From Trichocoleus sp. (GTDB lineage Bacteria; Cyanobacteriota; Cyanobacteriia; Elainellales; Elainellaceae): DNA of 64,000 bases. This document shows positions 1 through 64,000 of the stretch, one piece after another (position 1 is the stretch's first letter; every line of letters starts with the position of its first letter). The stretch covers positions 62,001-126,000 of the forward strand of contig DATNQD010000006.1 in NCBI GenBank assembly GCA_036702865.1, in the 5' to 3' direction. The position numbers and the translations under genes were made by a program. The notes beneath the pieces are model-generated. The model saw only the letters and a program-made list of their open reading frames with translations, was not told the origin of the DNA and made no database searches.

Positions 1-840
1 AATTGGAATCCCTGTTGTTGGACTACCCGTTGTTGGGCTTGTTGTTGGGCTAGTCGTTGGATTCGTTGCACTACCAGTAGAGCTTGTCCGAGGCGGAACT
101 GGCTGAGTGGCGCTTCCGGGTTGAGTAGAACCTGGTGCTGGTACAGGAATTGGAATCCCCGGATTGGGTTGTGGCGTTGTCCCTGAGGGGAGTGTTGGCG
201 AAACAGTTCCATCTGGATTGGGCACAGTTGGCAGCGATGGAACAGGGGGGACTGTGCCAGGTGGCGAAGTGGCTAAAGCAACGAGGTAAGAGATAGGCTG
301 ATCATTAGTCAGGTAAACATGCCCAATTGTGCGTCCGTTGAAGGTGCGTCGCGTCAATCGCCAACCTGGATCAAGCTGAATCTGGACAAACTCGCCAGGA
401 GCCGGCAGCCCGTAGCTTCTGCCGATCGGGATTTGCAGGTTCCGAACGGTGTTTGATGCAGCCACCAGTACCAGATCATTTTGTTGCTTCATGATCCGCA
501 GACTGTAGCGCAGACCCTGATCTTCCCCTGCTGCTCGTAGCGAATATCCATTGCTATCAATGCTTCGTCCACAGATGCCCGTAAAGTCAAATTGCAGCAG
601 CAGCGGTTCGACGATCGTTGGGTTACTGCCGCTCTCATTCCAGCAAGGACGAGAATCTTTTACCTGTTCCAAAATCAAAAGCTGGTAGCCTGTCCGTCCA
701 GCAGGAGCAGCAACCGTCAAGAAGCGATCGCTGTTGATCTCGCTTTGATCAAACTGGGACACTGCCGCTTGACCTGCTTGAGATGTACCTAACAACAGCA
801 ATGTCAGCAGCCAAAATTGCTGCTTAAAAAATCGTTTCAT
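1..840 (-). CDS. DUF3747 family secreted protein (3' end beyond window)
   Basis: The frame is open from an ATG at 838-840 to the window edge, giving 280 codons without a stop, so the C-terminus is missing. Residues 1-25 form a signal peptide (KRFFKQQ, a Leu-rich core, then ASQAGQA-like small residues). The core at about 29-185 has the pattern of the cyanobacterial DUF3747 family: QFDQSEIN, a YQLLILEQ stretch, SRPCW and FDFTGICGRSIDSNGYS (two Cys). From about residue 192 the protein becomes a Pro/Thr/Ser/Gly-rich tail with GIPIP and short PTTS repeats. It is probably exported to the periplasm or cell surface. The biochemical role of DUF3747 is not known to me. Its neighbour at 1046-1579 is divergent. 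Confidence 0.8.
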   Translation of the reverse strand, partial: MKRFFKQQFWLLTLLLLGTSQAGQAAVSQFDQSEINSDRFLTVAAPAGRTGYQLLILEQVKDSRPCWNESGSNPTIVEPLLLQFDFTGICGRSIDSNGYSLRAAGEDQGLRYSLRIMKQQNDLVLVAASNTVRNLQIPIGRSYGLPAPGEFVQIQLDPGWRLTRRTFNGRTIGHVYLTNDQPISYLVALATSPPGTVPPVPSLPTVPNPDGTVSPTLPSGTTPQPNPGIPIPVPAPGSTQPGSATQPVPPRTSSTGSATNPTTSPTTSPTTGSPTTGIPI

Positions 841-1045
841 GATATCTGACCAACCTATGTGTGAAAAGCAAACAAATAGAGGGCGGGGGATTGAGGGCTG
901 TGAGGAATTGCCCCAACGTTAGACAGTAGCCTCCTGACTGGTGCCAATCAAGAGAGTGCCACAATCACGCCAGATCTTATACGGAAATTTTAGAACTGTG
1001 TCTGTAGGGCTTCACCAGTGCATCAACCTTAATAGTCCAAAAATT

Positions 1046-1579
1046 ATGCCCCCGATTCCCCCGTTACATCCAGCGATTTTAATTCAGCCTTGTGCTTATT
1101 CTCCAGTTGATTTATCTTCCGTAGAGCGACAGAATTCTTCTCCCGTCTACATCGATTTTAGCGATCTCTGCTTATTTGAGCAGGTAGAGCAGCAGTATCT
1201 CCAGCAAGGGATTGAACTAGAAGGGGCAATCGCGATTCAGCCTTCTAACCCCTCCTTCCAGACCGATCGCCTCGCCATTATGCCTAACGCAGATCGAACA
1301 GATATTGTGATTCGGTTTCGCGTGCCTCGTCGTCAAGTTCAGGCGATCGTCACAGGTGCAAGAGCCATCAAATTCACTGCTTTTGATACCAATCAGCAGA
1401 TTGCTCAACAAAGTGTTGGTGTCGCTCAATACATGCAACTGCCGCAGTTACCATCCTCCGACTCAAGCCACAAACTCCCACAGCACCAGATCGAGCTGGC
1501 GATCGAAAATCAGCCAATTCACCAGATTCAGGTCAGTTCAGATGCACCGTTTGTGCTGCATCAGCTTATTGTTATGTAA
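1046..1579 (+). CDS. Hypothetical protein, function unknown
   Basis: This 177-residue protein starts at ATG 1046. The frame stays open upstream to a GTG at 941, but the extra 35 residues (MPIKRVPQSRQ...) look less protein-like, so the ATG is preferred; neither start has a clear ribosome-binding site. The sequence has no signal peptide or transmembrane segment. It begins MPPIPPLHPAILIQP and continues with mixed alpha/beta character: YIDFSDLCLFEQVEQQYLQQG, a TDIVIRFRVPRRQV strand and a C-terminal HQIQVSSDAPFVLHQL strand. Codon usage and HIP1 content match the neighbours, which argues for a real gene. I do not recognise a family. A strong terminator lies 115 bases downstream. Confidence 0.6.
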   Translation: MPPIPPLHPAILIQPCAYSPVDLSSVERQNSSPVYIDFSDLCLFEQVEQQYLQQGIELEGAIAIQPSNPSFQTDRLAIMPNADRTDIVIRFRVPRRQVQAIVTGARAIKFTAFDTNQQIAQQSVGVAQYMQLPQLPSSDSSHKLPQHQIELAIENQPIHQIQVSSDAPFVLHQLIVM

Positions 1580-1693
1580 ACGAACGCTGCCATATAGAAA
1601 ATTACTCCGTGAGTAGATCACCCGTTCGGAGGATGGTCGAAGCGAAATTGAATCGCTATCGTTGAAATTACTGATATACCTAAGCAGTTTGTC

Positions 1694-1723
1694 AACCCGG
1701 CAGGAGACTGTCGGGTTTTTGTT
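1694..1723 (+). terminator. Rho-independent terminator
   Basis: AACCCGGCAG (1694-1703), a GAGA tetraloop and CTGTCGGGTT (1708-1717) form a 10-bp stem with one G-U pair, followed by a T run. It lies downstream of the hypothetical gene ending at 1579 and would end its transcript. Confidence 0.8.
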
Positions 1724-2011
1724 ATTTAAAACCTGTGCAAGAGATAAAGAAGACTCTAGACGAATGCACCCTCTGCCGCAGCAGAACCTGGAGTTAGTCA
1801 GGTAATGAGTCAGGGCGATCGGTTGCAGGCATGAGATAGCTTGTAAAGTGTAGAACAAGTGCTCATTTGATGCCTGTTCCTTTGCACCCGTCCCCTACTG
1901 AAATCTAGAGCCTCCAAGCCAGCACCCTAAAACTCGCAACTCGGATGAACTTCTTTGACGTAAGCGATCGAAATTTGTTTCCGAGTTCATTTCAGTTTTT
2001 GAAACCAAACT
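1724..2011. other. Intergenic region, no gene seen
   Basis: This stretch lies between the + strand terminator and the terminator of the nuclease gene that reads in from the right. I see no convincing open frame, RNA gene or repeat in it. Only HIP1-like GCGATCG sites stand out. Confidence 0.4.
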
Positions 2012-2074
2012 AAAAAACTCCAGATCATGGGCTGTGTGAGATAGCGGAACCTTCGGTTAGCCTGAGTTCTGGAG
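2012..2074 (-). terminator. Probable terminator of the nuclease gene
   Basis: On the minus strand CTCCAGA (2074-2068) pairs with TCTGGAG (2024-2018), directly followed by six T residues (2017-2012). The 43-nt loop contains a smaller AACC/GGTT hairpin. Position and tail fit termination of the gene ending at 2097. The long loop makes this less certain than a textbook terminator. Confidence 0.5.
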
Positions 2075-2096
2075 CTTTAAAGCGTTGTGGCGGTAA

Positions 2097-2891
2097 TTAT
2101 ATGCTTAAGACAAGCTGCAATCCCTTTTGAGGACGAGCATCACTGGGCAACGGCTCAGGGTCGGATTTCATCGCTGGACAGTACCGCGCATAAGCACAAC
2201 GGTTGCACTGATCACCCGGAAAAGGATGCCAACGCTGATCGCGCCGAAGTTCTACTGCCAAGTCGCCAATCAGTTCTTGAACCCGCTGACGTTGATTTGG
2301 CGTGGCTTCAAAGCAGATTTTTTCGCCTGTTCGTAAATAAAGTAGGCTCATTTGCTTCAGTCCACGCTGATAGCGCTGTTCCAACGCGAGGTAGTAAAGC
2401 CCAATTTGTAGATCGATCTCATCTGACTCGGAATAATCAACTTCTTTGGCAGACTTATAGTCGATTAGTTCTAGCCCATCCTCCAGATAGTCGATCCGAT
2501 CGTACCGTCCAGTTAAGATAAACTCTAAATTCTCTACCCGTAGCGTTCCTTGAATTCTGCCTTCTACTGCTACAGGCTTTCGCATGGAGGATTGAGTGGC
2601 AATGAAAGACTGGTAGTATCGTCGCAGGATCGATCGTCCCTCAACAATTTGGCTGGGTGACAAATCGTTAACTTGCTGATTCCAGCAGTGATCAATCCAA
2701 TCTACGCCAGGGATAGGGTCTTGGTAGTGCCAATCTTGATAAATTTGAGCCAAAGCTTGGTGTAGCGATGTCCCTAGAACGGTTGAACCGAAGAAGGATG
2801 CTCCTTCAACCCGTCGCTCATAGCGAAAATAGTAGGCACGAGGACAGCGATAGTACGTTTGCAGCTTGGCAGCGGAGAGAAGGTAAGACAT
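2097..2891 (-). CDS. PD-(D/E)XK nuclease, RecB/Cas4-like, Fe-S cluster type
   Basis: This 264-residue protein starts at ATG 2891; an in-frame upstream ATG at 2960 would add 23 non-conserved residues. The nuclease signature is visible: SLHQAL (His44), the GRYDRID motif (Asp131/134) and ELIDYKSAK (Asp144, Lys146), as in the RecB C-terminal/AddB/Cas4 nuclease fold. One Cys in YRCPRAY (residue 16) plus three in the C-terminal CNRCAYARYC block (229, 232, 238) match the four-Cys 4Fe-4S pattern of AddB and Cas4. It probably cuts or resects DNA in repair. No cas1/cas2 gene or CRISPR repeat is present here, so a CRISPR role is not supported. It stands alone, with its own terminator. Confidence 0.85.
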   Translation of the reverse strand: MSYLLSAAKLQTYYRCPRAYYFRYERRVEGASFFGSTVLGTSLHQALAQIYQDWHYQDPIPGVDWIDHCWNQQVNDLSPSQIVEGRSILRRYYQSFIATQSSMRKPVAVEGRIQGTLRVENLEFILTGRYDRIDYLEDGLELIDYKSAKEVDYSESDEIDLQIGLYYLALEQRYQRGLKQMSLLYLRTGEKICFEATPNQRQRVQELIGDLAVELRRDQRWHPFPGDQCNRCAYARYCPAMKSDPEPLPSDARPQKGLQLVLSI

Positions 2892-3201
2892 GATGTATGA
2901 CCACCAGGTGAGGAGATAGCACCCACAGATGAGGATCCATGGGTGCGGTCTGTCGGGCATGACGCCTTTATGATGACACTAGATATAGGATTCGGCTAGG
3001 TTCCTTTGTATTAGTCTTCCCTATATATAGCGTGGCAAGAGTTAGGCGATCGAGGAAAAGCATCAGCAGTGCGCCTTGGAGCGATTGGCGGTTTTTGAAA
3101 CTTAGCAGTCGAACTCAATTATTTCTCAACTAGAACAGCTTGGGCTGAGCAGAACCAGTTGCTATGATGCTTTTCATCTCTGCAATCCAATCGAGCCAGC
3201 T
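2892..3201. other. Divergent intergenic region (nuclease / phosphoribosyltransferase)
   Basis: About 310 bases separate two divergent start codons, so promoters for both genes must lie here. It holds an AT-rich patch (CCTATATATAGCG near 3020) and one HIP1-like site. No open frame or RNA structure is convincing. Confidence 0.4.
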
Positions 3202-3717
3202 ATGCCAGATCTCTACGTTTCCTGGTCAGACTATCATCAACAAATTGAGCAGCTTGCCCTCAAGATCTATCAGTCCAATTGGAAATTTAACCAGATTATC
3301 TGTCTTGCCAGGGGTGGCTTACGCGTCGGTGATATTCTCTCGCGTATTTTTGACCAACCTTTAGCAATTCTCTCAACTGCCTCTTACGGTGGCGAGAATA
3401 ATCAGGTACGCAGCTCGATCATCTTTTCCCATGATTTGACCATGACAACTGCAAATCTGGGCAGCCATATCCTTTTGGTTGATGATCTCGTGGATTCGGG
3501 AACAAGCCTCAAGAAAACTTATAGCTGGCTCGATCGCAAATACGGCTTTTACATTGAAGAAATCCGCAGCGCCGTTCTCTGGTACAAAGCCTGCTCGGTC
3601 ATCGCGCCTGATTATTACGTCGATTATTTGGATAACAACCCCTGGATTCACCAACCGTTTGAGCTGTATGAGCAGATGGATCCAGCAGATCTAGAGAGGA
3701 GATTGCAGGAAGGATAA
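3202..3717 (+). CDS. Phosphoribosyltransferase (xanthine/guanine-type)
   Basis: This 171-residue enzyme starts at ATG 3202. The PRPP-binding signature ILLVDDLVDSGTS (about residues 90-102) and the upstream CLARGGLRVGD loop (34-44) identify a type I phosphoribosyltransferase. The length and the ARGG/VDDLVDSG arrangement resemble xanthine-guanine phosphoribosyltransferases in purine salvage, which transfer ribose-5-phosphate from PRPP to a purine base. The exact base is not decided by the sequence. It is cytoplasmic, with no signal or membrane segment. The alcohol dehydrogenase gene follows about 60 bases later on the same strand, possibly co-transcribed. Confidence 0.85.
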   Translation: MPDLYVSWSDYHQQIEQLALKIYQSNWKFNQIICLARGGLRVGDILSRIFDQPLAILSTASYGGENNQVRSSIIFSHDLTMTTANLGSHILLVDDLVDSGTSLKKTYSWLDRKYGFYIEEIRSAVLWYKACSVIAPDYYVDYLDNNPWIHQPFELYEQMDPADLERRLQEG

Positions 3718-3781
3718 GGGATGAAAAAGGGGGAACAGAATCCTTTAAGATCAGGGAGTTTCGTCTCTGGAGTTGGAGATT

Positions 3782-4849
3782 GTGCTAGCAGCAGTACTGT
3801 ATGGGCAAGAGGATTTGCGCCTGGAGACAGTGACAGATCCAAGCCCTGCGCCTGGGGAAGTGGTGATTCGGGTGGGTGCAGCGACGACCTGCGGTACTGA
3901 TTTGAAAGTCTGGCGGCGGGGCGGTCATGCACGGATGTTGAAGCCCCCAACACTGTTTGGGCATGAAGCAGCAGGAGAAATTGTGGCGATTGGCTCTGGG
4001 GTGACGGGCTGGCAAATTGGCGATCGCGTTGTTGCAAATAATTCTGCCCCCTGTATGGCGTGCTTTTTCTGCAAGAAGCAGGAATATTCGCTCTGTACCG
4101 ATCTTTGCTTCAATAACGGCACGTTTGCGGAGTATCTAAAAATCCCGGCACCAATCGTTCAGCACAATCTGTTGCGAATTCCGGAAGGATTACCAGATGC
4201 AATGGCATCGATGACAGAACCACTTGCCTGCGTGCTGCATGGAGTGGCTCGCTCAAATGTGAAACCAAACGATCGGGTGGTCGTGATTGGGGATGGGGCG
4301 ATCGGGCTGATGTTCGTTGCAGCATTGGCGCTGGGGTATCCAACAGAAAGAGGATGCAGAGACGAAGCAAGACCTCAGGTGTTTTTGTTTGGGGGGAGTG
4401 ACGAGCGACTGAGGGTCGGAGAGCAATTTGGAGCAGTAAAGACGTTTAATCATCGACAAGTGACAGATATCCCCTCAGTGGTAAAAGACCTGACCGACGG
4501 GTGGGGAGCCGATATTGTGATTGAAGCGACAGGATCACCGCAAGTGTGGGAGACAGCGATCGCTTGTGCGCGTCCGGGAGCAACGGTGAACTTGTTTGGA
4601 GGTTGTCCGCGAGATACAACAATTACCGTCAGCACAGAGCAACTGCACTACAGCGAACTAACCCTGAAGGGAGTGTTTCACAATACGCCCTTTTATGTGC
4701 GAGAAGCACTAGATCTGCTGACGAGCTGGGTTTTGCCGCTGGAGCTGATGATTAGCGATCGGCAGCCGCTCAAGAACCTAGAGCAGGTATTTTATGAGAT
4801 GCGCGATCGAAAGGTGATTAAGGTAGCGATCGAGCCTGGTTTGGGGTAA
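3782..4849 (+). CDS. Zinc-dependent alcohol dehydrogenase family protein
   Basis: This medium-chain dehydrogenase of about 355 residues starts at GTG 3782 (MLAAVLYGQEDLRLE), which has a GGAG 9-12 bases upstream; a TTG at 3773 is also possible. Catalytic zinc ligands are visible in TTCGTDLK (Cys37) and FGHE (His61-Glu62). Four structural-zinc cysteines lie in CMACFFC plus LC (91, 94, 97, 105). The Rossmann motif is VIGDGAIG (about 170-175). It should oxidise or reduce an alcohol, polyol or aldehyde with NAD(P); the substrate is unknown. One oddity is a charged stretch (PTERGCRDEAR, about 187-197) between the first Rossmann helix and the next strand, where relatives usually have a short turn. 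Its DNA is purine-rich. Confidence 0.85.
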   Translation: MLAAVLYGQEDLRLETVTDPSPAPGEVVIRVGAATTCGTDLKVWRRGGHARMLKPPTLFGHEAAGEIVAIGSGVTGWQIGDRVVANNSAPCMACFFCKKQEYSLCTDLCFNNGTFAEYLKIPAPIVQHNLLRIPEGLPDAMASMTEPLACVLHGVARSNVKPNDRVVVIGDGAIGLMFVAALALGYPTERGCRDEARPQVFLFGGSDERLRVGEQFGAVKTFNHRQVTDIPSVVKDLTDGWGADIVIEATGSPQVWETAIACARPGATVNLFGGCPRDTTITVSTEQLHYSELTLKGVFHNTPFYVREALDLLTSWVLPLELMISDRQPLKNLEQVFYEMRDRKVIKVAIEPGLG

Positions 4850-4967
4850 TTGATGATAGGGTGGACTGCATCTTCAGAAGGTATTCGGAGATATCTAATC
4901 AAAGTAGGCAGAGAAGACGATTCAGGGAAAACTTTGCGCCTTTTCAGGCATTCTTTCAAGTCGAAAC

Positions 4968-6719
4968 CTATAGTTTTTCTGTGTTCAAGAGTTTGGTAAA
5001 GTTGCGTTTCGCTTTGTAGGTCTTGCCTAGATGTTCTCGATATTGCTCAAACTGTGATTGCAGCCCTAACCGCAGCATCAATGTTTTGACTTTTTTCAAG
5101 AACTCGATCGCCTGGGCATAGGCGCTGTTGTTCGTTTGCTGAATCAGCGGCTCAATTTCATTCATGTAGAGTGAAAGCGAGTCTTCAGGATGGTCTTGTT
5201 GCCGTAAGTCTGCTAACTTCAGCCAGAGTTGTTTAGAGCATTGACCCTTTTGTGCCTCTTGCCACGCCAACTCAATTTCACCTTCCCAAATAAAGACCTC
5301 GACCAACAGAGAATGATCGCGGTAGGTGAAAGCAAGCACTCCCTGTTTCTGCTGTTTGGCTCGCTCAATCTGCTGCCGGATATGGTCGATCGCTTTTTCG
5401 CGCCATTTTGCCCACTGCTTGCCGCGATCGGCTTCTGTTTTCAAGTGCTGATAGCTTTGGAGCGTCGGACGTTCCGTGAACATCGACCAAACGATCGCCA
5501 TTGCGTCATTAAAGCGTCCTTGCTGCTGGTATCGCTCCACCACAAAATCTTGCAGACGCGAATCGGGTCGATCGGAAAATGCTTTTAGCCCTTCCTCTGC
5601 CCAGTGCAAAGCGCGATCGGGCTGTTTGGCTTCCTCATAGAGTTGGGCAATTTGCAAATAGGTGTAAGCCTTCGACAGGTCGCGTCGTTTTACTGCCACG
5701 ATCGCCTCTACGTCGCCGGTTTGCCGAGCAAGCTGCTCCATAATGTTGGTAAGTCGCCATCGTTTGCTGTTAAAGCCGCTGCGCTGACTGGGAGTAAGGG
5801 TCGGTTGCTCTGCCCAATCTGCTTCTGCCAGTTGTCGATAGCGATCGATCCCTGTTTTGCCTAAGATTTCGGCATAGGTATTCACAGCTCCGTAGAACGT
5901 ATCAAATTCTGCGTTCATTTCAAGCTCATAGAGCCGTTCAGCCAGCGCGATCGGGTCAGGTTTGGCTTGCTGACAGGCTTCATAATGCAGCTTTTGCATC
6001 TGCTCCAAAACACTGCCAACCTCGCCGTTGGAGTCATCCACGGAGCCGAGTGCGTCTTCCAGCAAGGGAACTGCATATTCACAGAGTTGGACTACTGCTT
6101 CTCCATGCCCCTGCTCAATTAATGGAGCGATCGAGTCTAGTACGTGCTCAATGCCGCTGGCATAGCTTCCGGCTTCGCCATAGTCCACAAAGCCACGATG
6201 AGAAATCGCACTTTTTAAGGCACGTTGAAAAGTCTTGAGGTCAATACCCTGCGGTTGAGCAGCAGCGACTTTCATCAACAGTTGTTCCCGCCACTCTGCA
6301 TCTTTCATGGCTCGATCGAGAATGAGCTTGACTAGCGCCGATCGTTCTTGCTGTTCCAGATAGTGCTGGACATCCTGCATTGTTGTCACAGCAGACTTTG
6401 CGCCTTTCCGTTTTTTCGCACCAGAACTGGGTGGATTGGCTAACCAGGCTAAGCCCACCGCAACACAATGTTTGCAAAACCAGCCCTCAATTCCAACTGG
6501 GCAATCACACTGATACGCCAATTGGTTGCCATCCTCAATCCAAAATTCCACCTCGTAGGTTTCTGTCCCTTCTACCTGAGCCGCAACCACTTCTTGATGT
6601 TCAGCCAGCGAACGAACCTGCCCTTGCTGGAAATAGGCTTCACCTCGCTGATAGGAGCGATCGTCTGCCAAAACATGTAGTTGATCTATCGTGAGAAGAC
6701 GCGCAAAAGGGGATGGCAT
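4968..6719 (-). CDS. SWIM zinc-finger protein
   Basis: This 583-residue protein starts at ATG 6719 (MPSPFARLL); an ATG at 6737 would add six residues. The N-terminal SWIM zinc finger is clear: CDCPVGIEGWFCKHC, with Cys71, Cys73, Cys82 and His84 as the CxCxnCxH ligands. It is preceded by the usual RGEAYFQQGQV segment. The rest is helical and looks like degenerate TPR/HEAT-type repeats rich in Trp, Ala and Gln (CEYAVPLLEDALG, YLQIAQLYEEAKQPDRALHWAEEGL). SWIM fingers bind DNA or proteins. The start is only 125 bases from the divergent TerB-ATPase-helicase operon, so a shared regulatory region and a joint role are likely. No enzymatic motif is seen. Confidence 0.85.
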   Translation of the reverse strand: MPSPFARLLTIDQLHVLADDRSYQRGEAYFQQGQVRSLAEHQEVVAAQVEGTETYEVEFWIEDGNQLAYQCDCPVGIEGWFCKHCVAVGLAWLANPPSSGAKKRKGAKSAVTTMQDVQHYLEQQERSALVKLILDRAMKDAEWREQLLMKVAAAQPQGIDLKTFQRALKSAISHRGFVDYGEAGSYASGIEHVLDSIAPLIEQGHGEAVVQLCEYAVPLLEDALGSVDDSNGEVGSVLEQMQKLHYEACQQAKPDPIALAERLYELEMNAEFDTFYGAVNTYAEILGKTGIDRYRQLAEADWAEQPTLTPSQRSGFNSKRWRLTNIMEQLARQTGDVEAIVAVKRRDLSKAYTYLQIAQLYEEAKQPDRALHWAEEGLKAFSDRPDSRLQDFVVERYQQQGRFNDAMAIVWSMFTERPTLQSYQHLKTEADRGKQWAKWREKAIDHIRQQIERAKQQKQGVLAFTYRDHSLLVEVFIWEGEIELAWQEAQKGQCSKQLWLKLADLRQQDHPEDSLSLYMNEIEPLIQQTNNSAYAQAIEFLKKVKTLMLRLGLQSQFEQYREHLGKTYKAKRNFTKLLNTEKL

Positions 6720-6844
6720 GATGGCAATAAATGACAATAAATGGATAGAAATGGCTAGATCTCAGAATGCTATCTCTGCTTTTAGGATAAAACGGTACAC
6801 TGAATCAAATTGCAGTTCAAAACCTTAGCGTTTCAGTTCTCCCA
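6720..6844. promoter_or_regulatory. Divergent promoter region, SWIM gene / TerB operon
   Basis: These 125 bases lie between the two divergent start codons and must carry promoters for both transcripts. A TACACT hexamer near 6794 could be a -10 box for the TerB side, but no good -35 is seen. Confidence 0.4.
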
Positions 6845-9184
6845 ATGAAATTCCGACCTTTTTGGGAACTCCTGGATGAATTAGGGATCGCGTTACCTGC
6901 CTCAAACCGAATTAAAAAGCAACAGCGTAGCCCTGCCAGCTCTAGCCCGCCTCGGATTATGTCGATCGGCTCTGGTTCTGTGCCTGATCCAGAGGAATTG
7001 CTGTACCTTTTAGAGGAGTTGCTTGAGGCAGAGCAATTTGAGCTGGATGAGGAGCCGGAGGCAGAGGATGAATTCTGGGTTCCGCCAGGACAAAAGGTCA
7101 AAGTGGGAGACTATACGATTCCTGGGGGCATGGTGTATGTGGGCGAATACTTACCCTCGATCGGGCGGCATGGGGTTGATCCTTGCCTGATTCGTCCATC
7201 GTTAAGGGCGAAAGGTAAGTCTCCCGACTGCGAGAAAATCCCCAACCTCTACAGCATGTCCTATAGCCAGATGCAGCCAGGCGATCGGGCAGCATATCTA
7301 AAGTGGCTATCAGAAGGGCGGAGCGCTCCCAAAGCCTATATTAGCTACATCTGGATGTTCTTCTATGGTTTAGAGCGGCGGGTACTGCATGACTTACGCA
7401 AAGCAGATTTGCAGACCGATCGCGCCAAGCAGCAAGAGCTAGAGCAGATTGTGGCAGAAGTGAAGCGGCTAAAAAAGCTCTACGGCGATCCGGCTCTCAA
7501 CTGGGCTTTTGTTAATAAAGTAGAGGCATTTCTAGAAATCTGTGAGCTGCTGCGTTCACCAGAAATCAAGGAACAAGCGATTGACCCCTTCAAGGCAAAA
7601 CCCTTTACGCTTCAGATGCGGTTGGGGCAAATGGTGCAGCAAAAGCAGCCAATTCCGGCAGATTGGGCACTTGCCTGGTTTACGCGACTGGCAAATAACG
7701 CCTTACCCACCTCTGCAACGCGGTGCCTGGAGGAATTTAAGAGCCTGTTTCGGTTGCGCTATCAGCAGGAATATGGCGAGGGAATGCGCGTTCGCTCAGG
7801 TCAATCGAAGCTAAAAGCGAGCTATTATCCGTCGAATCCTTCGTTTGGGCGATCGATCGAGATTACGGTCGGAGATCTGCCTGATGTCACCCGTCTGACT
7901 GCCAAAGTTAAAAAGCTGGGTGAGTTAGTGCAGAAATGCCGCCTGGAACTTGATACTCTGAGCCGTTTCATTGCCCGCTATCCGCGTGGACGGAATACGC
8001 TTGCTGCAGTTGCTCTCCTGCCACCCGATTTACTGGAACTGCATGGCGGAACGACACTGAAGAAGCTTAAAACCTGGCTCAACAAGCAGTTTGAACAGGC
8101 TAAAGCTGGGGTGGTTGTGGTGTCTGGTAAGGAGCTAATCAAACTCTGGTCAGACAGCAATTTGGAAAAACTAACGAAAAGTGAAGCAGGCAGTCTTTCT
8201 GGGTTGCTGGCACAGATTGGCTATGGCATGGAACCCGATCCGCGCCTGGGTGGCACATTACCCACGGTTAAAAACAAAATTGCGCTTTTCAAGATGCCGT
8301 CGAATCATCCGTCTATTCCATCGGCAGCTTACGTTCAGGCAACCCTGATTGGCTATTGGGCGATCGGCATTACGCGCGCTGAAGATGCTCCTAGCCCGAT
8401 CGAACAGAATTATTTGCAAACTCACTTACCAGAATTTGTCGCTGTACCAGAGGCAGAACGATCGCGCCTGATCGCTCACCTCCACTGGCTAATTCAGGAA
8501 AAACCAACCCTGCGAAATCTTAAAGCCCGCATTGAACCCATTGAGCCGGAACAGCGAAGCGCGATCGCTCGTTTTCTGGTTCAGGTGGCAGCAGCAGACG
8601 GACAGCCCAAACCGAAAGAAGTGCAGCTTTTGGAAAAAATCTATCAGCAGCTAGAGCTTGACCCCCAAACGCTCTACAGCGATATTCATGACCACAGCAC
8701 CACTGCCAGTGAACCTGTGACGGTTCGTGCTGCTGCGCCGACGAAAGGACATAAAATTCCAGCAAAATCGGCTCAGAAGAAGCAAGAAGGGCTGACGTTG
8801 GATATGACACTGGTGCAGTCGAAACTGGAAGAATCGAAAGAAATTTCGAGTTTACTAGCAGATATTTTTGTCGATGAAAGCGTGGCAGGTCATCCAGCCT
8901 CGGAAACGAAGCCGAAGCGGAGCCGCAAAAAGAAAGCAACTGCACCAACTCGAACTATTGCGGGGTTGGATGGAGCGCATTCAGAGCTTTTGCTTGCTGT
9001 GGCAAAGCAAGCCGTTTGGCAACGAGAAGAATTAGTGCCGATCGCCACTCAGTACGGTCTGATGCTGGATGGTGCACTAGAAGTGATCAACGAAGCAGCT
9101 TTCGATCGCTGTGATGAAGCGGTCATTGAAGGCGATAATTTGCTGGAGGTGAATCAAGACGTATTACGGGAGCTAATGGCATGA
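6845..9184 (+). CDS. TerB_N / TerB / TerB_C domain protein
   Basis: This 779-residue protein has three recognisable parts. After an acidic linker (about 40-77) comes a TerB_N-like domain (about 80-300), with WVPPGQKVKVGDYTIPGGMV, a YSQMQPGDRAAYLKWL segment and an aromatic WMFFYGLERRV helix. The TerB core (about 560-625) has VAAADG followed by KPKEVQLLEKIYQQL. A C-terminal TerB_C-like region (about 640-779) begins LDMTLVQSKLEES and ends FDRCDEAVIEGDNLLEVN. A basic Lys/Arg linker (KPKRSRKKK) lies near residue 700. TerB-type domains are linked to stress response and proposed DNA-processing complexes. It is the first gene of the operon; its stop overlaps the next start by four bases (ATGA). It is probably a scaffold or sensor rather than an enzyme. 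Confidence 0.85.
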   Translation: MKFRPFWELLDELGIALPASNRIKKQQRSPASSSPPRIMSIGSGSVPDPEELLYLLEELLEAEQFELDEEPEAEDEFWVPPGQKVKVGDYTIPGGMVYVGEYLPSIGRHGVDPCLIRPSLRAKGKSPDCEKIPNLYSMSYSQMQPGDRAAYLKWLSEGRSAPKAYISYIWMFFYGLERRVLHDLRKADLQTDRAKQQELEQIVAEVKRLKKLYGDPALNWAFVNKVEAFLEICELLRSPEIKEQAIDPFKAKPFTLQMRLGQMVQQKQPIPADWALAWFTRLANNALPTSATRCLEEFKSLFRLRYQQEYGEGMRVRSGQSKLKASYYPSNPSFGRSIEITVGDLPDVTRLTAKVKKLGELVQKCRLELDTLSRFIARYPRGRNTLAAVALLPPDLLELHGGTTLKKLKTWLNKQFEQAKAGVVVVSGKELIKLWSDSNLEKLTKSEAGSLSGLLAQIGYGMEPDPRLGGTLPTVKNKIALFKMPSNHPSIPSAAYVQATLIGYWAIGITRAEDAPSPIEQNYLQTHLPEFVAVPEAERSRLIAHLHWLIQEKPTLRNLKARIEPIEPEQRSAIARFLVQVAAADGQPKPKEVQLLEKIYQQLELDPQTLYSDIHDHSTTASEPVTVRAAAPTKGHKIPAKSAQKKQEGLTLDMTLVQSKLEESKEISSLLADIFVDESVAGHPASETKPKRSRKKKATAPTRTIAGLDGAHSELLLAVAKQAVWQREELVPIATQYGLMLDGALEVINEAAFDRCDEAVIEGDNLLEVNQDVLRELMA

Positions 9185-10521
9185 CAACAACCCCCATCAA
9201 AGCAAAAGATCGGGATACGGTGATCCAATCGCTGCAAGCTGGAGTTGTGCCAAGACGTGGACAGCATTTAATTCAGGTCGGACGAGTTGAAGAAACCAAA
9301 GCCGTGATTCGTGACCTCGATCGCATTGCCGAAGGTGGATCAGCGATCCGATTTGTGATTGGCGAATATGGTTCTGGTAAAACCTTCTTTCTGTCGCTGG
9401 TGCGATCGATTGCGCTGGAGAAAAAGCTGGTCACAGCTCATGCCGACCTCACCCCCGATCGCCGCCTCCACGCCACTGCCGGACAAGCCCGATCGCTTTA
9501 TGCCGAATTGATGCAAAATTTAGCGACTCGCACCAAACCAGAGGGCGGCGCATTACCCAGCATCATTGAACGATTTGTTACTTCTGCCGTGAGTGAAGGA
9601 CGCGATCGAGAGATTGATCCAGAAGTGGTGATTCGAGAACGATTGGCGCATTTGTCGGAGATGGTCGGTGGATATGATTTTGCTGAGGTTGTTGCTGCTT
9701 ATTGGAAAGGACATGACAACGGCAACGAAGATCTAAAAGCGAATGCGATCCGTTGGCTACGTGGTGAGTTTACGACTCGTACTGATGCGAGAAATGCACT
9801 CGGTGTGAGAACGATCGTCGATGATGCAAACGTGTACGATCAGTTGAAGCTCTTTACCGAGCTGGTGCGCCTGGCTGGATATAGTGGGTTTCTCATTTGT
9901 TTGGATGAATTGGTGAACCTCTATAAACTTGCCAATACTCAAGCTCGTAAAAGCAACTATGAACAGATTCTTCGCATCTTAAATGATTGTTTGCAAGGAA
10001 GCGCCAGCGGCTTAGGCTTTATGATGGGCGGCACACCCGACTTTTTGATGGATACCCGTCGAGGGCTTTACAGCTATCCGGCACTGCAATCGCGCCTTGC
10101 CGAAAATACCTTTGCTGTAAATGGATTAGTAGACTACAACAATCCGGTTTTGCGCTTAGGCAATCTCAGCCCTGAAGATCTGTTTGTGCTGCTGAGTAAA
10201 ATTCGTCATGTGTTTGCCTTCGGAGATCCTGCCCAATATTTGTTACCGGACGAAGGAATTCAGGCATTTATGGTGCATTGCTCGAAGCGCATTGGCGAAG
10301 CCTATTTCCGCACACCGCGCAACACAATTAAAGCCTTTATTGATCTGCTGTCTGTACTAGAGCAAAACAAACAAGTCTCCTGGAAAGATCTGGTATCTCA
10401 AGTCAGCGTTACCCCCGAAGCCAACCCCGATCTGCTGACATCCCAAATCAAAAATAACGGCAAGTCGATCGCCCCTGTTGCAGAGGTAGAAGATGACGAC
10501 CTCGCTTCCTTCCGACTCTAA
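9181..10521 (+). CDS. BrxD-like P-loop ATPase (BREX ATP-binding family, DUF2791)
   Basis: This 446-residue ATPase has Walker A GEYGSGKT (61-68) and Walker B FLICLDEL (237-244). The N-terminal VPRRGQHLIQVGR stretch and the GGTPDFLMD segment after Walker B match the BREX system ATP-binding family (BrxD). BrxD proteins occur with the BrxHI helicase in some BREX phage-defence loci, and both partners are present here. The start overlaps the TerB stop by four bases and the stop overlaps the helicase start by 29 bases, so the three genes are probably translated together. It likely loads or drives the helicase on DNA. No PglZ, PglX or BrxC homologue is in the window. Confidence 0.85.
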   Translation: MTTTPIKAKDRDTVIQSLQAGVVPRRGQHLIQVGRVEETKAVIRDLDRIAEGGSAIRFVIGEYGSGKTFFLSLVRSIALEKKLVTAHADLTPDRRLHATAGQARSLYAELMQNLATRTKPEGGALPSIIERFVTSAVSEGRDREIDPEVVIRERLAHLSEMVGGYDFAEVVAAYWKGHDNGNEDLKANAIRWLRGEFTTRTDARNALGVRTIVDDANVYDQLKLFTELVRLAGYSGFLICLDELVNLYKLANTQARKSNYEQILRILNDCLQGSASGLGFMMGGTPDFLMDTRRGLYSYPALQSRLAENTFAVNGLVDYNNPVLRLGNLSPEDLFVLLSKIRHVFAFGDPAQYLLPDEGIQAFMVHCSKRIGEAYFRTPRNTIKAFIDLLSVLEQNKQVSWKDLVSQVSVTPEANPDLLTSQIKNNGKSIAPVAEVEDDDLASFRL

Positions 10522-12718
10522 TCCCGTCTCTTCGGGCTTCTTTCAACTACACGAACAAATCCAGCGCTGGATCTGGCAGCAGCAATGGACGGAGTTGCGC
10601 GACATTCAGGAACAGGCGATCGCGCCAATTCTCTCTGGGCAGACAGATGTGATTATTTCTGCTGCAACCGCAAGCGGTAAAACAGAAGCCGCGTTTTTGC
10701 CCATTTTCTCGAAATTAATGACTGAACCAGGGGAAGGAGTGCGAGTTCTTTATCTCAGTCCCTTGAAAGCGCTAATTAACGACCAATATCGCCGCCTCTC
10801 AGAATTAGGTGAACTGCTCGACATTCCCATTCATCCCTGGCATGGGGACGTGGATGCGGGTCGGAAGCAAAAGGTGCTGAAGCAACCTTCTGGTGTCGTG
10901 CTGATTACCCCCGAATCGCTGGAAGCGTTATTTGTGCGACGCGGCTATGAACTGGCAGGAATTTTTCCGGCGCTCAGCTCTGTCGTGATTGATGAACTGC
11001 ATTCGTTTATTGGGCTGGAACGAGGAATGCAGCTCCAAAGCTTGATGCACCGGGTTGAACTGGTCGCAGGACGATCGATTCCCCGAATTGGCTTAAGCGC
11101 CACGTTGGGGGATATGGCATTAGCGGCAGATTTTTTGCGGCCCGGAAAAGGGGATGCTGTTCTGGCGATCACCTCTCATGAAGAAGGGCAGGAACTCAAA
11201 ATTCAGGTGCGCGGCTATCGCAAGTTGGCTCCTCAAGATGAATCAATCCCTGAAACAGACAAGCCAGCAGACTCGGAGGAATCGGGTGATGAGTTTGCCA
11301 TTGCTGCCCATTTGTACAAAGTGCTGCGCGGCACCAATAACCTGATTTTTATTAATCGGCGGGCAGATGTCGAGGCTTACGCCGATCGCCTGCGTCGCTT
11401 GTGTGAACACCATCATGTGCCAAATGAGTTCCTGCCACATCATGGCAATCTCTCGAAAGAACTGCGCGAAGATGCCGAACAAGCCTTACGCGGCGAACGT
11501 CCTGCCAATGTGGTCTGCACAACAACGCTGGAAATGGGCATTGATATTGGCGCAATGACTTCGATCGCCCAGGTGGGAGCGCCCTTTTCTGTCACCAGTA
11601 CCCGCCAAAGATTAGGACGATCGGGCAGACGAGCCGGAGATCCTGCCATTCTGCGCTGCTACATTTCTGAGCCAGAAGTGACGCCAGAAACGCCTCCTCA
11701 AGATGCCCTCCATCCCGCACTGATGCAGACGATCGCCATCATTAACCTGTTGCTCGATCGCTGGTGTGAGCCGCCTGCAACCGGAAAGCTGCACCTCTCG
11801 ACGCTGATTCAGCAGTTCTTATCCTTGATTGCTCAATATGGCGGCGTGAAGGCAACGCAAGCATGGCAGGTGCTTTGTCAAACGGGCGCATTTCGTACCG
11901 TCGATCAAACTTTATTTATTCAACTGCTGCGCGCTCTGGGTGAGCATGATTTGATCCAACAAAGCCAGGATGGACTACTGCTTTTGGGTGTCAAAGGCGA
12001 AAAACTCGTCAACCACTACAGTTTTTACACTGCGTTTCAAACCTCGATCGAATATCGTGTGGTTACCAGCGGCAAAACTTTGGGAACCTTACCCGTTGAT
12101 TATCCACTGGTGGAAGGGCTGTACCTGATTTTCGGCGGATATCGCTGGCAGATTCTGACCGTAGACCAGGAACATAAAGTTGTAGAGGTTGCCCAATCAT
12201 CTGCCGGACGAGTCCCCAGCTTCAGCGGCAGTGGCGGATTCATTCACGATCGCATTCGTCAGGAAATGTATCGGCTTTATTGTTCCGAAGAGACACCAAT
12301 TTTTCTAGATGCGACAGCTCGGAGCCTTTTAGCGGAAGCCAGAGCCAACTTTACCCAATATCACCTTGATCGCACTTCAATTTTGGCGTATGGGCGGGAA
12401 GTGCTTTTGTTTCCCTGGTGTGGGGATGTGATTATGAACACGCTGCTGATCCAGCTTCGGGCAAGAGGACTGTCTGTTGGTCGAGACGGCATTGCTCTAA
12501 TTGTTGAAGGCATAACCCCCCAGCAGCTCACAAACCACCTCAAAACAATTGTCGCCCAACCTCTAGCCGATCCCATCATGCTTGCTGCTACTGTGAAAAA
12601 CATCGTTCTCGAAAAGCACGATCGCTTTCTCAGCGAAGAACTGCTCTGCCGCAACTATGCCTCCGGCTACCTCGATCTAGCAGGGACAAAAAACGCGATC
12701 GATCGAATGATTCGCTAA
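10493..12718 (+). CDS. Lhr/BrxHI-like superfamily 2 helicase
   Basis: This 741-residue DEAD/DEAH helicase has motif I ATASGKTEAA (about 58-67), motif Ia LSPLKALINDQ, motif II DELH (167-170), motif III SATLGD (202-207) and motif VI QRLGRSGRR (372-380). The TTLEMGIDIG stretch before motif VI is typical of Lhr-family helicases. It lacks the long C-terminal extension of full-size Lhr, and the residues after motif VI contain a winged-helix-like part. It should translocate on and unwind nucleic acid using ATP. The 29-base overlap with the BrxD-like gene gives it the layout of a brxD-brxHI pair. The ABC ATPase gene follows about 100 bases later, with no clear terminator between them. Confidence 0.88.
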   Translation: MTTSLPSDSNPVSSGFFQLHEQIQRWIWQQQWTELRDIQEQAIAPILSGQTDVIISAATASGKTEAAFLPIFSKLMTEPGEGVRVLYLSPLKALINDQYRRLSELGELLDIPIHPWHGDVDAGRKQKVLKQPSGVVLITPESLEALFVRRGYELAGIFPALSSVVIDELHSFIGLERGMQLQSLMHRVELVAGRSIPRIGLSATLGDMALAADFLRPGKGDAVLAITSHEEGQELKIQVRGYRKLAPQDESIPETDKPADSEESGDEFAIAAHLYKVLRGTNNLIFINRRADVEAYADRLRRLCEHHHVPNEFLPHHGNLSKELREDAEQALRGERPANVVCTTTLEMGIDIGAMTSIAQVGAPFSVTSTRQRLGRSGRRAGDPAILRCYISEPEVTPETPPQDALHPALMQTIAIINLLLDRWCEPPATGKLHLSTLIQQFLSLIAQYGGVKATQAWQVLCQTGAFRTVDQTLFIQLLRALGEHDLIQQSQDGLLLLGVKGEKLVNHYSFYTAFQTSIEYRVVTSGKTLGTLPVDYPLVEGLYLIFGGYRWQILTVDQEHKVVEVAQSSAGRVPSFSGSGGFIHDRIRQEMYRLYCSEETPIFLDATARSLLAEARANFTQYHLDRTSILAYGREVLLFPWCGDVIMNTLLIQLRARGLSVGRDGIALIVEGITPQQLTNHLKTIVAQPLADPIMLAATVKNIVLEKHDRFLSEELLCRNYASGYLDLAGTKNAIDRMIR

Positions 12719-12822
12719 ACGCCTGATCCCAACCCCTGTTTCCAAATCCATACAGTCAATTGCAAGCAAGCTTGATAAAATTTCTGAAGTCTGGAGAACA
12801 GGGCAAGAATCCCCAAAAAACT

Positions 12823-14127
12823 GTGGCACAAGTTGTTTTAGAAAATATTTACAAGAGTTTTTCACATCGGCAAGGCAGACGATCGGCTCGTCCCTCTGAT
12901 CGGCTATCTGGTACAACTGTGCTTGAAGCCCCGGAGGCAGAAACCTCTCACTCCGTCAGCGTTTTACGGCGAATTCACCTGGACATTCAAGATGGGGAAT
13001 TCATGGTGCTGGTGGGTCCGTCGGGCTGCGGTAAGAGTACGCTGCTGCGATTGATTGCGGGTCTGGAAACCCTGACGGGCGGCAATATTTGGGTGGGCGA
13101 TCGATTGGTCAATGATCTCCCGCCGAAAGAACGCGATATGGCGATGGTGTTTCAGAGCTACGCGCTTTATCCACACATGACCGTTTATGAAAATCTGGCG
13201 TTTGGGCTGCGGCGCACCTGGAAGGAAGATGAGGATGAGGGAAAGGGAAGACGCGGAGACGCTGAGGGCAAGCCGGAGTGGATGGAGCGATTGTTGGTTG
13301 GGGCAACGCGAGCGTTTCCCAGAGGGTTTCGCTATTGGTCGGTAGAAGAACGGGCTATCGATCAGCGAGTGCGAACAGTGGCACAGATGCTTCAGCTTGA
13401 TCAATTGCTCGATCGACTGCCCAAGCAGCTTTCAGGTGGACAGAAGCAGCGAGTCGCCTTGGGGCGGGCAATGGCGAGGAATCCGCAGGTGTTTCTGATG
13501 GATGAACCCCTGTCGAACCTGGATGCCAAACTGCGAACGGAGACACGCAGCCAAATTGTCAATCTTCAGCGCAAGCTTGGCACAACCACCATCTACGTGA
13601 CGCACGACCAGACCGAAGCCATGACCATGGGCGATCGAATTGCTGTGATGAATGCTGGACAAATTCAGCAGGTGGCTCGTCCGCTGGAGCTTTATAACCA
13701 TCCGGCAAATCGCTTTGTCGCGGAATTTATTGGCTCACCGCCGATGAACTTTCTCTCGGTTCAGGTGAAAGCCCCGCTGCTAATTCAACATCCTCAGTTT
13801 CGCCTGACGCTGCCAGAATCCTGGGAAGCTCCTCTACGTCTATATGATGGGCGATCGGTAACATTGGGCATCCGTCCAGAACACCTCAGCGTTAGCCTGC
13901 CTGCACCCAAAAATATTCCCGTTGTGGTCGATCGCGTGGAGGCACTAGGCAGCGAAACCTATCTCACTGTCACCCTGACTGAAGCGAATCCTCAGTTCAA
14001 AACCTCAGTGCTGCAAGTTCGCGTTGAACCCGATCGCCCTGTCACTGTTGGCGAGGCAATTTGGCTGGCAATTGCGTCTGAAAAAATTCATCTGTTTAAT
14101 AACGAAACAGGAGAAGCAATTTCTTGA
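12823..14127 (+). CDS. MalK/UgpC-type ABC transporter ATPase
   Basis: This is about 434 residues if it starts at GTG 12823 (MAQVVLENIYKSF, the usual beginning of the family); a TTG at 12760 would add 21 residues. Walker A is GPSGCGKST (about 64-72), the Q-loop FQSYALYP, the signature LSGGQ (about 202-206), Walker B VFLMDEP and the switch His is in VTHDQTE. The C-terminal TOBE-type domain (EFIGSPPMNF, LGIRPEHL) is that of sugar or glycerol-phosphate importers of the CUT1 class. No permease or binding protein is nearby, so it probably serves several importers. Two expansions are notable: about 28 residues before Walker A (RQGRRSARPSDR) and about 50 between the Q-loop and signature, starting with a charged EDEDEGKGRRGD stretch. 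Confidence 0.85.
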   Translation: MAQVVLENIYKSFSHRQGRRSARPSDRLSGTTVLEAPEAETSHSVSVLRRIHLDIQDGEFMVLVGPSGCGKSTLLRLIAGLETLTGGNIWVGDRLVNDLPPKERDMAMVFQSYALYPHMTVYENLAFGLRRTWKEDEDEGKGRRGDAEGKPEWMERLLVGATRAFPRGFRYWSVEERAIDQRVRTVAQMLQLDQLLDRLPKQLSGGQKQRVALGRAMARNPQVFLMDEPLSNLDAKLRTETRSQIVNLQRKLGTTTIYVTHDQTEAMTMGDRIAVMNAGQIQQVARPLELYNHPANRFVAEFIGSPPMNFLSVQVKAPLLIQHPQFRLTLPESWEAPLRLYDGRSVTLGIRPEHLSVSLPAPKNIPVVVDRVEALGSETYLTVTLTEANPQFKTSVLQVRVEPDRPVTVGEAIWLAIASEKIHLFNNETGEAIS

Positions 14128-14176
14128 TCAATTTGACTAACAATAAAGCGACCAATATTATTAATGCAATTGTTAC

Positions 14177-14995
14177 TTACCTCTGGCAACTCGGACAGTA
14201 ATACAATCTTCTGCCACCCAGCATTTCTTTAACGATCGCCGTACCGCACAAAAAACAAGGTTTGCTTTCCCGGTTGAAGACATAATGCCGATACTCATAG
14301 CGCGGCTTGCCCTGTGCTTTCAAAGCTTCGACAATTTGCAAGTCGTTTGTAATACCTTTGGTGCGGTAAGATTCCTGGCTCAGCCCGATCGAGGCTTTTG
14401 CTAAAGCTTCAATTTGCCCAGACGAACAGTCGATCGGACGATAGGTCGGTGACACTTTTGCCAAGAATAATACTTCGCTTCGCAGATAGTTTCCTAAGCC
14501 ACAAAGAAAGTTTTGATTGAGCAGTAATCCGGTTAAAGCCCGCCGATGGAATTGCTTGCTTGTGAAGCGATCGATCACCTGTTCAACAGTTGTTGATGCA
14601 GCTAATACATCAATGCCTAAATGGCTCAAAAAGGGATGAATTAAAATATCTTCATCCGTGAGAACTTGAATCTCAGATGCGCTGTAAAGTAGCGCCGATT
14701 TCTTGGAATTGTGAATTGCTAATCGAAGTTGCCGATTTGTTTCTGGATAAGTATGAGCTTTGCGGATCATCCATTGCCCATAAAGCTGATTATGGCTGTA
14801 GATGCTGAGAGCATTCGCAAACCGAATCAACACTGCCTTCCCTCTCGGTTCCACCGAAAGCACCGCCTGATCTTTTAGCGTCGCTTCATAAGGCTTGAGC
14901 CGATCGAACGCAAAGAAAATTTCAGTCACCGGATAAGGAACGATCGCTTTGGCAATGTCATCCGCAGCGCGTTTGATTTCAGGTCCTTCAGGCAT
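14177..14995 (-). CDS. nei: Endonuclease VIII-like DNA glycosylase/AP lyase
   Basis: This 272-residue member of the Fpg/Nei family starts MPEGPEIKRAADDI. Processed Pro2 is the expected Schiff-base nucleophile, with Glu3 and Glu6 conserved. The helix-two-turn-helix segment has GLGNYLRSEVL, and a C-terminal zinc finger is formed by CFLCG and YYCPSCQ. MPEGPE rather than MPELPE favours Nei over Fpg. It excises oxidised pyrimidines and cleaves the abasic site in base excision repair. It starts five bases from the end of the upstream transglycosylase gene (15000), so the two may share a transcript. Confidence 0.9.
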   Translation of the reverse strand: MPEGPEIKRAADDIAKAIVPYPVTEIFFAFDRLKPYEATLKDQAVLSVEPRGKAVLIRFANALSIYSHNQLYGQWMIRKAHTYPETNRQLRLAIHNSKKSALLYSASEIQVLTDEDILIHPFLSHLGIDVLAASTTVEQVIDRFTSKQFHRRALTGLLLNQNFLCGLGNYLRSEVLFLAKVSPTYRPIDCSSGQIEALAKASIGLSQESYRTKGITNDLQIVEALKAQGKPRYEYRHYVFNRESKPCFLCGTAIVKEMLGGRRLYYCPSCQR

Positions 14996-14999
14996 TCAA

Positions 15000-17219
15000 T
15001 CAACGTTTTGGGCTCAAAAGGGTGGAATGTTCAGTCGAATATCGCGCCAGTTGTTGGGAGACTTCGGGATTGTACAAACGGAGATAATTCCAGTAGTTTT
15101 CAAACACTGATTTAACGTAGCCTTTCGTTTCAGGATAGGGGATTTGTTCAACAAACTGATCGGGATCGCTCGTGCCAATTTCCTTCACCCAATCTGCCAC
15201 TGCACCAGGCCCCGCATTGTAGCTAGCAACTGCCAGAAGCGAATTGTCAGCATACTCATCATGCGTATGATCGAGATACCAGGTTCCAAGCTTAATGCTG
15301 TCTTCGGGAGCGCGGAGATTGTACTTTTTCAGGTTAATTTGCTTAGCAATCCAATCTGCGGTGTCGGGCATGACCTGCATTAACCCCAGTGCGCCCGCTG
15401 AGGATTCGATCGCTGGTTCAAATCGAGATTCCTGACGAATCAAAGCCGTCACCAACATCGGGTTGAGCTGCCGCTGCTGCGACCATTGCTCGATCGTCTG
15501 CATAAAGGGGAAAGGATAAAGCGCCTGCCAATATCCGGGCTGCTGCTTAATCATCCCAACCTGAACTTTTTCGGCAGCAGGTTCACGCCAGGAGAGGCTG
15601 GAGAGCATGAAAATTCCGTCCAGGTTGTCATTGACGCTGAGACGCAACAATCCGTCGGTAAACTGTTCAGCCACAGTCGGCTGCCGCTGATTCGTAAATT
15701 CCATCTGCCAGCGCGACCAGGCATCGCGGTTTTGCCCTAAAAGGTAAAGCTCTTTGACGGCATCTGAACCAGTCAGCAAAGCCGGACGCTCAACGGGTTT
15801 CACCACTTTTGGCAGCTTTTGCCGCACCGTTGTAAAGTTACCCACATCCCAGCCCAAAAGGGTTGCCGATCGCCAGGCGTAATAGGACTGAGGATAGCGG
15901 CTCAACACATACTCAAAGGCAGTCTGCGCTTCTTGTTGCCGACCCAGTTTTGCTGCCCATTTACCCACCCAAAAGGCTGCTTCTGGGGCAAACTCGCTGT
16001 CCGGATTTTCATTCACCACCTGACGCGCCCATTCCCAGGCTGCCTGAGCATCCCCCTTTTTCGCATTTAGTTCTGCCTGTTCCCAGCGAATTGCAGCGGC
16101 GGTCTCTGATTGGCTGTGCTGAGTCAAGATTGACTTTTGTGCCTGAAGCGCAGACTCATTGCTATTCAACTTCTGCAACAGCTTCGACTTCGTGAGCAGC
16201 GCCTCTGCTGCCCGATCCGGAAACCGATCGATCGCCTGATCCAAATAGCCGATCGCTTGCTGGGAAGTCTCTGCAAAATCTGCCAGTCGTACCAGTGCCA
16301 TTCCGGTTTCTGGAGCATTTGGATATGCCTGAACCAACTGCTTGTAGGCAACGATCGCATCTCCGCCTCTGCCGCCTAGCTGTGCTCCTCGTCCAGTCCG
16401 GTACATGTTGAGCGGCGTGTTTGGGGCTTTGTCATAAGCAGCTCCGGCACTGCCATAAAACACATTTTCCCAATAAGCAAAGCCGATCGCCTCCCAGTCT
16501 TCTGGTTTGAGCTGACTCGCATATTCCTGTTTCAGCCGATCCAAGATGCCCCGAATATTGGGCAAGTAGATCGCATGACGTGCCAACAACAGCAGCAACT
16601 GAGGTTGATTGGGCTTCGTTTCTAAACGGGTGATCGCAATTTCAATCGTGCGCGGATAAGCCGGAAACCGATCGATCGCCTGATCCCAGTATTGCGGATT
16701 CTTTTGTCCGAGTTGAAACAGCGCTTCTGCTGCGGCTGTGTCTTTCGGATACTGCTCCAGAATTTGCTTCCAGGTTGCCTCTGCCTTCGCCCCCTCCCCA
16801 ACCGCGCGATAAGCTTCTGCCCGTTTCGCCAAAACCTGCGGTGCTAAAACTGGATAATCTTTCTCTAAACCGTCCAGCCAGGGAAGGGCTTGCCCCCCAT
16901 GATCGTGCTGAATCAAATCATTCGCCAGCAAATAGCGGGCACGGTTGCGATCGATTGAAGGTCGATCCTCGGCAATTTTTTGGAGAGCAGCAGCGCGATC
17001 GGCAGCAGACAAACCCACAAGTGGCAACAGGGCTGATTCTTCATTCTGGCTTAAATCGAGATCAGCAGGAATCTTCGTCTGAGCCTGAAACCATTGCCCA
17101 AGCACCGGTAGCTTCGACAGATTCCCAGTCAAGCTTAGGGCTGAAGTCGTTGCTCCAATGGTGAGAGCAGTCAAACCTACAGCAGAAAGCAGAATATGCT
17201 TTTTATATTGCTTCAACAT
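15000..17219 (-). CDS. Soluble-type lytic murein transglycosylase with TPR-like repeats
   Basis: This is about 739 residues from ATG 17219 (MLKQYKKH); an ATG at 17237 adds six residues, and the frame is open further but would run into the divergent pepA gene. An N-terminal membrane anchor or signal (ILLSAVGLTALTIG) points to export. Residues about 60-560 are helical TPR-type repeats, the doughnut seen in Slt70. The C-terminal catalytic domain has ALIRQESRFEP (catalytic Glu), GALGLMQVMP and ASYNAGPG, the three SLT motifs. It cleaves the MurNAc-GlcNAc bond in peptidoglycan, forming 1,6-anhydroMurNAc, in wall turnover. It is upstream of and nearly touches nei. Confidence 0.9.
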   Translation of the reverse strand: MLKQYKKHILLSAVGLTALTIGATTSALSLTGNLSKLPVLGQWFQAQTKIPADLDLSQNEESALLPLVGLSAADRAAALQKIAEDRPSIDRNRARYLLANDLIQHDHGGQALPWLDGLEKDYPVLAPQVLAKRAEAYRAVGEGAKAEATWKQILEQYPKDTAAAEALFQLGQKNPQYWDQAIDRFPAYPRTIEIAITRLETKPNQPQLLLLLARHAIYLPNIRGILDRLKQEYASQLKPEDWEAIGFAYWENVFYGSAGAAYDKAPNTPLNMYRTGRGAQLGGRGGDAIVAYKQLVQAYPNAPETGMALVRLADFAETSQQAIGYLDQAIDRFPDRAAEALLTKSKLLQKLNSNESALQAQKSILTQHSQSETAAAIRWEQAELNAKKGDAQAAWEWARQVVNENPDSEFAPEAAFWVGKWAAKLGRQQEAQTAFEYVLSRYPQSYYAWRSATLLGWDVGNFTTVRQKLPKVVKPVERPALLTGSDAVKELYLLGQNRDAWSRWQMEFTNQRQPTVAEQFTDGLLRLSVNDNLDGIFMLSSLSWREPAAEKVQVGMIKQQPGYWQALYPFPFMQTIEQWSQQRQLNPMLVTALIRQESRFEPAIESSAGALGLMQVMPDTADWIAKQINLKKYNLRAPEDSIKLGTWYLDHTHDEYADNSLLAVASYNAGPGAVADWVKEIGTSDPDQFVEQIPYPETKGYVKSVFENYWNYLRLYNPEVSQQLARYSTEHSTLLSPKR

Positions 17220-17421
17220 CAGTTTGCCAGAACGCATGAGAGAGCAGTTGCATTCGACTCTAGTCACTTTAGCAAAGGTTCTCAACTGCGGTGTTGCGTA
17301 GAGATGACTTTTTGATAAAAGAGATTTGATAAAAGAGATTCGATCGGGAGTCCACCCATTCCCCATTACCAACTGAGAAATACGCAATACTGGAAGAAAG
17401 CGATTTTCAGGTTGTGAAAGC

Positions 17422-18894
17422 ATGGAGCTTCGAGGAATTGACACATCACGGCTGGAGTGGTCAGGCGATTGTTTGGTCATTGGACTGTTTGAGGACGCGA
17501 TCGACCTGTCTGGCGATTTAGCAGAACTCGATCAAAAGCTATCGGGTACGCTGTCTGAATTGATTGCTGAAGCAGAATTTAAAGGAAAAGAAGGCAGTAC
17601 GACAGTAACGCGCGTGGGCAGCAATAGCCCGATTCGGAAAGTGGCGGTTGTCGGTTTGGGCAAGGCAGAAAACCTGAAGCTGGAAACCTTGCGACGAGGA
17701 GCAGCAGCGGCGGCAAAGCTGGGCAAAAAGGAAAAGAGCAAGACGATCGGCATTAGTTTTCCTTTCTGGAATAGTGATGCTGCGGCGACGGCTCAAGCAA
17801 TCACTGAAGGAATTGAACTGGCACTGCATCAGGATACGCGCTTCAAATCGGATGCTGAAGACAAAGGGCTGAAACTGGAACAAATCGACTTGCTGGGCTT
17901 GGCGGGTCAAGACGCTGCCATTACTCGCGCTCGTCAGATCTGTGCGGGGGTTGTGCTGGCACGCGAACTGGTTGCGGCTCCGGCGAATGTTGTAACGCCA
18001 CCCGTGATGGCAGAAACCGCAGAAGCGATCGCTCACGAATACGGCATGGAGATCCAGATTCTAGAGCAGGAAGAATGCGAAAAGCTCGGCATGGGTGCGT
18101 TTCTGGGCGTTGCCAAAGCTTCTGATCTGCCGCCCAAATTCATCCACATTACCTACCGACCCGAAGGCACCCCCCGGAAGCGAGTTGCCATCATCGGCAA
18201 AGGGCTGACCTTTGACAGCGGGGGACTGAATATCAAACCCGCAGGCAGCGGCATCGAAATGATGAAAACTGATATGGGTGGTGCAGCCGCAACGCTAGGA
18301 GCAGCAAAAGCGATCGGCTTGATCAAGCCTGACGTTGAGGTTCACTTTATCAGTGCTGTAACCGAAAACATGATCAGCGGTCGCGCGATGCACCCAGGCG
18401 ATATCCTGACGGCTTCCAACGGCAAGACGATCGAGGTCAACAATACTGATGCAGAAGGGCGGCTTACCCTCGCCGATGCGCTGGTCTATACCGATAAGCT
18501 TGGTCTGGATGCAATGATCGATCTGGCAACGCTGACGGGAGCCTGCGTGATTGCTTTAGGGGAAGATATTGCCGGGCTCTGGACAAGTGATGAAGCAATC
18601 GCCAATCAGCTTAGCCAGGCGAGTGAACAGTCTGGTGAGAAAATCTGGCGGATGCCGATGGAAGACAAATATTTTGATGGGCTGAAGTCTGTTGTCGCAG
18701 ATATGAAAAACACAGGACCTCGCCCTGGTGGTGCCATTACGGCTGCCCTCTTCCTGAAGCAATTTGTCACAGAAACTCCCTGGGCACATATTGATGTCGC
18801 CGGACCCGTCTGGACAGACAAGGAAAATGGCTACAACAATGCAGGTGCAACTGGGTTTCCAGTCCGGACGCTTGTGAATTGGGTGACGGGTTAA
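17422..18894 (+). CDS. pepA: Leucyl aminopeptidase (M17)
   Basis: This 490-residue enzyme starts [16 protein letters not shown]. The C-terminal catalytic half contains [15 protein letters not shown] (about 258-272; metal-binding Lys and Asp) and [14 protein letters not shown] (about 341-354), the M17 signature with metal-binding Asp and Glu. The N-terminal half is the usual non-catalytic domain. It removes N-terminal residues, Leu preferred, from peptides in the cytoplasm using two divalent metals. Its length is normal. It diverges from the transglycosylase across about 200 bases that include a CCCATTCCCCATTACC motif. Confidence 0.93.
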
Positions 18895-18897
18895 TTT

Positions 18898-19043
18898 GGG
18901 TAATGGGTAATGGGTGAGGTGGGGCAGTGCGATTTGTAGTTGAACATGTAGTTGAACAAAGTCTAGCCCCTAAATTCCTCAATTCTGGGGACGTTGAGAA
19001 ATATTCTTTTTCTTTAATCGGAAATTCTCAATGACCCATTACC
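18898..19043. repeat. Inverted GGTAATGGGT repeats between convergent genes
   Basis: GGGTAATGGGTAATGGGT (18898-18915) is a short direct repeat, and its reverse complement ACCCATTACC recurs at 19034-19043. A related CCCATTCCCCATTACC lies near 17355. The pair flanks the gap between pepA and the convergent holin-like gene and could form a long hairpin. Confidence 0.5.
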
Positions 19044-19062
19044 GATTACTAGCACCGATCCA

Positions 19063-19425
19063 CTAAATCGCAACTAACCCAGTTGTATTCAGCAGCCAAA
19101 ACAAAATGCTGTTGATTAATCCAAGGGCAATCGCGCCTAAAATTGCACTCAAGATGCCGTTGCGGAGCCGGAAGCCTTCAATCAGCCAGGCAGCCAATCC
19201 GAAAATAATGACCGGGATCAGCAAGTAGAACAGCCCTAAAGTTAGGATAATCACCGGAATACCCAATATTGTAATAAGAGGCCTCACAAAGATATTGAGC
19301 AGCCCAATTACAAGCCCTGAAATTAGTGCTTTCCAGGCACTATCAATTTCCACTCCAAGCGGTAGTTTGGAAATCAGCCATAAGCTGACTGCATTAACAA
19401 GACAAACGATTAAAAAACCGACCAT
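19063..19425 (-). CDS. Phage-holin-4_2 family membrane protein
   Basis: This 120-residue protein starts at ATG 19425 (MVGFLIVCLVNAVSLW); the frame is open to 19491 but the extra residues are not hydrophobic. Four transmembrane segments are visible: VGFLIVCLVNAVSLWLI, ALISGLVIGLLNIFV, ITLGLFYLLIPVIIFGLAAW-like, and a final ALGLINSILFWLL. The NxxVRPxI motif (LNIFVRPLITILGIPV) is characteristic of the family PF04020 of small bacterial membrane proteins. Despite the family name, most members are chromosomal and of unknown function. Nothing phage-like surrounds it. It converges on pepA. Confidence 0.8.
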   Translation of the reverse strand: MVGFLIVCLVNAVSLWLISKLPLGVEIDSAWKALISGLVIGLLNIFVRPLITILGIPVIILTLGLFYLLIPVIIFGLAAWLIEGFRLRNGILSAILGAIALGLINSILFWLLNTTGLVAI

Positions 19426-19717
19426 TTGGTGATGCTCTGTTGGGAGAAAAGTTTTCAAATTCAGTAAAAGGCAGAGCGAATCAGGTGTCAAGCAACCAGC
19501 AATGAAAATATCAGAAAAGCAAGATATTCTTTGCTCTTACAGCAAGCAGAATCAAGCCGATTTTTCTCTCTCCGTTTCCGCGTATTCCTGCCTCTGTATC
19601 CTTCTTTCTCTTCGACTTCACCCCACAATTGGGTACACACTGCGGTAAGCTGATCTAGGCGCTGAAATCCCCCGTATTGTTAACATTTCGCAGTCTTTCG
19701 ACATAACGTTTTACAAA

Positions 19718-20680
19718 ATGGTTGCAAGTCCTCCTCGTCCCATCCGCATCGGTTCTCGCAAAAGCCAACTCGCACTTGTGCAAACCTATTGGGTGCAAGA
19801 GCAGCTGCAAAAGCACTTTGCCGATCGCCAGTTTGAAGTCCATACCATGAGCACTCAGGGCGACAAAATTCTCGATGTCGCACTTTCCAAAATTGGTGAT
19901 AAAGGACTCTTCACCAAAGAATTAGAAGTCGGGATGCTGCGAGGAGACATCGACTTTGCAGTGCATTCGCTCAAAGATCTACCGACTCGTTTACCCGAAG
20001 GACTCATGCTTGGCTGCGTCAGTGAACGCGAAGATCCAGCCGATGCTTTAGTCGTCCATGAAAAGAATAAAGACAAGCAGCTCAATACCCTACCAGAAGG
20101 GGCGATCGTTGGTACTTCTTCTCTGCGCCGTTTGGCTCAGTTGCGCCACCACTATCCTCACCTCAGCTTCAAAGATATTCGCGGCAACCTGAATACGCGC
20201 CTGCAAAAGCTGGATGCGGGTGAATATGATGCCATCATCCTGGCTGTTGCTGGACTGCGCCGCCTCGATATGGCTGATCGGATTCATGAAATCATTGCTC
20301 CTGAAATCTCGCTTCACGCGGTCGGGCAGGGGGCGCTGGGGATTGAATGCCGTACTGAAGATCCAGAAGTACTCGATCTGATCAAAGCACTGCAACATCA
20401 ACCCACTGCCGATCGCTGCTATGCCGAACGAGCTTTCTTGCGCGAACTGGAAGGCGGTTGCCAAGTGCCAATCGGTGTGAACACTACGATCGAAGGCAAC
20501 ACACTGACCCTCACAGGTATGGTCGCTAGTGTTGACGGCAAACGCCTGATCAAAGACACGGTGACCGGAGCAACTACTGACGCAGAAGCGATCGGGATTC
20601 AGCTTGCTCACAAACTAAGAGAGCAGGGCGCAACCGAAATTTTGCAGCAGATTTTTGCAGAAGTCCGTCCAGAAGCGTAG
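19718..20680 (+). CDS. hemC: Hydroxymethylbilane synthase (porphobilinogen deaminase)
   Basis: This 320-residue enzyme starts [20 protein letters not shown]. Conserved blocks include [31 protein letters not shown] and RRLAQL. Cys248 in [10 protein letters not shown] attaches the dipyrromethane cofactor. It joins four porphobilinogen molecules into hydroxymethylbilane in tetrapyrrole synthesis, feeding heme, chlorophyll and phycobilins. Its length is normal. It is upstream of glgA on the same strand, with a 200-base gap. Confidence 0.95.
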
Positions 20681-20878
20681 TCTTCACCCAATGCAAATTT
20701 GAGGGAGGGGCGAGTTTACCTCGTCCTTTTTCTCATTGCCAATCCTCTTCTCTGAATTAGCCGAAGTTTTAAGCAATCTTTGTTGTAGATTGAAAAGGAC
20801 TGGTAACAAGCTCCGACTGTCTGCGATTGTCGGGTTGATTGCCTCAGGTTCTTTCATTGCAGGGGACATAAGGCTAGT

Positions 20879-22348
20879 ATGCGGATTTTGTTTGTTGCAG
20901 CGGAAGCGGCTCCTATTGCCAAGGTTGGGGGCATGGGGGATGTCGTTGGTGCGCTCCCCAAAGTCTTACGAAAAATGGGTCATGATGTGCGGGTAATCAT
21001 GCCTTATTACGGTTTTGTTTCGGATAAAATTAAAGTCCCGAAGCAACCAGTCTGGAAGGGAACAGCGATGTTCCAAGAGTTTCAGATATATGAATCAACG
21101 CTGCCCCAGTCTGATGTTCCCCTTTATCTATTTGGGCATCCTTCATTTTCGCCGCGTCGAGTTTATTACGGAGAAGATGAAGACTGGCGGTTCACGCTGT
21201 TTGCGAATGGCGCAACTGAATTTATTTGGAAATACTGGAAGCCGGACGTTGTCCACTGCCATGACTGGCATACCGGGATGATTCCGGTCTGGCTACACGA
21301 AACACCGGACATTAAAACGGTTTACACCATTCATAACCTGGCATATCAGGGTCCCTGGCGCTGGCGATTGGAGCAAATTACCTGGTGTCCCTGGTACATG
21401 CAAGGGCACAACACAATGGCTGCCGCTGTGCAGTTTGCTGATGTTGTGACAACGGTTTCACCGACCTATGCCGAGCAAATTAGAACGCCTGCCTATGGAG
21501 AGCAGCTAGAAGGGCTGTTGTCTTTTATTAGCGGCAAGCTAGTTGGCATTCTCAACGGTATCGATCGCGATTTGTTTAATCCCGAAACCGATCGTCGCAT
21601 TCAAGAAAACTTTACTGCCGAGACGCTTGATCAGCGAGTTGAGAACAAGATTGCCCTTCAGGAAGAACTGGGCTTAGAAGTGAATTCTCAAGCCTTCCTG
21701 GTGGGGATGGTGTCGCGTTTAGTAGAGCAAAAGGGACTGGATCTGATCATTCAGATCATGGATCGCTTTATTTCTTACACCGATGCTCAATTTGTGGTGC
21801 TGGGAACGGGCGATCGATACTATGAAACGCAACTCTGGCAGCTTGCCTCTCGCTATCCGGGAAGAGTTTCTGCCTATCTGTTGCACAATGACACCCTGGC
21901 ACGCCGAATCTATGCCGGAACAGATGCCTTCTTGATGCCTTCTCGGTTTGAGCCTTGCGGTATTAGCCAGTTGATTTCACTCCGCTATGGTTCTGTGCCG
22001 ATTGTTCGTCGCACGGGTGGCTTAGTGGATACGGTAACCCACAACAACCCAATGGAAGGAACCGGAACAGGGTACTGCTTCGATCGCTACGAGCCGCTAG
22101 ATTTGTTTACTTGTATGATTCGGGCTTATGAAGCCTATCAGTTCAAGGATCAGTGGCGCGAACTCCAGAAGCGAGGCATGGCGCAAGATTTTGGCTGGGA
22201 CAAATCGGCGATCGAGTACATCCGTCTGTATCAACGGCTGCTAGGATTGCCAGAGAACAGTGAAACGACTGCGGAGAAAACAACCTCAACTTATGGCGCA
22301 GTAGTAGACGAACTGCCCGAAGATATGCAGCCGGAACTGGTATCTTAG
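20879..22348 (+). CDS. glgA: Glycogen synthase (ADP-glucose type, GT5)
   Basis: This 489-residue enzyme starts MRILFVAAEAAPIAKVGGMG, with an AAGG eight bases before the ATG. Lys15 in KVGG is the ADP-glucose-binding lysine. HCHDWHTGMIPV, VVTTVSPTYAEQI, GILNGID, LVEQKGLDLI and the C-terminal RFEPCG/GGLVDTV motifs are those of bacterial glycogen synthases. It extends alpha-1,4-glucan from ADP-glucose. KVGG with MPYYGF matches one of the two GlgA types found in cyanobacteria. A tandem repeat and a terminator follow the gene. Confidence 0.93.
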   Translation: MRILFVAAEAAPIAKVGGMGDVVGALPKVLRKMGHDVRVIMPYYGFVSDKIKVPKQPVWKGTAMFQEFQIYESTLPQSDVPLYLFGHPSFSPRRVYYGEDEDWRFTLFANGATEFIWKYWKPDVVHCHDWHTGMIPVWLHETPDIKTVYTIHNLAYQGPWRWRLEQITWCPWYMQGHNTMAAAVQFADVVTTVSPTYAEQIRTPAYGEQLEGLLSFISGKLVGILNGIDRDLFNPETDRRIQENFTAETLDQRVENKIALQEELGLEVNSQAFLVGMVSRLVEQKGLDLIIQIMDRFISYTDAQFVVLGTGDRYYETQLWQLASRYPGRVSAYLLHNDTLARRIYAGTDAFLMPSRFEPCGISQLISLRYGSVPIVRRTGGLVDTVTHNNPMEGTGTGYCFDRYEPLDLFTCMIRAYEAYQFKDQWRELQKRGMAQDFGWDKSAIEYIRLYQRLLGLPENSETTAEKTTSTYGAVVDELPEDMQPELVS

Positions 22349-22402
22349 GCTGACTGTTTGACGTTTGCAGTCCCCTAAGTCCCCTATTCTGGAAACTTTG
22401 AC

Positions 22403-22464
22403 CATTCTCTAGAAATGCCATTCTCTAGAAATGTCATTCTCTAGAAATGCCATTCTCTAGAAAT
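22403..22464. repeat. 16-bp tandem repeat, nearly four copies
   Basis: The unit CATTCTCTAGAAATGC repeats at 22403, 22419, 22435 and 22451 (last copy 14 bases), with one substitution. Each unit has the near-palindrome TTCTCTAGAAA. It lies between the glgA stop codon and its terminator, so it would be transcribed into the 3' untranslated region. Confidence 0.85.
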
Positions 22465-22483
22465 ATTTGAATCGGCTCAATTT

Positions 22484-22533
22484 AACCTTCTGCGATCGGT
22501 TTAACCCCATGATGCAGAAGGTTTTGTTTTTTG
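22484..22533 (+). terminator. glgA: Rho-independent terminator of glgA
   Basis: AACCTTCTGC (22484-22493) pairs perfectly with GCAGAAGGTT (22514-22523) across a 20-nt loop and is followed by TTGTTTTTT. It lies 136 bases after the glgA stop. Confidence 0.8.
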
Positions 22534-22569
22534 ATTTTCTCGTACCAAGTCAGAGCTGAGAGATTGGTC

Positions 22570-22653
22570 TTGCCCCCTAATTTCGACAAGAATTTCATTA
22601 CAGAAACTTCATCTCAAAGTGCCTCATGGTTGGGGAATTTAGGGGGGCAAAAA
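22570..22653. repeat. Long inverted repeat TTGCCCCCTAA...TTAGGGGGGCAA
   Basis: TTGCCCCCTAA near 22570-22580 and TTAGGGGGGCAA near 22639-22650 are complementary except for one extra G. Together they form a stem about 60 bases apart in the 3' flank of carB. It could be a carB transcript end or a small interspersed repeat; there is no clean T run. Confidence 0.4.
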
Positions 22654-22679
22654 CCTTTCAAGCAACTCACCTTCAATCG

Positions 22680-25600
22680 CTACTTTGTCACATAGTCCTG
22701 CAACGCTTTCACCTCCATTGGTTGAGACTGAAGTGAGGCAATTGCTGCTGCAGATGCTTTTGCTCCGGCGATCGTAGTCACAATTGGGATCTTGTAAGCA
22801 AGCGCAGTCCGGCGAATGACGCGATCATCCTGTTGTGCTGCTTCCCCGATCGGCGTGTTCACAATGAGTTGAATTTGCTCGTTTTTGATCGAGTCGAGGA
22901 TGTGCGGACGACCTTCATGTACTTTTAGCACCAGATCCACATCTAAGCCATTTTCTCGCAGAATCTTCCTGGTGCCTTGAGTGGCAACGATCTTTAAGCC
23001 CAGATTCAGCAAATCTTTGACCACTGCCACGGCTGCCTGCTTGTCTCGATCGTTCATCGACACGAAAACAGTGCCTTTGAGCGGGAGATGTTGCGAAGCT
23101 GCCAGTTCGGCTTTTGCGAAAGCCTTCCCGAAGTCGGAATCAATGCCCATAACTTCACCCGTCGATCGCATTTCAGGACCAAGAATAATATCTGTACCGG
23201 GGAATTTGGAGAAGGGCAAAACTGCTTCTTTCACCGAAATGTGGATTGGAATGATTTCTTCCAGGAAGCCCAGAGATTTCAGCGTTTGACCCGACATCAC
23301 CCGTGAAGCCAGTTTTGCCAGTGGTGCGCCGATCGCCTTAGAGACAAAAGGAACCGTCCGAGAAGCACGAGGGTTGGCTTCCAGAATGTAGACCTGCTCT
23401 CCCTGCACCGCAAACTGAATGTTCATCAGTCCGATGACTTTGAGGGATTTGGCAAGCTGTACTGTCCAAGTCCGAATTGTGTCAAGAACAGCATCGGGGA
23501 GAGAAATTGTGGGAATGGAGCAAGCCGAGTCGCCAGAGTGGATGCCTGCCTGTTCAATATGCTCCATGATGCCGCCAATCACGACCTGCCCCGTCTGATC
23601 CGCAATCGCATCTACGTCTACTTCGATCGCATTTTCCAGAAACTTGTCGATCAGAATTGGGTGATCTGGCTCAATCAGGACGGCATAGCTCATGTACCGT
23701 TCCAATTCCTCGTCCGAGTAGACAATTTCCATTGCCCGACCGCCCAAGACATAGCTGGGACGCACCACCACTGGATAGTCAATTCGCTTCGACACCTTGA
23801 GCGATTCTTCGTAGCTGCGAGCAATGCCATTGGGGGGCTGTTTGATGTCTAGCTCGCGCAGAATTTTCTCGAACTTTTCTCGGTCTTCTGCTGCGTCGAT
23901 CGAATCTGGCGATGTTCCCCAGATCTTAGTTTGCACGGTACATTGGTCACTTGCCAGGTAGGTCTGAAGCGGCACTGCTAATTTGAGCGGCGTTTGTCCA
24001 CCAAACTGAATAATGACGCCTTCGGGGTTTTCGGCTTCCAGAATGTTAAGAACGTCTTCTTTGGTCAGTGGTTCAAAGTAGAGCCGATCGCTCGTATCGT
24101 AGTCAGTGGAGACGGTTTCCGGGTTGGAGTTGACCATGATTGTCTCGAAGCCGTCTGCTTGCAGCGCAAAGGAAGCATGGCAGCAGCAATAGTCAAACTC
24201 AATGCCTTGCCCGATTCGGTTGGGTCCACCACCCAAAATCATCACCTTTCGCTTCTGAGACGGCAGTACTTCACACTCGACTGCTTCAAAGGCGTTCTGC
24301 CCATCTGCCAGCGACATCACTTCCGACTCATAGGTGGAGTAATAGTAAGGTGTGAATGCCTCAAATTCCGCAGCGCAGGTATCAACCGTTTTGTAGACCG
24401 GAATAATGCCGAGCGACTTCCGATAAGCCCGCACCTCATCTTCAGAGGTTTTGGTCGCGTAAGCAATTTGTCGATCGCTAAAGCCCTGCTGCTTCACGGC
24501 ATAAAGCTGTTCTCGCGTGAGCTTGTTCAGCGGCGTTTTTTTGAGGAATTTTTCGGTTTCTAGCAACTGCTGTAGTTTGTCGAGGAACCAGGGATCGATC
24601 GCCGTTAGCTCATAAATTTCATCCACGCTCATGCCCATCTGCATTGCATGACGCACCGTGAAGATCCGTTCGGGGTTGGGGGTTCGCAGTCCGGAGCGAA
24701 TTTGTTCCAGGCTTGGTAGCTTTTCGCTTCGATCGCAGCCCCATCCTGCCCGTCCGGTTTCCAACGAACGCAGTGCCTTCTGGAACGATTCCTGGAACGT
24801 TCGCCCGATCGCCATTGCCTCACCCACAGATTTCATTTGAGTGGTTAAGACGGGCTGAGAACCGGGGAATTTCTCAAAGGCGAAGCGGGGGATTTTGGTG
24901 ACGACATAATCGATCGTCGGCTCGAAGCTTGCCGGAGTCTTTTTAGTGATGTCGTTGGGAATTTCATCCAGGCTATAGCCCACCGCTAGTTTTGCTGCCA
25001 TTTTGGCGATCGGAAATCCGGTGGCTTTGGACGCAAGAGCAGAACTACGCGATACACGGGGGTTCATCTCGATAACGATCATGTCGCCGTTATCAGGGTT
25101 GATCGCAAACTGAATATTTGACCCACCTGTTTCAACGCCAATTTCGCGGATGATCTTGATTGAAGCATCGCGGAGCCGCTGGTATTCCTTATCTGTCAGC
25201 GTTTGGGCAGGGGCAACCGTGATCGAATCTCCGGTGTGAATTCCCATCGGGTCAAGGTTTTCAATTGAGCAGATAATTACCACGTTATCCGCCAAGTCGC
25301 GCATTACCTCTAGCTCATACTCCTTCCAGCCCAACAGCGACTTTTCAACCAAAATCTGCGATACCGGACTCGCATCTAAGCCAGACTGCGAAATCTCCTC
25401 AAATTCTTCCTGGTTGTAGGCAATGCCGCCGCCCGTCCCGCCCATCGTGAACGCCGGACGAATAATCAGCGGGTAGGAGCCAATTTGCTGGGCAATTTCC
25501 TTTGCTTCTGTCATGGTTTCAGCCAGCCCTGAAGGACAGACAGGCACACCAATTCGCGCCATTGCCTCTTTAAACAGCTTGCGATCTTCTGCCATTTCGA

Positions 25601-25967
25601 TCGCGGGTAGCTTTGCCCCAATCAGTTCAACGTTGTATCGATCTAATGTGCCATTTTTGGAGAGGGCGACTGCCAGATTGAGTGCAGTTTGTCCGCCCAT
25701 TGTGGGGAGTAGAGCATCCGGTCGCTCTTTTTCAATAATCTTTTCAACGATCGCGGGGGTAAGCGGTTCAATATAGGTGCGATCGGCAATCTCCGGATCA
25801 GTCATGATCGTTGCAGGGTTGGAGTTGACCAGCACCACCTCATAGCCCTCTTCTCTCAGGGCTTTACAGGCTTGTGTCCCAGAATAGTCAAATTCACAGG
25901 CTTGCCCAATCACAATCGGTCCAGAGCCAATCAACAGAATCTTTCGGAGGTCGTTACGACGAGGCAT
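22680..25967 (-). CDS. carB: Carbamoyl-phosphate synthase large subunit
   Basis: This 1095-residue protein starts [20 protein letters not shown]. It contains two homologous ATP-grasp halves: [16 protein letters not shown] and, in the second half, [18 protein letters not shown]. These are followed by an oligomerisation part and a C-terminal MGS-like allosteric domain (about 950-1080; [22 protein letters not shown]). With CarA, not in this window, it makes carbamoyl phosphate from glutamine-derived ammonia, bicarbonate and two ATP for arginine and pyrimidine synthesis. It is slightly longer than the roughly 1075 residues of the E. coli enzyme, normal for cyanobacteria. It stands alone on its strand. 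Confidence 0.96.
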
Positions 25968-26512
25968 AGGTCAGAGCCAGGGTCACTGAGTTGAAATCCG
26001 ATCCATTCTAGAAGGTATTGAGGCGATCAGTTTGATGCTCCTGATTCATTTCGGAAATAATGCGATCGAAAACACCAACGATCAAAACTCAATCGTGCTA
26101 CCAACCTCGCTGATTCAGGCTTTTTGCTCGAAACCTGGGCTTCGGAACTCGATCGATCGAGCTTTGCACTTGAAATATTGCCTTCCGAACTCAAAACTTA
26201 TCCTTCTGATCCGCAATTGAGGAGTTTGGCACCGAATCGATCGACCTCTGCTTTCAAAGCTTAGAGAATTGAACTGGTGCAATTGACCTTATCGAAAAGT
26301 ATAGATCTTTGGACTTCATAGTATTCTCAAGCAAATTCCCCCTTTCTAAAGAGTTAGGGGGAGAGAGCGTATTTTCTGCTTCTTAAACTTAAATGCCATT
26401 TGAGGCAGAAAACTGCCTTACAGCAAACCACACATCTTCATTGAAGTGCTAGAGAGTCTATTGAGAACCTGCACTTGCCGATCAATTCATTGATCAATTA
26501 GAAGATAAAGGG
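25968..26512. other. Intergenic region upstream of carB
   Basis: This holds the carB promoter region. A palindromic CTCGATCGATCGAG lies near 26148. A short + strand frame at 26032-26220 has no ribosome-binding site and does not look like protein. Nothing else is supported. Confidence 0.4.
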
Positions 26513-26719
26513 TCAAACGTTAGTTACTGTCTCCGCAGCCTCACTATCATTTACAACCGACTTTGATGATCTCGAGCGATCGACAGAAACCCACTCCGAA
26601 TAGGGTTCGCCATCAAAAGGCTGCACACCCACTTCTGGATAATGATTTTTTCCAAAGAATTGAGAAATACCTTCGGCAAGATAGCGCACTGCATTACCGA
26701 ATGACTGGAAAATATTCAT
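26513..26719 (-). CDS. Small conserved-looking cyanobacterial protein
   Basis: This is 68 residues from ATG 26719, chosen because TGAGGT lies about eight bases upstream; an in-frame ATG at 26767 lacks such a site. It starts MNIFQSFGNAVRYLAEGI, an amphipathic helix, then FFGKNHYPEVGVQPFDG and a polar, acidic tail. The FGNAVRYL and YP-x-x-GVQPF-x-G pattern resembles small proteins I have seen in several cyanobacteria, but I cannot name a family. It has no membrane segment. It may be an assembly or regulatory factor; this is a guess. Confidence 0.6.
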   Translation of the reverse strand: MNIFQSFGNAVRYLAEGISQFFGKNHYPEVGVQPFDGEPYSEWVSVDRSRSSKSVVNDSEAAETVTNV

Positions 26720-27337
26720 AACATTGACCTCAAAATAAGTGTCGTTATCTTCAAATCTGCCAAACAAGAAAGCAATCCAATGTTCCCCAACAGATAGAAG
26801 AATGCAGCACCCGATAACAGTGACATCTTATTGATTCACGCATGGCGATAAAGGGGCAACAAACCAATCAAAATGAGCCAAGGAAATGTAGCGAAGGAGA
26901 GAATTTTGTAGCAATGAGGTGAATAATGGCTCTCAAAAAATGGGGAATCGAAAGAGAATGATTCGAGTTGGGCTTTTTTATTTGCCTATACCAAGATCAT
27001 ACGAGAGATTCGATAAAATGCTGATTCATTCGCCACCATTCTTTACACAGGCTTTTGATAAGATAAGTCAACTTTAAGTTGCAATTTTTTGAGTAGTTTT
27101 AAGCAGTTTGATAGCAGAGAGATAGCAGTTCATCAGCGATAAAACCACCCTTACTCATCTCTATTTCTTTCGATCGCCCAGGCTTGATGGAGCAAAAACC
27201 TTGACGAAACGCAGATGCATTATTGTGCTACTGAGCTTTCAATCTGCTTGATATTTCTGTACCCACAAACTTATTTTTTTAGTGCAATCCTCTCTACCCA
27301 AAGGTAGAGGTATGCTACCTACCCCGACCAGTAGGAT
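26720..27337. other. AT-rich intergenic region
   Basis: These 620 bases contain no convincing reading frame. Notable pieces are the palindrome CAACTTTAAGTTG followed by CAATTTTTT (27068-27089), which may be a weak terminator, and a hairpin CTCTACC-CAAA-GGTAGAG (27292-27309) just before the promoter listed next. Confidence 0.4.
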
Positions 27338-27343
27338 TATAAT
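27338..27343 (+). promoter_or_regulatory. Consensus -10 box TATAAT
   Basis: A perfect TATAAT lies at 27338-27343, with transcription expected to start near 27350. No consensus -35 is seen. Instead, a perfect 7-bp hairpin (27292-27309) and a related CTACC repeat (27315-27322) occupy the -50 to -20 region, which could be an operator. Confidence 0.45.
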
Positions 27344-27349
27344 CACTGG

Positions 27350-27411
27350 AGAACAAAACCTGAAAGGCATTTGCGTACAGATAGGCAGTCCCTAGGGGCT
27401 GCTTTTTTATT
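27350..27411 (+). ncRNA. Candidate small RNA or leader ending in a terminator
   Basis: About 60 bases run from the predicted start after TATAAT to a strong intrinsic terminator. They contain no start codon with a ribosome-binding site. The region could be a free-standing small RNA, or the attenuated leader of the lysozyme-like gene 80 bases on. I do not recognise a known RNA family (it is not Yfr1 by motif). The inferred 5' end is uncertain by several bases. Confidence 0.35.
27385..27410 (+). terminator. Rho-independent terminator
   Basis: GCAGTCCC (27385-27392) and GGGGCTGC (27395-27402) form a compact hairpin with one G-U pair, followed by six T residues. Confidence 0.8.
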
Positions 27412-27489
27412 GGTTGTCCTGGCAATTGGCTATCCAATCAAACCTTGGGCTAGGATAAAACTCGTTAAGCATACTGAGTGCTGTAGGCT

Positions 27490-28179
27490 GTGGCTTTAGA
27501 TCCTTCCCCCTCTCCAGTTCCGACCGTTCGATCGCGTCCTGGAGGCCGACTGCGTCCTCTCATTGCAGGCATAATTGCATTAGGGATGGTTAGCATAGTC
27601 TGGCAATTTACGCAGTTTTCCAGGCGATCGAGCTTCAGCCCATCCTGGGACAGAGATTTAGCACCATTAGTCATGCAAGGCGGCGATCCTTACATTCGTG
27701 CCTTGATGCGAACTATCTCTGCCAGCGAGTCCAACAGTTCTCAGCCTTATTCGATCCTCTACGGCGGCGATCACTTTCAAGATTTGAGCCAGCACCCCGA
27801 TCGCTGTGTGCCGATCGTGACAGGGATTAACGAAGGGGACTGTACGACCGCTGCCGGACGCTATCAGTTCATTGCGAGTACCTGGGAAGAGAAAGCAGCT
27901 TTCTACCATCCCCAGCCATCGAATTTTTTCTTTTGGCATCGCTATAGCTTCGAGCCAGAATATCAAGATCAAGTAGTTTATCGCTGGCTGAATGATCCCC
28001 AAGCTTGGGGGGTTGATATTGCAGCGCTTCTGCGAGAAGGCAAAATTCAGGAAGTGCTCCGAATTCTCTCACCCACCTGGACAAGCCTGGGAGATGGTAT
28101 CGAATCTAATGATATGACTGAGCTGCTGCCGCAAATTTATCAGGAGTTGTTGCAACAAGAGCTAGAAAATCGGAAGTAG
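27490..28179 (+). CDS. Membrane-anchored lambda-lysozyme-like (GH104-type) protein
   Basis: This 229-residue protein starts at a GTG. A transmembrane anchor spans about 22-40 (LRPLIAGIIALGMVSIVWQF) after a Pro/Arg-rich N-terminus. The rest resembles the lambda R endolysin family: ALMRTISASES with the putative catalytic Glu80, PYSILYGG, DLSQHP and AAGRYQF (121-127) followed by STWEE. Such enzymes are lytic transglycosylases that cut peptidoglycan. A bacterial membrane anchor instead of a phage context suggests a domesticated wall-remodelling enzyme. No holin, portal or integrase gene is adjacent. The C-terminal half is Trp-rich and helical. Confidence 0.75.
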   Translation: MALDPSPSPVPTVRSRPGGRLRPLIAGIIALGMVSIVWQFTQFSRRSSFSPSWDRDLAPLVMQGGDPYIRALMRTISASESNSSQPYSILYGGDHFQDLSQHPDRCVPIVTGINEGDCTTAAGRYQFIASTWEEKAAFYHPQPSNFFFWHRYSFEPEYQDQVVYRWLNDPQAWGVDIAALLREGKIQEVLRILSPTWTSLGDGIESNDMTELLPQIYQELLQQELENRK

Positions 28180-28312
28180 CGGCTTATTCACCTGCAAACA
28201 GGGAAGCGGATTAGATAGAAGGGAAGTGGCAAAGACAGCGTTGCTGAATCAGCCATGAATATTGTTAGCTTATCAATGCATTGCCCCTTAAATCTCTTAA
28301 CTCTGGGGGACT

Positions 28313-28342
28313 CTGAGAACTAAAAATCTGAGAACTAAAAAT
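28313..28342. repeat. 15-bp direct repeat, two copies
   Basis: CTGAGAACTAAAAAT occurs at 28313-28327 and again at 28328-28342 in the gap between two convergent genes. It looks like simple slippage duplication. Confidence 0.6.
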
Positions 28343-28443
28343 CAGAGGATTGGGGAGTGAGTTATACCAACATTCAGCAATGCCGAAAAGGTGCCGAAAA
28401 GATCGTATTTACTCCCAATCCCCCTATGACATGCTCTGCCTTT

Positions 28444-29319
28444 CTACTCTTCGCCTCGCTGGAGTGACAGTCGCGCTTTCTCCGCCCGGCTTTCTGCTTC
28501 TGCCATCAACTCTGATTGTTTTTCGAGCATCTCGCCTGGGTAATTCTCCAAGACTTTTGTAGAGAGCGAAATGCGGCGTTTGACGGCATCAAGGTCAATA
28601 ATGAGGGCTTTGATGGGTTGCCCAACCTCAAACAGCTTTTCGAGTGAGGAAACGTAATTTTTGCTGATCTGGTTGATGTGCAGTAGACCTGTTGTTCCCT
28701 CAAAGTCTACAAAAACGCCAAAAGGCTTGATGCTAGAAATTTTGCCCTCAATCAGTTGCCCAATTTCGAGTTGGCTGAGGCTGGCTGCTTGAGAGGCTAA
28801 CCGTTGTGAGAGCACGAGCCTGCGCCGCTCTGGATCAACTTCCAGCACACTCACGGTCAAGGCTTTGCCAATCAATGCTTCTAAATTATCTCGATCGACC
28901 AGGTGCGATCGAGGAATAAAGCCCCGAATTCCTTGAACTTCAGCGGTCACACCTCCTTTGTTGATGCCACTGATTCGGGCTTGCAGCGTTTTCCCATCTT
29001 CTTGAAGCGCTGTCAGTCGTGACCAGGCTTGCTTAATTTCAAGCTGCTTTAGCGACAGCGTCACCTGCCCGTCTTCATTCTGTTCTCGAATGATCAGAAA
29101 ATCGCGCTCCTCCCCCTCAGGCAAAAACTCCTGAAGGTTCACAACCCGTCTCAGAGAGGCTTCTTCGAGGGGCAAAAATGCTGCTGCTTTGCCACCAACG
29201 TCAATATAGACTCCGTCAGATTCGTATCCTGCTACCTTGCCCCGCACCATCTGACCTCTCTGAAACTGATAGTCATGCTGCTCAAGGGCTTTCGCAAAGT
29301 CATCCATGGAAAAGGACAA
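28444..29319 (-). CDS. S1 RNA-binding domain protein (ribosomal protein S1-like)
   Basis: This is 291 residues. The start is TTG 29319 because AGGAGG lies six bases upstream; the ATG at 29307 is 18 bases from it. Three S1-type OB folds are visible: one at about 20-95 (GQMVRGKVAGYESDGVYIDV), one at about 105-170 (GKTLQARISGINKGGVTAEV) and one at about 185-255 (GQLIEGKISSIKPFGVFVDF). A charged helical tail follows. Cyanobacteria carry a second, shorter S1 homologue (Rps1b type) with this layout. It should bind mRNA or other RNA, at the ribosome or in translation control. Confidence 0.85.
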   Translation of the reverse strand: MSFSMDDFAKALEQHDYQFQRGQMVRGKVAGYESDGVYIDVGGKAAAFLPLEEASLRRVVNLQEFLPEGEERDFLIIREQNEDGQVTLSLKQLEIKQAWSRLTALQEDGKTLQARISGINKGGVTAEVQGIRGFIPRSHLVDRDNLEALIGKALTVSVLEVDPERRRLVLSQRLASQAASLSQLEIGQLIEGKISSIKPFGVFVDFEGTTGLLHINQISKNYVSSLEKLFEVGQPIKALIIDLDAVKRRISLSTKVLENYPGEMLEKQSELMAEAESRAEKARLSLQRGEE

Positions 29320-29723
29320 AGTGAGCCTCCTAAAAAATCATCTCATCCAAGTGTTGTGTCCGGGCAATACTCCCTGATTTATGGTACTCTCTCCGCCCAG
29401 TCTCTGCCATGTTGGGGAGCTTGAGACAGGGATCAGAAACAGGAGTCGGTCTAACCAATGAAATACTTCTTCTGAAGGATTACGAAATTCTGGGTTGTGA
29501 GCAGGAATTTAAATACAGCCATTGCGATCGAAATTTTAGTCTTAAAACTATGAACTCACTCCGTCTTCAGGTTCAATGCTGGGCACTCAAACACCTGCCG
29601 CTTATTCCAGAAATCCGACGGCTACACCATGCCCGTCATCTCGAAAAATGCTTGAACTTGCGCCATTCCTTCAGTCGGCACTCTTGTGAGTAGAGTTTAG
29701 GTGAATGAGGCGATCGATTTGAG
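29320..29723. other. Intergenic region, no firm gene
   Basis: This lies upstream of the S1 gene, whose AGGAGG is at its left edge. A frame of 47 codons (29550-29693) has no ribosome-binding site and is not reported as a gene. Confidence 0.4.
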
Positions 29724-30593
29724 CTAAAGAAAATCAACGACGAGCTTAATCGAAGCAGTGAATTGATCCCCAGGAGCAATCTGCGTTAAATGCTCACCGC
29801 TGTTTAAGGCATTGCGTGGTGCACTCCAGGGTTCCAGGCAGTAGTAGTCTTTGCCGCGAATCGTCCAGAAAACGAGTGTTGAGTAAAGTGAATCATATTC
29901 TAGAGATAGCTTGATCTGCCGATCGAGATCCGTCGCGCTGGCAGTTGAGCGGGAAACCTCAGAGAACGCCACATCAATTTCATCCTGAGTAAAATCAAAC
30001 TGACCTGAGAAAGGATGAATCGTCTGGTTCTGCTGATTCTGGAAGCGAGTGGCTGGAATATTAAACTGCAACTGCGACTTATCTCGAACAGCGAAATACG
30101 GGTGAAAGCCGATCGAACAAGGCATTGGCTCTAGCGATCGATTGATGCACTGCTGATCAATCACCAATGACTGCCCCTCAAGGCGATAGGTGAAGAGTAG
30201 CTCAAACTCAAACGGATAGTTTTGTCGCGTCTGTTCGTTACTGGTTAGCCTGAGTTGGAGTGCAACGTCCGGCTGAGTACGCTGAGCGACGACTGTCCAG
30301 GGTAGATCCCTGGCAAAGCCATGCTGCTTGAGGTGGTAGTTCTGTCCCTGGTAGCGATAGGTGTTTTCCGGTAGGTTGCCACAAATCGGAAACAGGATGG
30401 GAATGCCGCCCCGAACTGTTAAACCTGGGTCAGCAAAGCGTGACTCATCCAGGTAAAGAATTTCCTGTCCTTTGACCTGCCAGCGGGTGATAATGCCGCC
30501 TCGCTCCGGAACAACTTCCAGCCGGGCTTGGTGATTGTCATCAGTCAGAAGATAGGTGAGATATTGACGCTGTTCTTGAGCGATCGAGGGCAT
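29724..30593 (-). CDS. Aldose 1-epimerase / D-hexose-6-phosphate epimerase family
   Basis: This is 289 residues from ATG 30593 (MPSIAQEQRQYLTYLL); the frame is open upstream, but that part is Pro/Ser/Thr-rich and overlaps the preceding gene. It has the galactose-mutarotase fold pattern: VVPERGGIITRW, GGIPILFPICGN, HGFARDLPW (catalytic His), SIGFHPYFAV (second His) and a C-terminal CLEPWSAP containing the catalytic Glu region. It interconverts alpha and beta anomers of a hexose or hexose-6-phosphate. It lies four bases after the CapA-like gene, so the two probably form an operon. Confidence 0.85.
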   Translation of the reverse strand: MPSIAQEQRQYLTYLLTDDNHQARLEVVPERGGIITRWQVKGQEILYLDESRFADPGLTVRGGIPILFPICGNLPENTYRYQGQNYHLKQHGFARDLPWTVVAQRTQPDVALQLRLTSNEQTRQNYPFEFELLFTYRLEGQSLVIDQQCINRSLEPMPCSIGFHPYFAVRDKSQLQFNIPATRFQNQQNQTIHPFSGQFDFTQDEIDVAFSEVSRSTASATDLDRQIKLSLEYDSLYSTLVFWTIRGKDYYCLEPWSAPRNALNSGEHLTQIAPGDQFTASIKLVVDFL

Positions 30594-30597
30594 AGCG

Positions 30598-32640
30598 TTA
30601 GGGTCTGGAGGTTTGGGGGTCGGGGTAGGAGATGAAGGGGTCAGTAAAGGGCTTGTCGGAGTCAGGAGCGGCAGGTAAAGAGAGGCGCACAGTGGCATCT
30701 AGAGTCGTGGGCGATCGAAGCGGTTGGCGAAAAAGGCTAGAGGCTTGCTGCAGCGAGTCAAGAATTGCCGTTCTTGCTTCCCCTGTCGCTATTTCGGTGC
30801 GTCCTTGCCTCACCTGAACGGGTAAAAGCTCGACCTGCATCTGCTTATCTTTCAGGGTGACTTTCACAGCAGCAGTATCAAATTCTCCGTCAGGCATTTC
30901 CTGATATTCATCCAGCGTTGTGCCCAGAGAATAAACGATCGCCCGTCCACCATAAATCTCTGTGCCTTGCGTTACTGCCGGATGGTAGCCAACGACGAGA
31001 TCTGCCCCATGATCGATCGCTGCATGAGCAATATTGGTTTGCCATTCTTCTGGATAGGCACGCAGATCTTGGTTCCAGTGATAGCTGACAATCACCCAGT
31101 CCACTTGATCGCGAATAGACTTAATATCCGCTTGAAGTTCCTCGTTCGTTGGCGCATTCTGCCCATCGGCTCCAGCACTCTGAGAATTCTTGGCGGAGTA
31201 GCCGAGATAGGCAATGCGTTTTCCTTTCACCAGAAAGATTTGAGGACGACGAGCCGTTTCAGGGGTTTCTCCAGCACCGATCGGATAAATTCGATTTTGC
31301 TGCAAATGCTTGAGTGCGTCAGCAACGGGTGTTATTCCGGTCTGACTCAGCCGATCGCTTGCCAAATTCACCACATTCACGCTGTTTGTCTGTAGCTGCT
31401 TTAAGCTCATTTCAGGCAGCACGATCGACGGTTTAGGAGGAGAGTCTGAAGGTTCTTCAGATTGAGGCTCTAAGGTCGGTTCGGGATGAGCAAGTTCAGC
31501 CGCATCGGAAGCAGAAGTTTGATCAGGGGGCTTTGTGATTTGGGTCTGGACAGCCTGAGCGGTAGGCGTGGGGGCAGCAGTTGGGCGATCGGATAAAGGG
31601 GTTTCGAGGCTGGTGATTACCATGTCTGCGGGGGCAGCATTGCCAGAATCACCGCTTACTGGAGCATCACTTGTTACTGTAGTTGTTACTGGAGTATTAC
31701 TTGGAACCTGGGTTGAAGCACTGACTAAGGTTGCCAGGGGTGTCGTTTGGCTCAAGGCGATCGGATGACTGAACAGCAGCGTAATTGCTGTATCTGCTGG
31801 ATTCGTGACTGGTTGCTGAATCACCCGCACCGATGCCAGCGATGTTTTCACCGTTCCGGCATAAGTTGTTCCAGGAGCGTCCTGCGTTGCAGTTTCAAAG
31901 AGCTTATCTGTTAAAGCAACGGTGTGAAAGCTTAGAAATTCATAGCTACAGCCCATCAGAAAGGCAACGATGGCTGAACTACCTAGCATTAAAGCTTGAT
32001 TGCGAGGAGGCTGCTGCACAAACCAGCGAAGTGATTTACGAGCCGATCGCCCGATTTGCGCTGGTAGCGCGGTCACCTGTTGCAGAGCCGTCTTAGTCCA
32101 GGTTGGAGCCGGACGATCCGCAGCAGAATTAGCCTTCACTTGGGCAAACGAAATGGGTGGGAGCGTGGAAGGAACCGAATGCTCGGTCGGTGGATTTGCA
32201 GAACTGTGATTTTTTGCTGAAGCAGACAGCGTTGCAGGCTCTAGGGTTGAGGTTGATTGAGCTTGAGACAGGACAGGCACCTTCTCTTCAGTTCGCATTT
32301 CTCCTCGGGCTGGGGAGACTGGTAAAGGCGCAATTTTGGCTGACTTCTCCCAAAGAATATGGGTAGAGCCGACCTGCTGTGCTGTGATGTGAACCGAGCG
32401 AATTACATCTGAGTCAAGCTTACAGAGCCGATGGCAAATAAACCGCACCAGTCGATCGCGATCGGGTAGCCGCCGACACATCACTCGCAACTGCAAATGT
32501 CCAGGTTGATCAGTCATTGCCTGAACGCAGATTCCCTGCGGCACCAGATAGTGGTTCATCCAAAAGGCGATCGCCTGAAGATTTCCTGCCTGTGCCAGTT
32601 TGACGACAGCATCTTGCCAAGAACTATCTAAATTTGCCAT
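30598..32640 (-). CDS. CapA-like protein with degenerate metallophosphatase motifs
   Basis: This is about 680 residues, starting at ATG 32640 (MANLDSSWQDAV) or nine bases upstream. The N-terminal 100 residues form a domain seen in cyanobacterial proteins (NLQAIAFWMNHYLVPQG). A single membrane segment lies near 215-232 (ALMLGSSAIVAFLMG). A Pro/Thr-rich linker follows, then a CapA/PgsA-like domain (about 255-620). Family landmarks are altered. The first strand reads ITLLFSHPIAL instead of containing a GD motif. The NNH position reads ASD in VVNLASDRL. GHHPH reads GYHPA. YHWNQDL and IVYSLGTTLDE remain. The CapA domain would face the periplasm; catalysis is doubtful. Confidence 0.75.
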   Translation of the reverse strand: MANLDSSWQDAVVKLAQAGNLQAIAFWMNHYLVPQGICVQAMTDQPGHLQLRVMCRRLPDRDRLVRFICHRLCKLDSDVIRSVHITAQQVGSTHILWEKSAKIAPLPVSPARGEMRTEEKVPVLSQAQSTSTLEPATLSASAKNHSSANPPTEHSVPSTLPPISFAQVKANSAADRPAPTWTKTALQQVTALPAQIGRSARKSLRWFVQQPPRNQALMLGSSAIVAFLMGCSYEFLSFHTVALTDKLFETATQDAPGTTYAGTVKTSLASVRVIQQPVTNPADTAITLLFSHPIALSQTTPLATLVSASTQVPSNTPVTTTVTSDAPVSGDSGNAAPADMVITSLETPLSDRPTAAPTPTAQAVQTQITKPPDQTSASDAAELAHPEPTLEPQSEEPSDSPPKPSIVLPEMSLKQLQTNSVNVVNLASDRLSQTGITPVADALKHLQQNRIYPIGAGETPETARRPQIFLVKGKRIAYLGYSAKNSQSAGADGQNAPTNEELQADIKSIRDQVDWVIVSYHWNQDLRAYPEEWQTNIAHAAIDHGADLVVGYHPAVTQGTEIYGGRAIVYSLGTTLDEYQEMPDGEFDTAAVKVTLKDKQMQVELLPVQVRQGRTEIATGEARTAILDSLQQASSLFRQPLRSPTTLDATVRLSLPAAPDSDKPFTDPFISYPDPQTSRP

Positions 32641-33033
32641 CAGCTTCACTCCTCATCCACAATCCGCCCTTTTCCAGTCCCAGATCAGCTAAATGTAGCG
32701 GTTTAATTATCGCCCAAGCGCTAAAGCAAGTACCTTATTCTATTGCGATCGCTCAATTTTGCACCCTCTAACGCAAATAATTTCGATTTTTTTGAGTCGT
32801 CGGAGTAACCGCCGAGAATGGCTTCGTTGCTCATTTGCAGTGATTTGTATCATGTAGCACTGTAATCTGCCTTGTTTCTCGATCGATCTCAACGAATGTT
32901 TACAGAAGATAGTCATAGAACGATGGCAATAGCAATCAGGGCTTGCTTGAATTAGGGGCGAGGAGCGTGGAAGCAAGTTGACCAGATTATCCTAAAGGGG
33001 TAAGTCTTAAATGCAGCCTCTCTGCGGCAACCG
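32641..33033. other. Divergent intergenic region (CapA-like / pentapeptide protein)
   Basis: About 390 bases carry the promoters of both divergent genes. A minus-strand frame at 32740-32976 has no ribosome-binding site and is unlikely to be coding. No repeat or RNA is seen. Confidence 0.4.
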
Positions 33034-34347
33034 ATGACCTCAACTCCAAATTCTGCATCTGAGAACCCTTTACTCAGAGACAATGTGCCAGCCGTCCCAG
33101 CGAACGGAATCACTCAACCCCAACAAACAGCGATCGTTGTTGATCCGGTCGCACCTTTGTCTCCCAATCTGTTGACTTCAGGCGTACCGCTGTCAGTGCT
33201 GGCTCGAAAAAAGCAGGTACAGTCTCAGCCTCCTTTGGGTTGGATGATTAGCGGCGCGATCGGGCTGATGTTTATTGGTTTGCAGATTGAGAACCGCTGG
33301 CTCGGACTTGCAGGCGCATCTGTCGCGTTTATCCTGGCTTCACGGGTGGTCTGGCAGGCGATCGAGCCAACGATAACGGAAGTTCTGTCGCCCCAACAGC
33401 GCACACTCACCATTGCTTTTGCGGGCTTAGGAGCTGCCACCATCGGCTTTGTGCAAATCACGGGTTTAGGCGATAACATTCTTGCCGCGTTCAAACAACT
33501 CAATTGGGAAGCGGTTGGGGCATTAGGCGAAGTGGTTGGAGCCGTTGGGCAAATTTCGATTGCAGTCCTGGCGGTTTATGTGGCGTGGCGACAGTATGTA
33601 ATTTCCAAAGATCTGACGATTCAGCAAAACGTCATTACTCAACAACAAACGATCGACACATATTTTCAAGGCATTTCTGACCTTGTCTTGGATGAAGAAG
33701 GATTGCTCGAAGATTGGCCTCAGGAACGGGCAATTGCTGAAGGACGAACAGCCGCAATTCTCAGCAGCATTGATGCTAGCGGGAAAGCAAAAGTGATACG
33801 TTTTCTGTCGCGCTCCCGGTTGTTGACGCCACTCCAGCGCGATCGGCGGTTAGGTCGTCCCATTCTAGACGGGGTGGGAGGTTATGCAGAAGATCGAGAT
33901 GCTGGGGTTCGAGTCATTGATTTGGGCGTTATGCTGGCAGGGGCAAATTTGGCAGGAACTGACCTGCGCTGGACTGATTTAAGTGACATTAACTTGATTC
34001 GAGTCAATCTAAGCTGCTGTGATTTAGTCAAAACAAATCTGGCACGCGCTATCCTCTGCGGTGCAGATCTCTCAAACACAGACTTAATGGGCACAAAGTT
34101 TTTTTATGGCTCTGCTCAAAAAGCCACTCCTCGGACGCATACAGATATCCCCAATTATAAAAATGGTGAATTTACGGGAGCAGTGATCGAAGGCGCGGAT
34201 TTTAGCGGCGCTCAAAGAATGTCAGAAGATCAGCGATATTACTGCTGTGCTTGGGGAGGGACAGCAACGCGAGGAACGATTCCCGGTGGCTGTGATGGTA
34301 TTCCAAATTTGCTAGAGCCAAGCGCAATTAAGGCTCAAACACGCTAG
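33034..34347 (+). CDS. Pentapeptide-repeat membrane protein
   Basis: This 437-residue protein has a disordered N-terminus (1-65). Hydrophobic segments follow at about 70-85 (MISGAIGLMFIGLQI), 88-110, 125-150 and 165-190 (GAVGQISIAVLAVYVAWRQYVI). A coiled-coil-like stretch comes next, then pentapeptide repeats at about 290-360 (ANLAGTDLRWTDLSDINLI, A(D/N)LxX type). The C-terminal 60 residues have Cys and Gly and resemble an ending of this family (YYCCAWGGTATRG). Such repeats form a right-handed beta-helix; function in cyanobacteria is mostly unknown. It may sense or scaffold at the membrane. Confidence 0.8.
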   Translation: MTSTPNSASENPLLRDNVPAVPANGITQPQQTAIVVDPVAPLSPNLLTSGVPLSVLARKKQVQSQPPLGWMISGAIGLMFIGLQIENRWLGLAGASVAFILASRVVWQAIEPTITEVLSPQQRTLTIAFAGLGAATIGFVQITGLGDNILAAFKQLNWEAVGALGEVVGAVGQISIAVLAVYVAWRQYVISKDLTIQQNVITQQQTIDTYFQGISDLVLDEEGLLEDWPQERAIAEGRTAAILSSIDASGKAKVIRFLSRSRLLTPLQRDRRLGRPILDGVGGYAEDRDAGVRVIDLGVMLAGANLAGTDLRWTDLSDINLIRVNLSCCDLVKTNLARAILCGADLSNTDLMGTKFFYGSAQKATPRTHTDIPNYKNGEFTGAVIEGADFSGAQRMSEDQRYYCCAWGGTATRGTIPGGCDGIPNLLEPSAIKAQTR

Positions 34348-35095
34348 AAGCAGCCGTTCTCAAGGTTAAATCCAGCTCCACTGTCTGCTCTACATTCCTG
34401 TTTCTTGCGTATCCCCTGTCCTACGTATTCCGAAACATGCCTTGAGTCAACCACTTCTAGAAATCTTGCTGTAAGTGTTGACAAACCTGGAAATTGAATA
34501 AAGCTTTGATAAAGAGGGAAGCGGAGATAAGTATTTTTACAGTGCTTATTTTACTATCTAACTCCAGGCTCTCCAGATAAGTCCGTACGCAGAAACTTAT
34601 GTTTTTCAAACGACTATCGATCTTAGAAAAAGATCTTGGTAAATCCAATATCTAGGAGTGTTGTGATGGCAATTCTGCAAACCCAAAAATTGATATTTCC
34701 CAGCATTTGATCTGGATAGGACGAATTTGTCCATTTGATTTGAAAATTAATTGTCTAGAAGCTGAGCCGAGCTTTCTATTCGTCTTTCATGCGATCGATG
34801 CTACGCACTTTGGAGTGATGTTGATGCATTTCTCCTAGCTTTTTGCGGGTTTCAAAAAAGATACTCCTTCCTCATAATGTATTGATCGGAACATACGTTA
34901 CACTGTTATTCCGTTAATTTTTCCTGTTAATGCAAGGTCGTTTTTGGAGTTGATTCGTCTTAACTTTTAATCTCTTTATCTGGTTTCAATCTCAGTTCCA
35001 GCTCTGTTCAAACCCTCTTTCTCTAGGGTATAAAGAACTGCTGTTCTAAAATACATTCTGCTCATTCAGTTCTAGATTCGAGGCTTGTCATTAAC
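34348..35095. other. Long intergenic region upstream of glycosyltransferase operon
   Basis: About 750 AT-rich bases. A TTGACA lies near 34476 and a 14-codon frame at 34666-34710 has TAGGAG eight bases upstream; both are weak observations. No RNA structure is evident. Confidence 0.4.
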
Positions 35096-36364
35096 ATGGT
35101 TCAAATGGTGTCGCTTCTACCTGTGCCAATAGGTACTCTCTGTATTCCTGCTCAGCCCCCAGTTTCGGAGTTATCATCCGCTCACAGAGTCAGCCGATCC
35201 GCAGTTGCTGCACAGTCACTTCGATTCTCGTTGATCGTGCCAACTTATAACGAAAGTCGGAATGTTGAAGCGATCGTCCAACGGCTAACCGGTTTGCTTG
35301 ATCCAGTTATGCCAGATGATTATGAGATCATTCTGGTGGATGACAATAGCCCCGATCGCACCTGGGAAATTGCGGCTCTGATGCAGAAAGACTATCCGCA
35401 GCTACAGGTGATGCGACGACAAGAAGAACGAGGCTTATCCACCGCAGTTATCCGAGGTTGGCAGGCAGCCAGGGGCGAGGTTCTAGGCGTAATTGATGGA
35501 GACTTACAGCATCCACCGGAGGTGCTGTTACAACTGCTCCAGGCGATCGAGCAGGGGGCTGATCTCGCAGTTGCCAGTCGGCATGTGGAAGGAGGAGGCG
35601 TTAGTGATTGGAGTCCGGCGCGGCGATTTCTCTCACGCGGTGCTCAGGTTTTAGGGCTGCTGGTTTTGCCAAACGTGGTGGGACGGGTTTCTGATCCAAT
35701 GAGCGGCTATTTTATGGTGCGGCGATCGGCAATTGCCGAAGCAGTTTTGAGTCCAGTGGGTTACAAAATTTTGCTGGAGGTGATTGGACGCGGCAACATT
35801 GGTGAAATCGGTGAAGTTGGCTATGTCTTTCAGGAGCGGCAAGCGGGCGAGAGCAAAGTTACCTGGCGACAGTATGTCGAGTATTTGATGCATTTGGTGC
35901 GCCTGCGGGTGACTCAGGGGCGAATTGGACGACTCCACCGCAAATTCCAGATGCCGATCGGTCGATTTATGCGCTTTGGCTTGGTGGGTCTGAGCGGGGT
36001 CTTTGTGGATATGGCAATGTTCTACTTGCTCAGTGATCCAACCACACTGGCATGGGGGCTGACGCGCAGCAAAATTATTGCGTCTGAAGTTGCAATTATC
36101 AATAATTTCTTGTGGAACGATCGCTGGACATTTGGTGATATTTCGAGCCACCAAAAAGGATGGAAAAAGCGATTAAAACGCTTTATTAAATTCAACTTGA
36201 TCTGTCTGGCTGGTTTAATTCTCAACGTGTTGCTGTTAAACATTCTCTTTAACGCCTTTGGGATTAACCGATACCTTGCAAACCTGATTGCCATTGCCGC
36301 AGTGACGGTTTGGAATTTCTGGCTAAACCTGAAGCTCAGCTGGCGAGTCACGGATACGAAGTAA
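35096..36364 (+). CDS. GT2 glycosyltransferase fused to GtrA-like membrane domain
   Basis: This 422-residue protein has an N-terminal GT2 domain at about 45-280 of the dolichol-phosphate mannosyltransferase type: SLIVPTYNE, ILVDDNSPDRTW (first DDN), GVIDGDLQHP (the DxD-type Asp pair) and SRHVEGGGV. From about 285 a GtrA-like domain follows with four membrane segments (MRFGLVGLSGVFVDMAMFYL ... LNLKLSW). It should transfer a sugar to undecaprenyl phosphate and help flip the product. The next gene, a GT39 enzyme 26 bases on, could use that lipid-linked sugar. Confidence 0.88.
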   Translation: MVQMVSLLPVPIGTLCIPAQPPVSELSSAHRVSRSAVAAQSLRFSLIVPTYNESRNVEAIVQRLTGLLDPVMPDDYEIILVDDNSPDRTWEIAALMQKDYPQLQVMRRQEERGLSTAVIRGWQAARGEVLGVIDGDLQHPPEVLLQLLQAIEQGADLAVASRHVEGGGVSDWSPARRFLSRGAQVLGLLVLPNVVGRVSDPMSGYFMVRRSAIAEAVLSPVGYKILLEVIGRGNIGEIGEVGYVFQERQAGESKVTWRQYVEYLMHLVRLRVTQGRIGRLHRKFQMPIGRFMRFGLVGLSGVFVDMAMFYLLSDPTTLAWGLTRSKIIASEVAIINNFLWNDRWTFGDISSHQKGWKKRLKRFIKFNLICLAGLILNVLLLNILFNAFGINRYLANLIAIAAVTVWNFWLNLKLSWRVTDTK

Positions 36365-36390
36365 TTTGTCGATCGCAGAGATGGAAGTCC

Positions 36391-38034
36391 ATGTATCAGA
36401 ATAAGTTTGTCCAGAGTTGGAGTTGGCTGTCTGCCTCCTGGAAGTTTGTAATTATTACCTGTCTGGTTCTCGGAATTTTCTTTAGATTCGTCAATCCAGA
36501 TGGAAAAGTTTATCAATATGATGAAACCTTTACGTCGTTGCGGATTTCGGGCTACACAGAAACTGAGGCTGTACAAGCACTGACGGATGCTCAGCTTGTG
36601 ACGGTTGCAGACCTACAAAAATATCAGATGCCGAACTCAGAACGTTCGGTCGTTGATACGGTCAAGGGTTTAGCAATCGAAGAACCTCAGCTCACGCCAC
36701 TCTACTTTGGACTGACGCAGTTCTGGACTTCTCTTTTTGGTGGGTCAGTTGCTTCGGTGAGAACGTTGACAGCAATTTTTAGTGTGCTGGCGTTTCCTCT
36801 GCTCTGGTGGTTTTGTCTGGAATTATTTGGCTCACCAACTGCGGGCTGGGTGGCGATCGTGCTGCTGGCGGTTTCCCCGTTTCAGATCCTTTATGCTCAA
36901 GAAGCGCGCCCTCAGAGTCTCTGGCTGGTGACAACGCTCATTTCCAGTCTTTGTCTGCTGCGAGCAATGCGGCTGCAAACGCCAAGAAGCTGGATCTTCT
37001 ATGGGCTGAGTTCAATCGTTGCGCTTTATTCCTTCCTGTTTGCTGGGCTGGTTGTCATTGCTCACGGCATCTATGTCCTGATTGTTGAAAGGTTCCGTCC
37101 TACCAAGACTGTACTCATGGCAGGGCTGGCGATCGGCGTGAGTGTCCTGGCATTTTTGCCCTGGCTGCTGGCAATTCTGTCCAACATGGAGCAGGTCAAT
37201 GTGGTGACAAACTGGGCAATCCGCGATCGGATGACGCTCAGTACGATGGTGAAGGTATGGCTGCATCACGCTTCTGTTTCGTTGATTGACTGGGGCACAT
37301 TTACCTTTGCAAAACCCATTCGGCTCGTCCTGAGTTTGCTGGGATGGGGAGTCCGCCTGCTGCTGGTCTACGCTTTCTATGTGCTCTGCCGGAAAACACC
37401 GTCACGGATCTGGGCATTTGTGGTCACGCTCACAGTCATTCCATTTGTGTGTCTTCTGCTCCCTGACCTGATTTCGGGAGGAACTCGTACAACGGCAATG
37501 CGCTACTTTGTGCCGATGTATTTGGGATTTAACTTAGCCATTACCTATCTACTGTCGCGCAATTTAGAAATTGCTCCGCCTCCAAGTGTTTTGCAACAGC
37601 GGCTATGGCGTGGTGTAACGATCGCCCTGGTTTCTTGCGGTGTACTGTCTTGTGTGTTGATTGCTCAATCCGATCGCTGGTGGTCAAAGATGATCAGCAA
37701 TAACAATCCAGCAGCAGCGCAACTCATCAACCGATCGGAACGTCCACTCGTCATTAGTGATGCCAGTTCGGGTGATTTGTTTTCACTCAGCTACTACCTT
37801 GATCCAAAAGTGAAATTGCTCATTCGTCCACAGTGCTATACCTGCCACATCAACCGCGATCTAGCAGATATTCCTTTCACACCAGAAATCCCAACAGGTT
37901 ACAGCGATGTCTTCTACTACCAGCCTCGCCCAACCGAACCCTGGCTCGATCGGTTAAAGCAGAGCAAGCCTTTTGCTAATCGTATGAAGACAGTTTCGGA
38001 AGGGTTTGATAATTGGCTCTGGAAGGTGAAGTAG
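36391..38034 (+). CDS. GT39/ArnT-like membrane glycosyltransferase
   Basis: This is 547 residues from ATG 36391 (MYQNKFVQSWSWL); an in-frame TTG at 36310 would overlap the upstream gene. The first extracytoplasmic loop has the acidic pair in YQYDETFTSLR, typical of the GT39/GT83 family, and about ten membrane helices follow. A C-terminal periplasmic part includes a Cys pair in RPQCYTCHINRD. These enzymes move a sugar from polyprenyl phosphate to a protein, lipid or polysaccharide at the periplasmic face. With the upstream GT2-GtrA gene it forms a two-gene glycosylation operon. The acceptor is unknown. Confidence 0.85.
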   Translation: MYQNKFVQSWSWLSASWKFVIITCLVLGIFFRFVNPDGKVYQYDETFTSLRISGYTETEAVQALTDAQLVTVADLQKYQMPNSERSVVDTVKGLAIEEPQLTPLYFGLTQFWTSLFGGSVASVRTLTAIFSVLAFPLLWWFCLELFGSPTAGWVAIVLLAVSPFQILYAQEARPQSLWLVTTLISSLCLLRAMRLQTPRSWIFYGLSSIVALYSFLFAGLVVIAHGIYVLIVERFRPTKTVLMAGLAIGVSVLAFLPWLLAILSNMEQVNVVTNWAIRDRMTLSTMVKVWLHHASVSLIDWGTFTFAKPIRLVLSLLGWGVRLLLVYAFYVLCRKTPSRIWAFVVTLTVIPFVCLLLPDLISGGTRTTAMRYFVPMYLGFNLAITYLLSRNLEIAPPPSVLQQRLWRGVTIALVSCGVLSCVLIAQSDRWWSKMISNNNPAAAQLINRSERPLVISDASSGDLFSLSYYLDPKVKLLIRPQCYTCHINRDLADIPFTPEIPTGYSDVFYYQPRPTEPWLDRLKQSKPFANRMKTVSEGFDNWLWKVK

Positions 38035-38089
38035 ATCAAAAAATCTAGCTTTTGAGCTGGACGATCGCTGTAGCAATTTTGCCCCTAGC

Positions 38090-38115
38090 TCCCCCAAATT
38101 GGGGGACTTTTGATT
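38090..38115 (+). terminator. Terminator with TCCCCCAA / TTGGGGGA stem
   Basis: TCCCCCAA (38090-38097) and TTGGGGGA (38099-38106) are exact inverted repeats, followed by CTTTTG. It lies 56 bases after the GT39 stop. The same CCCCC/GGGGG type appears after chlN. Confidence 0.6.
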
Positions 38116-38234
38116 GAATATTAAAACTGAGCCAGAGCAATTCTGCTGGTTCCTCGTTCATATGGATAGCCATAAAAATAGGTGGACAATAACGCCCACC
38201 CTCATGGCATGATGAATCGATCGCTTTATCCAAA

Positions 38235-38693
38235 CTACGCCTCTGAAGTCGCTTCAGGCTGACGATAGCCAAAGAAATTAATCGTGTAATTCTGGATACG
38301 AACACCCGTTTGGGCTTCAACTTGCCGAATTAAATCTTCGGGTAACTCAATGTGAACGTCCATAATCTGGTTTGTATCCAGACAGTTGACGTGACTATGA
38401 GGATCGCTGATGTTGCCATATAAACGACCATCCGATCGCTCAATACACTCAATCACACCTTGATCAGACAGAGCTTCCAAATTCTGATAGACCGAGGTAT
38501 GCCCGATCGCTTTGCCCTGCTGGTTAAGGCGATCATAAATTTCACGAGCTGAAAGATGTTCCTTTGCCTGCCACAGCAATTCCAGAATGAAGCGACGCTG
38601 TTTACTCAGACGCATCCCCAACAATTGACAGTGATCAAGTGCATCTTCTAGCGATCGAATTGGTTTTTTGGTTGCGGCTACTCCCGTTTGCAT
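38235..38693 (-). CDS. Fur-family transcriptional regulator, PerR-like
   Basis: This is 152 residues from ATG 38693 (MQTGVAATKKP); a GTG at 38702 adds three residues. It has a winged-helix DNA-binding half (MRLSKQRRFILELLWQ, TSVYQNLEALSDQGVI) and a C-terminal metal-binding half with His99, His101, Cys104 and Asp112 in DPHSHVNCLDTNQIMD. The usual CxxC zinc pairs of Fur are missing (CLDT, no second pair), and an Asp sits where Fur has Glu. This is closer to cyanobacterial PerR/FurC-type regulators, which respond to peroxide through metal-catalysed His oxidation. It diverges from the oxygen-sensitive chlL operon 711 bases away. Confidence 0.82.
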   Translation of the reverse strand: MQTGVAATKKPIRSLEDALDHCQLLGMRLSKQRRFILELLWQAKEHLSAREIYDRLNQQGKAIGHTSVYQNLEALSDQGVIECIERSDGRLYGNISDPHSHVNCLDTNQIMDVHIELPEDLIRQVEAQTGVRIQNYTINFFGYRQPEATSEA

Positions 38694-39404
38694 TCCTGCC
38701 ACCTTACCACGTAAAGACGTGATCCCTAAATCGGACTCACTACAACTTTAACTTAGATGTCAACCGAATGTCTACCAGATGCACAGGTTGAGCGATTTTT
38801 CAACTGATTACGAATAAATAATCAGCCAAAAATTGATTATTTTTAATAAAACCGAGTTTACCCTGGGCGATCGGGCTTTTCGGTCTTCCTGTATTCCTGG
38901 TTAATAGGATTTATTTGTGGGCGAGATCATCAGGAAGCTGAAGGATTTTGTCTGAATTAGCGCTTCTCCCATCGCTCAAACTGAACCCAAGCCAAGGTTC
39001 CACAAGCTATTTAGCCCCAGCAACATCAGGGCTGTACTGCTGCGATCGTGCCATTCTAGTGCAGGCAACTAAGCACCTAAGAGCGATCGAACCCCAATTT
39101 CACAAAGGTTAGAGCCGTTAAATTAATTTGTCTTTTGTTCTGATTTATACTTAAAGAAAACTGTAAAAAACAGTTAAAGCTGATTTTCTAGCCCCAAACT
39201 GGTTTTAAGGGAATGGAGTCAGTGAGAGGTGCTCAAAAAGCAAATGCTGCGAAGAATCGGATTAACTTATTTGTACAAGCCCTTTCACAGACCTGAGAAT
39301 TCGTCAATAATGCTTTCATTAGCCGAGCAAGGCTTGAGGTTGAGACTCAGGGTCGTTTCCCTTATACGGTGCGACCCCTTTTAGAAGAAATTTAGGAGAT
39401 TCAC
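38694..39404. promoter_or_regulatory. Divergent region between perR-like gene and chlL
   Basis: About 710 non-coding bases. AACTGT-AAAAA-ACAGTT (39159-39175) is an inverted repeat about 230 bases before chlL and could be an operator. AGGAGA (39395-39400) is the chlL ribosome-binding site. No small gene is supported. Confidence 0.4.
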
Positions 39405-40268
39405 GTGAAACTAGCAGTTTACGGTAAAGGTGGAATTGGCAAGTCCACAACGAGTTGTAATATCTCCGTTGCGCTGGCACGTCGCGGCAAAAAGGTTCTG
39501 CAAATTGGCTGTGACCCAAAGCACGATAGCACCTTCACCCTGACCGGCTTTTTGATTCCCACCATCATCGATACGCTGCAAGAAAAGGATTATCACTACG
39601 AAGATGTTTGGTCGGAAGATGTGATCTACAAAGGCTACGGCGGCGTAGACTGCGTTGAGGCAGGTGGTCCTCCAGCAGGTGCGGGCTGTGGCGGCTATGT
39701 AGTTGGTGAAACGGTCAAACTGCTGAAAGAACTGAATGCTTTCGATGAATATGATGTGATTCTGTTTGACGTACTGGGAGATGTGGTTTGCGGCGGGTTT
39801 GCGGCTCCACTCAACTATGCTGACTACTGCATGATTGTGACGGACAACGGCTTTGATGCGCTGTTTGCCGCTAACCGTATTGCAGCTTCAGTCCGCGAAA
39901 AAGCCCGAACTCATCCACTGCGGCTGGCAGGATTAATTGGCAACCGGACTTCTAAGCGGGACTTGATCGACAAATACATTGAATCTGTGCCAATGCCCGT
40001 CCTGGAAATTCTGCCGCTGATTGAAGACATTCGCGTTTCTCGCGTCAAAGGCAAAACGCTGTTTGAGATGGCAGAGTCTGACCCGTCACTCAACTATGTG
40101 TGCGACTACTACCTGAACATTGCAGACCAAATTCTGTCTCGTCCAGAAGGTGTTGTCCCCCAGGATTCGCCCGATCGCGAACTATTTACGCTGCTCTCTG
40201 ACTTCTACCTCAACCCCGCTAAGCCGCCCGTTAGAGCCGAGGAAGAACTTGATTTGATGATGGTCTAG
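39405..40268 (+). CDS. chlL: Light-independent protochlorophyllide reductase, L protein
   Basis: This 287-residue protein starts at GTG 39405, with AGGAGA five to ten bases upstream. The NifH-like P-loop is [13 protein letters not shown] (about 7-19). Cys95 ([10 protein letters not shown]) and Cys129 (VVCGGFAAP) bind the 4Fe-4S cluster shared by the ChlL dimer. It feeds ATP-driven electrons to ChlN-ChlB, which reduces protochlorophyllide to chlorophyllide in the dark. The complex is oxygen-sensitive. DUF5331 and chlN follow on the same strand; chlB is not in the window. Confidence 0.97.
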
Positions 40269-40444
40269 CCAAATTCTAAAGACGATCGATCGCAGTACGC
40301 TGTCTTAAGCTGCTGCGATAAAGCTGAGAATTGAAAGCTTAAGGCTCTAACACCTTTCAGTTTTAAGAGTGCGTTTTAAGGTATGAGTGGTCTGGACGTC
40401 TCCAAAGCGTTAACCTTAAAATTCAAAACTTTTCCAGGTGTTTT

Positions 40445-42344
<1,900 letters not shown>

Positions 42345-42368
42345 TTGATTAGCGTTATATTTAGCCTC

Positions 42369-42393
42369 AATCCCCCGGTTTTGGGGGATTTTT
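42369..42393 (+). terminator. chlN: Rho-independent terminator after chlN
   Basis: AATCCCCC (42369-42376), loop GGTTTT and GGGGGATT (42383-42390), then T residues, 25 bases after the chlN stop. Read on the other strand it also lies just past the end of the convergent thiOG gene. Confidence 0.8.
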
Positions 42394-42405
42394 AATGAGA
42401 ACCTA

Positions 42406-44424
42406 CTAGCTGGTAATGGTTCCGGTCACCGGAGAACTGGCACTCGCCAACCCTTTAACTGGAATGCGTCCAGCGAGATAAGCGAATCGTCCGGCTTGAG
42501 TTGCCATCCCCATTGCTTGCGCCATCAGGACGGGATCTTGAGCTTGGGCGATCGCCGTGTTAATCAGCAGCGCATCCGCTCCCATTTCCATTGCTTGAGC
42601 CGCTTCGCTCGGTGTACCAATTCCGGCATCAACCACCACGGGCACTTTTGCGTTTTCGATAATGATTTGAATGTTGGCAGTATTCCGAATCCCCTGGCCA
42701 GAACCGATCGGGGAACCCAACGGCATTACCGTAGCGCAGCCTGCTTCTTCTAAATGTTTTGCTAGCAAAGGATCAGCATTGATATAGGGCAGAACGGCGA
42801 AGCCTTCTTTGACTAATTGTTCAGCGGCTTTGAGTGTGCCGATCGGGTCAGGAAGCAAATACTTCGAGTCAGGAATGACCTCTAGCTTGACAAAGTTATT
42901 GTCTTCCTGTCCTAAAAGTTTTGCCATTTCGCGCCCCAGTCGCGCCACCCGAATCGCATCTTCTGCGGTCTGGCAGCCTGCGGTATTGGGCAGCATCCAA
43001 ATTTTGCTCCAGTCCAGAGCTTCTGCGAGACCTTCATGTCCGGGGGCATTGGTTTGGACGCGTCGCACCGCCACGGTCACAATCTCACAACCGCTAGAGG
43101 CAACGCTGCCCCGCATCTCATCAAAATTGCGATACTTCCCGGTTCCCGTCATTAGTCGCGATCGAAACGATCGTCCGGCAATCACCAGTGGAGATTCAAG
43201 CGAAGAGGCATGAGAGGGAAGAGATGCAGGGGATTCTGTAGGAGTAGAAAATTGCAGCATGGGTTGTTGGATGATTAATTCGGTCGAAATAGAGGGTGCA
43301 AGTGTTGGGATCGAGGGCTGGAGAAAGCGTTGCCAGGAGAAGTACGGCAGCAAGGGGTCGATCGTCTGATTCCAGATGCGATCGGCAATCAGTTGGGCAG
43401 TAATCGGCGTGAGCAGAATGCCGTTGCGATAGTGTCCGGTTGCCAGCGTCAGATTATCACAGAGGCTATCGCCTAAAATGGGTAGCTCATCTGGAGTTGC
43501 CGGACGGAAGCCCCACCAGCATTCTTGCATCGGCAGATCTTTCAACGCTGGATAAAGCCGAACGGCTGCATTGATCAGTTCTTGTAGTCCTGCAAGGGTG
43601 TTGTCGGGCGTAAAGCCAACATTCTCACTGGTTGCCCCAATCACAATTTGCCCATGCTGCCGGGGGACAATATACACTTCTTCCCCATACAAAACGCGCT
43701 GGAGAGACAGGCCTGCTTGACTATTTTGCGGCACTTTGACTGCCAGCATTTGCCCTTTGCGCGGCTGCACCGGAACTGGAATTAATGACTGCGACCAAGC
43801 TCCTGTCGCTAATATATAATGTCCGGCTTGTAGGTCTCCAATCGTCGATCGCAGTTTAGTGACTCGTCCTTGCTGCTGCTGAATTGCAGTCACTTCAACG
43901 CCTTCTCGAATCTCAACGCCTAAAATCTGCGCCACCGATCGCAAGGTTTGCGCCAAAGCGCGGTTATCAACCTGCCCATCTTCGGGATACCACCAACCTC
44001 CGCTCACCTCAGAACTTAGCCCAGGTTGCGCTAGATGAATTGCCGATCGATCGAGCCAGTATCGAGCCGTTTGATCTGAGCGCTGGGTGACTCCGCGTCC
44101 TACCTTATCCGATTCATTCGCTGTTCCATAAACAGGAGCCAAAATCCCGCAAGCCCAGTATCCTGTCGATGTGCCGCTCAGGTCTTCGAGTTTGCTGATC
44201 CAATCGGGATAGAGCGCTAAACTCCGGCAGCACAGATCAAGCATCGGACTCGGCTCGATCGCTTCGGCGCTGGGAGCAAGCATTCCGGCGGCAGCATGAG
44301 ATGCGGCTTGCTGAAAATTGCGGCTCAGGACAGTGACAGCAGCACCGCGTAGTTTGAGTTCAATAGCGATCGACAGCCCAATGACGCCGCTGCCAATAAC
44401 GAAGATGTCAGTGGATGAGTTCAT
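42406..44424 (-). CDS. thiO-thiG: Bifunctional glycine oxidase / thiazole synthase (ThiO-ThiG fusion)
   Basis: This is a 672-residue fusion. Residues 1 to about 365 are a glycine oxidase of the D-amino-acid oxidase fold: [17 protein letters not shown] motif, [31 protein letters not shown] linker rich in Pro/Ser (about 370-412) leads to ThiG (about 413-672): [11 protein letters not shown], Lys in FVKLEVI (Schiff base), [22 protein letters not shown]. ThiO makes the imine of glycine that ThiG joins with deoxyxylulose phosphate and thiocarboxylate to form the thiazole of thiamine. The fusion is known in cyanobacteria. Only 36 bases separate it from the gene upstream, so a TPP riboswitch is not present directly before it. 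Confidence 0.94.
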
Positions 44425-44460
44425 AGGAGAAAACTTGCAGGCAACACTGAATTTCTAAAA

Positions 44461-44961
44461 TTACCACCATGCGGCGATCGGACGTTGAGTCGGCACAGAA
44501 TTAGCGGCAGGACTGGGACCAGGCTGAGGATTAGAGCGAGGAGGCAAAATGGGAACCGGACTTGGGACAACGCCTCCGGCCTCAAAGGGTTCGATCGCGG
44601 GCGTTGGACTAGGAGCAGGCAGCGGGCTGGGAGCAGGCACAATCGGAGATGAGGGGGGAATTCGCTGGACGGGTGACGGAGCAGAGACTCCATCAGGCAG
44701 ATTAGGTAATCCCGTTGGAGTACGCTCATTGGCAAACAGATTCGGCAGACGAAAGTTGGAGAAATCAGGTAATCGATCGAGCGAAAAACCAATCCCTCTC
44801 AACTGCGGTAGGATGCGATCGCTCATTAACACCACCAGAATCACCAGCAGCGCCAGGGCGATCGTCCGCCCCAGATCTTTCACCAGATTCATGCTTGAGA
44901 AAGCAAAAGCAACACCGATCAGTCCGGCAATGCCAATCAGGGCAGAGATGGGTTCAGGCAC
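44461..44961 (-). CDS. Membrane protein with proline-rich tail, family unknown
   Basis: This 166-residue protein starts at GTG 44961. Two hydrophobic segments (about 6-24, ALIGIAGLIGVAFAFSSM; about 32-47, TIALALLVILVVLMS) are followed by a linker and a tail dominated by Pro, Ser and Ala (APSPLPAPSPTPAIEPF). It ends IAAWW. The tail is low complexity and would be flexible. It is followed by thiOG and preceded by another protein of the same architecture. I do not recognise a family. Confidence 0.6.
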   Translation of the reverse strand: MPEPISALIGIAGLIGVAFAFSSMNLVKDLGRTIALALLVILVVLMSDRILPQLRGIGFSLDRLPDFSNFRLPNLFANERTPTGLPNLPDGVSAPSPVQRIPPSSPIVPAPSPLPAPSPTPAIEPFEAGGVVPSPVPILPPRSNPQPGPSPAANSVPTQRPIAAWW

Positions 44962-45029
44962 AATTCAGGCACAATAATGTCATGTCATTTCCTCTATCTT
45001 CCATCATCGCGCAGGCTCTCGGCTCTGCG

Positions 45030-45641
45030 TTACCAAAGTCCGTTAATTGGGGGAGGAATTCGAGGTGGATTGGGCTGAGGAACACGGGCAGGTGGGTTAG
45101 GACTGGGCGGGGGAGGCGGCGTTGCTGGGATAGAAGTGGGGGGGACTGGCGCAGGCGTGGCGGTTGGCGTAGGAGAATTCGTCGTGGTTGTCGTGGTAAT
45201 GGTTGTGGAAGGCAAATTTGCGGGTGGGTTTGCATCGATCGCAGGGCTGGGCGAGACAGTGGGCAACGGGGAAGAAACAGGCGCTACAACCACAGGGACT
45301 GGAATTTTAGCAACATCCTGCCACCCCTGCCTAACACCTACCGTGCCGTCGAGTGTAGTAGACGAAACAGGAGGGGAAGCCGTTGGTGAGAGCGTAGCCG
45401 CAGGAGAAGCAAGCGGAACAGATGTTGGCGAAATCACAGGCGTTGGCTGAACAGAGTCCTGCCGTAGAACATTCAAAACTTCCCCTGCCTGACCCGATCC
45501 CACAAAAGCAGCCAGAGCAGATCCAAAGAGTGCCCAAGTCACCCACTGCAAAATCCCCATCCCTCGCCCTGCATTAAAGACAAACGTCCCCAATACCACC
45601 AACAACCCACTTAAAAGCAACAAACCCATCAATACATTCAC
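45030..45641 (-). CDS. Second membrane protein with Pro/Thr-rich tail, family unknown
   Basis: This 203-residue protein starts at GTG 45641, with GGAG about ten bases upstream; an ATG lies four codons in. Two hydrophobic segments (about 3-20, VLMGLLLLSGLLVVLGTF; about 30-47) precede a Ser/Thr/Pro-rich region, a short ordered GVRQGWQDVAKIP stretch and a tail of Pro/Thr runs. It ends PPPINGLW. It shares the layout and aromatic C-terminus of its downstream neighbour 69 bases away, which suggests a functional pair. The function is unknown. Confidence 0.6.
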   Translation of the reverse strand: MNVLMGLLLLSGLLVVLGTFVFNAGRGMGILQWVTWALFGSALAAFVGSGQAGEVLNVLRQDSVQPTPVISPTSVPLASPAATLSPTASPPVSSTTLDGTVGVRQGWQDVAKIPVPVVVAPVSSPLPTVSPSPAIDANPPANLPSTTITTTTTTNSPTPTATPAPVPPTSIPATPPPPPSPNPPARVPQPNPPRIPPPINGLW

Positions 45642-45804
45642 GTTCTGTCTCCAGATGCTGTGCTTATTTTAGGGGGTAGGGATCGAGGAGCAAGAGTTGA
45701 GTGTTAGAGATTGGCAGGTAGGAGATCAAGTTATCACCTCACGACCTATCACAATCCGCATTGATTTCCTACTATCGCCACGTCTCCCCTGTTCCCTGTC
45801 CTTC

Positions 45805-46140
45805 TCACCCCTCTCCCCACACCGATCGATCGCCCTGTCCCCAAAATCCGTCAAATTTTTTAACTTTAATATCGCCTAAAACCTTTACTTGACAAGCAAG
45901 CCGCCGATTTTGCGTGACAGAATGGGGTGGGAGCGATCGTCTTGCAGTGTCGCGCCAGTTTGTTGTGGAAACTTCTCCTTCAACCATCACAGCACAAGTG
46001 CCACAAGTCCCAATGCCCATACAGTTGATGATCTTAGACTGCCCGTTGTAGAGGTCTATGCCATGCTTGAGGAGAACCTGACGCAGATTCGCACCTCGAT
46101 CGCACTCAAATGTTTTTCCCTGTGCTGTGACGTTGGGCAT
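45805..46140 (-). CDS. 2Fe-2S ferredoxin
   Basis: This 111-residue protein has CMGIGTCGTC (Cys40, 46, 49) and a fourth ligand Cys83 in RLACQVKVLGD. The first motif is spaced CxxxxxCxxC, as in adrenodoxin- or Isc-like and some cyanobacterial ferredoxins rather than plant-type PetF (CxxxxCxxC). It is soluble and acts as an electron carrier; the partner is unknown. It diverges from cimA about 100 bases away. The final 20 residues (DGFWGQGDRSVWGEG) look like a weakly conserved extension. Confidence 0.85.
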   Translation of the reverse strand: MPNVTAQGKTFECDRGANLRQVLLKHGIDLYNGQSKIINCMGIGTCGTCAVMVEGEVSTTNWRDTARRSLPPHSVTQNRRLACQVKVLGDIKVKKFDGFWGQGDRSVWGEG

Positions 46141-46241
46141 AGCAAAATTCCCTGAATCGCGTTTTATCTATTTATCTTTCTGTCTCTTAGTTTACGTTTC
46201 TTGACGGATTTCCTGATTCATCTGTTCTAGCATCAGCATTA

Positions 46242-47948
46242 ATGCCTGTTATCTCTCCTATGACTCTTCATTCTCTGCCTGCATCCCGTCAACCGCTCTG
46301 GATCTATGACACTACCCTGCGAGATGGGGCACAACGCGAAGGTTTATCCCTTTCTCTAGAAGATAAATTGCAAATCGCCAGACGGCTCGATCGGATGGGA
46401 ATTCCGTTTATTGAGGGCGGTTGGCCAGGTGCAAACCCAAAGGATGTCCAATTTTTCTGGCAGATTCAAGAGGAACCACTCACCCAGGCTGAAATTGTGG
46501 CGTTTTGTTCTACTCGTCGCCCCGGCAGAAAAGCAGAAGATGACCCAATGCTGCAAGATGTTCTCACCGCTGGCACAAGCTGGATCACGCTATTCGGCAA
46601 ATCCTGGGATCTGCATGTCACTGAAGGGCTGCAAACGACATTGAGCGAAAACCTGGCAATGATTCAGGATACGATCGCCTTTTTCCGCAGTCAGGAACGC
46701 CGAGTCATTTACGATGCTGAACACTGGTTCGACGGCTACAAGCAAAATCCTGCCTATGCGCTGCAAACGCTGCAAGCTGCGATCGAGGGGGGTGCAGAGT
46801 GGCTCGTCCTCTGTGATACAAATGGTGGAACGTTGCCTCATGAAGTAGGGGCGATCGTGCGTGAAGTCGTACAGTTTGTTGAGCAGGGCGCAGGGGATCA
46901 AACGGGATCCCAGCATTCGTCATCCATCAGCCATCACCCGATTCCCCAAATTGGCATTCATACCCATAATGATTCCGGCACTGCCGTTGCCAATGCGATC
47001 GCCGCTGTAATGGAGGGTGCAAAGATGGTGCAGGGAACCATCAATGGCTACGGGGAGCGGTGCGGCAATGCGGATCTCTGTACACTAATCCCAAACCTGC
47101 AGTTAAAGTTAGGCTTTGACTGTGTACAGCCAGAACAACTGGTAGAACTGACCGAATCTAGCCGCTTTATTAGTGAGGTGGTGAATCTAGCTCCGAATGA
47201 TCACGCGCCCTTTGTTGGGCTGTCTGCATTTGCCCATAAAGGTGGAATTCATGTGAGCGCTGTGGAGCGGAACCCGCTAACTTACGAGCATATCCAACCA
47301 GAGGCGATCGGCAATCGTCGCCGGATTGTTATCTCTGATCAGGCAGGCTTAAGTAATGTGTTGGTGAAGGCGCGCAGCTTTGGCATTGATTTGAATAAGG
47401 AAGATCCGCAGTGTCGGCAGATTCTGCAACATCTTAAAACTTTGGAGAATCAGGGCTATCAGTTTGAGGCAGCCGAGGCAAGTTTTGAGCTGTTGATGCG
47501 AGAAGCACTAGGGCAGCGAGAGCAGTTCTTTACGATTAAGGATTTTCATGTTCATTGCAACCTGGCTGGCGGCGTGGATGAGTGGCAGAGCCGATCGCTG
47601 GCAACGATTAAGGTAGAGGTCAATGGGCAGGATATTCTGGAAGCGGCTGAGGGCAATGGTCCTGTTTCAGCATTAGATGCAGCGTTGCGAAAGGCACTGA
47701 CCAACTTCTATCCAGAAATTGCCTCTTTCTATCTCACTGACTATAAAGTACGAATTCTCGACAGTACCTCTGGCACATCTGCCAAAACGCGCGTTTTGCT
47801 AGAAAGCAGTAACGGCTATCAGCGCTGGACAACGGTCGGTGTGTCGGGCAACATTATTGAAGCTTCTTATCGAGCTGTTGTAGAAGGCTTGGAGTACGGA
47901 TTAATGCTGCAATATCAAGTGAAATGTGCTTTAACTCCTTCCACTTAA
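46242..47948 (+). CDS. cimA: (R)-citramalate synthase
   Basis: This is about 562-568 residues; ATG 46242 or in-frame ATG 46260. The DRE-TIM metallolyase domain has YDTTLRDGAQREG, HTHNDSGTAVANA (metal His) and NGYGERCGNADL. After a helical linker the C-terminal regulatory LeuA-dimer domain covers about 410-560. The presence of DRDGAQ-like LRDGAQ and the overall length favour citramalate synthase over isopropylmalate synthase. It joins pyruvate and acetyl-CoA to citramalate, a threonine-independent route to isoleucine known in cyanobacteria. Confidence 0.9.
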   Translation: MPVISPMTLHSLPASRQPLWIYDTTLRDGAQREGLSLSLEDKLQIARRLDRMGIPFIEGGWPGANPKDVQFFWQIQEEPLTQAEIVAFCSTRRPGRKAEDDPMLQDVLTAGTSWITLFGKSWDLHVTEGLQTTLSENLAMIQDTIAFFRSQERRVIYDAEHWFDGYKQNPAYALQTLQAAIEGGAEWLVLCDTNGGTLPHEVGAIVREVVQFVEQGAGDQTGSQHSSSISHHPIPQIGIHTHNDSGTAVANAIAAVMEGAKMVQGTINGYGERCGNADLCTLIPNLQLKLGFDCVQPEQLVELTESSRFISEVVNLAPNDHAPFVGLSAFAHKGGIHVSAVERNPLTYEHIQPEAIGNRRRIVISDQAGLSNVLVKARSFGIDLNKEDPQCRQILQHLKTLENQGYQFEAAEASFELLMREALGQREQFFTIKDFHVHCNLAGGVDEWQSRSLATIKVEVNGQDILEAAEGNGPVSALDAALRKALTNFYPEIASFYLTDYKVRILDSTSGTSAKTRVLLESSNGYQRWTTVGVSGNIIEASYRAVVEGLEYGLMLQYQVKCALTPST

Positions 47949-47976
47949 TTGCCCAATCTGGTTTTAATTACAGTGA

Positions 47977-48504
47977 TTAATTGCAGCTATTATCGTCGTT
48001 CACCGTTCGCATTGCCCCTAACAAAGTTTGAACAATGACGCAGCGTTTTTTACCGTTGGTTGGCGGTGAAGAAACTGTGAGTTTAATACCTTGTGCTCCA
48101 ATCGGGGTTGTAATATTTCCTCGATCGTCAAAAGTAATGGTTGTGACTCCTCCAGTGGGAGTGCTGCCTGTCACAGTCAACCCCAGCTTATTAACTAATC
48201 CTTGATCTTGAATAGAATCTAGTCCAATCGGTCTAGCACTTCCAGAGTTAACCAAAACTGTGGGTGGAGTTGCTGCAGTGTTGAAGCTAACGCTTTGCGC
48301 TTGACGAGTACGGATAGCTTCTGACCGCGTTTGTTGGAGAACTTGCATAATCTCATCTCGACCGGCAGTTGCACGACGACCATTGACGAGACTCAGCCAA
48401 CTCGGAGCAGCAATTGCCGCCAAAACGCCTGCAATAACGACCGTCACTATCAGTTCGATTAAGGTGAAGCCTTTCGTTGAATGTTGCCGTATTCTACGTT
48501 TCAT
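47977..48504 (-). CDS. GspH/FimT-type pseudopilin of the hps cluster
   Basis: This is 175 residues from ATG 48504 (MKRRIRQHSTKGFTLIE). The class III prepilin peptide ends at Gly before FTLIELIVTVVIAGVLAAIAAPSW, with Glu5 conserved. The C-terminal globular part has the TFDDRGNITTP and CVIVQTLLGAMR pattern of GspH/FimT minor pilins. PilD would cleave it at the membrane. It is the last gene of the hpsA-led run of pseudopilin genes and may match hpsD of filamentous strains. Confidence 0.82.
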   Translation of the reverse strand: MKRRIRQHSTKGFTLIELIVTVVIAGVLAAIAAPSWLSLVNGRRATAGRDEIMQVLQQTRSEAIRTRQAQSVSFNTAATPPTVLVNSGSARPIGLDSIQDQGLVNKLGLTVTGSTPTGGVTTITFDDRGNITTPIGAQGIKLTVSSPPTNGKKRCVIVQTLLGAMRTVNDDNSCN

Positions 48505-48572
48505 ATCCCGTCTCCGCATGTAATCCGCTGATCAACAGACTGCCTGTTCGGTTGCATCTATTTCTCCGATCG

Positions 48573-49535
48573 TTAGCTTCCCTCAGGCGTCCGCCACAAT
48601 ACGCCTCTCAACAAGACTCTTGTTTCCAACGCAGGCAGGAGTTCCGAGTTTGTTCGCTGGTTAGCAGGAATTCTAATTCCATACTTACCAGAAGCATTAC
48701 CCTGAACATAGAGAACTACGTCTTGATAAGCTCCAGTCGTTTGTTGATTTGCCGTGGTGGAGGTGCTAATACAGGCGTAAAACCCTTGGGGAGTTGGTGG
48801 GGATGTCGTGTACGATCGAACCGAGTCATTGGCTGGACAACTTCCACCATTTGCCGTGTTGTCAACAAAATCAACGAGGACGTCAGGGCTACCGGTTGGT
48901 CGAGCCGTTTGCATACTAGCGTTTTGCTTCATGGGCCAGTTATCGAAGTTATCTACTTCAGTTGGGCTGACATAACCCGAGACTGCGGTGCCCGTGCTTG
49001 TAAATTGGCTTAGTTCATAACGAGTAATCCGAGACTTACCAACCCACGGGTTGCCCTGATTTGCGGTACTTAAAGAATAGACAACAAGTGCATAAGACTG
49101 GCCTGTCATACAAGGGGCTCCAGCAGGTGGTACTGCGTTTGCATTAGTTGCCGCAGCAGCACAACTCGTTTTGATTGAGTCTGGCAAAGGCTTGTATTTC
49201 CAGAATGCAAGGACAGGCGTACTGTTTGTCGTCAGGGAAGTTGGCAAATAATTTGCTAACTGCGTCATGTAGTTGCCCGTATAGACAAAAACAGCCTGCT
49301 GCAATTCTGCACTAATGTAGTTCATCGCAGATTGCATATCGCGCTGCGTTTCGGAACGAGAAGCTTCCCGTTGGTCAGCCCCCATTAGTTCCACAACGAT
49401 ATAGGTTAACCCTGACAGAATACCGCCAGAGATCGCAACCACAACGAGCAGTTCTATCAGCGTGAATCCCTTTTTAGGGTCACGTCGTTTATGGAAGATT
49501 TGCTTCAATTGGGAAAAGAGTGAGTGTTTCGCCAT
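48573..49535 (-). CDS. hpsC: PilW-like pseudopilin of the hps cluster
   Basis: This 320-residue protein starts MAKHSLFSQL. After a basic leader (HKRRDPKKG) comes FTLIELLVVVAISGGILSGL, the prepilin helix with Glu5. The large C-terminal domain has Cys residues (SCAAA, CMTG, SCPAN, YACIS) and resembles PilW-type minor pilins. In hormogonium-forming cyanobacteria hpsB, hpsC and hpsD encode pseudopilins next to hpsA and are needed for motility and polysaccharide release. The hpsC label is given by position. Confidence 0.78.
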   Translation of the reverse strand: MAKHSLFSQLKQIFHKRRDPKKGFTLIELLVVVAISGGILSGLTYIVVELMGADQREASRSETQRDMQSAMNYISAELQQAVFVYTGNYMTQLANYLPTSLTTNSTPVLAFWKYKPLPDSIKTSCAAAATNANAVPPAGAPCMTGQSYALVVYSLSTANQGNPWVGKSRITRYELSQFTSTGTAVSGYVSPTEVDNFDNWPMKQNASMQTARPTGSPDVLVDFVDNTANGGSCPANDSVRSYTTSPPTPQGFYACISTSTTANQQTTGAYQDVVLYVQGNASGKYGIRIPANQRTNSELLPALETRVLLRGVLWRTPEGS

Positions 49536-49621
49536 TGTTGTTTAGCCCCAAGCATGAATCCCGCTGGATCAGTAAATACGGGCGATAGGTGATAGGTGTG
49601 AGGGAATTGGCTTGCGTCGTT

Positions 49622-50464
49622 CTATGGGAAGACGTTGCAGGTGTTAATGTCTCTCTGCCGGGTTGGACTGAAGTAGCTACAGAGTGAAGCACTATCTTCA
49701 GTCCAAGTCATCCGAGTATATACAGCGGTTAGGGGGCGAGTACGCTGGTTTCCTTGTCCAGAGGTCAATTGCAGAGAAGCCTGATCTGGTGGGTTCTGGA
49801 GATCTGTTCTCAAGGTCAATCCTCCCGGATTCTGGACTGCCGGATAATTTGAGGCTGCCAGAATGGAGTAGACTCGCACACCCACCCAGAACTCAGAAGG
49901 TCGATTGCCCAAACCTGAGCCAGATTCGTCTCTCGTTGTCGAGCCTACTGTCCGGAAGACCTGCATCAAAAAGTCTGGGGTGCAGTCTCCGTTTATATCA
50001 ACTGGAATTGCTTCATCAGCATCAGCTTGGTTTTGAGTTGGAATGAATCGAGTCACACTGGTACAGCTAGAACTATCCAGCTTATCCTCAACCTTTCTCG
50101 GGGGCGGGAAAGATTGCAGATTGGCACCCGTGTAGGATGCTGCAACAGCTTGGGGGATCTTAATAGGAAGGTGAGCGCCTGCCGATACTAGTGTGCGAAT
50201 TCGATCGATCTCTCCCTGAGCAATCTGGAGGGATTGTTCTGCCTGTCGATTCTGCACCCGGGTTGCTGCTGCTAGAAACAGAGGTGGAGTAATCATTGCC
50301 GCTGTCAGGGTAATGAGCAGAACTGCCATGAGACATTCGATCAGGGTCAAGCCCTGTTCTGAGGAGGCAGGGAGCGATCGCTCCAGATCGCCAGTTCTCT
50401 GGAAGTTCAGCCGTTTGCACCAGAGGTGAAGCAGTAGCGTGGATACAGAATGCGATGCAGACAT
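49622..50464 (-). CDS. hpsB: PilV-like pseudopilin of the hps cluster
   Basis: This 280-residue protein starts at ATG 50464, with GGAGG about ten bases upstream. The prepilin helix is GLTLIECLMAVLLITLTAAM with Glu5, after a 36-residue leader, and the C-terminal domain contains an IPVDINGDCTPDFL stretch. The DINGDC segment resembles the acidic Ca-loop motifs seen in its neighbour hpsA. It is probably assembled in a pseudopilus. hpsB is assigned by position directly after hpsA. Confidence 0.78.
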   Translation of the reverse strand: MSASHSVSTLLLHLWCKRLNFQRTGDLERSLPASSEQGLTLIECLMAVLLITLTAAMITPPLFLAAATRVQNRQAEQSLQIAQGEIDRIRTLVSAGAHLPIKIPQAVAASYTGANLQSFPPPRKVEDKLDSSSCTSVTRFIPTQNQADADEAIPVDINGDCTPDFLMQVFRTVGSTTRDESGSGLGNRPSEFWVGVRVYSILAASNYPAVQNPGGLTLRTDLQNPPDQASLQLTSGQGNQRTRPLTAVYTRMTWTEDSASLCSYFSPTRQRDINTCNVFP

Positions 50465-50502
50465 AGTCTGGGGTCCTCCAGAAGGCTCAGGTCAATTAAG
50501 GG

Positions 50503-53500
50503 TTAACTAGCGCCGCAGGTATTTGCAGCAGTACACTTCTTCAACTGATCAATGTAGGGATCATTGGCAGGCGGTTCATTGTAGAACTCACTCCGAGTTT
50601 TCTCTGGCTGCTTAAAGCGTTTTGCCACAGGACCCGCAGGGGCATATTGCAGCCCTACGTCGTAACCCCAAATCCGGTTAGGTGCATCGTAGTAGCAGAT
50701 ATCTTCCTTACTCGTCGATGGGCTATCAGCACAGCCTGTTCCACTTGAAGGAGTGATTCCAGGTTCCCAGGCATCTTGATCAAATGCGCCTGTTGCATAG
50801 GTACTGAAATTCAGCTGCAAGAATGCGCCAGACATATAGAGGTTTTTGCCTTTCCAGTTTTCGAGGAACCGGGGGAAGTTGTGCAAGCCACCATAAGGTT
50901 GGTTGACGCGGGAGGGAACTAAACCACTTACCATAATCATGTTGACTCGAGTGTTGTCAGGTGGTGTAGTCCAGGTATGTTTTTCACTGGAGGCATAGTA
51001 GCTGTTTGAGTTGTAACGGGACATAGCAGTTCCGCTAGACCAGTAGACAGGTTCGCCCGTTCGGGTGATAAAGATAGGAGAATCACCGATCGCAACCTGA
51101 TTTCCGCCGGTTCCTCTCAGCAAGGGCTTGGAATCGATCGAAGCTGACCTGACCCAGCCCTGCCCAGAATTTGAGCTATTTGGACGATTTTGATTCAAGA
51201 ACGAGGTTTTCCCCGCATCTCCCGTACAGCCATAGCGGGTGTAACTATCACTGCTTACCGAAGCAGTGTTCTTGACACCTCCAGTCATGAAAGTATCCTC
51301 AATGCTGCCATCGCAGAAATTGGCTGACAGAATTGTGACGGCATCTGCCAGAACTTCTGACGGTCGCCAAGTATCTTTTGTTGGCTGAGCAAATCGGCTG
51401 TCAGTTCCGGTTGGGGTATCTGGCGCGCCACCCCCCCGGCTGTAGAAGTTGCTGAAGTTGGCTGTGACAGTTTCAACAAACTCCTCGACCTGCGTTGCAG
51501 TTCCAGTGCTACCCACAACTTGATGCAGGTTAAAGTCACCCTGAACATAAGCGGGGTTTGCCGTAATAAAGGATAAGCCACGTCCTTCAACCGAATCTTG
51601 CGAGAAGTCAGCCGGACCCCGATAAACATACTTACCCTGACGTAAGCGGAAGCCATGAGGACGACGATCGGGATCAGGTAGATAATCTACCGGTTTGGGA
51701 GTGATCAGGTTTCTTGCGTTTAATGTCTCGTTTAAGGGCGGATCGGTGGAATTATAGGCATCTGCTAGGGTGTTCATCCGACAACCTGCTGTTGCCTGCA
51801 TCTTTGCCTCCGTGTCGCAACTCGTCCAGTTACTATTCAGTGGTCGGACAATATCTGCTTCAGAAACTGCATCTTCCCGGAAAGCGTAGATCAACCCTTT
51901 TGTGGGGAGCCAGAAATCGTTGTTGAGGTTGTCCTTTCTCGTTCTCATCAGGTCGAGATCGAGATCCAGAACTCGGGCTGGCAGCATTTCACGCCCGTTG
52001 TACAAGACAGAATCCTTAAACGGAATGCGATAGTATGAACTTTCATTGCGGAATTGGGGATAGTTATTGCTCGTAGAGGGCTGCTCAGACCATGGCTGGC
52101 AATCGTCTGCACAGACCGAAATCAAGTTGTACCGATTGCTGTTGGGAGTGTCCACACCACCTGCAGTAGTACTTGGCAGAAGCCAAGATTGGGAACCACC
52201 CAACTTACCCCAACTACCTTCCAATTTACGAGGTTGGATCGCCACATCTTCAGGACGAATAACCTGATAGGTCACACTGCCGTTAAATGTCCCAATGTAG
52301 GAATTGTCGGCATCCTCAGCATCTCGGCTGCCTTTGTCAACCAGGTTAGAGGAGATTGCATCTTTATGAGATACAAAAGATTTGCCACTACCGCTGTATG
52401 CTTCAATCAGATCTGCAGGAGCATTGGTGTCAAAGTCTAAGCCAGCGACAGAAGCCGGGAAAAGCGAGTAGAGAATGGGATAGCGAGGTCGTGCAGAACA
52501 AAGCATTGCTAAAGCATCGTCTGCATCGTTCCAAGCCTTGCACTTCCCTAAAGGAGTTTTCGCAAGCCCATCTCTCCTGGAAGTTACTAACCCTCCAGCT
52601 GAGTTGTCACCATAGGTTCCATAAAAGCCTAGCTCTCGATCGCGGGCAACCTGCTCCCTCAAAGCAATCAATCGAGCTGCCGCAATTTGCTGATTAAATT
52701 TCCGTAACTCTGCGCGATTGCTATTGTTACCTAGATTGCGATTGTTGGGATCGTCTCGCCAGCGAGTGAGTATTTGAATTAGAGTGTCTGGGTCTTCAGA
52801 CTTACCACCATCTAGCACTAATCCGCCTAGTGCCGAAGAACTTGTAGGAGCAGACAGGGTACGAAACAGGTGCTCGGGTATTTCTAACCATGGGTCTGGG
52901 TTTACTCGCTTTACCGCTTCGTTTAACGTTGAGGCAGTCACACCCGGCAATGGAGGACGGGTAACGTCTTTAATCAGGCGCAGTCTTCCTCTCAGTCCTT
53001 TTAGTGCTCTTGCATATGTCTCAACATCAGCACTACTAGTGCCTCTTAGAGGCTGGGCTTCTCCCAATGAATCCGATAGAGCAGTATTTAGGACATTGTC
53101 ATCAAGCTTCTCAAGATAATCCAGGTTGTATGCCAACATCCCGATCGTGCAGCCTGCGGTATGTAGCGTTGTTTTGTCAGCAGGGCTAAGGCTACTGTAT
53201 CCACCTGACCGCAACAATCGCAGCACTCGTCGTAGCTTGGAGAAGTCCCCCCACATTGCCATACTGGGATAGGGATGAACGGCTGCATCGGCAGAACTGC
53301 CACTGTCATCTTGAACAGGTGTAAAAGAAGGCGCACCCCCGTTTTCATCTCCGGCATAGTTTGCCAGATTCGTCAACGCCGTGATGAGTTTGCTGTTTGG
53401 ATTGGTAAATTGGCTGAGCGACGGCGGGGCATACTCCCACCCATTCGTTCCCAGACCGTGGAAAAAGTCGCTGATTACTGTTCCAGTAGGATAGCCCGGA

Positions 53501-55539
53501 ATCGACAAGCCCATCGTCAGGTCTGAGAATGAGGCACTTCTAGCCAGCGTTCCAGCGGTGCCAGGATGGACGGTCGTTGCCATACAAGCCAGTGGGTAGT
53601 CAATGCTTCTGTCTGGAACGGTTGAGGCAGTATTGGCATGATAAATGGCTGTTGCTTGTACGGCTGCCAGGTTATCCCAGAGAGCACGTCGCTGTCGCTT
53701 CTCATTACACCTTGTGCCAGAGCAAGCCTTTGCAGGACGAAGCGGCTCTGTATCTGGACCGATCGAAGCACCACCCACGCCTTTACCTGCATCATCCGTT
53801 GGACCACCCCAACCTGCCGGATCACCCAATTCTAAACGTTGACCCACAATCAGGCGCAATCCTTCTCGTCGAGCGCGTCGCTCCCAATACCCATCTAACC
53901 CGACTGATTCCGAGTCACTGTCTGATGCTGGATCATCCCGAACTAGCTCCACTTCAGAAGCCGGGATTGGAGTACCAATGGCTCCAGGAATCGGTATATT
54001 CTCCCGTTTCATGCGGGCTTTAGGACCGTAGCGGTTATCTGCCCGATAGAGGTCATCCACGTAGGGAGTCGGCTGTTTCTGCCCATACATCCGTCTGGTG
54101 TCGTTGGTCGCAAAAGGCGTGGCGGGCCAGCGTGTATCAACATAAGCACCAGGGTTGGTGGCACTGCCACTCAGACTCCGCGCTACCGATCGATCTTGAG
54201 TTTGAAGAACGACGGGTTCTAGGGTGAAGTCAATCGGGGAAACAGACCTTGGATCAACCGAGTCGTTATCCTGCGTCATCTCTCGGTTGATGGGGTTTGC
54301 GTTTTGTCCATTCCAAAGGTCGATCAAAGCGGTACCATCGTACCTGTTGTCACGTACTGTGCCTGTAATGAACTGCCCCTCAAATGTGGGAATGTCATTG
54401 GCGTTGACAATCTTAGCAGTGGTAATTTCTGAAGAGGTTTTGTCATACAGACAAGACTTGGGCGAGCTGATCATGTACGCCATGACGTTCTTATCGCTGC
54501 CAACAATGAAGTTCCCCTCTGTATGCATTGCCCCATTCCAGCGGAGAGGTGCACCAGGAAAAATTTCTAAATCATTGCGGAACCAAGCCCCCCACTTAAA
54601 GCCCTGCGTTGCTTCGCGGTCTTGCTGAAACTCAAGGGTGGAGACAGTGTTGTTGTTGTCTTTCACAACATAAGCGTTCACCTGAAAGTTTTTCCGCAGC
54701 TTCGATTGGTTAACCGGATCTGGGAACCAGCCATCCCCATTCAGCAGGGTCGCGCCACCCGAATTTCCCCGAACGCAGGCAGGGTTAACGCTATTTGCAT
54801 TGCTCAATGGCGCGTTACGGACTTGCAGTTTCTGGGCACGAGTACTCACTCCGGTTGCAGTTGAATCCATCAGCATTGTCGGGCTGTCATTGGGAAAGGC
54901 AACCGTCTTCTGAGGCGCAGTCATGATAATGGAATACAGCACCGTCGCATCCTGTCTACCATCACCATCGAGATCAGCGCGGTATTTCCAGGCATTGTCC
55001 TTTTGCCCATCACCGTTGATGTCAATCCGAACCTCATCTCCTTTGGTTATATCGGGTGGCGTAGTGGATGCAAAGGTGTAAGGATCAGGCGCTGTTGGTG
55101 TTGATGGAAAGCGGGGAACCGTGAGGTTATTGCGCGTTTGCCCATCGTTGAGCATCATTCCCAGCAGATAAGCCTGACTGGGCACACCGCCTGCCCGCGA
55201 ATCACGGTTTGGGTCAAACAAAAACTCGATCTTCGCCCTTGCCCGATCGATTGCAGGCGTTGCAGCATTGGCAATGACCCGCTGCAATCTTTCCCCGCTG
55301 GTTTGTTGAGTGCGAGTGTAGGTACGATAGCCGATCGCCCCCACTGTTAATGTGACAACTAACAAAAGCAAGACGGTTGTGGGCAAAACGAACCCTGCTT
55401 TTGCGGAGGCAGGTCGTCTACCCAGTAACAGCACAACGCGCATGATCCACCGAACCAGACGTTTCATCATGATTTGGGGGAGCCGAGTGGTCTGCTGTAC
55501 CAACCTTTGGATTGCCCTGATTTTCCTTGAGGTTGACAT
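50503..55539 (-). CDS. hpsA: Hormogonium polysaccharide biosynthesis protein HpsA
   Basis: This is about 1678 residues from ATG 55539 (MSTSRKIRAIQRLV), chosen because AGGAAA lies about seven bases upstream. A single hydrophobic helix (about 50-72, GFVLPTTVLLLLVVTLTVGA) resembles a pilin helix but lacks the Glu5. The N-terminal extracellular part has adjacent DINGDGQKD and DLDGDGRQD loops of EF-hand/FG-GAP type. The rest is Asn/Asp/Gly/Ser/Pro-rich, with many Cys near the C-terminus. HpsA-type proteins occur in filamentous cyanobacteria and are needed for secreted polysaccharide and hormogonium gliding. It is the first gene of the hps run. Confidence 0.88.
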   Translation of the reverse strand: MSTSRKIRAIQRLVQQTTRLPQIMMKRLVRWIMRVVLLLGRRPASAKAGFVLPTTVLLLLVVTLTVGAIGYRTYTRTQQTSGERLQRVIANAATPAIDRARAKIEFLFDPNRDSRAGGVPSQAYLLGMMLNDGQTRNNLTVPRFPSTPTAPDPYTFASTTPPDITKGDEVRIDINGDGQKDNAWKYRADLDGDGRQDATVLYSIIMTAPQKTVAFPNDSPTMLMDSTATGVSTRAQKLQVRNAPLSNANSVNPACVRGNSGGATLLNGDGWFPDPVNQSKLRKNFQVNAYVVKDNNNTVSTLEFQQDREATQGFKWGAWFRNDLEIFPGAPLRWNGAMHTEGNFIVGSDKNVMAYMISSPKSCLYDKTSSEITTAKIVNANDIPTFEGQFITGTVRDNRYDGTALIDLWNGQNANPINREMTQDNDSVDPRSVSPIDFTLEPVVLQTQDRSVARSLSGSATNPGAYVDTRWPATPFATNDTRRMYGQKQPTPYVDDLYRADNRYGPKARMKRENIPIPGAIGTPIPASEVELVRDDPASDSDSESVGLDGYWERRARREGLRLIVGQRLELGDPAGWGGPTDDAGKGVGGASIGPDTEPLRPAKACSGTRCNEKRQRRALWDNLAAVQATAIYHANTASTVPDRSIDYPLACMATTVHPGTAGTLARSASFSDLTMGLSIPGYPTGTVISDFFHGLGTNGWEYAPPSLSQFTNPNSKLITALTNLANYAGDENGGAPSFTPVQDDSGSSADAAVHPYPSMAMWGDFSKLRRVLRLLRSGGYSSLSPADKTTLHTAGCTIGMLAYNLDYLEKLDDNVLNTALSDSLGEAQPLRGTSSADVETYARALKGLRGRLRLIKDVTRPPLPGVTASTLNEAVKRVNPDPWLEIPEHLFRTLSAPTSSSALGGLVLDGGKSEDPDTLIQILTRWRDDPNNRNLGNNSNRAELRKFNQQIAAARLIALREQVARDRELGFYGTYGDNSAGGLVTSRRDGLAKTPLGKCKAWNDADDALAMLCSARPRYPILYSLFPASVAGLDFDTNAPADLIEAYSGSGKSFVSHKDAISSNLVDKGSRDAEDADNSYIGTFNGSVTYQVIRPEDVAIQPRKLEGSWGKLGGSQSWLLPSTTAGGVDTPNSNRYNLISVCADDCQPWSEQPSTSNNYPQFRNESSYYRIPFKDSVLYNGREMLPARVLDLDLDLMRTRKDNLNNDFWLPTKGLIYAFREDAVSEADIVRPLNSNWTSCDTEAKMQATAGCRMNTLADAYNSTDPPLNETLNARNLITPKPVDYLPDPDRRPHGFRLRQGKYVYRGPADFSQDSVEGRGLSFITANPAYVQGDFNLHQVVGSTGTATQVEEFVETVTANFSNFYSRGGGAPDTPTGTDSRFAQPTKDTWRPSEVLADAVTILSANFCDGSIEDTFMTGGVKNTASVSSDSYTRYGCTGDAGKTSFLNQNRPNSSNSGQGWVRSASIDSKPLLRGTGGNQVAIGDSPIFITRTGEPVYWSSGTAMSRYNSNSYYASSEKHTWTTPPDNTRVNMIMVSGLVPSRVNQPYGGLHNFPRFLENWKGKNLYMSGAFLQLNFSTYATGAFDQDAWEPGITPSSGTGCADSPSTSKEDICYYDAPNRIWGYDVGLQYAPAGPVAKRFKQPEKTRSEFYNEPPANDPYIDQLKKCTAANTCGAS

Positions 55540-55880
55540 ATCTATTTCCTGAGATTCCTGAGCAATTGTCTTGAACGACTGAGAGACAAAGAGTTCAACA
55601 TTTGAGCAAAAATGAGCAAAAAATTTCAAAAATTGGGTGAGATGCAGTTAAGCGGTACAGGCTAATCCTGTCCGATGGCGGAAACCTTGCAGCCCATTCG
55701 TAGTAATATGTAAAGTTTTGTTAATGCCTAGTATATTCGCTGTCATTCACTAATAAACCTCCTGCTTGCAACAAGGTCTGCTTTGGGTATTAAATGTTGC
55801 ACAACCCAAGCAATCTACTGTCTTAACAACTCCGACCGACTGTATCAACAGAAAAACCACGAGCAAGGAACAAAAAGGAA
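55540..55880. other. hpsA upstream region
   Basis: About 340 bases between the hpsA start and the small frame at 55882-55962. It contains AT-rich patches (TTGTTAATGCCTAGTATATT near 55720-55739) but no sigma-factor consensus I can assign. An ATG further upstream (55629) is in frame with hpsA but less likely the start. Confidence 0.35.
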
Positions 55881-55881
55881 A

Positions 55882-55962
55882 TTATACGGAGTAGTGATCG
55901 CACTGAGCTTCAGGATTGATGAAGAGGGATCGTTTTAGTTGTTGCAACTGAGCCAGTGGCAT
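55882..55962 (-). CDS. Possible 26-residue peptide upstream of hpsA
   Basis: ATG 55962-55960 is preceded by AAAAGGAGA about seven bases before it, one of the stronger ribosome-binding sites in the region. The peptide reads MPLAQLQQLKRSLFINPEAQ and then CDHYSV, 26 residues. The Leu/Gln-rich start could be a short amphipathic helix. Its length and lack of known relatives leave it a candidate only. It lies 340 bases before hpsA on the same strand. Confidence 0.4.
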   Translation of the reverse strand: MPLAQLQQLKRSLFINPEAQCDHYSV

Positions 55963-56432
55963 GATCGGTCTCCTTTTGAGGTAAATGCAATTAGGGTAAA
56001 CGACGAAGCCGTTTTGTAATAGATCAACCAATACAAGAAGTACAGGGAAATTACAGTGACTTCGATCGCATTCTGTCAATCTTACGACCAGAAGCTTAAC
56101 GTAACGAAAAGGCTCTAGGTATAAAGTTAAATAACTTTTTACTCATTTTTCCTTTCCGCTATGGTAGTACTGCCTTCGTAGTTCCTTATATTCCAGCTTA
56201 AACCAACCTCTTGAAATTAGTGATAATTGATACTTTGCGATTCATGGAGTGCGGATAGTACGGAGAAGATGCATTGGTATTTATATTTCATGAAACATGA
56301 GTAATGTTCGCATGAAGATCACCTATTGCAACATAGAATACCCTGCGCCCTAATTAAAACGATCAGGGTACTGATGGGCATTGATTGAGGTTAGCGATCG
56401 GGGAACAGAGTCAGGAAATCGAATCGGGCAAC
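55963..56432. other. Intergenic region, no gene seen
   Basis: AT-rich, with TTTATATTT near 56280 and TAAAGTTAAATAAC near 56124. No reading frame, RNA or repeat is convincing. Confidence 0.35.
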
Positions 56433-57461
56433 TCAAGCAGGATCAATCTCGCAATCTGTCAATGGAATAAAGCATTCAATTCGCGTGATGGCTTTCTCAG
56501 CGGGTGTAACTGTGTCTGCTGAGAGGGGATCGATCGGGATTGTTTGTAACGTCATCCTTCCACCCATCATTTCCAGTACGGCTTGATCCATTAGCAGGGT
56601 TAGACCAGAAGAAGGGGATTGGGGCAACTGCGCAATAGTTTCCAATCCGATCGCTTTTGAAGTAGAGGGAGCGATCGCTTCTCGGAGGTTGGGCAGCAGA
56701 TCGAGCGCTTCTTCCCAATATTCGATCGATCGCTGATCCTCGATCTGAATTCTTACTTGATCTTGCTCGGCTAGGACTTTAGCCCTGAGCGCAACAAATC
56801 CCTCTTGCATCCATTTCAGGGGCGTATCAACCAGATGAATCAGAACTTGCGTTAGCCAGCGAGGATCTGCCTGAACATAAATTGTCGGATCGGGAAAGTC
56901 AATTTTTAGCTGCAAATTGCGGTTTTCTGCCTGAAGATGCGTGAACTGCTGCACCTCCAAGAAGATGTCCTGCAAGCGAAGCGGCTGGAGCTGGAGAGAG
57001 GCTGTGCCGTGCCCTAATTTAGAGATACCAATCAATTCATCAAGCAAAGCCAGCATTTTCTGGGCTGCGCCATAAGCTTGAGCCACAAATTCGCGTTCTT
57101 CTGCTGGATTATCTGCCAGGTCTGCCAGGATGAGCTGATGCAGGCTGATTACGCTATTAATGGGCGATCGAAGCTCATGAGAAGCACGGGACAGGAATCC
57201 TGCTTTGAACTGGGCATTTTCAGCCGCCATTTGACAGGCAAGTTGAGCAGTTTGTAGCTGCTGCCTGAGAGTCGCAATCTCTAATTCATCTGGGTTACGC
57301 TTTGGAGGTGAATCAACCAAACTGATTGCCTGTTCCGTTGAACTTGCAGAGGACGGAGGAATAGACTGATCCTGAAGGCGCGATCGTTTCCACATCCAGC
57401 TGCTTAATGTTCCTAACCCAAAGCCTGTCCCCAACAGCACCACACCGCTCATCCAATTCAT
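56433..57461 (-). CDS. Histidine-kinase-like protein with degenerate ATPase domain
   Basis: This 342-residue protein starts MNWMSGVVLLGTGFG with one N-terminal membrane helix, then a coiled coil (about 58-88). The HisKA dimerisation part is intact, with SRASHELRSP (His95). The ATP-binding half is reduced: the N-box reads LVDTPLKW instead of NLxxNAxKF, so the Mg-binding Asn is absent, and no DxGxG or GxGxG loop can be seen. It could still be phosphorylated or act as a dimeric sensor or scaffold, but probably does not bind ATP. No response regulator is adjacent. Confidence 0.8.
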   Translation of the reverse strand: MNWMSGVVLLGTGFGLGTLSSWMWKRSRLQDQSIPPSSASSTEQAISLVDSPPKRNPDELEIATLRQQLQTAQLACQMAAENAQFKAGFLSRASHELRSPINSVISLHQLILADLADNPAEEREFVAQAYGAAQKMLALLDELIGISKLGHGTASLQLQPLRLQDIFLEVQQFTHLQAENRNLQLKIDFPDPTIYVQADPRWLTQVLIHLVDTPLKWMQEGFVALRAKVLAEQDQVRIQIEDQRSIEYWEEALDLLPNLREAIAPSTSKAIGLETIAQLPQSPSSGLTLLMDQAVLEMMGGRMTLQTIPIDPLSADTVTPAEKAITRIECFIPLTDCEIDPA

Positions 57462-57624
57462 GGTTTTAACCTGTAATCAGAGAATCTTTTCCCAAAACTA
57501 TGCCTGATTCTGCGATCCTGAAAAAAGTATCCACTAGGGATTACTCGATCACAGAATGAAGCTTGTCCAGCGCACTTTTGTTTTTGAGTGAGAGAAGTTT
57601 GGCAAGAAAAGAAGGCTCACCCGA

Positions 57625-59196
57625 ATGACTAACACTACCCCTGATCGCTTCTATGACTTTATCGGTTTTGGGGATGAAGTGCCCGGAATTTTAACGTTAG
57701 TTTCTGCTGCTAGAGAATATCGTCGCCGAGTTGGGAGCTATCCGAAAACTCTGTTAATCCTGAAAGGGAATTCTCAGCAAGGAATTGGCGGACATTTAGT
57801 CCGGGGTGGATTAGCTTATCTCGATCGCAGCAACATTCCACTGCAAATCCGGCAAACTCTCGGTTTAGAAACTTATGGTCTGTCCTCTGCTCTATATCAG
57901 GAATTTCTGCAAAAAACAGGTGTGATTCAAGTTGCCCTTGATCCGCGTAAAGCCGATGCAGTATTGCGGCAAATGTTAAGGGATGCCCAAATTGATACAC
58001 TGAGCCGTGTTGAAATTGGCTTAGTCTTGAAAGAAGGACAGAAATTAGTCGGGATTCAGCTCACGAAAGGCGAGATCTATCGCGGCAAACAGTTTCTAGA
58101 TGCGACAGTGAATGCCGAACTCGCGCAAGCTGCTGGAGTCCCAAAGCTGTCAGGTTTTGGGGTGTTGGGTTTACCAAAGTCCGAACTGCCCGTGACGCTG
58201 GTATTTGAAACTGAGGGATTGAGCATCGATCGCCTGCGTCGCGTGGAAGCTGAATATCTCAAGCGCTTCAAAAATCCTGCCGATCGAGAAGCACAAGCGT
58301 TTTTCAATATTGCCACCAACGGCGATACAGCTTTAGCAACTCAACTCCGCAATGATCTGGTTGATGCTGCTGGCAAACCTAAACCGATGTGGGTCGGCAG
58401 CGACTATATTGATGTTCGCACCAAAGCACTGTCGATCGCCTATCACGCATTTCGCAACACAAAGCTCTCTCTGACCGAAAGTCCAGCTATTCTCGACAAT
58501 GGCAATGTGGCAATTTTATCGGGTGGACGGCTTTCCTGGAATGCGCTACTCCATGCAACAACTGGCTCAGAAGCTGAAGATCTGGCGCGATCGGGTGCCA
58601 AGCCAACAGCACTCATGCTGGAAGAAATGACCTTTATTGAGCAGTGGTTTAAGAGTATTGGAGCATCAGCAGTGCGATCGGCTCCTGAACTTTATATCCG
58701 TCATGCTGGAAATGTGGCTGGAGCAGTTGACCCACTCAGCGGTGCAGATATGCTGTTGGGGGGTGTGCCAGACAAAGAAGCACTCGGAACGTTTGGCTAT
58801 CCGTTTGATATTCGCGGGGGCATTACTGGGCTGGGTCGGAAAGCTGCCAATAAAGGCTTTAACCAGACTCACTTTAAGCCGCCACTCTTCAACATTGGGA
58901 TGCGTCACGCGTTGCTTAAAACAGTACCGAACCTTGCTGTGGTCAGTCCGGCTGCCGATTTTGAGGGTATTGCCTGTGCTACTGGTCGGATTGTCGAGTT
59001 TAATGTAGCAGTCGGTCAGGCTGTAGGAATTGCCATGGCGATCGCTCAACTTGCAAACCGGAATTTATCAGAGATCTCGAATACTGAAGTGCGATCGGTT
59101 CTAGCGCAAACGAAAAGACTACCCAAAATCTACGGTAGAGCTGATGCGATCGAGGCGACAAGATTACGCGATTTTGAAAAACAAATCATTGCGTAA
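57625..59196 (+). CDS. FAD-dependent oxidoreductase, copy 1
   Basis: This 523-residue protein starts at ATG 57625, with AAGG about ten bases upstream. Its N-terminus is a dinucleotide-binding strand, but with GFGDEVPGILTLVSAA in place of the common GxGxxG. IRHAGNVAGAV, SAPELY and the C-terminal FNVAVGQAVGIAMA, a second FAD-contact helix, are shared with copy 2. This is a member of the FAD_oxidored (PF12831) group. The substrate is unknown. It is cytoplasmic, with no signal. A paralogue follows 60 bases downstream. Confidence 0.75.
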   Translation: MTNTTPDRFYDFIGFGDEVPGILTLVSAAREYRRRVGSYPKTLLILKGNSQQGIGGHLVRGGLAYLDRSNIPLQIRQTLGLETYGLSSALYQEFLQKTGVIQVALDPRKADAVLRQMLRDAQIDTLSRVEIGLVLKEGQKLVGIQLTKGEIYRGKQFLDATVNAELAQAAGVPKLSGFGVLGLPKSELPVTLVFETEGLSIDRLRRVEAEYLKRFKNPADREAQAFFNIATNGDTALATQLRNDLVDAAGKPKPMWVGSDYIDVRTKALSIAYHAFRNTKLSLTESPAILDNGNVAILSGGRLSWNALLHATTGSEAEDLARSGAKPTALMLEEMTFIEQWFKSIGASAVRSAPELYIRHAGNVAGAVDPLSGADMLLGGVPDKEALGTFGYPFDIRGGITGLGRKAANKGFNQTHFKPPLFNIGMRHALLKTVPNLAVVSPAADFEGIACATGRIVEFNVAVGQAVGIAMAIAQLANRNLSEISNTEVRSVLAQTKRLPKIYGRADAIEATRLRDFEKQIIA

Positions 59197-59256
59197 GTCC
59201 GAAAACCCTCGTTGCTGCGGTGATGTCTTCTTTAGCAATTCAACCTGAGTACACTA

Positions 59257-60876
59257 ATGCCTGCTACAAGATCCTACGATATTATCTGCTTTGGTGACGA
59301 AGTTCCCGGTGTGCTTGCCCTTGTCTCTGCTGCACAGCACTATGAATTTGTGCATGGAGTCGGTCAGTATCCGAAAACCCTGCTGATATCCAAAGCACCG
59401 CTAGAGCGAGTAAACGGCGTTGTACAAAATATGGGCGGTCATCTGGTGCGGGGCTGGTTGGCTTACCTCGATCGCTGCTGTCTTCCAAAAGATACAACCT
59501 GGGCAAAGCTAATCGGCAGTCCCAATCGCGCTGATGCCTCGCCTGCCATTTATCGCACCTTTCTCAACAAAGCAGGTGTACAGGAAATTGCACTTGACCC
59601 TAATAAAGCCAGCCGGGTGCTTCATGCCATGCTGACGCAGGTAGGAGCCGATGTCATCAGCGGCAAGGAAATTCAGCAGGTCAACCTGAACGGTGCTTTG
59701 CTGGAATCGATCGGGCTTAGCAATGGAGAAGTTTACGCCGCCAAGCAGTTTATTGACTGTACTGTGAACGCAGAACTGGCACAGAAAGCAGGCGTTCCGA
59801 AAACACGCGGCTTTGGCTCGATCGGCTTAGAAAATTCTGAATTAGCTGTGACTCAGGTCTATGAAACCACTGGCCTGAGCATTAATGCACTTAAACAGTT
59901 TGAACAAAGCTATTTAAACCGGTTGCTCAATCCGCTTGACAGTGGAACAAAAACTGATCTGAATGTAGCAGCGGGGAATAATGAATCGCTGAAAAAAGAG
60001 CTTCGTTCTAGCTTGATTAGAAATGGAAGTCCAAACTTGATGGGCGTAGGCGGCGACTATATTGATGTCTTCAGCAAAGCCATGCCGATCGCCTATCACG
60101 CCTATCGTGGCACCGTTCATTCGCTCAGCAATAGCCCTGCGGTTTTAGACAATGCTAATGTTGCTGTTCTAGATGGAAATCGCCTGCTGTGGAACTCGCT
60201 GCTGCTGAAAGTCAATGCAGACCAGGCAGAAAAACTTGCTCTTGGCGGAGCCTTACCCGATCCAACAATTCTTCCCGTACTGCCCCAAGAACAAAGCAAA
60301 ATTAAAGCTTGGTTTCAGGCAACCTTTGGCAGCCAAGTTAATGTTCGCTTTGCCCCCGAACTTTACATTCGTCATGCCGGAAACGTTATAAATGTTGTCC
60401 AACCTCTGAGCGGCGCACAAATGCTGATGGGGGGGGTGCCCAGAAGTGAGGCGATCGGCAGCTTTTGCTATGACTTTGATGTGCGAGGCGGCGTTGCAGG
60501 CATGGAGGGGCGCGTCAATACCAGTGCATTTCCCAAAGATCCGTTTAAGTTCAAGCCAGAATTGCCAATATTTAATATTGGGATTCAACATGCACTTGTG
60601 AAAGGCTCAAACTTGGCTGTCATTAGCCCCGCCTCCGGATTTACAGGATTAGCCTGCGCCGTTGGTCGCATCGTTGAATTTAATGTTGCTGTGGGGCAGG
60701 GAGTTGGCGTTGCTGCTGCAATTGCACTGAGTTTCGGTGTGCCTCTCTCGACTGTTGCCAATCAGCATGTCAGAGCAGGGTTGGATGCCAGACGTGTTCC
60801 ACTACGCATTTTTGGACGGACGAACTGGACAGCTGCGGCTGATATTAGCAAGATTGAACAAGTTTCGATCGCTTGA
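59257..60876 (+). CDS. FAD-dependent oxidoreductase, copy 2
   Basis: This 539-residue protein starts MPATRSYDIICFGDEVPGV. It aligns with copy 1 through its whole length: FGDEVPG, GGHLVRG, LDPNKASRVL, FIDCTVNAELAQKAGVPK, RFAPELYIRHAGNV, QPLSGAQMLMGGVP and IVEFNVAVGQGVGVAAA. Identity by eye is moderate (around half), with insertions near 40-60, so this is an old tandem duplication rather than a recent copy. The two products may form a heterodimer or act on related substrates. The secreted protein gene follows about 60 bases on. Confidence 0.75.
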   Translation: MPATRSYDIICFGDEVPGVLALVSAAQHYEFVHGVGQYPKTLLISKAPLERVNGVVQNMGGHLVRGWLAYLDRCCLPKDTTWAKLIGSPNRADASPAIYRTFLNKAGVQEIALDPNKASRVLHAMLTQVGADVISGKEIQQVNLNGALLESIGLSNGEVYAAKQFIDCTVNAELAQKAGVPKTRGFGSIGLENSELAVTQVYETTGLSINALKQFEQSYLNRLLNPLDSGTKTDLNVAAGNNESLKKELRSSLIRNGSPNLMGVGGDYIDVFSKAMPIAYHAYRGTVHSLSNSPAVLDNANVAVLDGNRLLWNSLLLKVNADQAEKLALGGALPDPTILPVLPQEQSKIKAWFQATFGSQVNVRFAPELYIRHAGNVINVVQPLSGAQMLMGGVPRSEAIGSFCYDFDVRGGVAGMEGRVNTSAFPKDPFKFKPELPIFNIGIQHALVKGSNLAVISPASGFTGLACAVGRIVEFNVAVGQGVGVAAAIALSFGVPLSTVANQHVRAGLDARRVPLRIFGRTNWTAAADISKIEQVSIA

Positions 60877-60939
60877 GTTCCACAAGGCAATACAGAGCAT
60901 TCTATTTGTAAACTCAAGGATTTAAAAGATTCAACTGCA

Positions 60940-61455
60940 ATGGCGCTCAATCTTTCACCGCTCAAACTGCTATCGATCGCCTTGCCCCTCGTCACGTTGT
61001 TCGCGCATCCAGTAATTGCTGACGTGACTGTGCCAGTGCAGAAAATACTGCCCGATTTGCACGACACCCAAATTCCAGTCCTCCTGCCCGATCGCCTCCC
61101 CTTCGACTCCGACTCCCCCCTCTACTTCAACAGTACTGCTGCCTCAGACAGCTACGAAGTCAGCTTCGAGTACACCCCCGATTGTCGGCAAGCGACTCCC
61201 TGCTACCTTGGCTCCCTCTCTGCGCAACAAAACGGTGAACCGATCGACACGACCCTAGAAGGGACACAAGAAGTCAGAACGATCGAGCTGTCAGACGGTA
61301 CAGCAGCAACTTTCGTCAACTTCTGCGGGGCTTACTGTATGGCAAGACTGGAATGGCAAGCTGAAGATGTTGTCTACACCGTCACGATCAAGAACGGCGA
61401 AGAAAGCGATCTGGTAGAAATTGCCAATGTTGCGATCGAAGCGGGGGTTCGCTAA
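60940..61455 (+). CDS. Small secreted protein, unknown function
   Basis: This 171-residue protein has a signal peptide (about 1-27, KLLSIALPLVTLFAHPVIA) cleaved before DVTVP. The mature part is acidic and rich in beta-strand, with four Cys (CRQATPC; FCGAYC) that could form two disulfides. The C-terminus ends ANVAIEAGVR. No family is recognised. It is downstream of the oxidoreductase pair on the same strand and probably periplasmic. Confidence 0.65.
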   Translation: MALNLSPLKLLSIALPLVTLFAHPVIADVTVPVQKILPDLHDTQIPVLLPDRLPFDSDSPLYFNSTAASDSYEVSFEYTPDCRQATPCYLGSLSAQQNGEPIDTTLEGTQEVRTIELSDGTAATFVNFCGAYCMARLEWQAEDVVYTVTIKNGEESDLVEIANVAIEAGVR

Positions 61456-61498
61456 CTAAGTCTGGAAGATTGAGGAGCGAATGCAGAGTGTTTTAAGC

Positions 61499-63358
61499 TC
61501 ATCCTTCCCGATACTGCTCAAACAGCGTTGGTAGGTGATCAAACCCATCTACCCCGATCGCGGCGATCAGATTCGATCGATTCTGTATCAAGAGTGCTTG
61601 AAACTCCTCTGCGCCAATTTGTCCTCGTAAAACTGTTAGGAGCCCGGCAGATTGTCTCCAGCTATTAGAGCCAATTTGCTCCAGCAAATACATGCCTAAA
61701 CTTCCGGTATAAACGGCTTTGCCAAAGTCCTTCAGGTGATAGTACGCCTCTGCCAGGTAAGCCAGGCTAATTGCTTGTAAATAAATATCCCCTGAAAACT
61801 GTGCTGCCTGAATGCCCTTTTCCAGGTAAGCGATTGATTCGGCGGGTTGGTCGCGCATCACTTCGGCAATGCCCAGACTGCTAAAACAAAGTGCCTGACT
61901 CTGCCGATCGCCCAATCGTTCTGCCAACTGAGCGCCTTGCTGCAGCCGATCGATCGCCATCTCGTACACATCCGGATCAACTTGCTCAAGCTGTCTTGCC
62001 TGGAAAATTTCACTGAAGCCTAAATTCGCAACTGCATTCACCTCACCTGCCCGATCGCCTGCCTGACGGCTCAGAATCAAGGCTCGTTGGCTATAGTTAA
62101 TGGCTTCTGGATAGTTCGCTTGAGATACATAGGCCCGACTGAGGTGGTTCAGATTGGCAATCTCACAGGTTTTATCTCCAGCAGCACGGGCAATTTCCAG
62201 GGCTTGTTCATGGAAGGCAATTGCACGATCGATCTGCCCAAAGGCGCGAGTCGAATAGCCCAGTAGGGTGAGAATTCGGGCTTTTTCCTCAGTTCCTTCC
62301 GCCTGGCGCAGCGGTTCATCAAGATAGTTCAATGTGCCCCGCAAATACTCGCCTGTAAATGAGGCAAAAACGCCACCATACAGCGGGAAATAGGTTTGTT
62401 GAGCAAATGTCCGTAGAATCTGTAGCGTTACCAGAAAGCAGGCTTGCCGCAAACGATCGTGCCCCGGTAAATTGATAGCTTGGCTCCAGCCACTCGCCAA
62501 CTGTGACCAAATCACGGAGAAAGCGAGAAATGTCGAAATCGAAAGTTTTGCCCCAACCTTGGAGTCATAAACTAGTTTGTCAAACCAGTTAACAAGCCCC
62601 TGCTGGAGACAACGCAGAATGCTGACTAGTTCTACCCAATCGCTAAGACTGATTGATTGTTGTTGCTCTGCCCATTCAACCCCCGATTGCCCAAACGATA
62701 GTGCCTCAAATAAAGAAGCTGGAACAGGACGTTTGACCTGCTTTGCCCAGAGTGCCCAGGGTCCACTCTGCCCCGGTACCCCCTCAAAGCCTAACTGACC
62801 GCGGCTCTGGTCGTAAATCCAACTCACCAAATGATTTTCTAGACGCTGCCAGGACTCTAATCCTTGCAACAAACCCTGCCCTAACTCCTGAAGCTCAGGC
62901 TCATCCGTTTTTTGAAGCCGTTTGGCGAGTTGCTGCCATTGCGCTAGGCTGAGTGGCTTTGGCAGATTTGGATCAGTGACACCAAGCAAGACGATAAGGC
63001 GGTCTTCGTCAGAATCAGGGGCTGTTGTAATTTGCTGAATCGCACTATCTAGTGCAGCGTTCGTTTGATTGTTAATCTGCCAGCGTTCCCACTCACTCCG
63101 AATCGTCTGTAGAGCACGCAGATTACGACTGGCTTTTGCCTGTTTCAATTCATCAGTCTGGCTATTGACCTGCTGCTGAATTGCATCGAGCCGATCGCTC
63201 AGACATCGCTCAAACAGTTCTCCCGTCCCTGAACTCACACCCTCAATTAACATCTGATAGACCTGCTCTTTCGAGCGGATCATCCCTTTGAGAGTCATTT
63301 GAACAATCTGATCGATCAAGTCGTTATAGCGATCGGGCAGGGTAGGAGCGTCAGACAT
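61499..63358 (-). CDS. TPR-repeat protein downstream of sigF
   Basis: This 619-residue protein starts MSDAPTLPDRYNDLIDQIVQ. The N-terminal 350 residues are helical, without a recognised domain. From about 350 to 590 there are TPR units typical of signalling scaffolds (ARILTLLGYSTRAFGQIDRA, AIAFHEQALEIARAAGDK, YPEAINYSQRALILSRQAGD). It binds partner proteins. It lies 87 bases after sigF on the same strand, so co-transcription and a role in SigF regulation are possible but unproven. Confidence 0.8.
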   Translation of the reverse strand: MSDAPTLPDRYNDLIDQIVQMTLKGMIRSKEQVYQMLIEGVSSGTGELFERCLSDRLDAIQQQVNSQTDELKQAKASRNLRALQTIRSEWERWQINNQTNAALDSAIQQITTAPDSDEDRLIVLLGVTDPNLPKPLSLAQWQQLAKRLQKTDEPELQELGQGLLQGLESWQRLENHLVSWIYDQSRGQLGFEGVPGQSGPWALWAKQVKRPVPASLFEALSFGQSGVEWAEQQQSISLSDWVELVSILRCLQQGLVNWFDKLVYDSKVGAKLSISTFLAFSVIWSQLASGWSQAINLPGHDRLRQACFLVTLQILRTFAQQTYFPLYGGVFASFTGEYLRGTLNYLDEPLRQAEGTEEKARILTLLGYSTRAFGQIDRAIAFHEQALEIARAAGDKTCEIANLNHLSRAYVSQANYPEAINYSQRALILSRQAGDRAGEVNAVANLGFSEIFQARQLEQVDPDVYEMAIDRLQQGAQLAERLGDRQSQALCFSSLGIAEVMRDQPAESIAYLEKGIQAAQFSGDIYLQAISLAYLAEAYYHLKDFGKAVYTGSLGMYLLEQIGSNSWRQSAGLLTVLRGQIGAEEFQALLIQNRSNLIAAIGVDGFDHLPTLFEQYREG

Positions 63359-63445
63359 AAAGGGGCAGCAAATCTCAAAGATATAAGGGCTGATAGTGAC
63401 TTGATAGTAACGCTATATCAGCCGCCTCATCTACCTAATACCTGA

Positions 63446-64000
63446 TTAACTCCCTGTCCCTGCCATCGACTTCTTGAGGAGCTTCAACCCCCGCTTGACC
63501 CGCCGCGAAACGGTTACAGCGCTGATACCCAGCCGTTCAGCCGTTTCTTTCTGAGTTAGGTCGTAGAGAAAGACAAACTCTAGGACTTCACGGGTTCGCT
63601 TTTCAAGCTGTACCAGAGCTTGCTGAAGTCGAATTTGATCTTCTTGCGCCAGTTGGAAACTGTGATACTGCGAATCGGGAACCAGATCACCCAGCGAAGT
63701 TGAGCCATCTTCTTCGTCCCGCATCGGTGCATCCAGGCTTAGCGGCGATCGATTGCGGTACGCCAGCTTAATTTCCTGCCACTCGGCAACCGAAATCTCC
63801 AAAACAGCAGCAACTTCGGCATCGGTAGGCTGACGATGCAGTTCTGCTTGCAGTTGTCGGGTAATATTGGCAGCCTGGTGCTGAATGGCTTGCCAACGAC
63901 GAGGAATGCGAACCGGAGAACCTTTATCCCGCAGGTAATGCTGGATTTCACCGCGAATGTAAGGAATTGCAAAAGAACTGAAGGCATGTCCTTTAGACAT
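63446..64000 (-). CDS. sigF: Group 3 RNA polymerase sigma factor SigF (N-terminus beyond window)
   Basis: The frame is open to the window edge; the Met at 64000 (MSKGHAFSSFAIPYIRGEIQ) is almost certainly internal, because this is the sigma region 2 core, RGEIQHYLRDK included. Regions 3 and 4 follow, ending with the HTH LTQKETAERLGISAVTVSRR. The pattern is that of cyanobacterial SigF, related to sporulation/stress sigma factors. In Synechocystis SigF controls pili and motility, and in Nostoc it acts in the hormogonium cascade. About 184 residues are visible. Its nearness to the hps cluster is noted as context only. Confidence 0.9.
   Translation of the reverse strand: MSKGHAFSSFAIPYIRGEIQHYLRDKGSPVRIPRRWQAIQHQAANITRQLQAELHRQPTDAEVAAVLEISVAEWQEIKLAYRNRSPLSLDAPMRDEEDGSTSLGDLVPDSQYHSFQLAQEDQIRLQQALVQLEKRTREVLEFVFLYDLTQKETAERLGISAVTVSRRVKRGLKLLKKSMAGTGS

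Follow-up and report, generated by a model that had tools for sequence, protein, structure and literature searches.

Stand-alone small RNAs (sRNAs) are a well-known kind of bacterial gene, and in cyanobacteria few of them have both a known regulator and a known function, most of these coming from a handful of model strains. Yfr1, for instance, carries a central CTCCTCAC motif and, on the side of the regulators, RpaB binds the HLR1 site, made of direct repeats, and NtcA a GTA-N8-TAC site. PsrR1 (SyR1), of 131 nt, binds the psaL, psaJ, chlN and cpcA mRNAs and works with RpaB, and IsaR1, an iron-stress sRNA of Synechocystis with 68 nt, is linked to photosynthetic proteins (both in the available portion of PMC6202907); NsiR4 is described as a nitrogen-controlled sRNA (in an excerpt of PMC9196836). 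Regarding photosystem I itself, PsaB3 seems to be expressed constitutively in the cases examined, its importance being still to be clarified (available portion of PMC10694217), and which conditions favour one PsaB isoform over another had yet to be established according to the excerpt of PMC4582080.

The locus described here lies in a window (the whole stretch of DNA that was analysed, 64 kb long) for which a sequence-only reading had suggested a small RNA, either free or acting as the attenuated leader of a lysozyme-like gene, behind a possible operator. In our view it is likely that this locus (27292-27408), from a filamentous cyanobacterium, is a stand-alone sRNA gene, driven from an operator and giving a base-pairing RNA of ~60 nt, whose regulator would be common to psaB3. 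The sRNA has a sharply defined operator and its link to psaB3 is the part worth following, since an operator mark common to both would provide a handle on when PsaB3 is used and make that question testable.

Architecture of the predicted transcription unit

The palindrome with its repeated CTACC, the TATAAT box and the hairpin with six T residues are all found where they had been placed (Table 1), and the 60-base unit agrees with the transcript predicted from this anatomy. The centre of the palindrome falls ~49 nt 5' of the presumed start and, because the -35 box is missing, the promoter does not figure in the list of a two-hexamer promoter scan. As motifs, the promoter, the terminator and the palindrome are no commoner than chance: there are 4 promoter-like sites in the region against 5.2 in shuffles, 4 terminator-like sites against 5.1, and 4 perfect 7-bp palindromes with a 4-nt spacer against ~3.9 expected in 64 kb. 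The folding energy of 27346-27412 is ordinary as well (z -0.81, with 40 of 200 shuffles folding equally well). It is conservation that lifts the unit above chance.

Table 1. Features of the locus, in window coordinates.
Feature	Position	Strand	Description
Operator-like palindrome CTCTACC-CAAA-GGTAGAG	27292..27309	.	Perfect 7-bp inverted repeat; arms 27292-27298 and 27303-27309 (100% complementary), 4-nt spacer
CTACC, present twice	27294-27298 and 27315-27319
-10 box TATAAT	27338..27343	+	Exact match, without a -35 hexamer
48-letter core	27344..27391	+	Promoter end, 5' domain and left terminator arm; identical in three species
Predicted sRNA, ~60 nt	27350..27408	+	Limits predicted from the -10 box (start) and the T run (end)
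Intrinsic terminator	27383..27408	+	9-bp stem (27383-27391/27396-27404), 4-nt loop, six T (27403-27408)
Lysozyme-like gene	27490-28179	+	Weak matches to lysozyme structures

Conservation among relatives

The genome of the window (G000) is cyanobacterial, judging by its gene content and its relatives. Its family, hereafter f1, was searched by DNA and by covariance model in 36 genomes, and a class-wide search covered 388 genomes. In a DNA search of 60 relatives the region was matched in G005 and G023, and these two and G000 are the only genomes with the full-length element among the 36 of f1 and the 388 of the class. G005 and G023 form one genus, sister to that of the window, and by NusB identity they are the genomes nearest to G000 (84% over the protein of G023, 78% for the next genome). 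The comparison with relatives, proposed beforehand as a check, bore the unit out: the core is identical at 48 of 48 letters across the three genomes, while stretches 100-200 letters away from it align in G005 and G023 at an identity of 0.46-0.54, and ~0.5 is the level of unrelated DNA. A functionless arrangement of palindrome, -10 box and hairpin brought together by chance would agree with the motif counts given above, and its probability is nevertheless negligible, the core having been retained between species whose nearby intergenic DNA no longer aligns.

The remaining parts are kept to different degrees. The 20 letters containing the palindrome show an identity of 0.70-0.75 in the comparison of the three genomes, with 14 of the 14 palindrome letters retained in G005 and 13 in G023, and the counterpart of the -10 box, TATAAA in G005 and TATAGA in G023, is found at nearly the same place after one gap. 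The terminator loop differs among the three and the stem is retained, one of its pairs changing from G-U to A-U. In all of them the 5' end, GAGAACAAAAC, is predicted to be unpaired. Could such conservation be that of a short peptide gene? A GGAG sequence, which looks like a ribosome-binding site, stands at the 5' end and is followed by CTG or TTG codons that might be translated, but the core has no ATG or GTG, all its letters are conserved, including third codon positions (with the frame judged by eye), and the sequence 3' of it differs among the three species, which makes a peptide gene highly improbable.

Weak matches of the model R1 occur in 62 of the 388 class genomes at E values up to 0.05, and most of those inspected have the terminator alone in common with the window. 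Another five (L069, L076, L086, L093 and L094) agree better on the 5' side and were rejected by eye, as they fall within or beside coding sequence or are devoid of promoter and T run. A second intergenic unit of G000 (L022, G000:C74:2852-2872) has a similar GGCAGTCC...GGGGGCTGC terminator with six T residues and is possibly a further sRNA or a gene end.

A probable free gene in changing neighbourhoods

In G000 the neighbours of the element are carB and the lysozyme-like gene, and in G005 and G023 it stands directly 3' of nusB. The nusB of G000 is on another contig, without the element and followed by a gene that we take to be ftsY-like. The lysozyme-like gene, for its part, has orthologues in 32 of the 36 f1 genomes, located on another contig than the sRNA in G005 and ~1.03 Mb away from it in G023; its label comes from weak matches to the solved chains 3d3d and 1am7 (E ~0.001, residues 81-134), with no Pfam match at 0.001. 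Viral contigs searched with the lysozyme-like protein yielded no relative, and blastn against phage records gave no match. An 84-aa ORF (26513-26767, minus strand) with no Pfam match, lying in the long interval that separates carB from the sRNA, may encode a small conserved protein.

This arrangement bears directly on the two alternatives that had been left standing. A role in the control of the lysozyme-like gene, as its leader or attenuator with a hairpin that ends transcription except when some signal permits read-through, fits the shared strand and the short distance (the first possible start codon of the gene is 81 nt past the T run), but the same element precedes other genes in G005 and G023, with the lysozyme-like orthologue elsewhere, and the predicted folds contain no second, competing hairpin; such a role is thus very unlikely. 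Since the neighbouring genes differ between species, the element is better explained as a free sRNA gene, as was also suggested: G005 and G023 have kept both the transcript and the palindrome in an entirely different gene neighbourhood, which likewise favours the proposal that the palindrome is an operator. With a promoter and a terminator of its own (both predicted from the DNA) and a sequence that is retained while its neighbours change, the locus behaves as a mobile, self-contained transcription unit.

A probable operator in common with psaB3

The palindrome is conserved apart from the transcript and 5' of its start, so that, if it acts at all, it acts as DNA, and it is probably an operator. 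In the window it is the sole match to its own pattern at up to 2 mismatches (0.11 expected). Allowing at most 1 mismatch in the 14 letters, G000 and G023 each have 3 occurrences of the operator and G005 has 6, and the reversed control pattern is found in none of these genomes. Lying 3' of one of the G000 operators (a perfect match) and of one of the G005 operators there is a stand-alone psaB, which carries the defining feature of PsaB3, a Gln inserted at the FX motif. In seven f1 genomes the stand-alone copies share the ...EQSFYL sequence, and the copies adjacent to psaA are of another type; in G000 the stand-alone gene (L100/L163/L215) is on contig C17, from ~129477 onward, and the psaA-psaB pair on contig C87.

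For these seven genomes, the best value of the 14-letter score in the 700 letters upstream of psaB3 was 14 in G000, 13 in G005, 11 in G023, 12 in G008, 11 in G010, 9 in G030 and 9 in G016, i.e., an operator (score of at least 11) precedes psaB3 in five of the seven. Upstream of ordinary psaB copies the score is 8-10, and random 700-letter stretches reach at least 11 in 64 of 1500 cases and at least 12 in 5 of 1500. In the five psaB3 genes with a score of at least 11, a -10-like element appears ~33-37 letters past the palindrome centre, about as in the sRNA promoter, this spacing having been read by eye and the -10 boxes of psaB3 being weak. The simplest reading of these sequences is that one regulator may serve the sRNA and psaB3 in the f1 clade. 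In G189, the single genome of a second family, f16, with a PsaB3-type copy, the best score is 10.

Other candidates were set aside. The operator matches L098 and L104-L108 in G005 and G023 are not taken as members of the regulon because about one site per genome is expected at one mismatch (an estimate). One of them, L107 (G005:C52:82532-82549), is a one-mismatch operator between a HlyD-type efflux gene and a gene that we take to be MysA-like (MAA synthase); as a single case, it is possibly due to chance. The psaB of G009:C493, tried as a stand-alone copy, proved to be an ordinary one adjoining psaA. Given the presence of a second psaB, a link to FaRLiP was considered and dropped: the solved chains that come closest are those of ordinary PsaB, the chains 6pnj, 6kmx and 7s3d, which we assume to be far-red ones, score lower, and the FaRLiP literature searched mentions neither a motif nor an sRNA. 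The searched literature on PsaB3 together with a promoter or an sRNA holds nothing on the sRNA of the window.

A wider group in a second family

Two of the R1 matches, L072 and L075, led by the terminator, pointed to family f16, in which an sRNA-like element is often found 3' of a gene presumed to be purN and before a permease gene that we take to be livH-like. The elements L218-L225 and L229-L246 are highly conserved, and often lie ~65-90 nt before this permease gene. A second model, R2, trained on three sequences of f1 and four of f16, matched 35 of the 388 class genomes at E values up to 0.01 (27 of f16, 4 of f1 and 4 of family f24), a count in which the f1 genome G025 is weak (E 0.009), the f24 matches are weak and five matches have no locus; every genome with a match has just one. 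The family alignment comprises 29 sequences (3 f1 and 26 f16), leaving out L247 (f24, a mere terminator match) and second and reverse-strand matches.

Within this alignment, TTGAGAAGCT is invariant in all 26 f16 rows, the terminator loop of f16 is ACCGGGTAG in the rows listed, and the palindrome centre occupies the same column in most of the 29 rows, ~33-36 nt before a -10-like element in the f16 rows listed. A palindrome score of at least 6 is reached by 22 of the 29 sequences, compared with 419 of 2000 shuffles. In the terminator stem, 261 of 261 cells pair and two pairs are changed on both sides, such changes amounting to 6 cells against 0.9 in shuffles in an alignment that was fitted to the structure. 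Searches of Rfam with four f16 loci gave no relevant match, and no PsaB3 was found in four f16 genomes having the sRNA.

Are the RNAs of f1 and f16 then one family? They agree in the operator, in its spacing to the -10 box and in the terminator stem, and they differ in the 5' domain. We give slightly less than even weight to their being unrelated sRNAs under the same regulator and with terminators of a common type, since the two 5' domains yield no convincing alignment and the R1 scores of the f16 loci come mostly from the terminator; the three shared elements argue against it, as does the single R2 match in each matched genome, although R2 scores are not decisive about a common family because sequences of f1 and f16 alike went into the model.

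Working model

What is observed are the parts, their conservation, their independence of neighbouring genes, and an operator and spacing common to psaB3. On this basis, a DNA-binding regulator, probably a dimer, would bind the palindrome, and it would probably be an activator, given the missing -35 box and a binding site with its centre near -49. Once bound, it would drive transcription from the -10 box, and the resulting RNA of ~60 nt would end at the terminator hairpin. Its 5' part, kept letter for letter and with about the first ten letters predicted unpaired, would pair with mRNAs in trans; strict conservation together with an unpaired 5' end fits an sRNA that acts by base pairing, and an operator-controlled RNA of this type is the most likely kind judging from the sequence. 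The same regulator would also control psaB3, and the sRNA may therefore act in the same response, probably photosynthetic acclimation.

No pairing stood out with nine leaders (psaA in G000 alone, psaB1 and psaB3 in the three species each, the lysozyme-like gene and carB), and the promoters of the 29 loci show no match beyond chance to the consensus patterns of NtcA, HLR1, LexA, the LysR-type TTA-N-TAA or Pho. More tentatively, and with rather low confidence, it might be proposed that a new sRNA family, present in at least two filamentous families, makes up one regulon with psaB3 under a single regulator and adjusts mRNAs, having exchanged its 5' domain. If so, the sRNA would be made simultaneously with the rebuilding of photosystem I with PsaB3, other mRNAs being adjusted, and a whole 5' targeting domain would have been exchanged between lineages with the operator, promoter and terminator kept.

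Comparison with known small RNAs

The sRNA of the window appears to be new, IsaR1, NsiR4 and the Trichodesmium sRNAs having been compared by description only, and it may have been described earlier under another name. Rfam 15 (4227 families) gives no match in the window at gathering thresholds, the best below them being sbrA (20 bits against 45); the letters of the core are absent from the literature searched, and that on conserved sRNAs of Oscillatoriales holds nothing on this sRNA.

With Yfr1 and Yfr2 it shares the character of a short, conserved, stand-alone cyanobacterial sRNA with an intrinsic terminator, and the Yfr1 motif CTCCTCAC is absent from its core. Two terminator-led matches in other genomes (L006 in G017:C179 and L010 in G002:C1) carry a CTCCTCA-type motif, which we take to resemble that of Yfr1, and are probably Yfr1 homologues. 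The NtcA site GTA-N8-TAC occurs in 1 of the 29 promoters, not that of the window, and HLR1 in none of the 29 in its strict form and in 2 as half sites, so that neither the NtcA control of NsiR4 nor the RpaB control of PsrR1 is recognized. As far as the excerpt of PMC9196836 describes it, NsiR4 resembles the present RNA in being a short sRNA with a dedicated regulator. PsrR1, at 131 nt, differs from it in length (~60 nt here) and, like it, is intergenic, stands free and has a connection to photosystem I; IsaR1, compared by description only, belongs to the same size class and has a similar link to photosynthetic proteins (both according to the available portion of PMC6202907).
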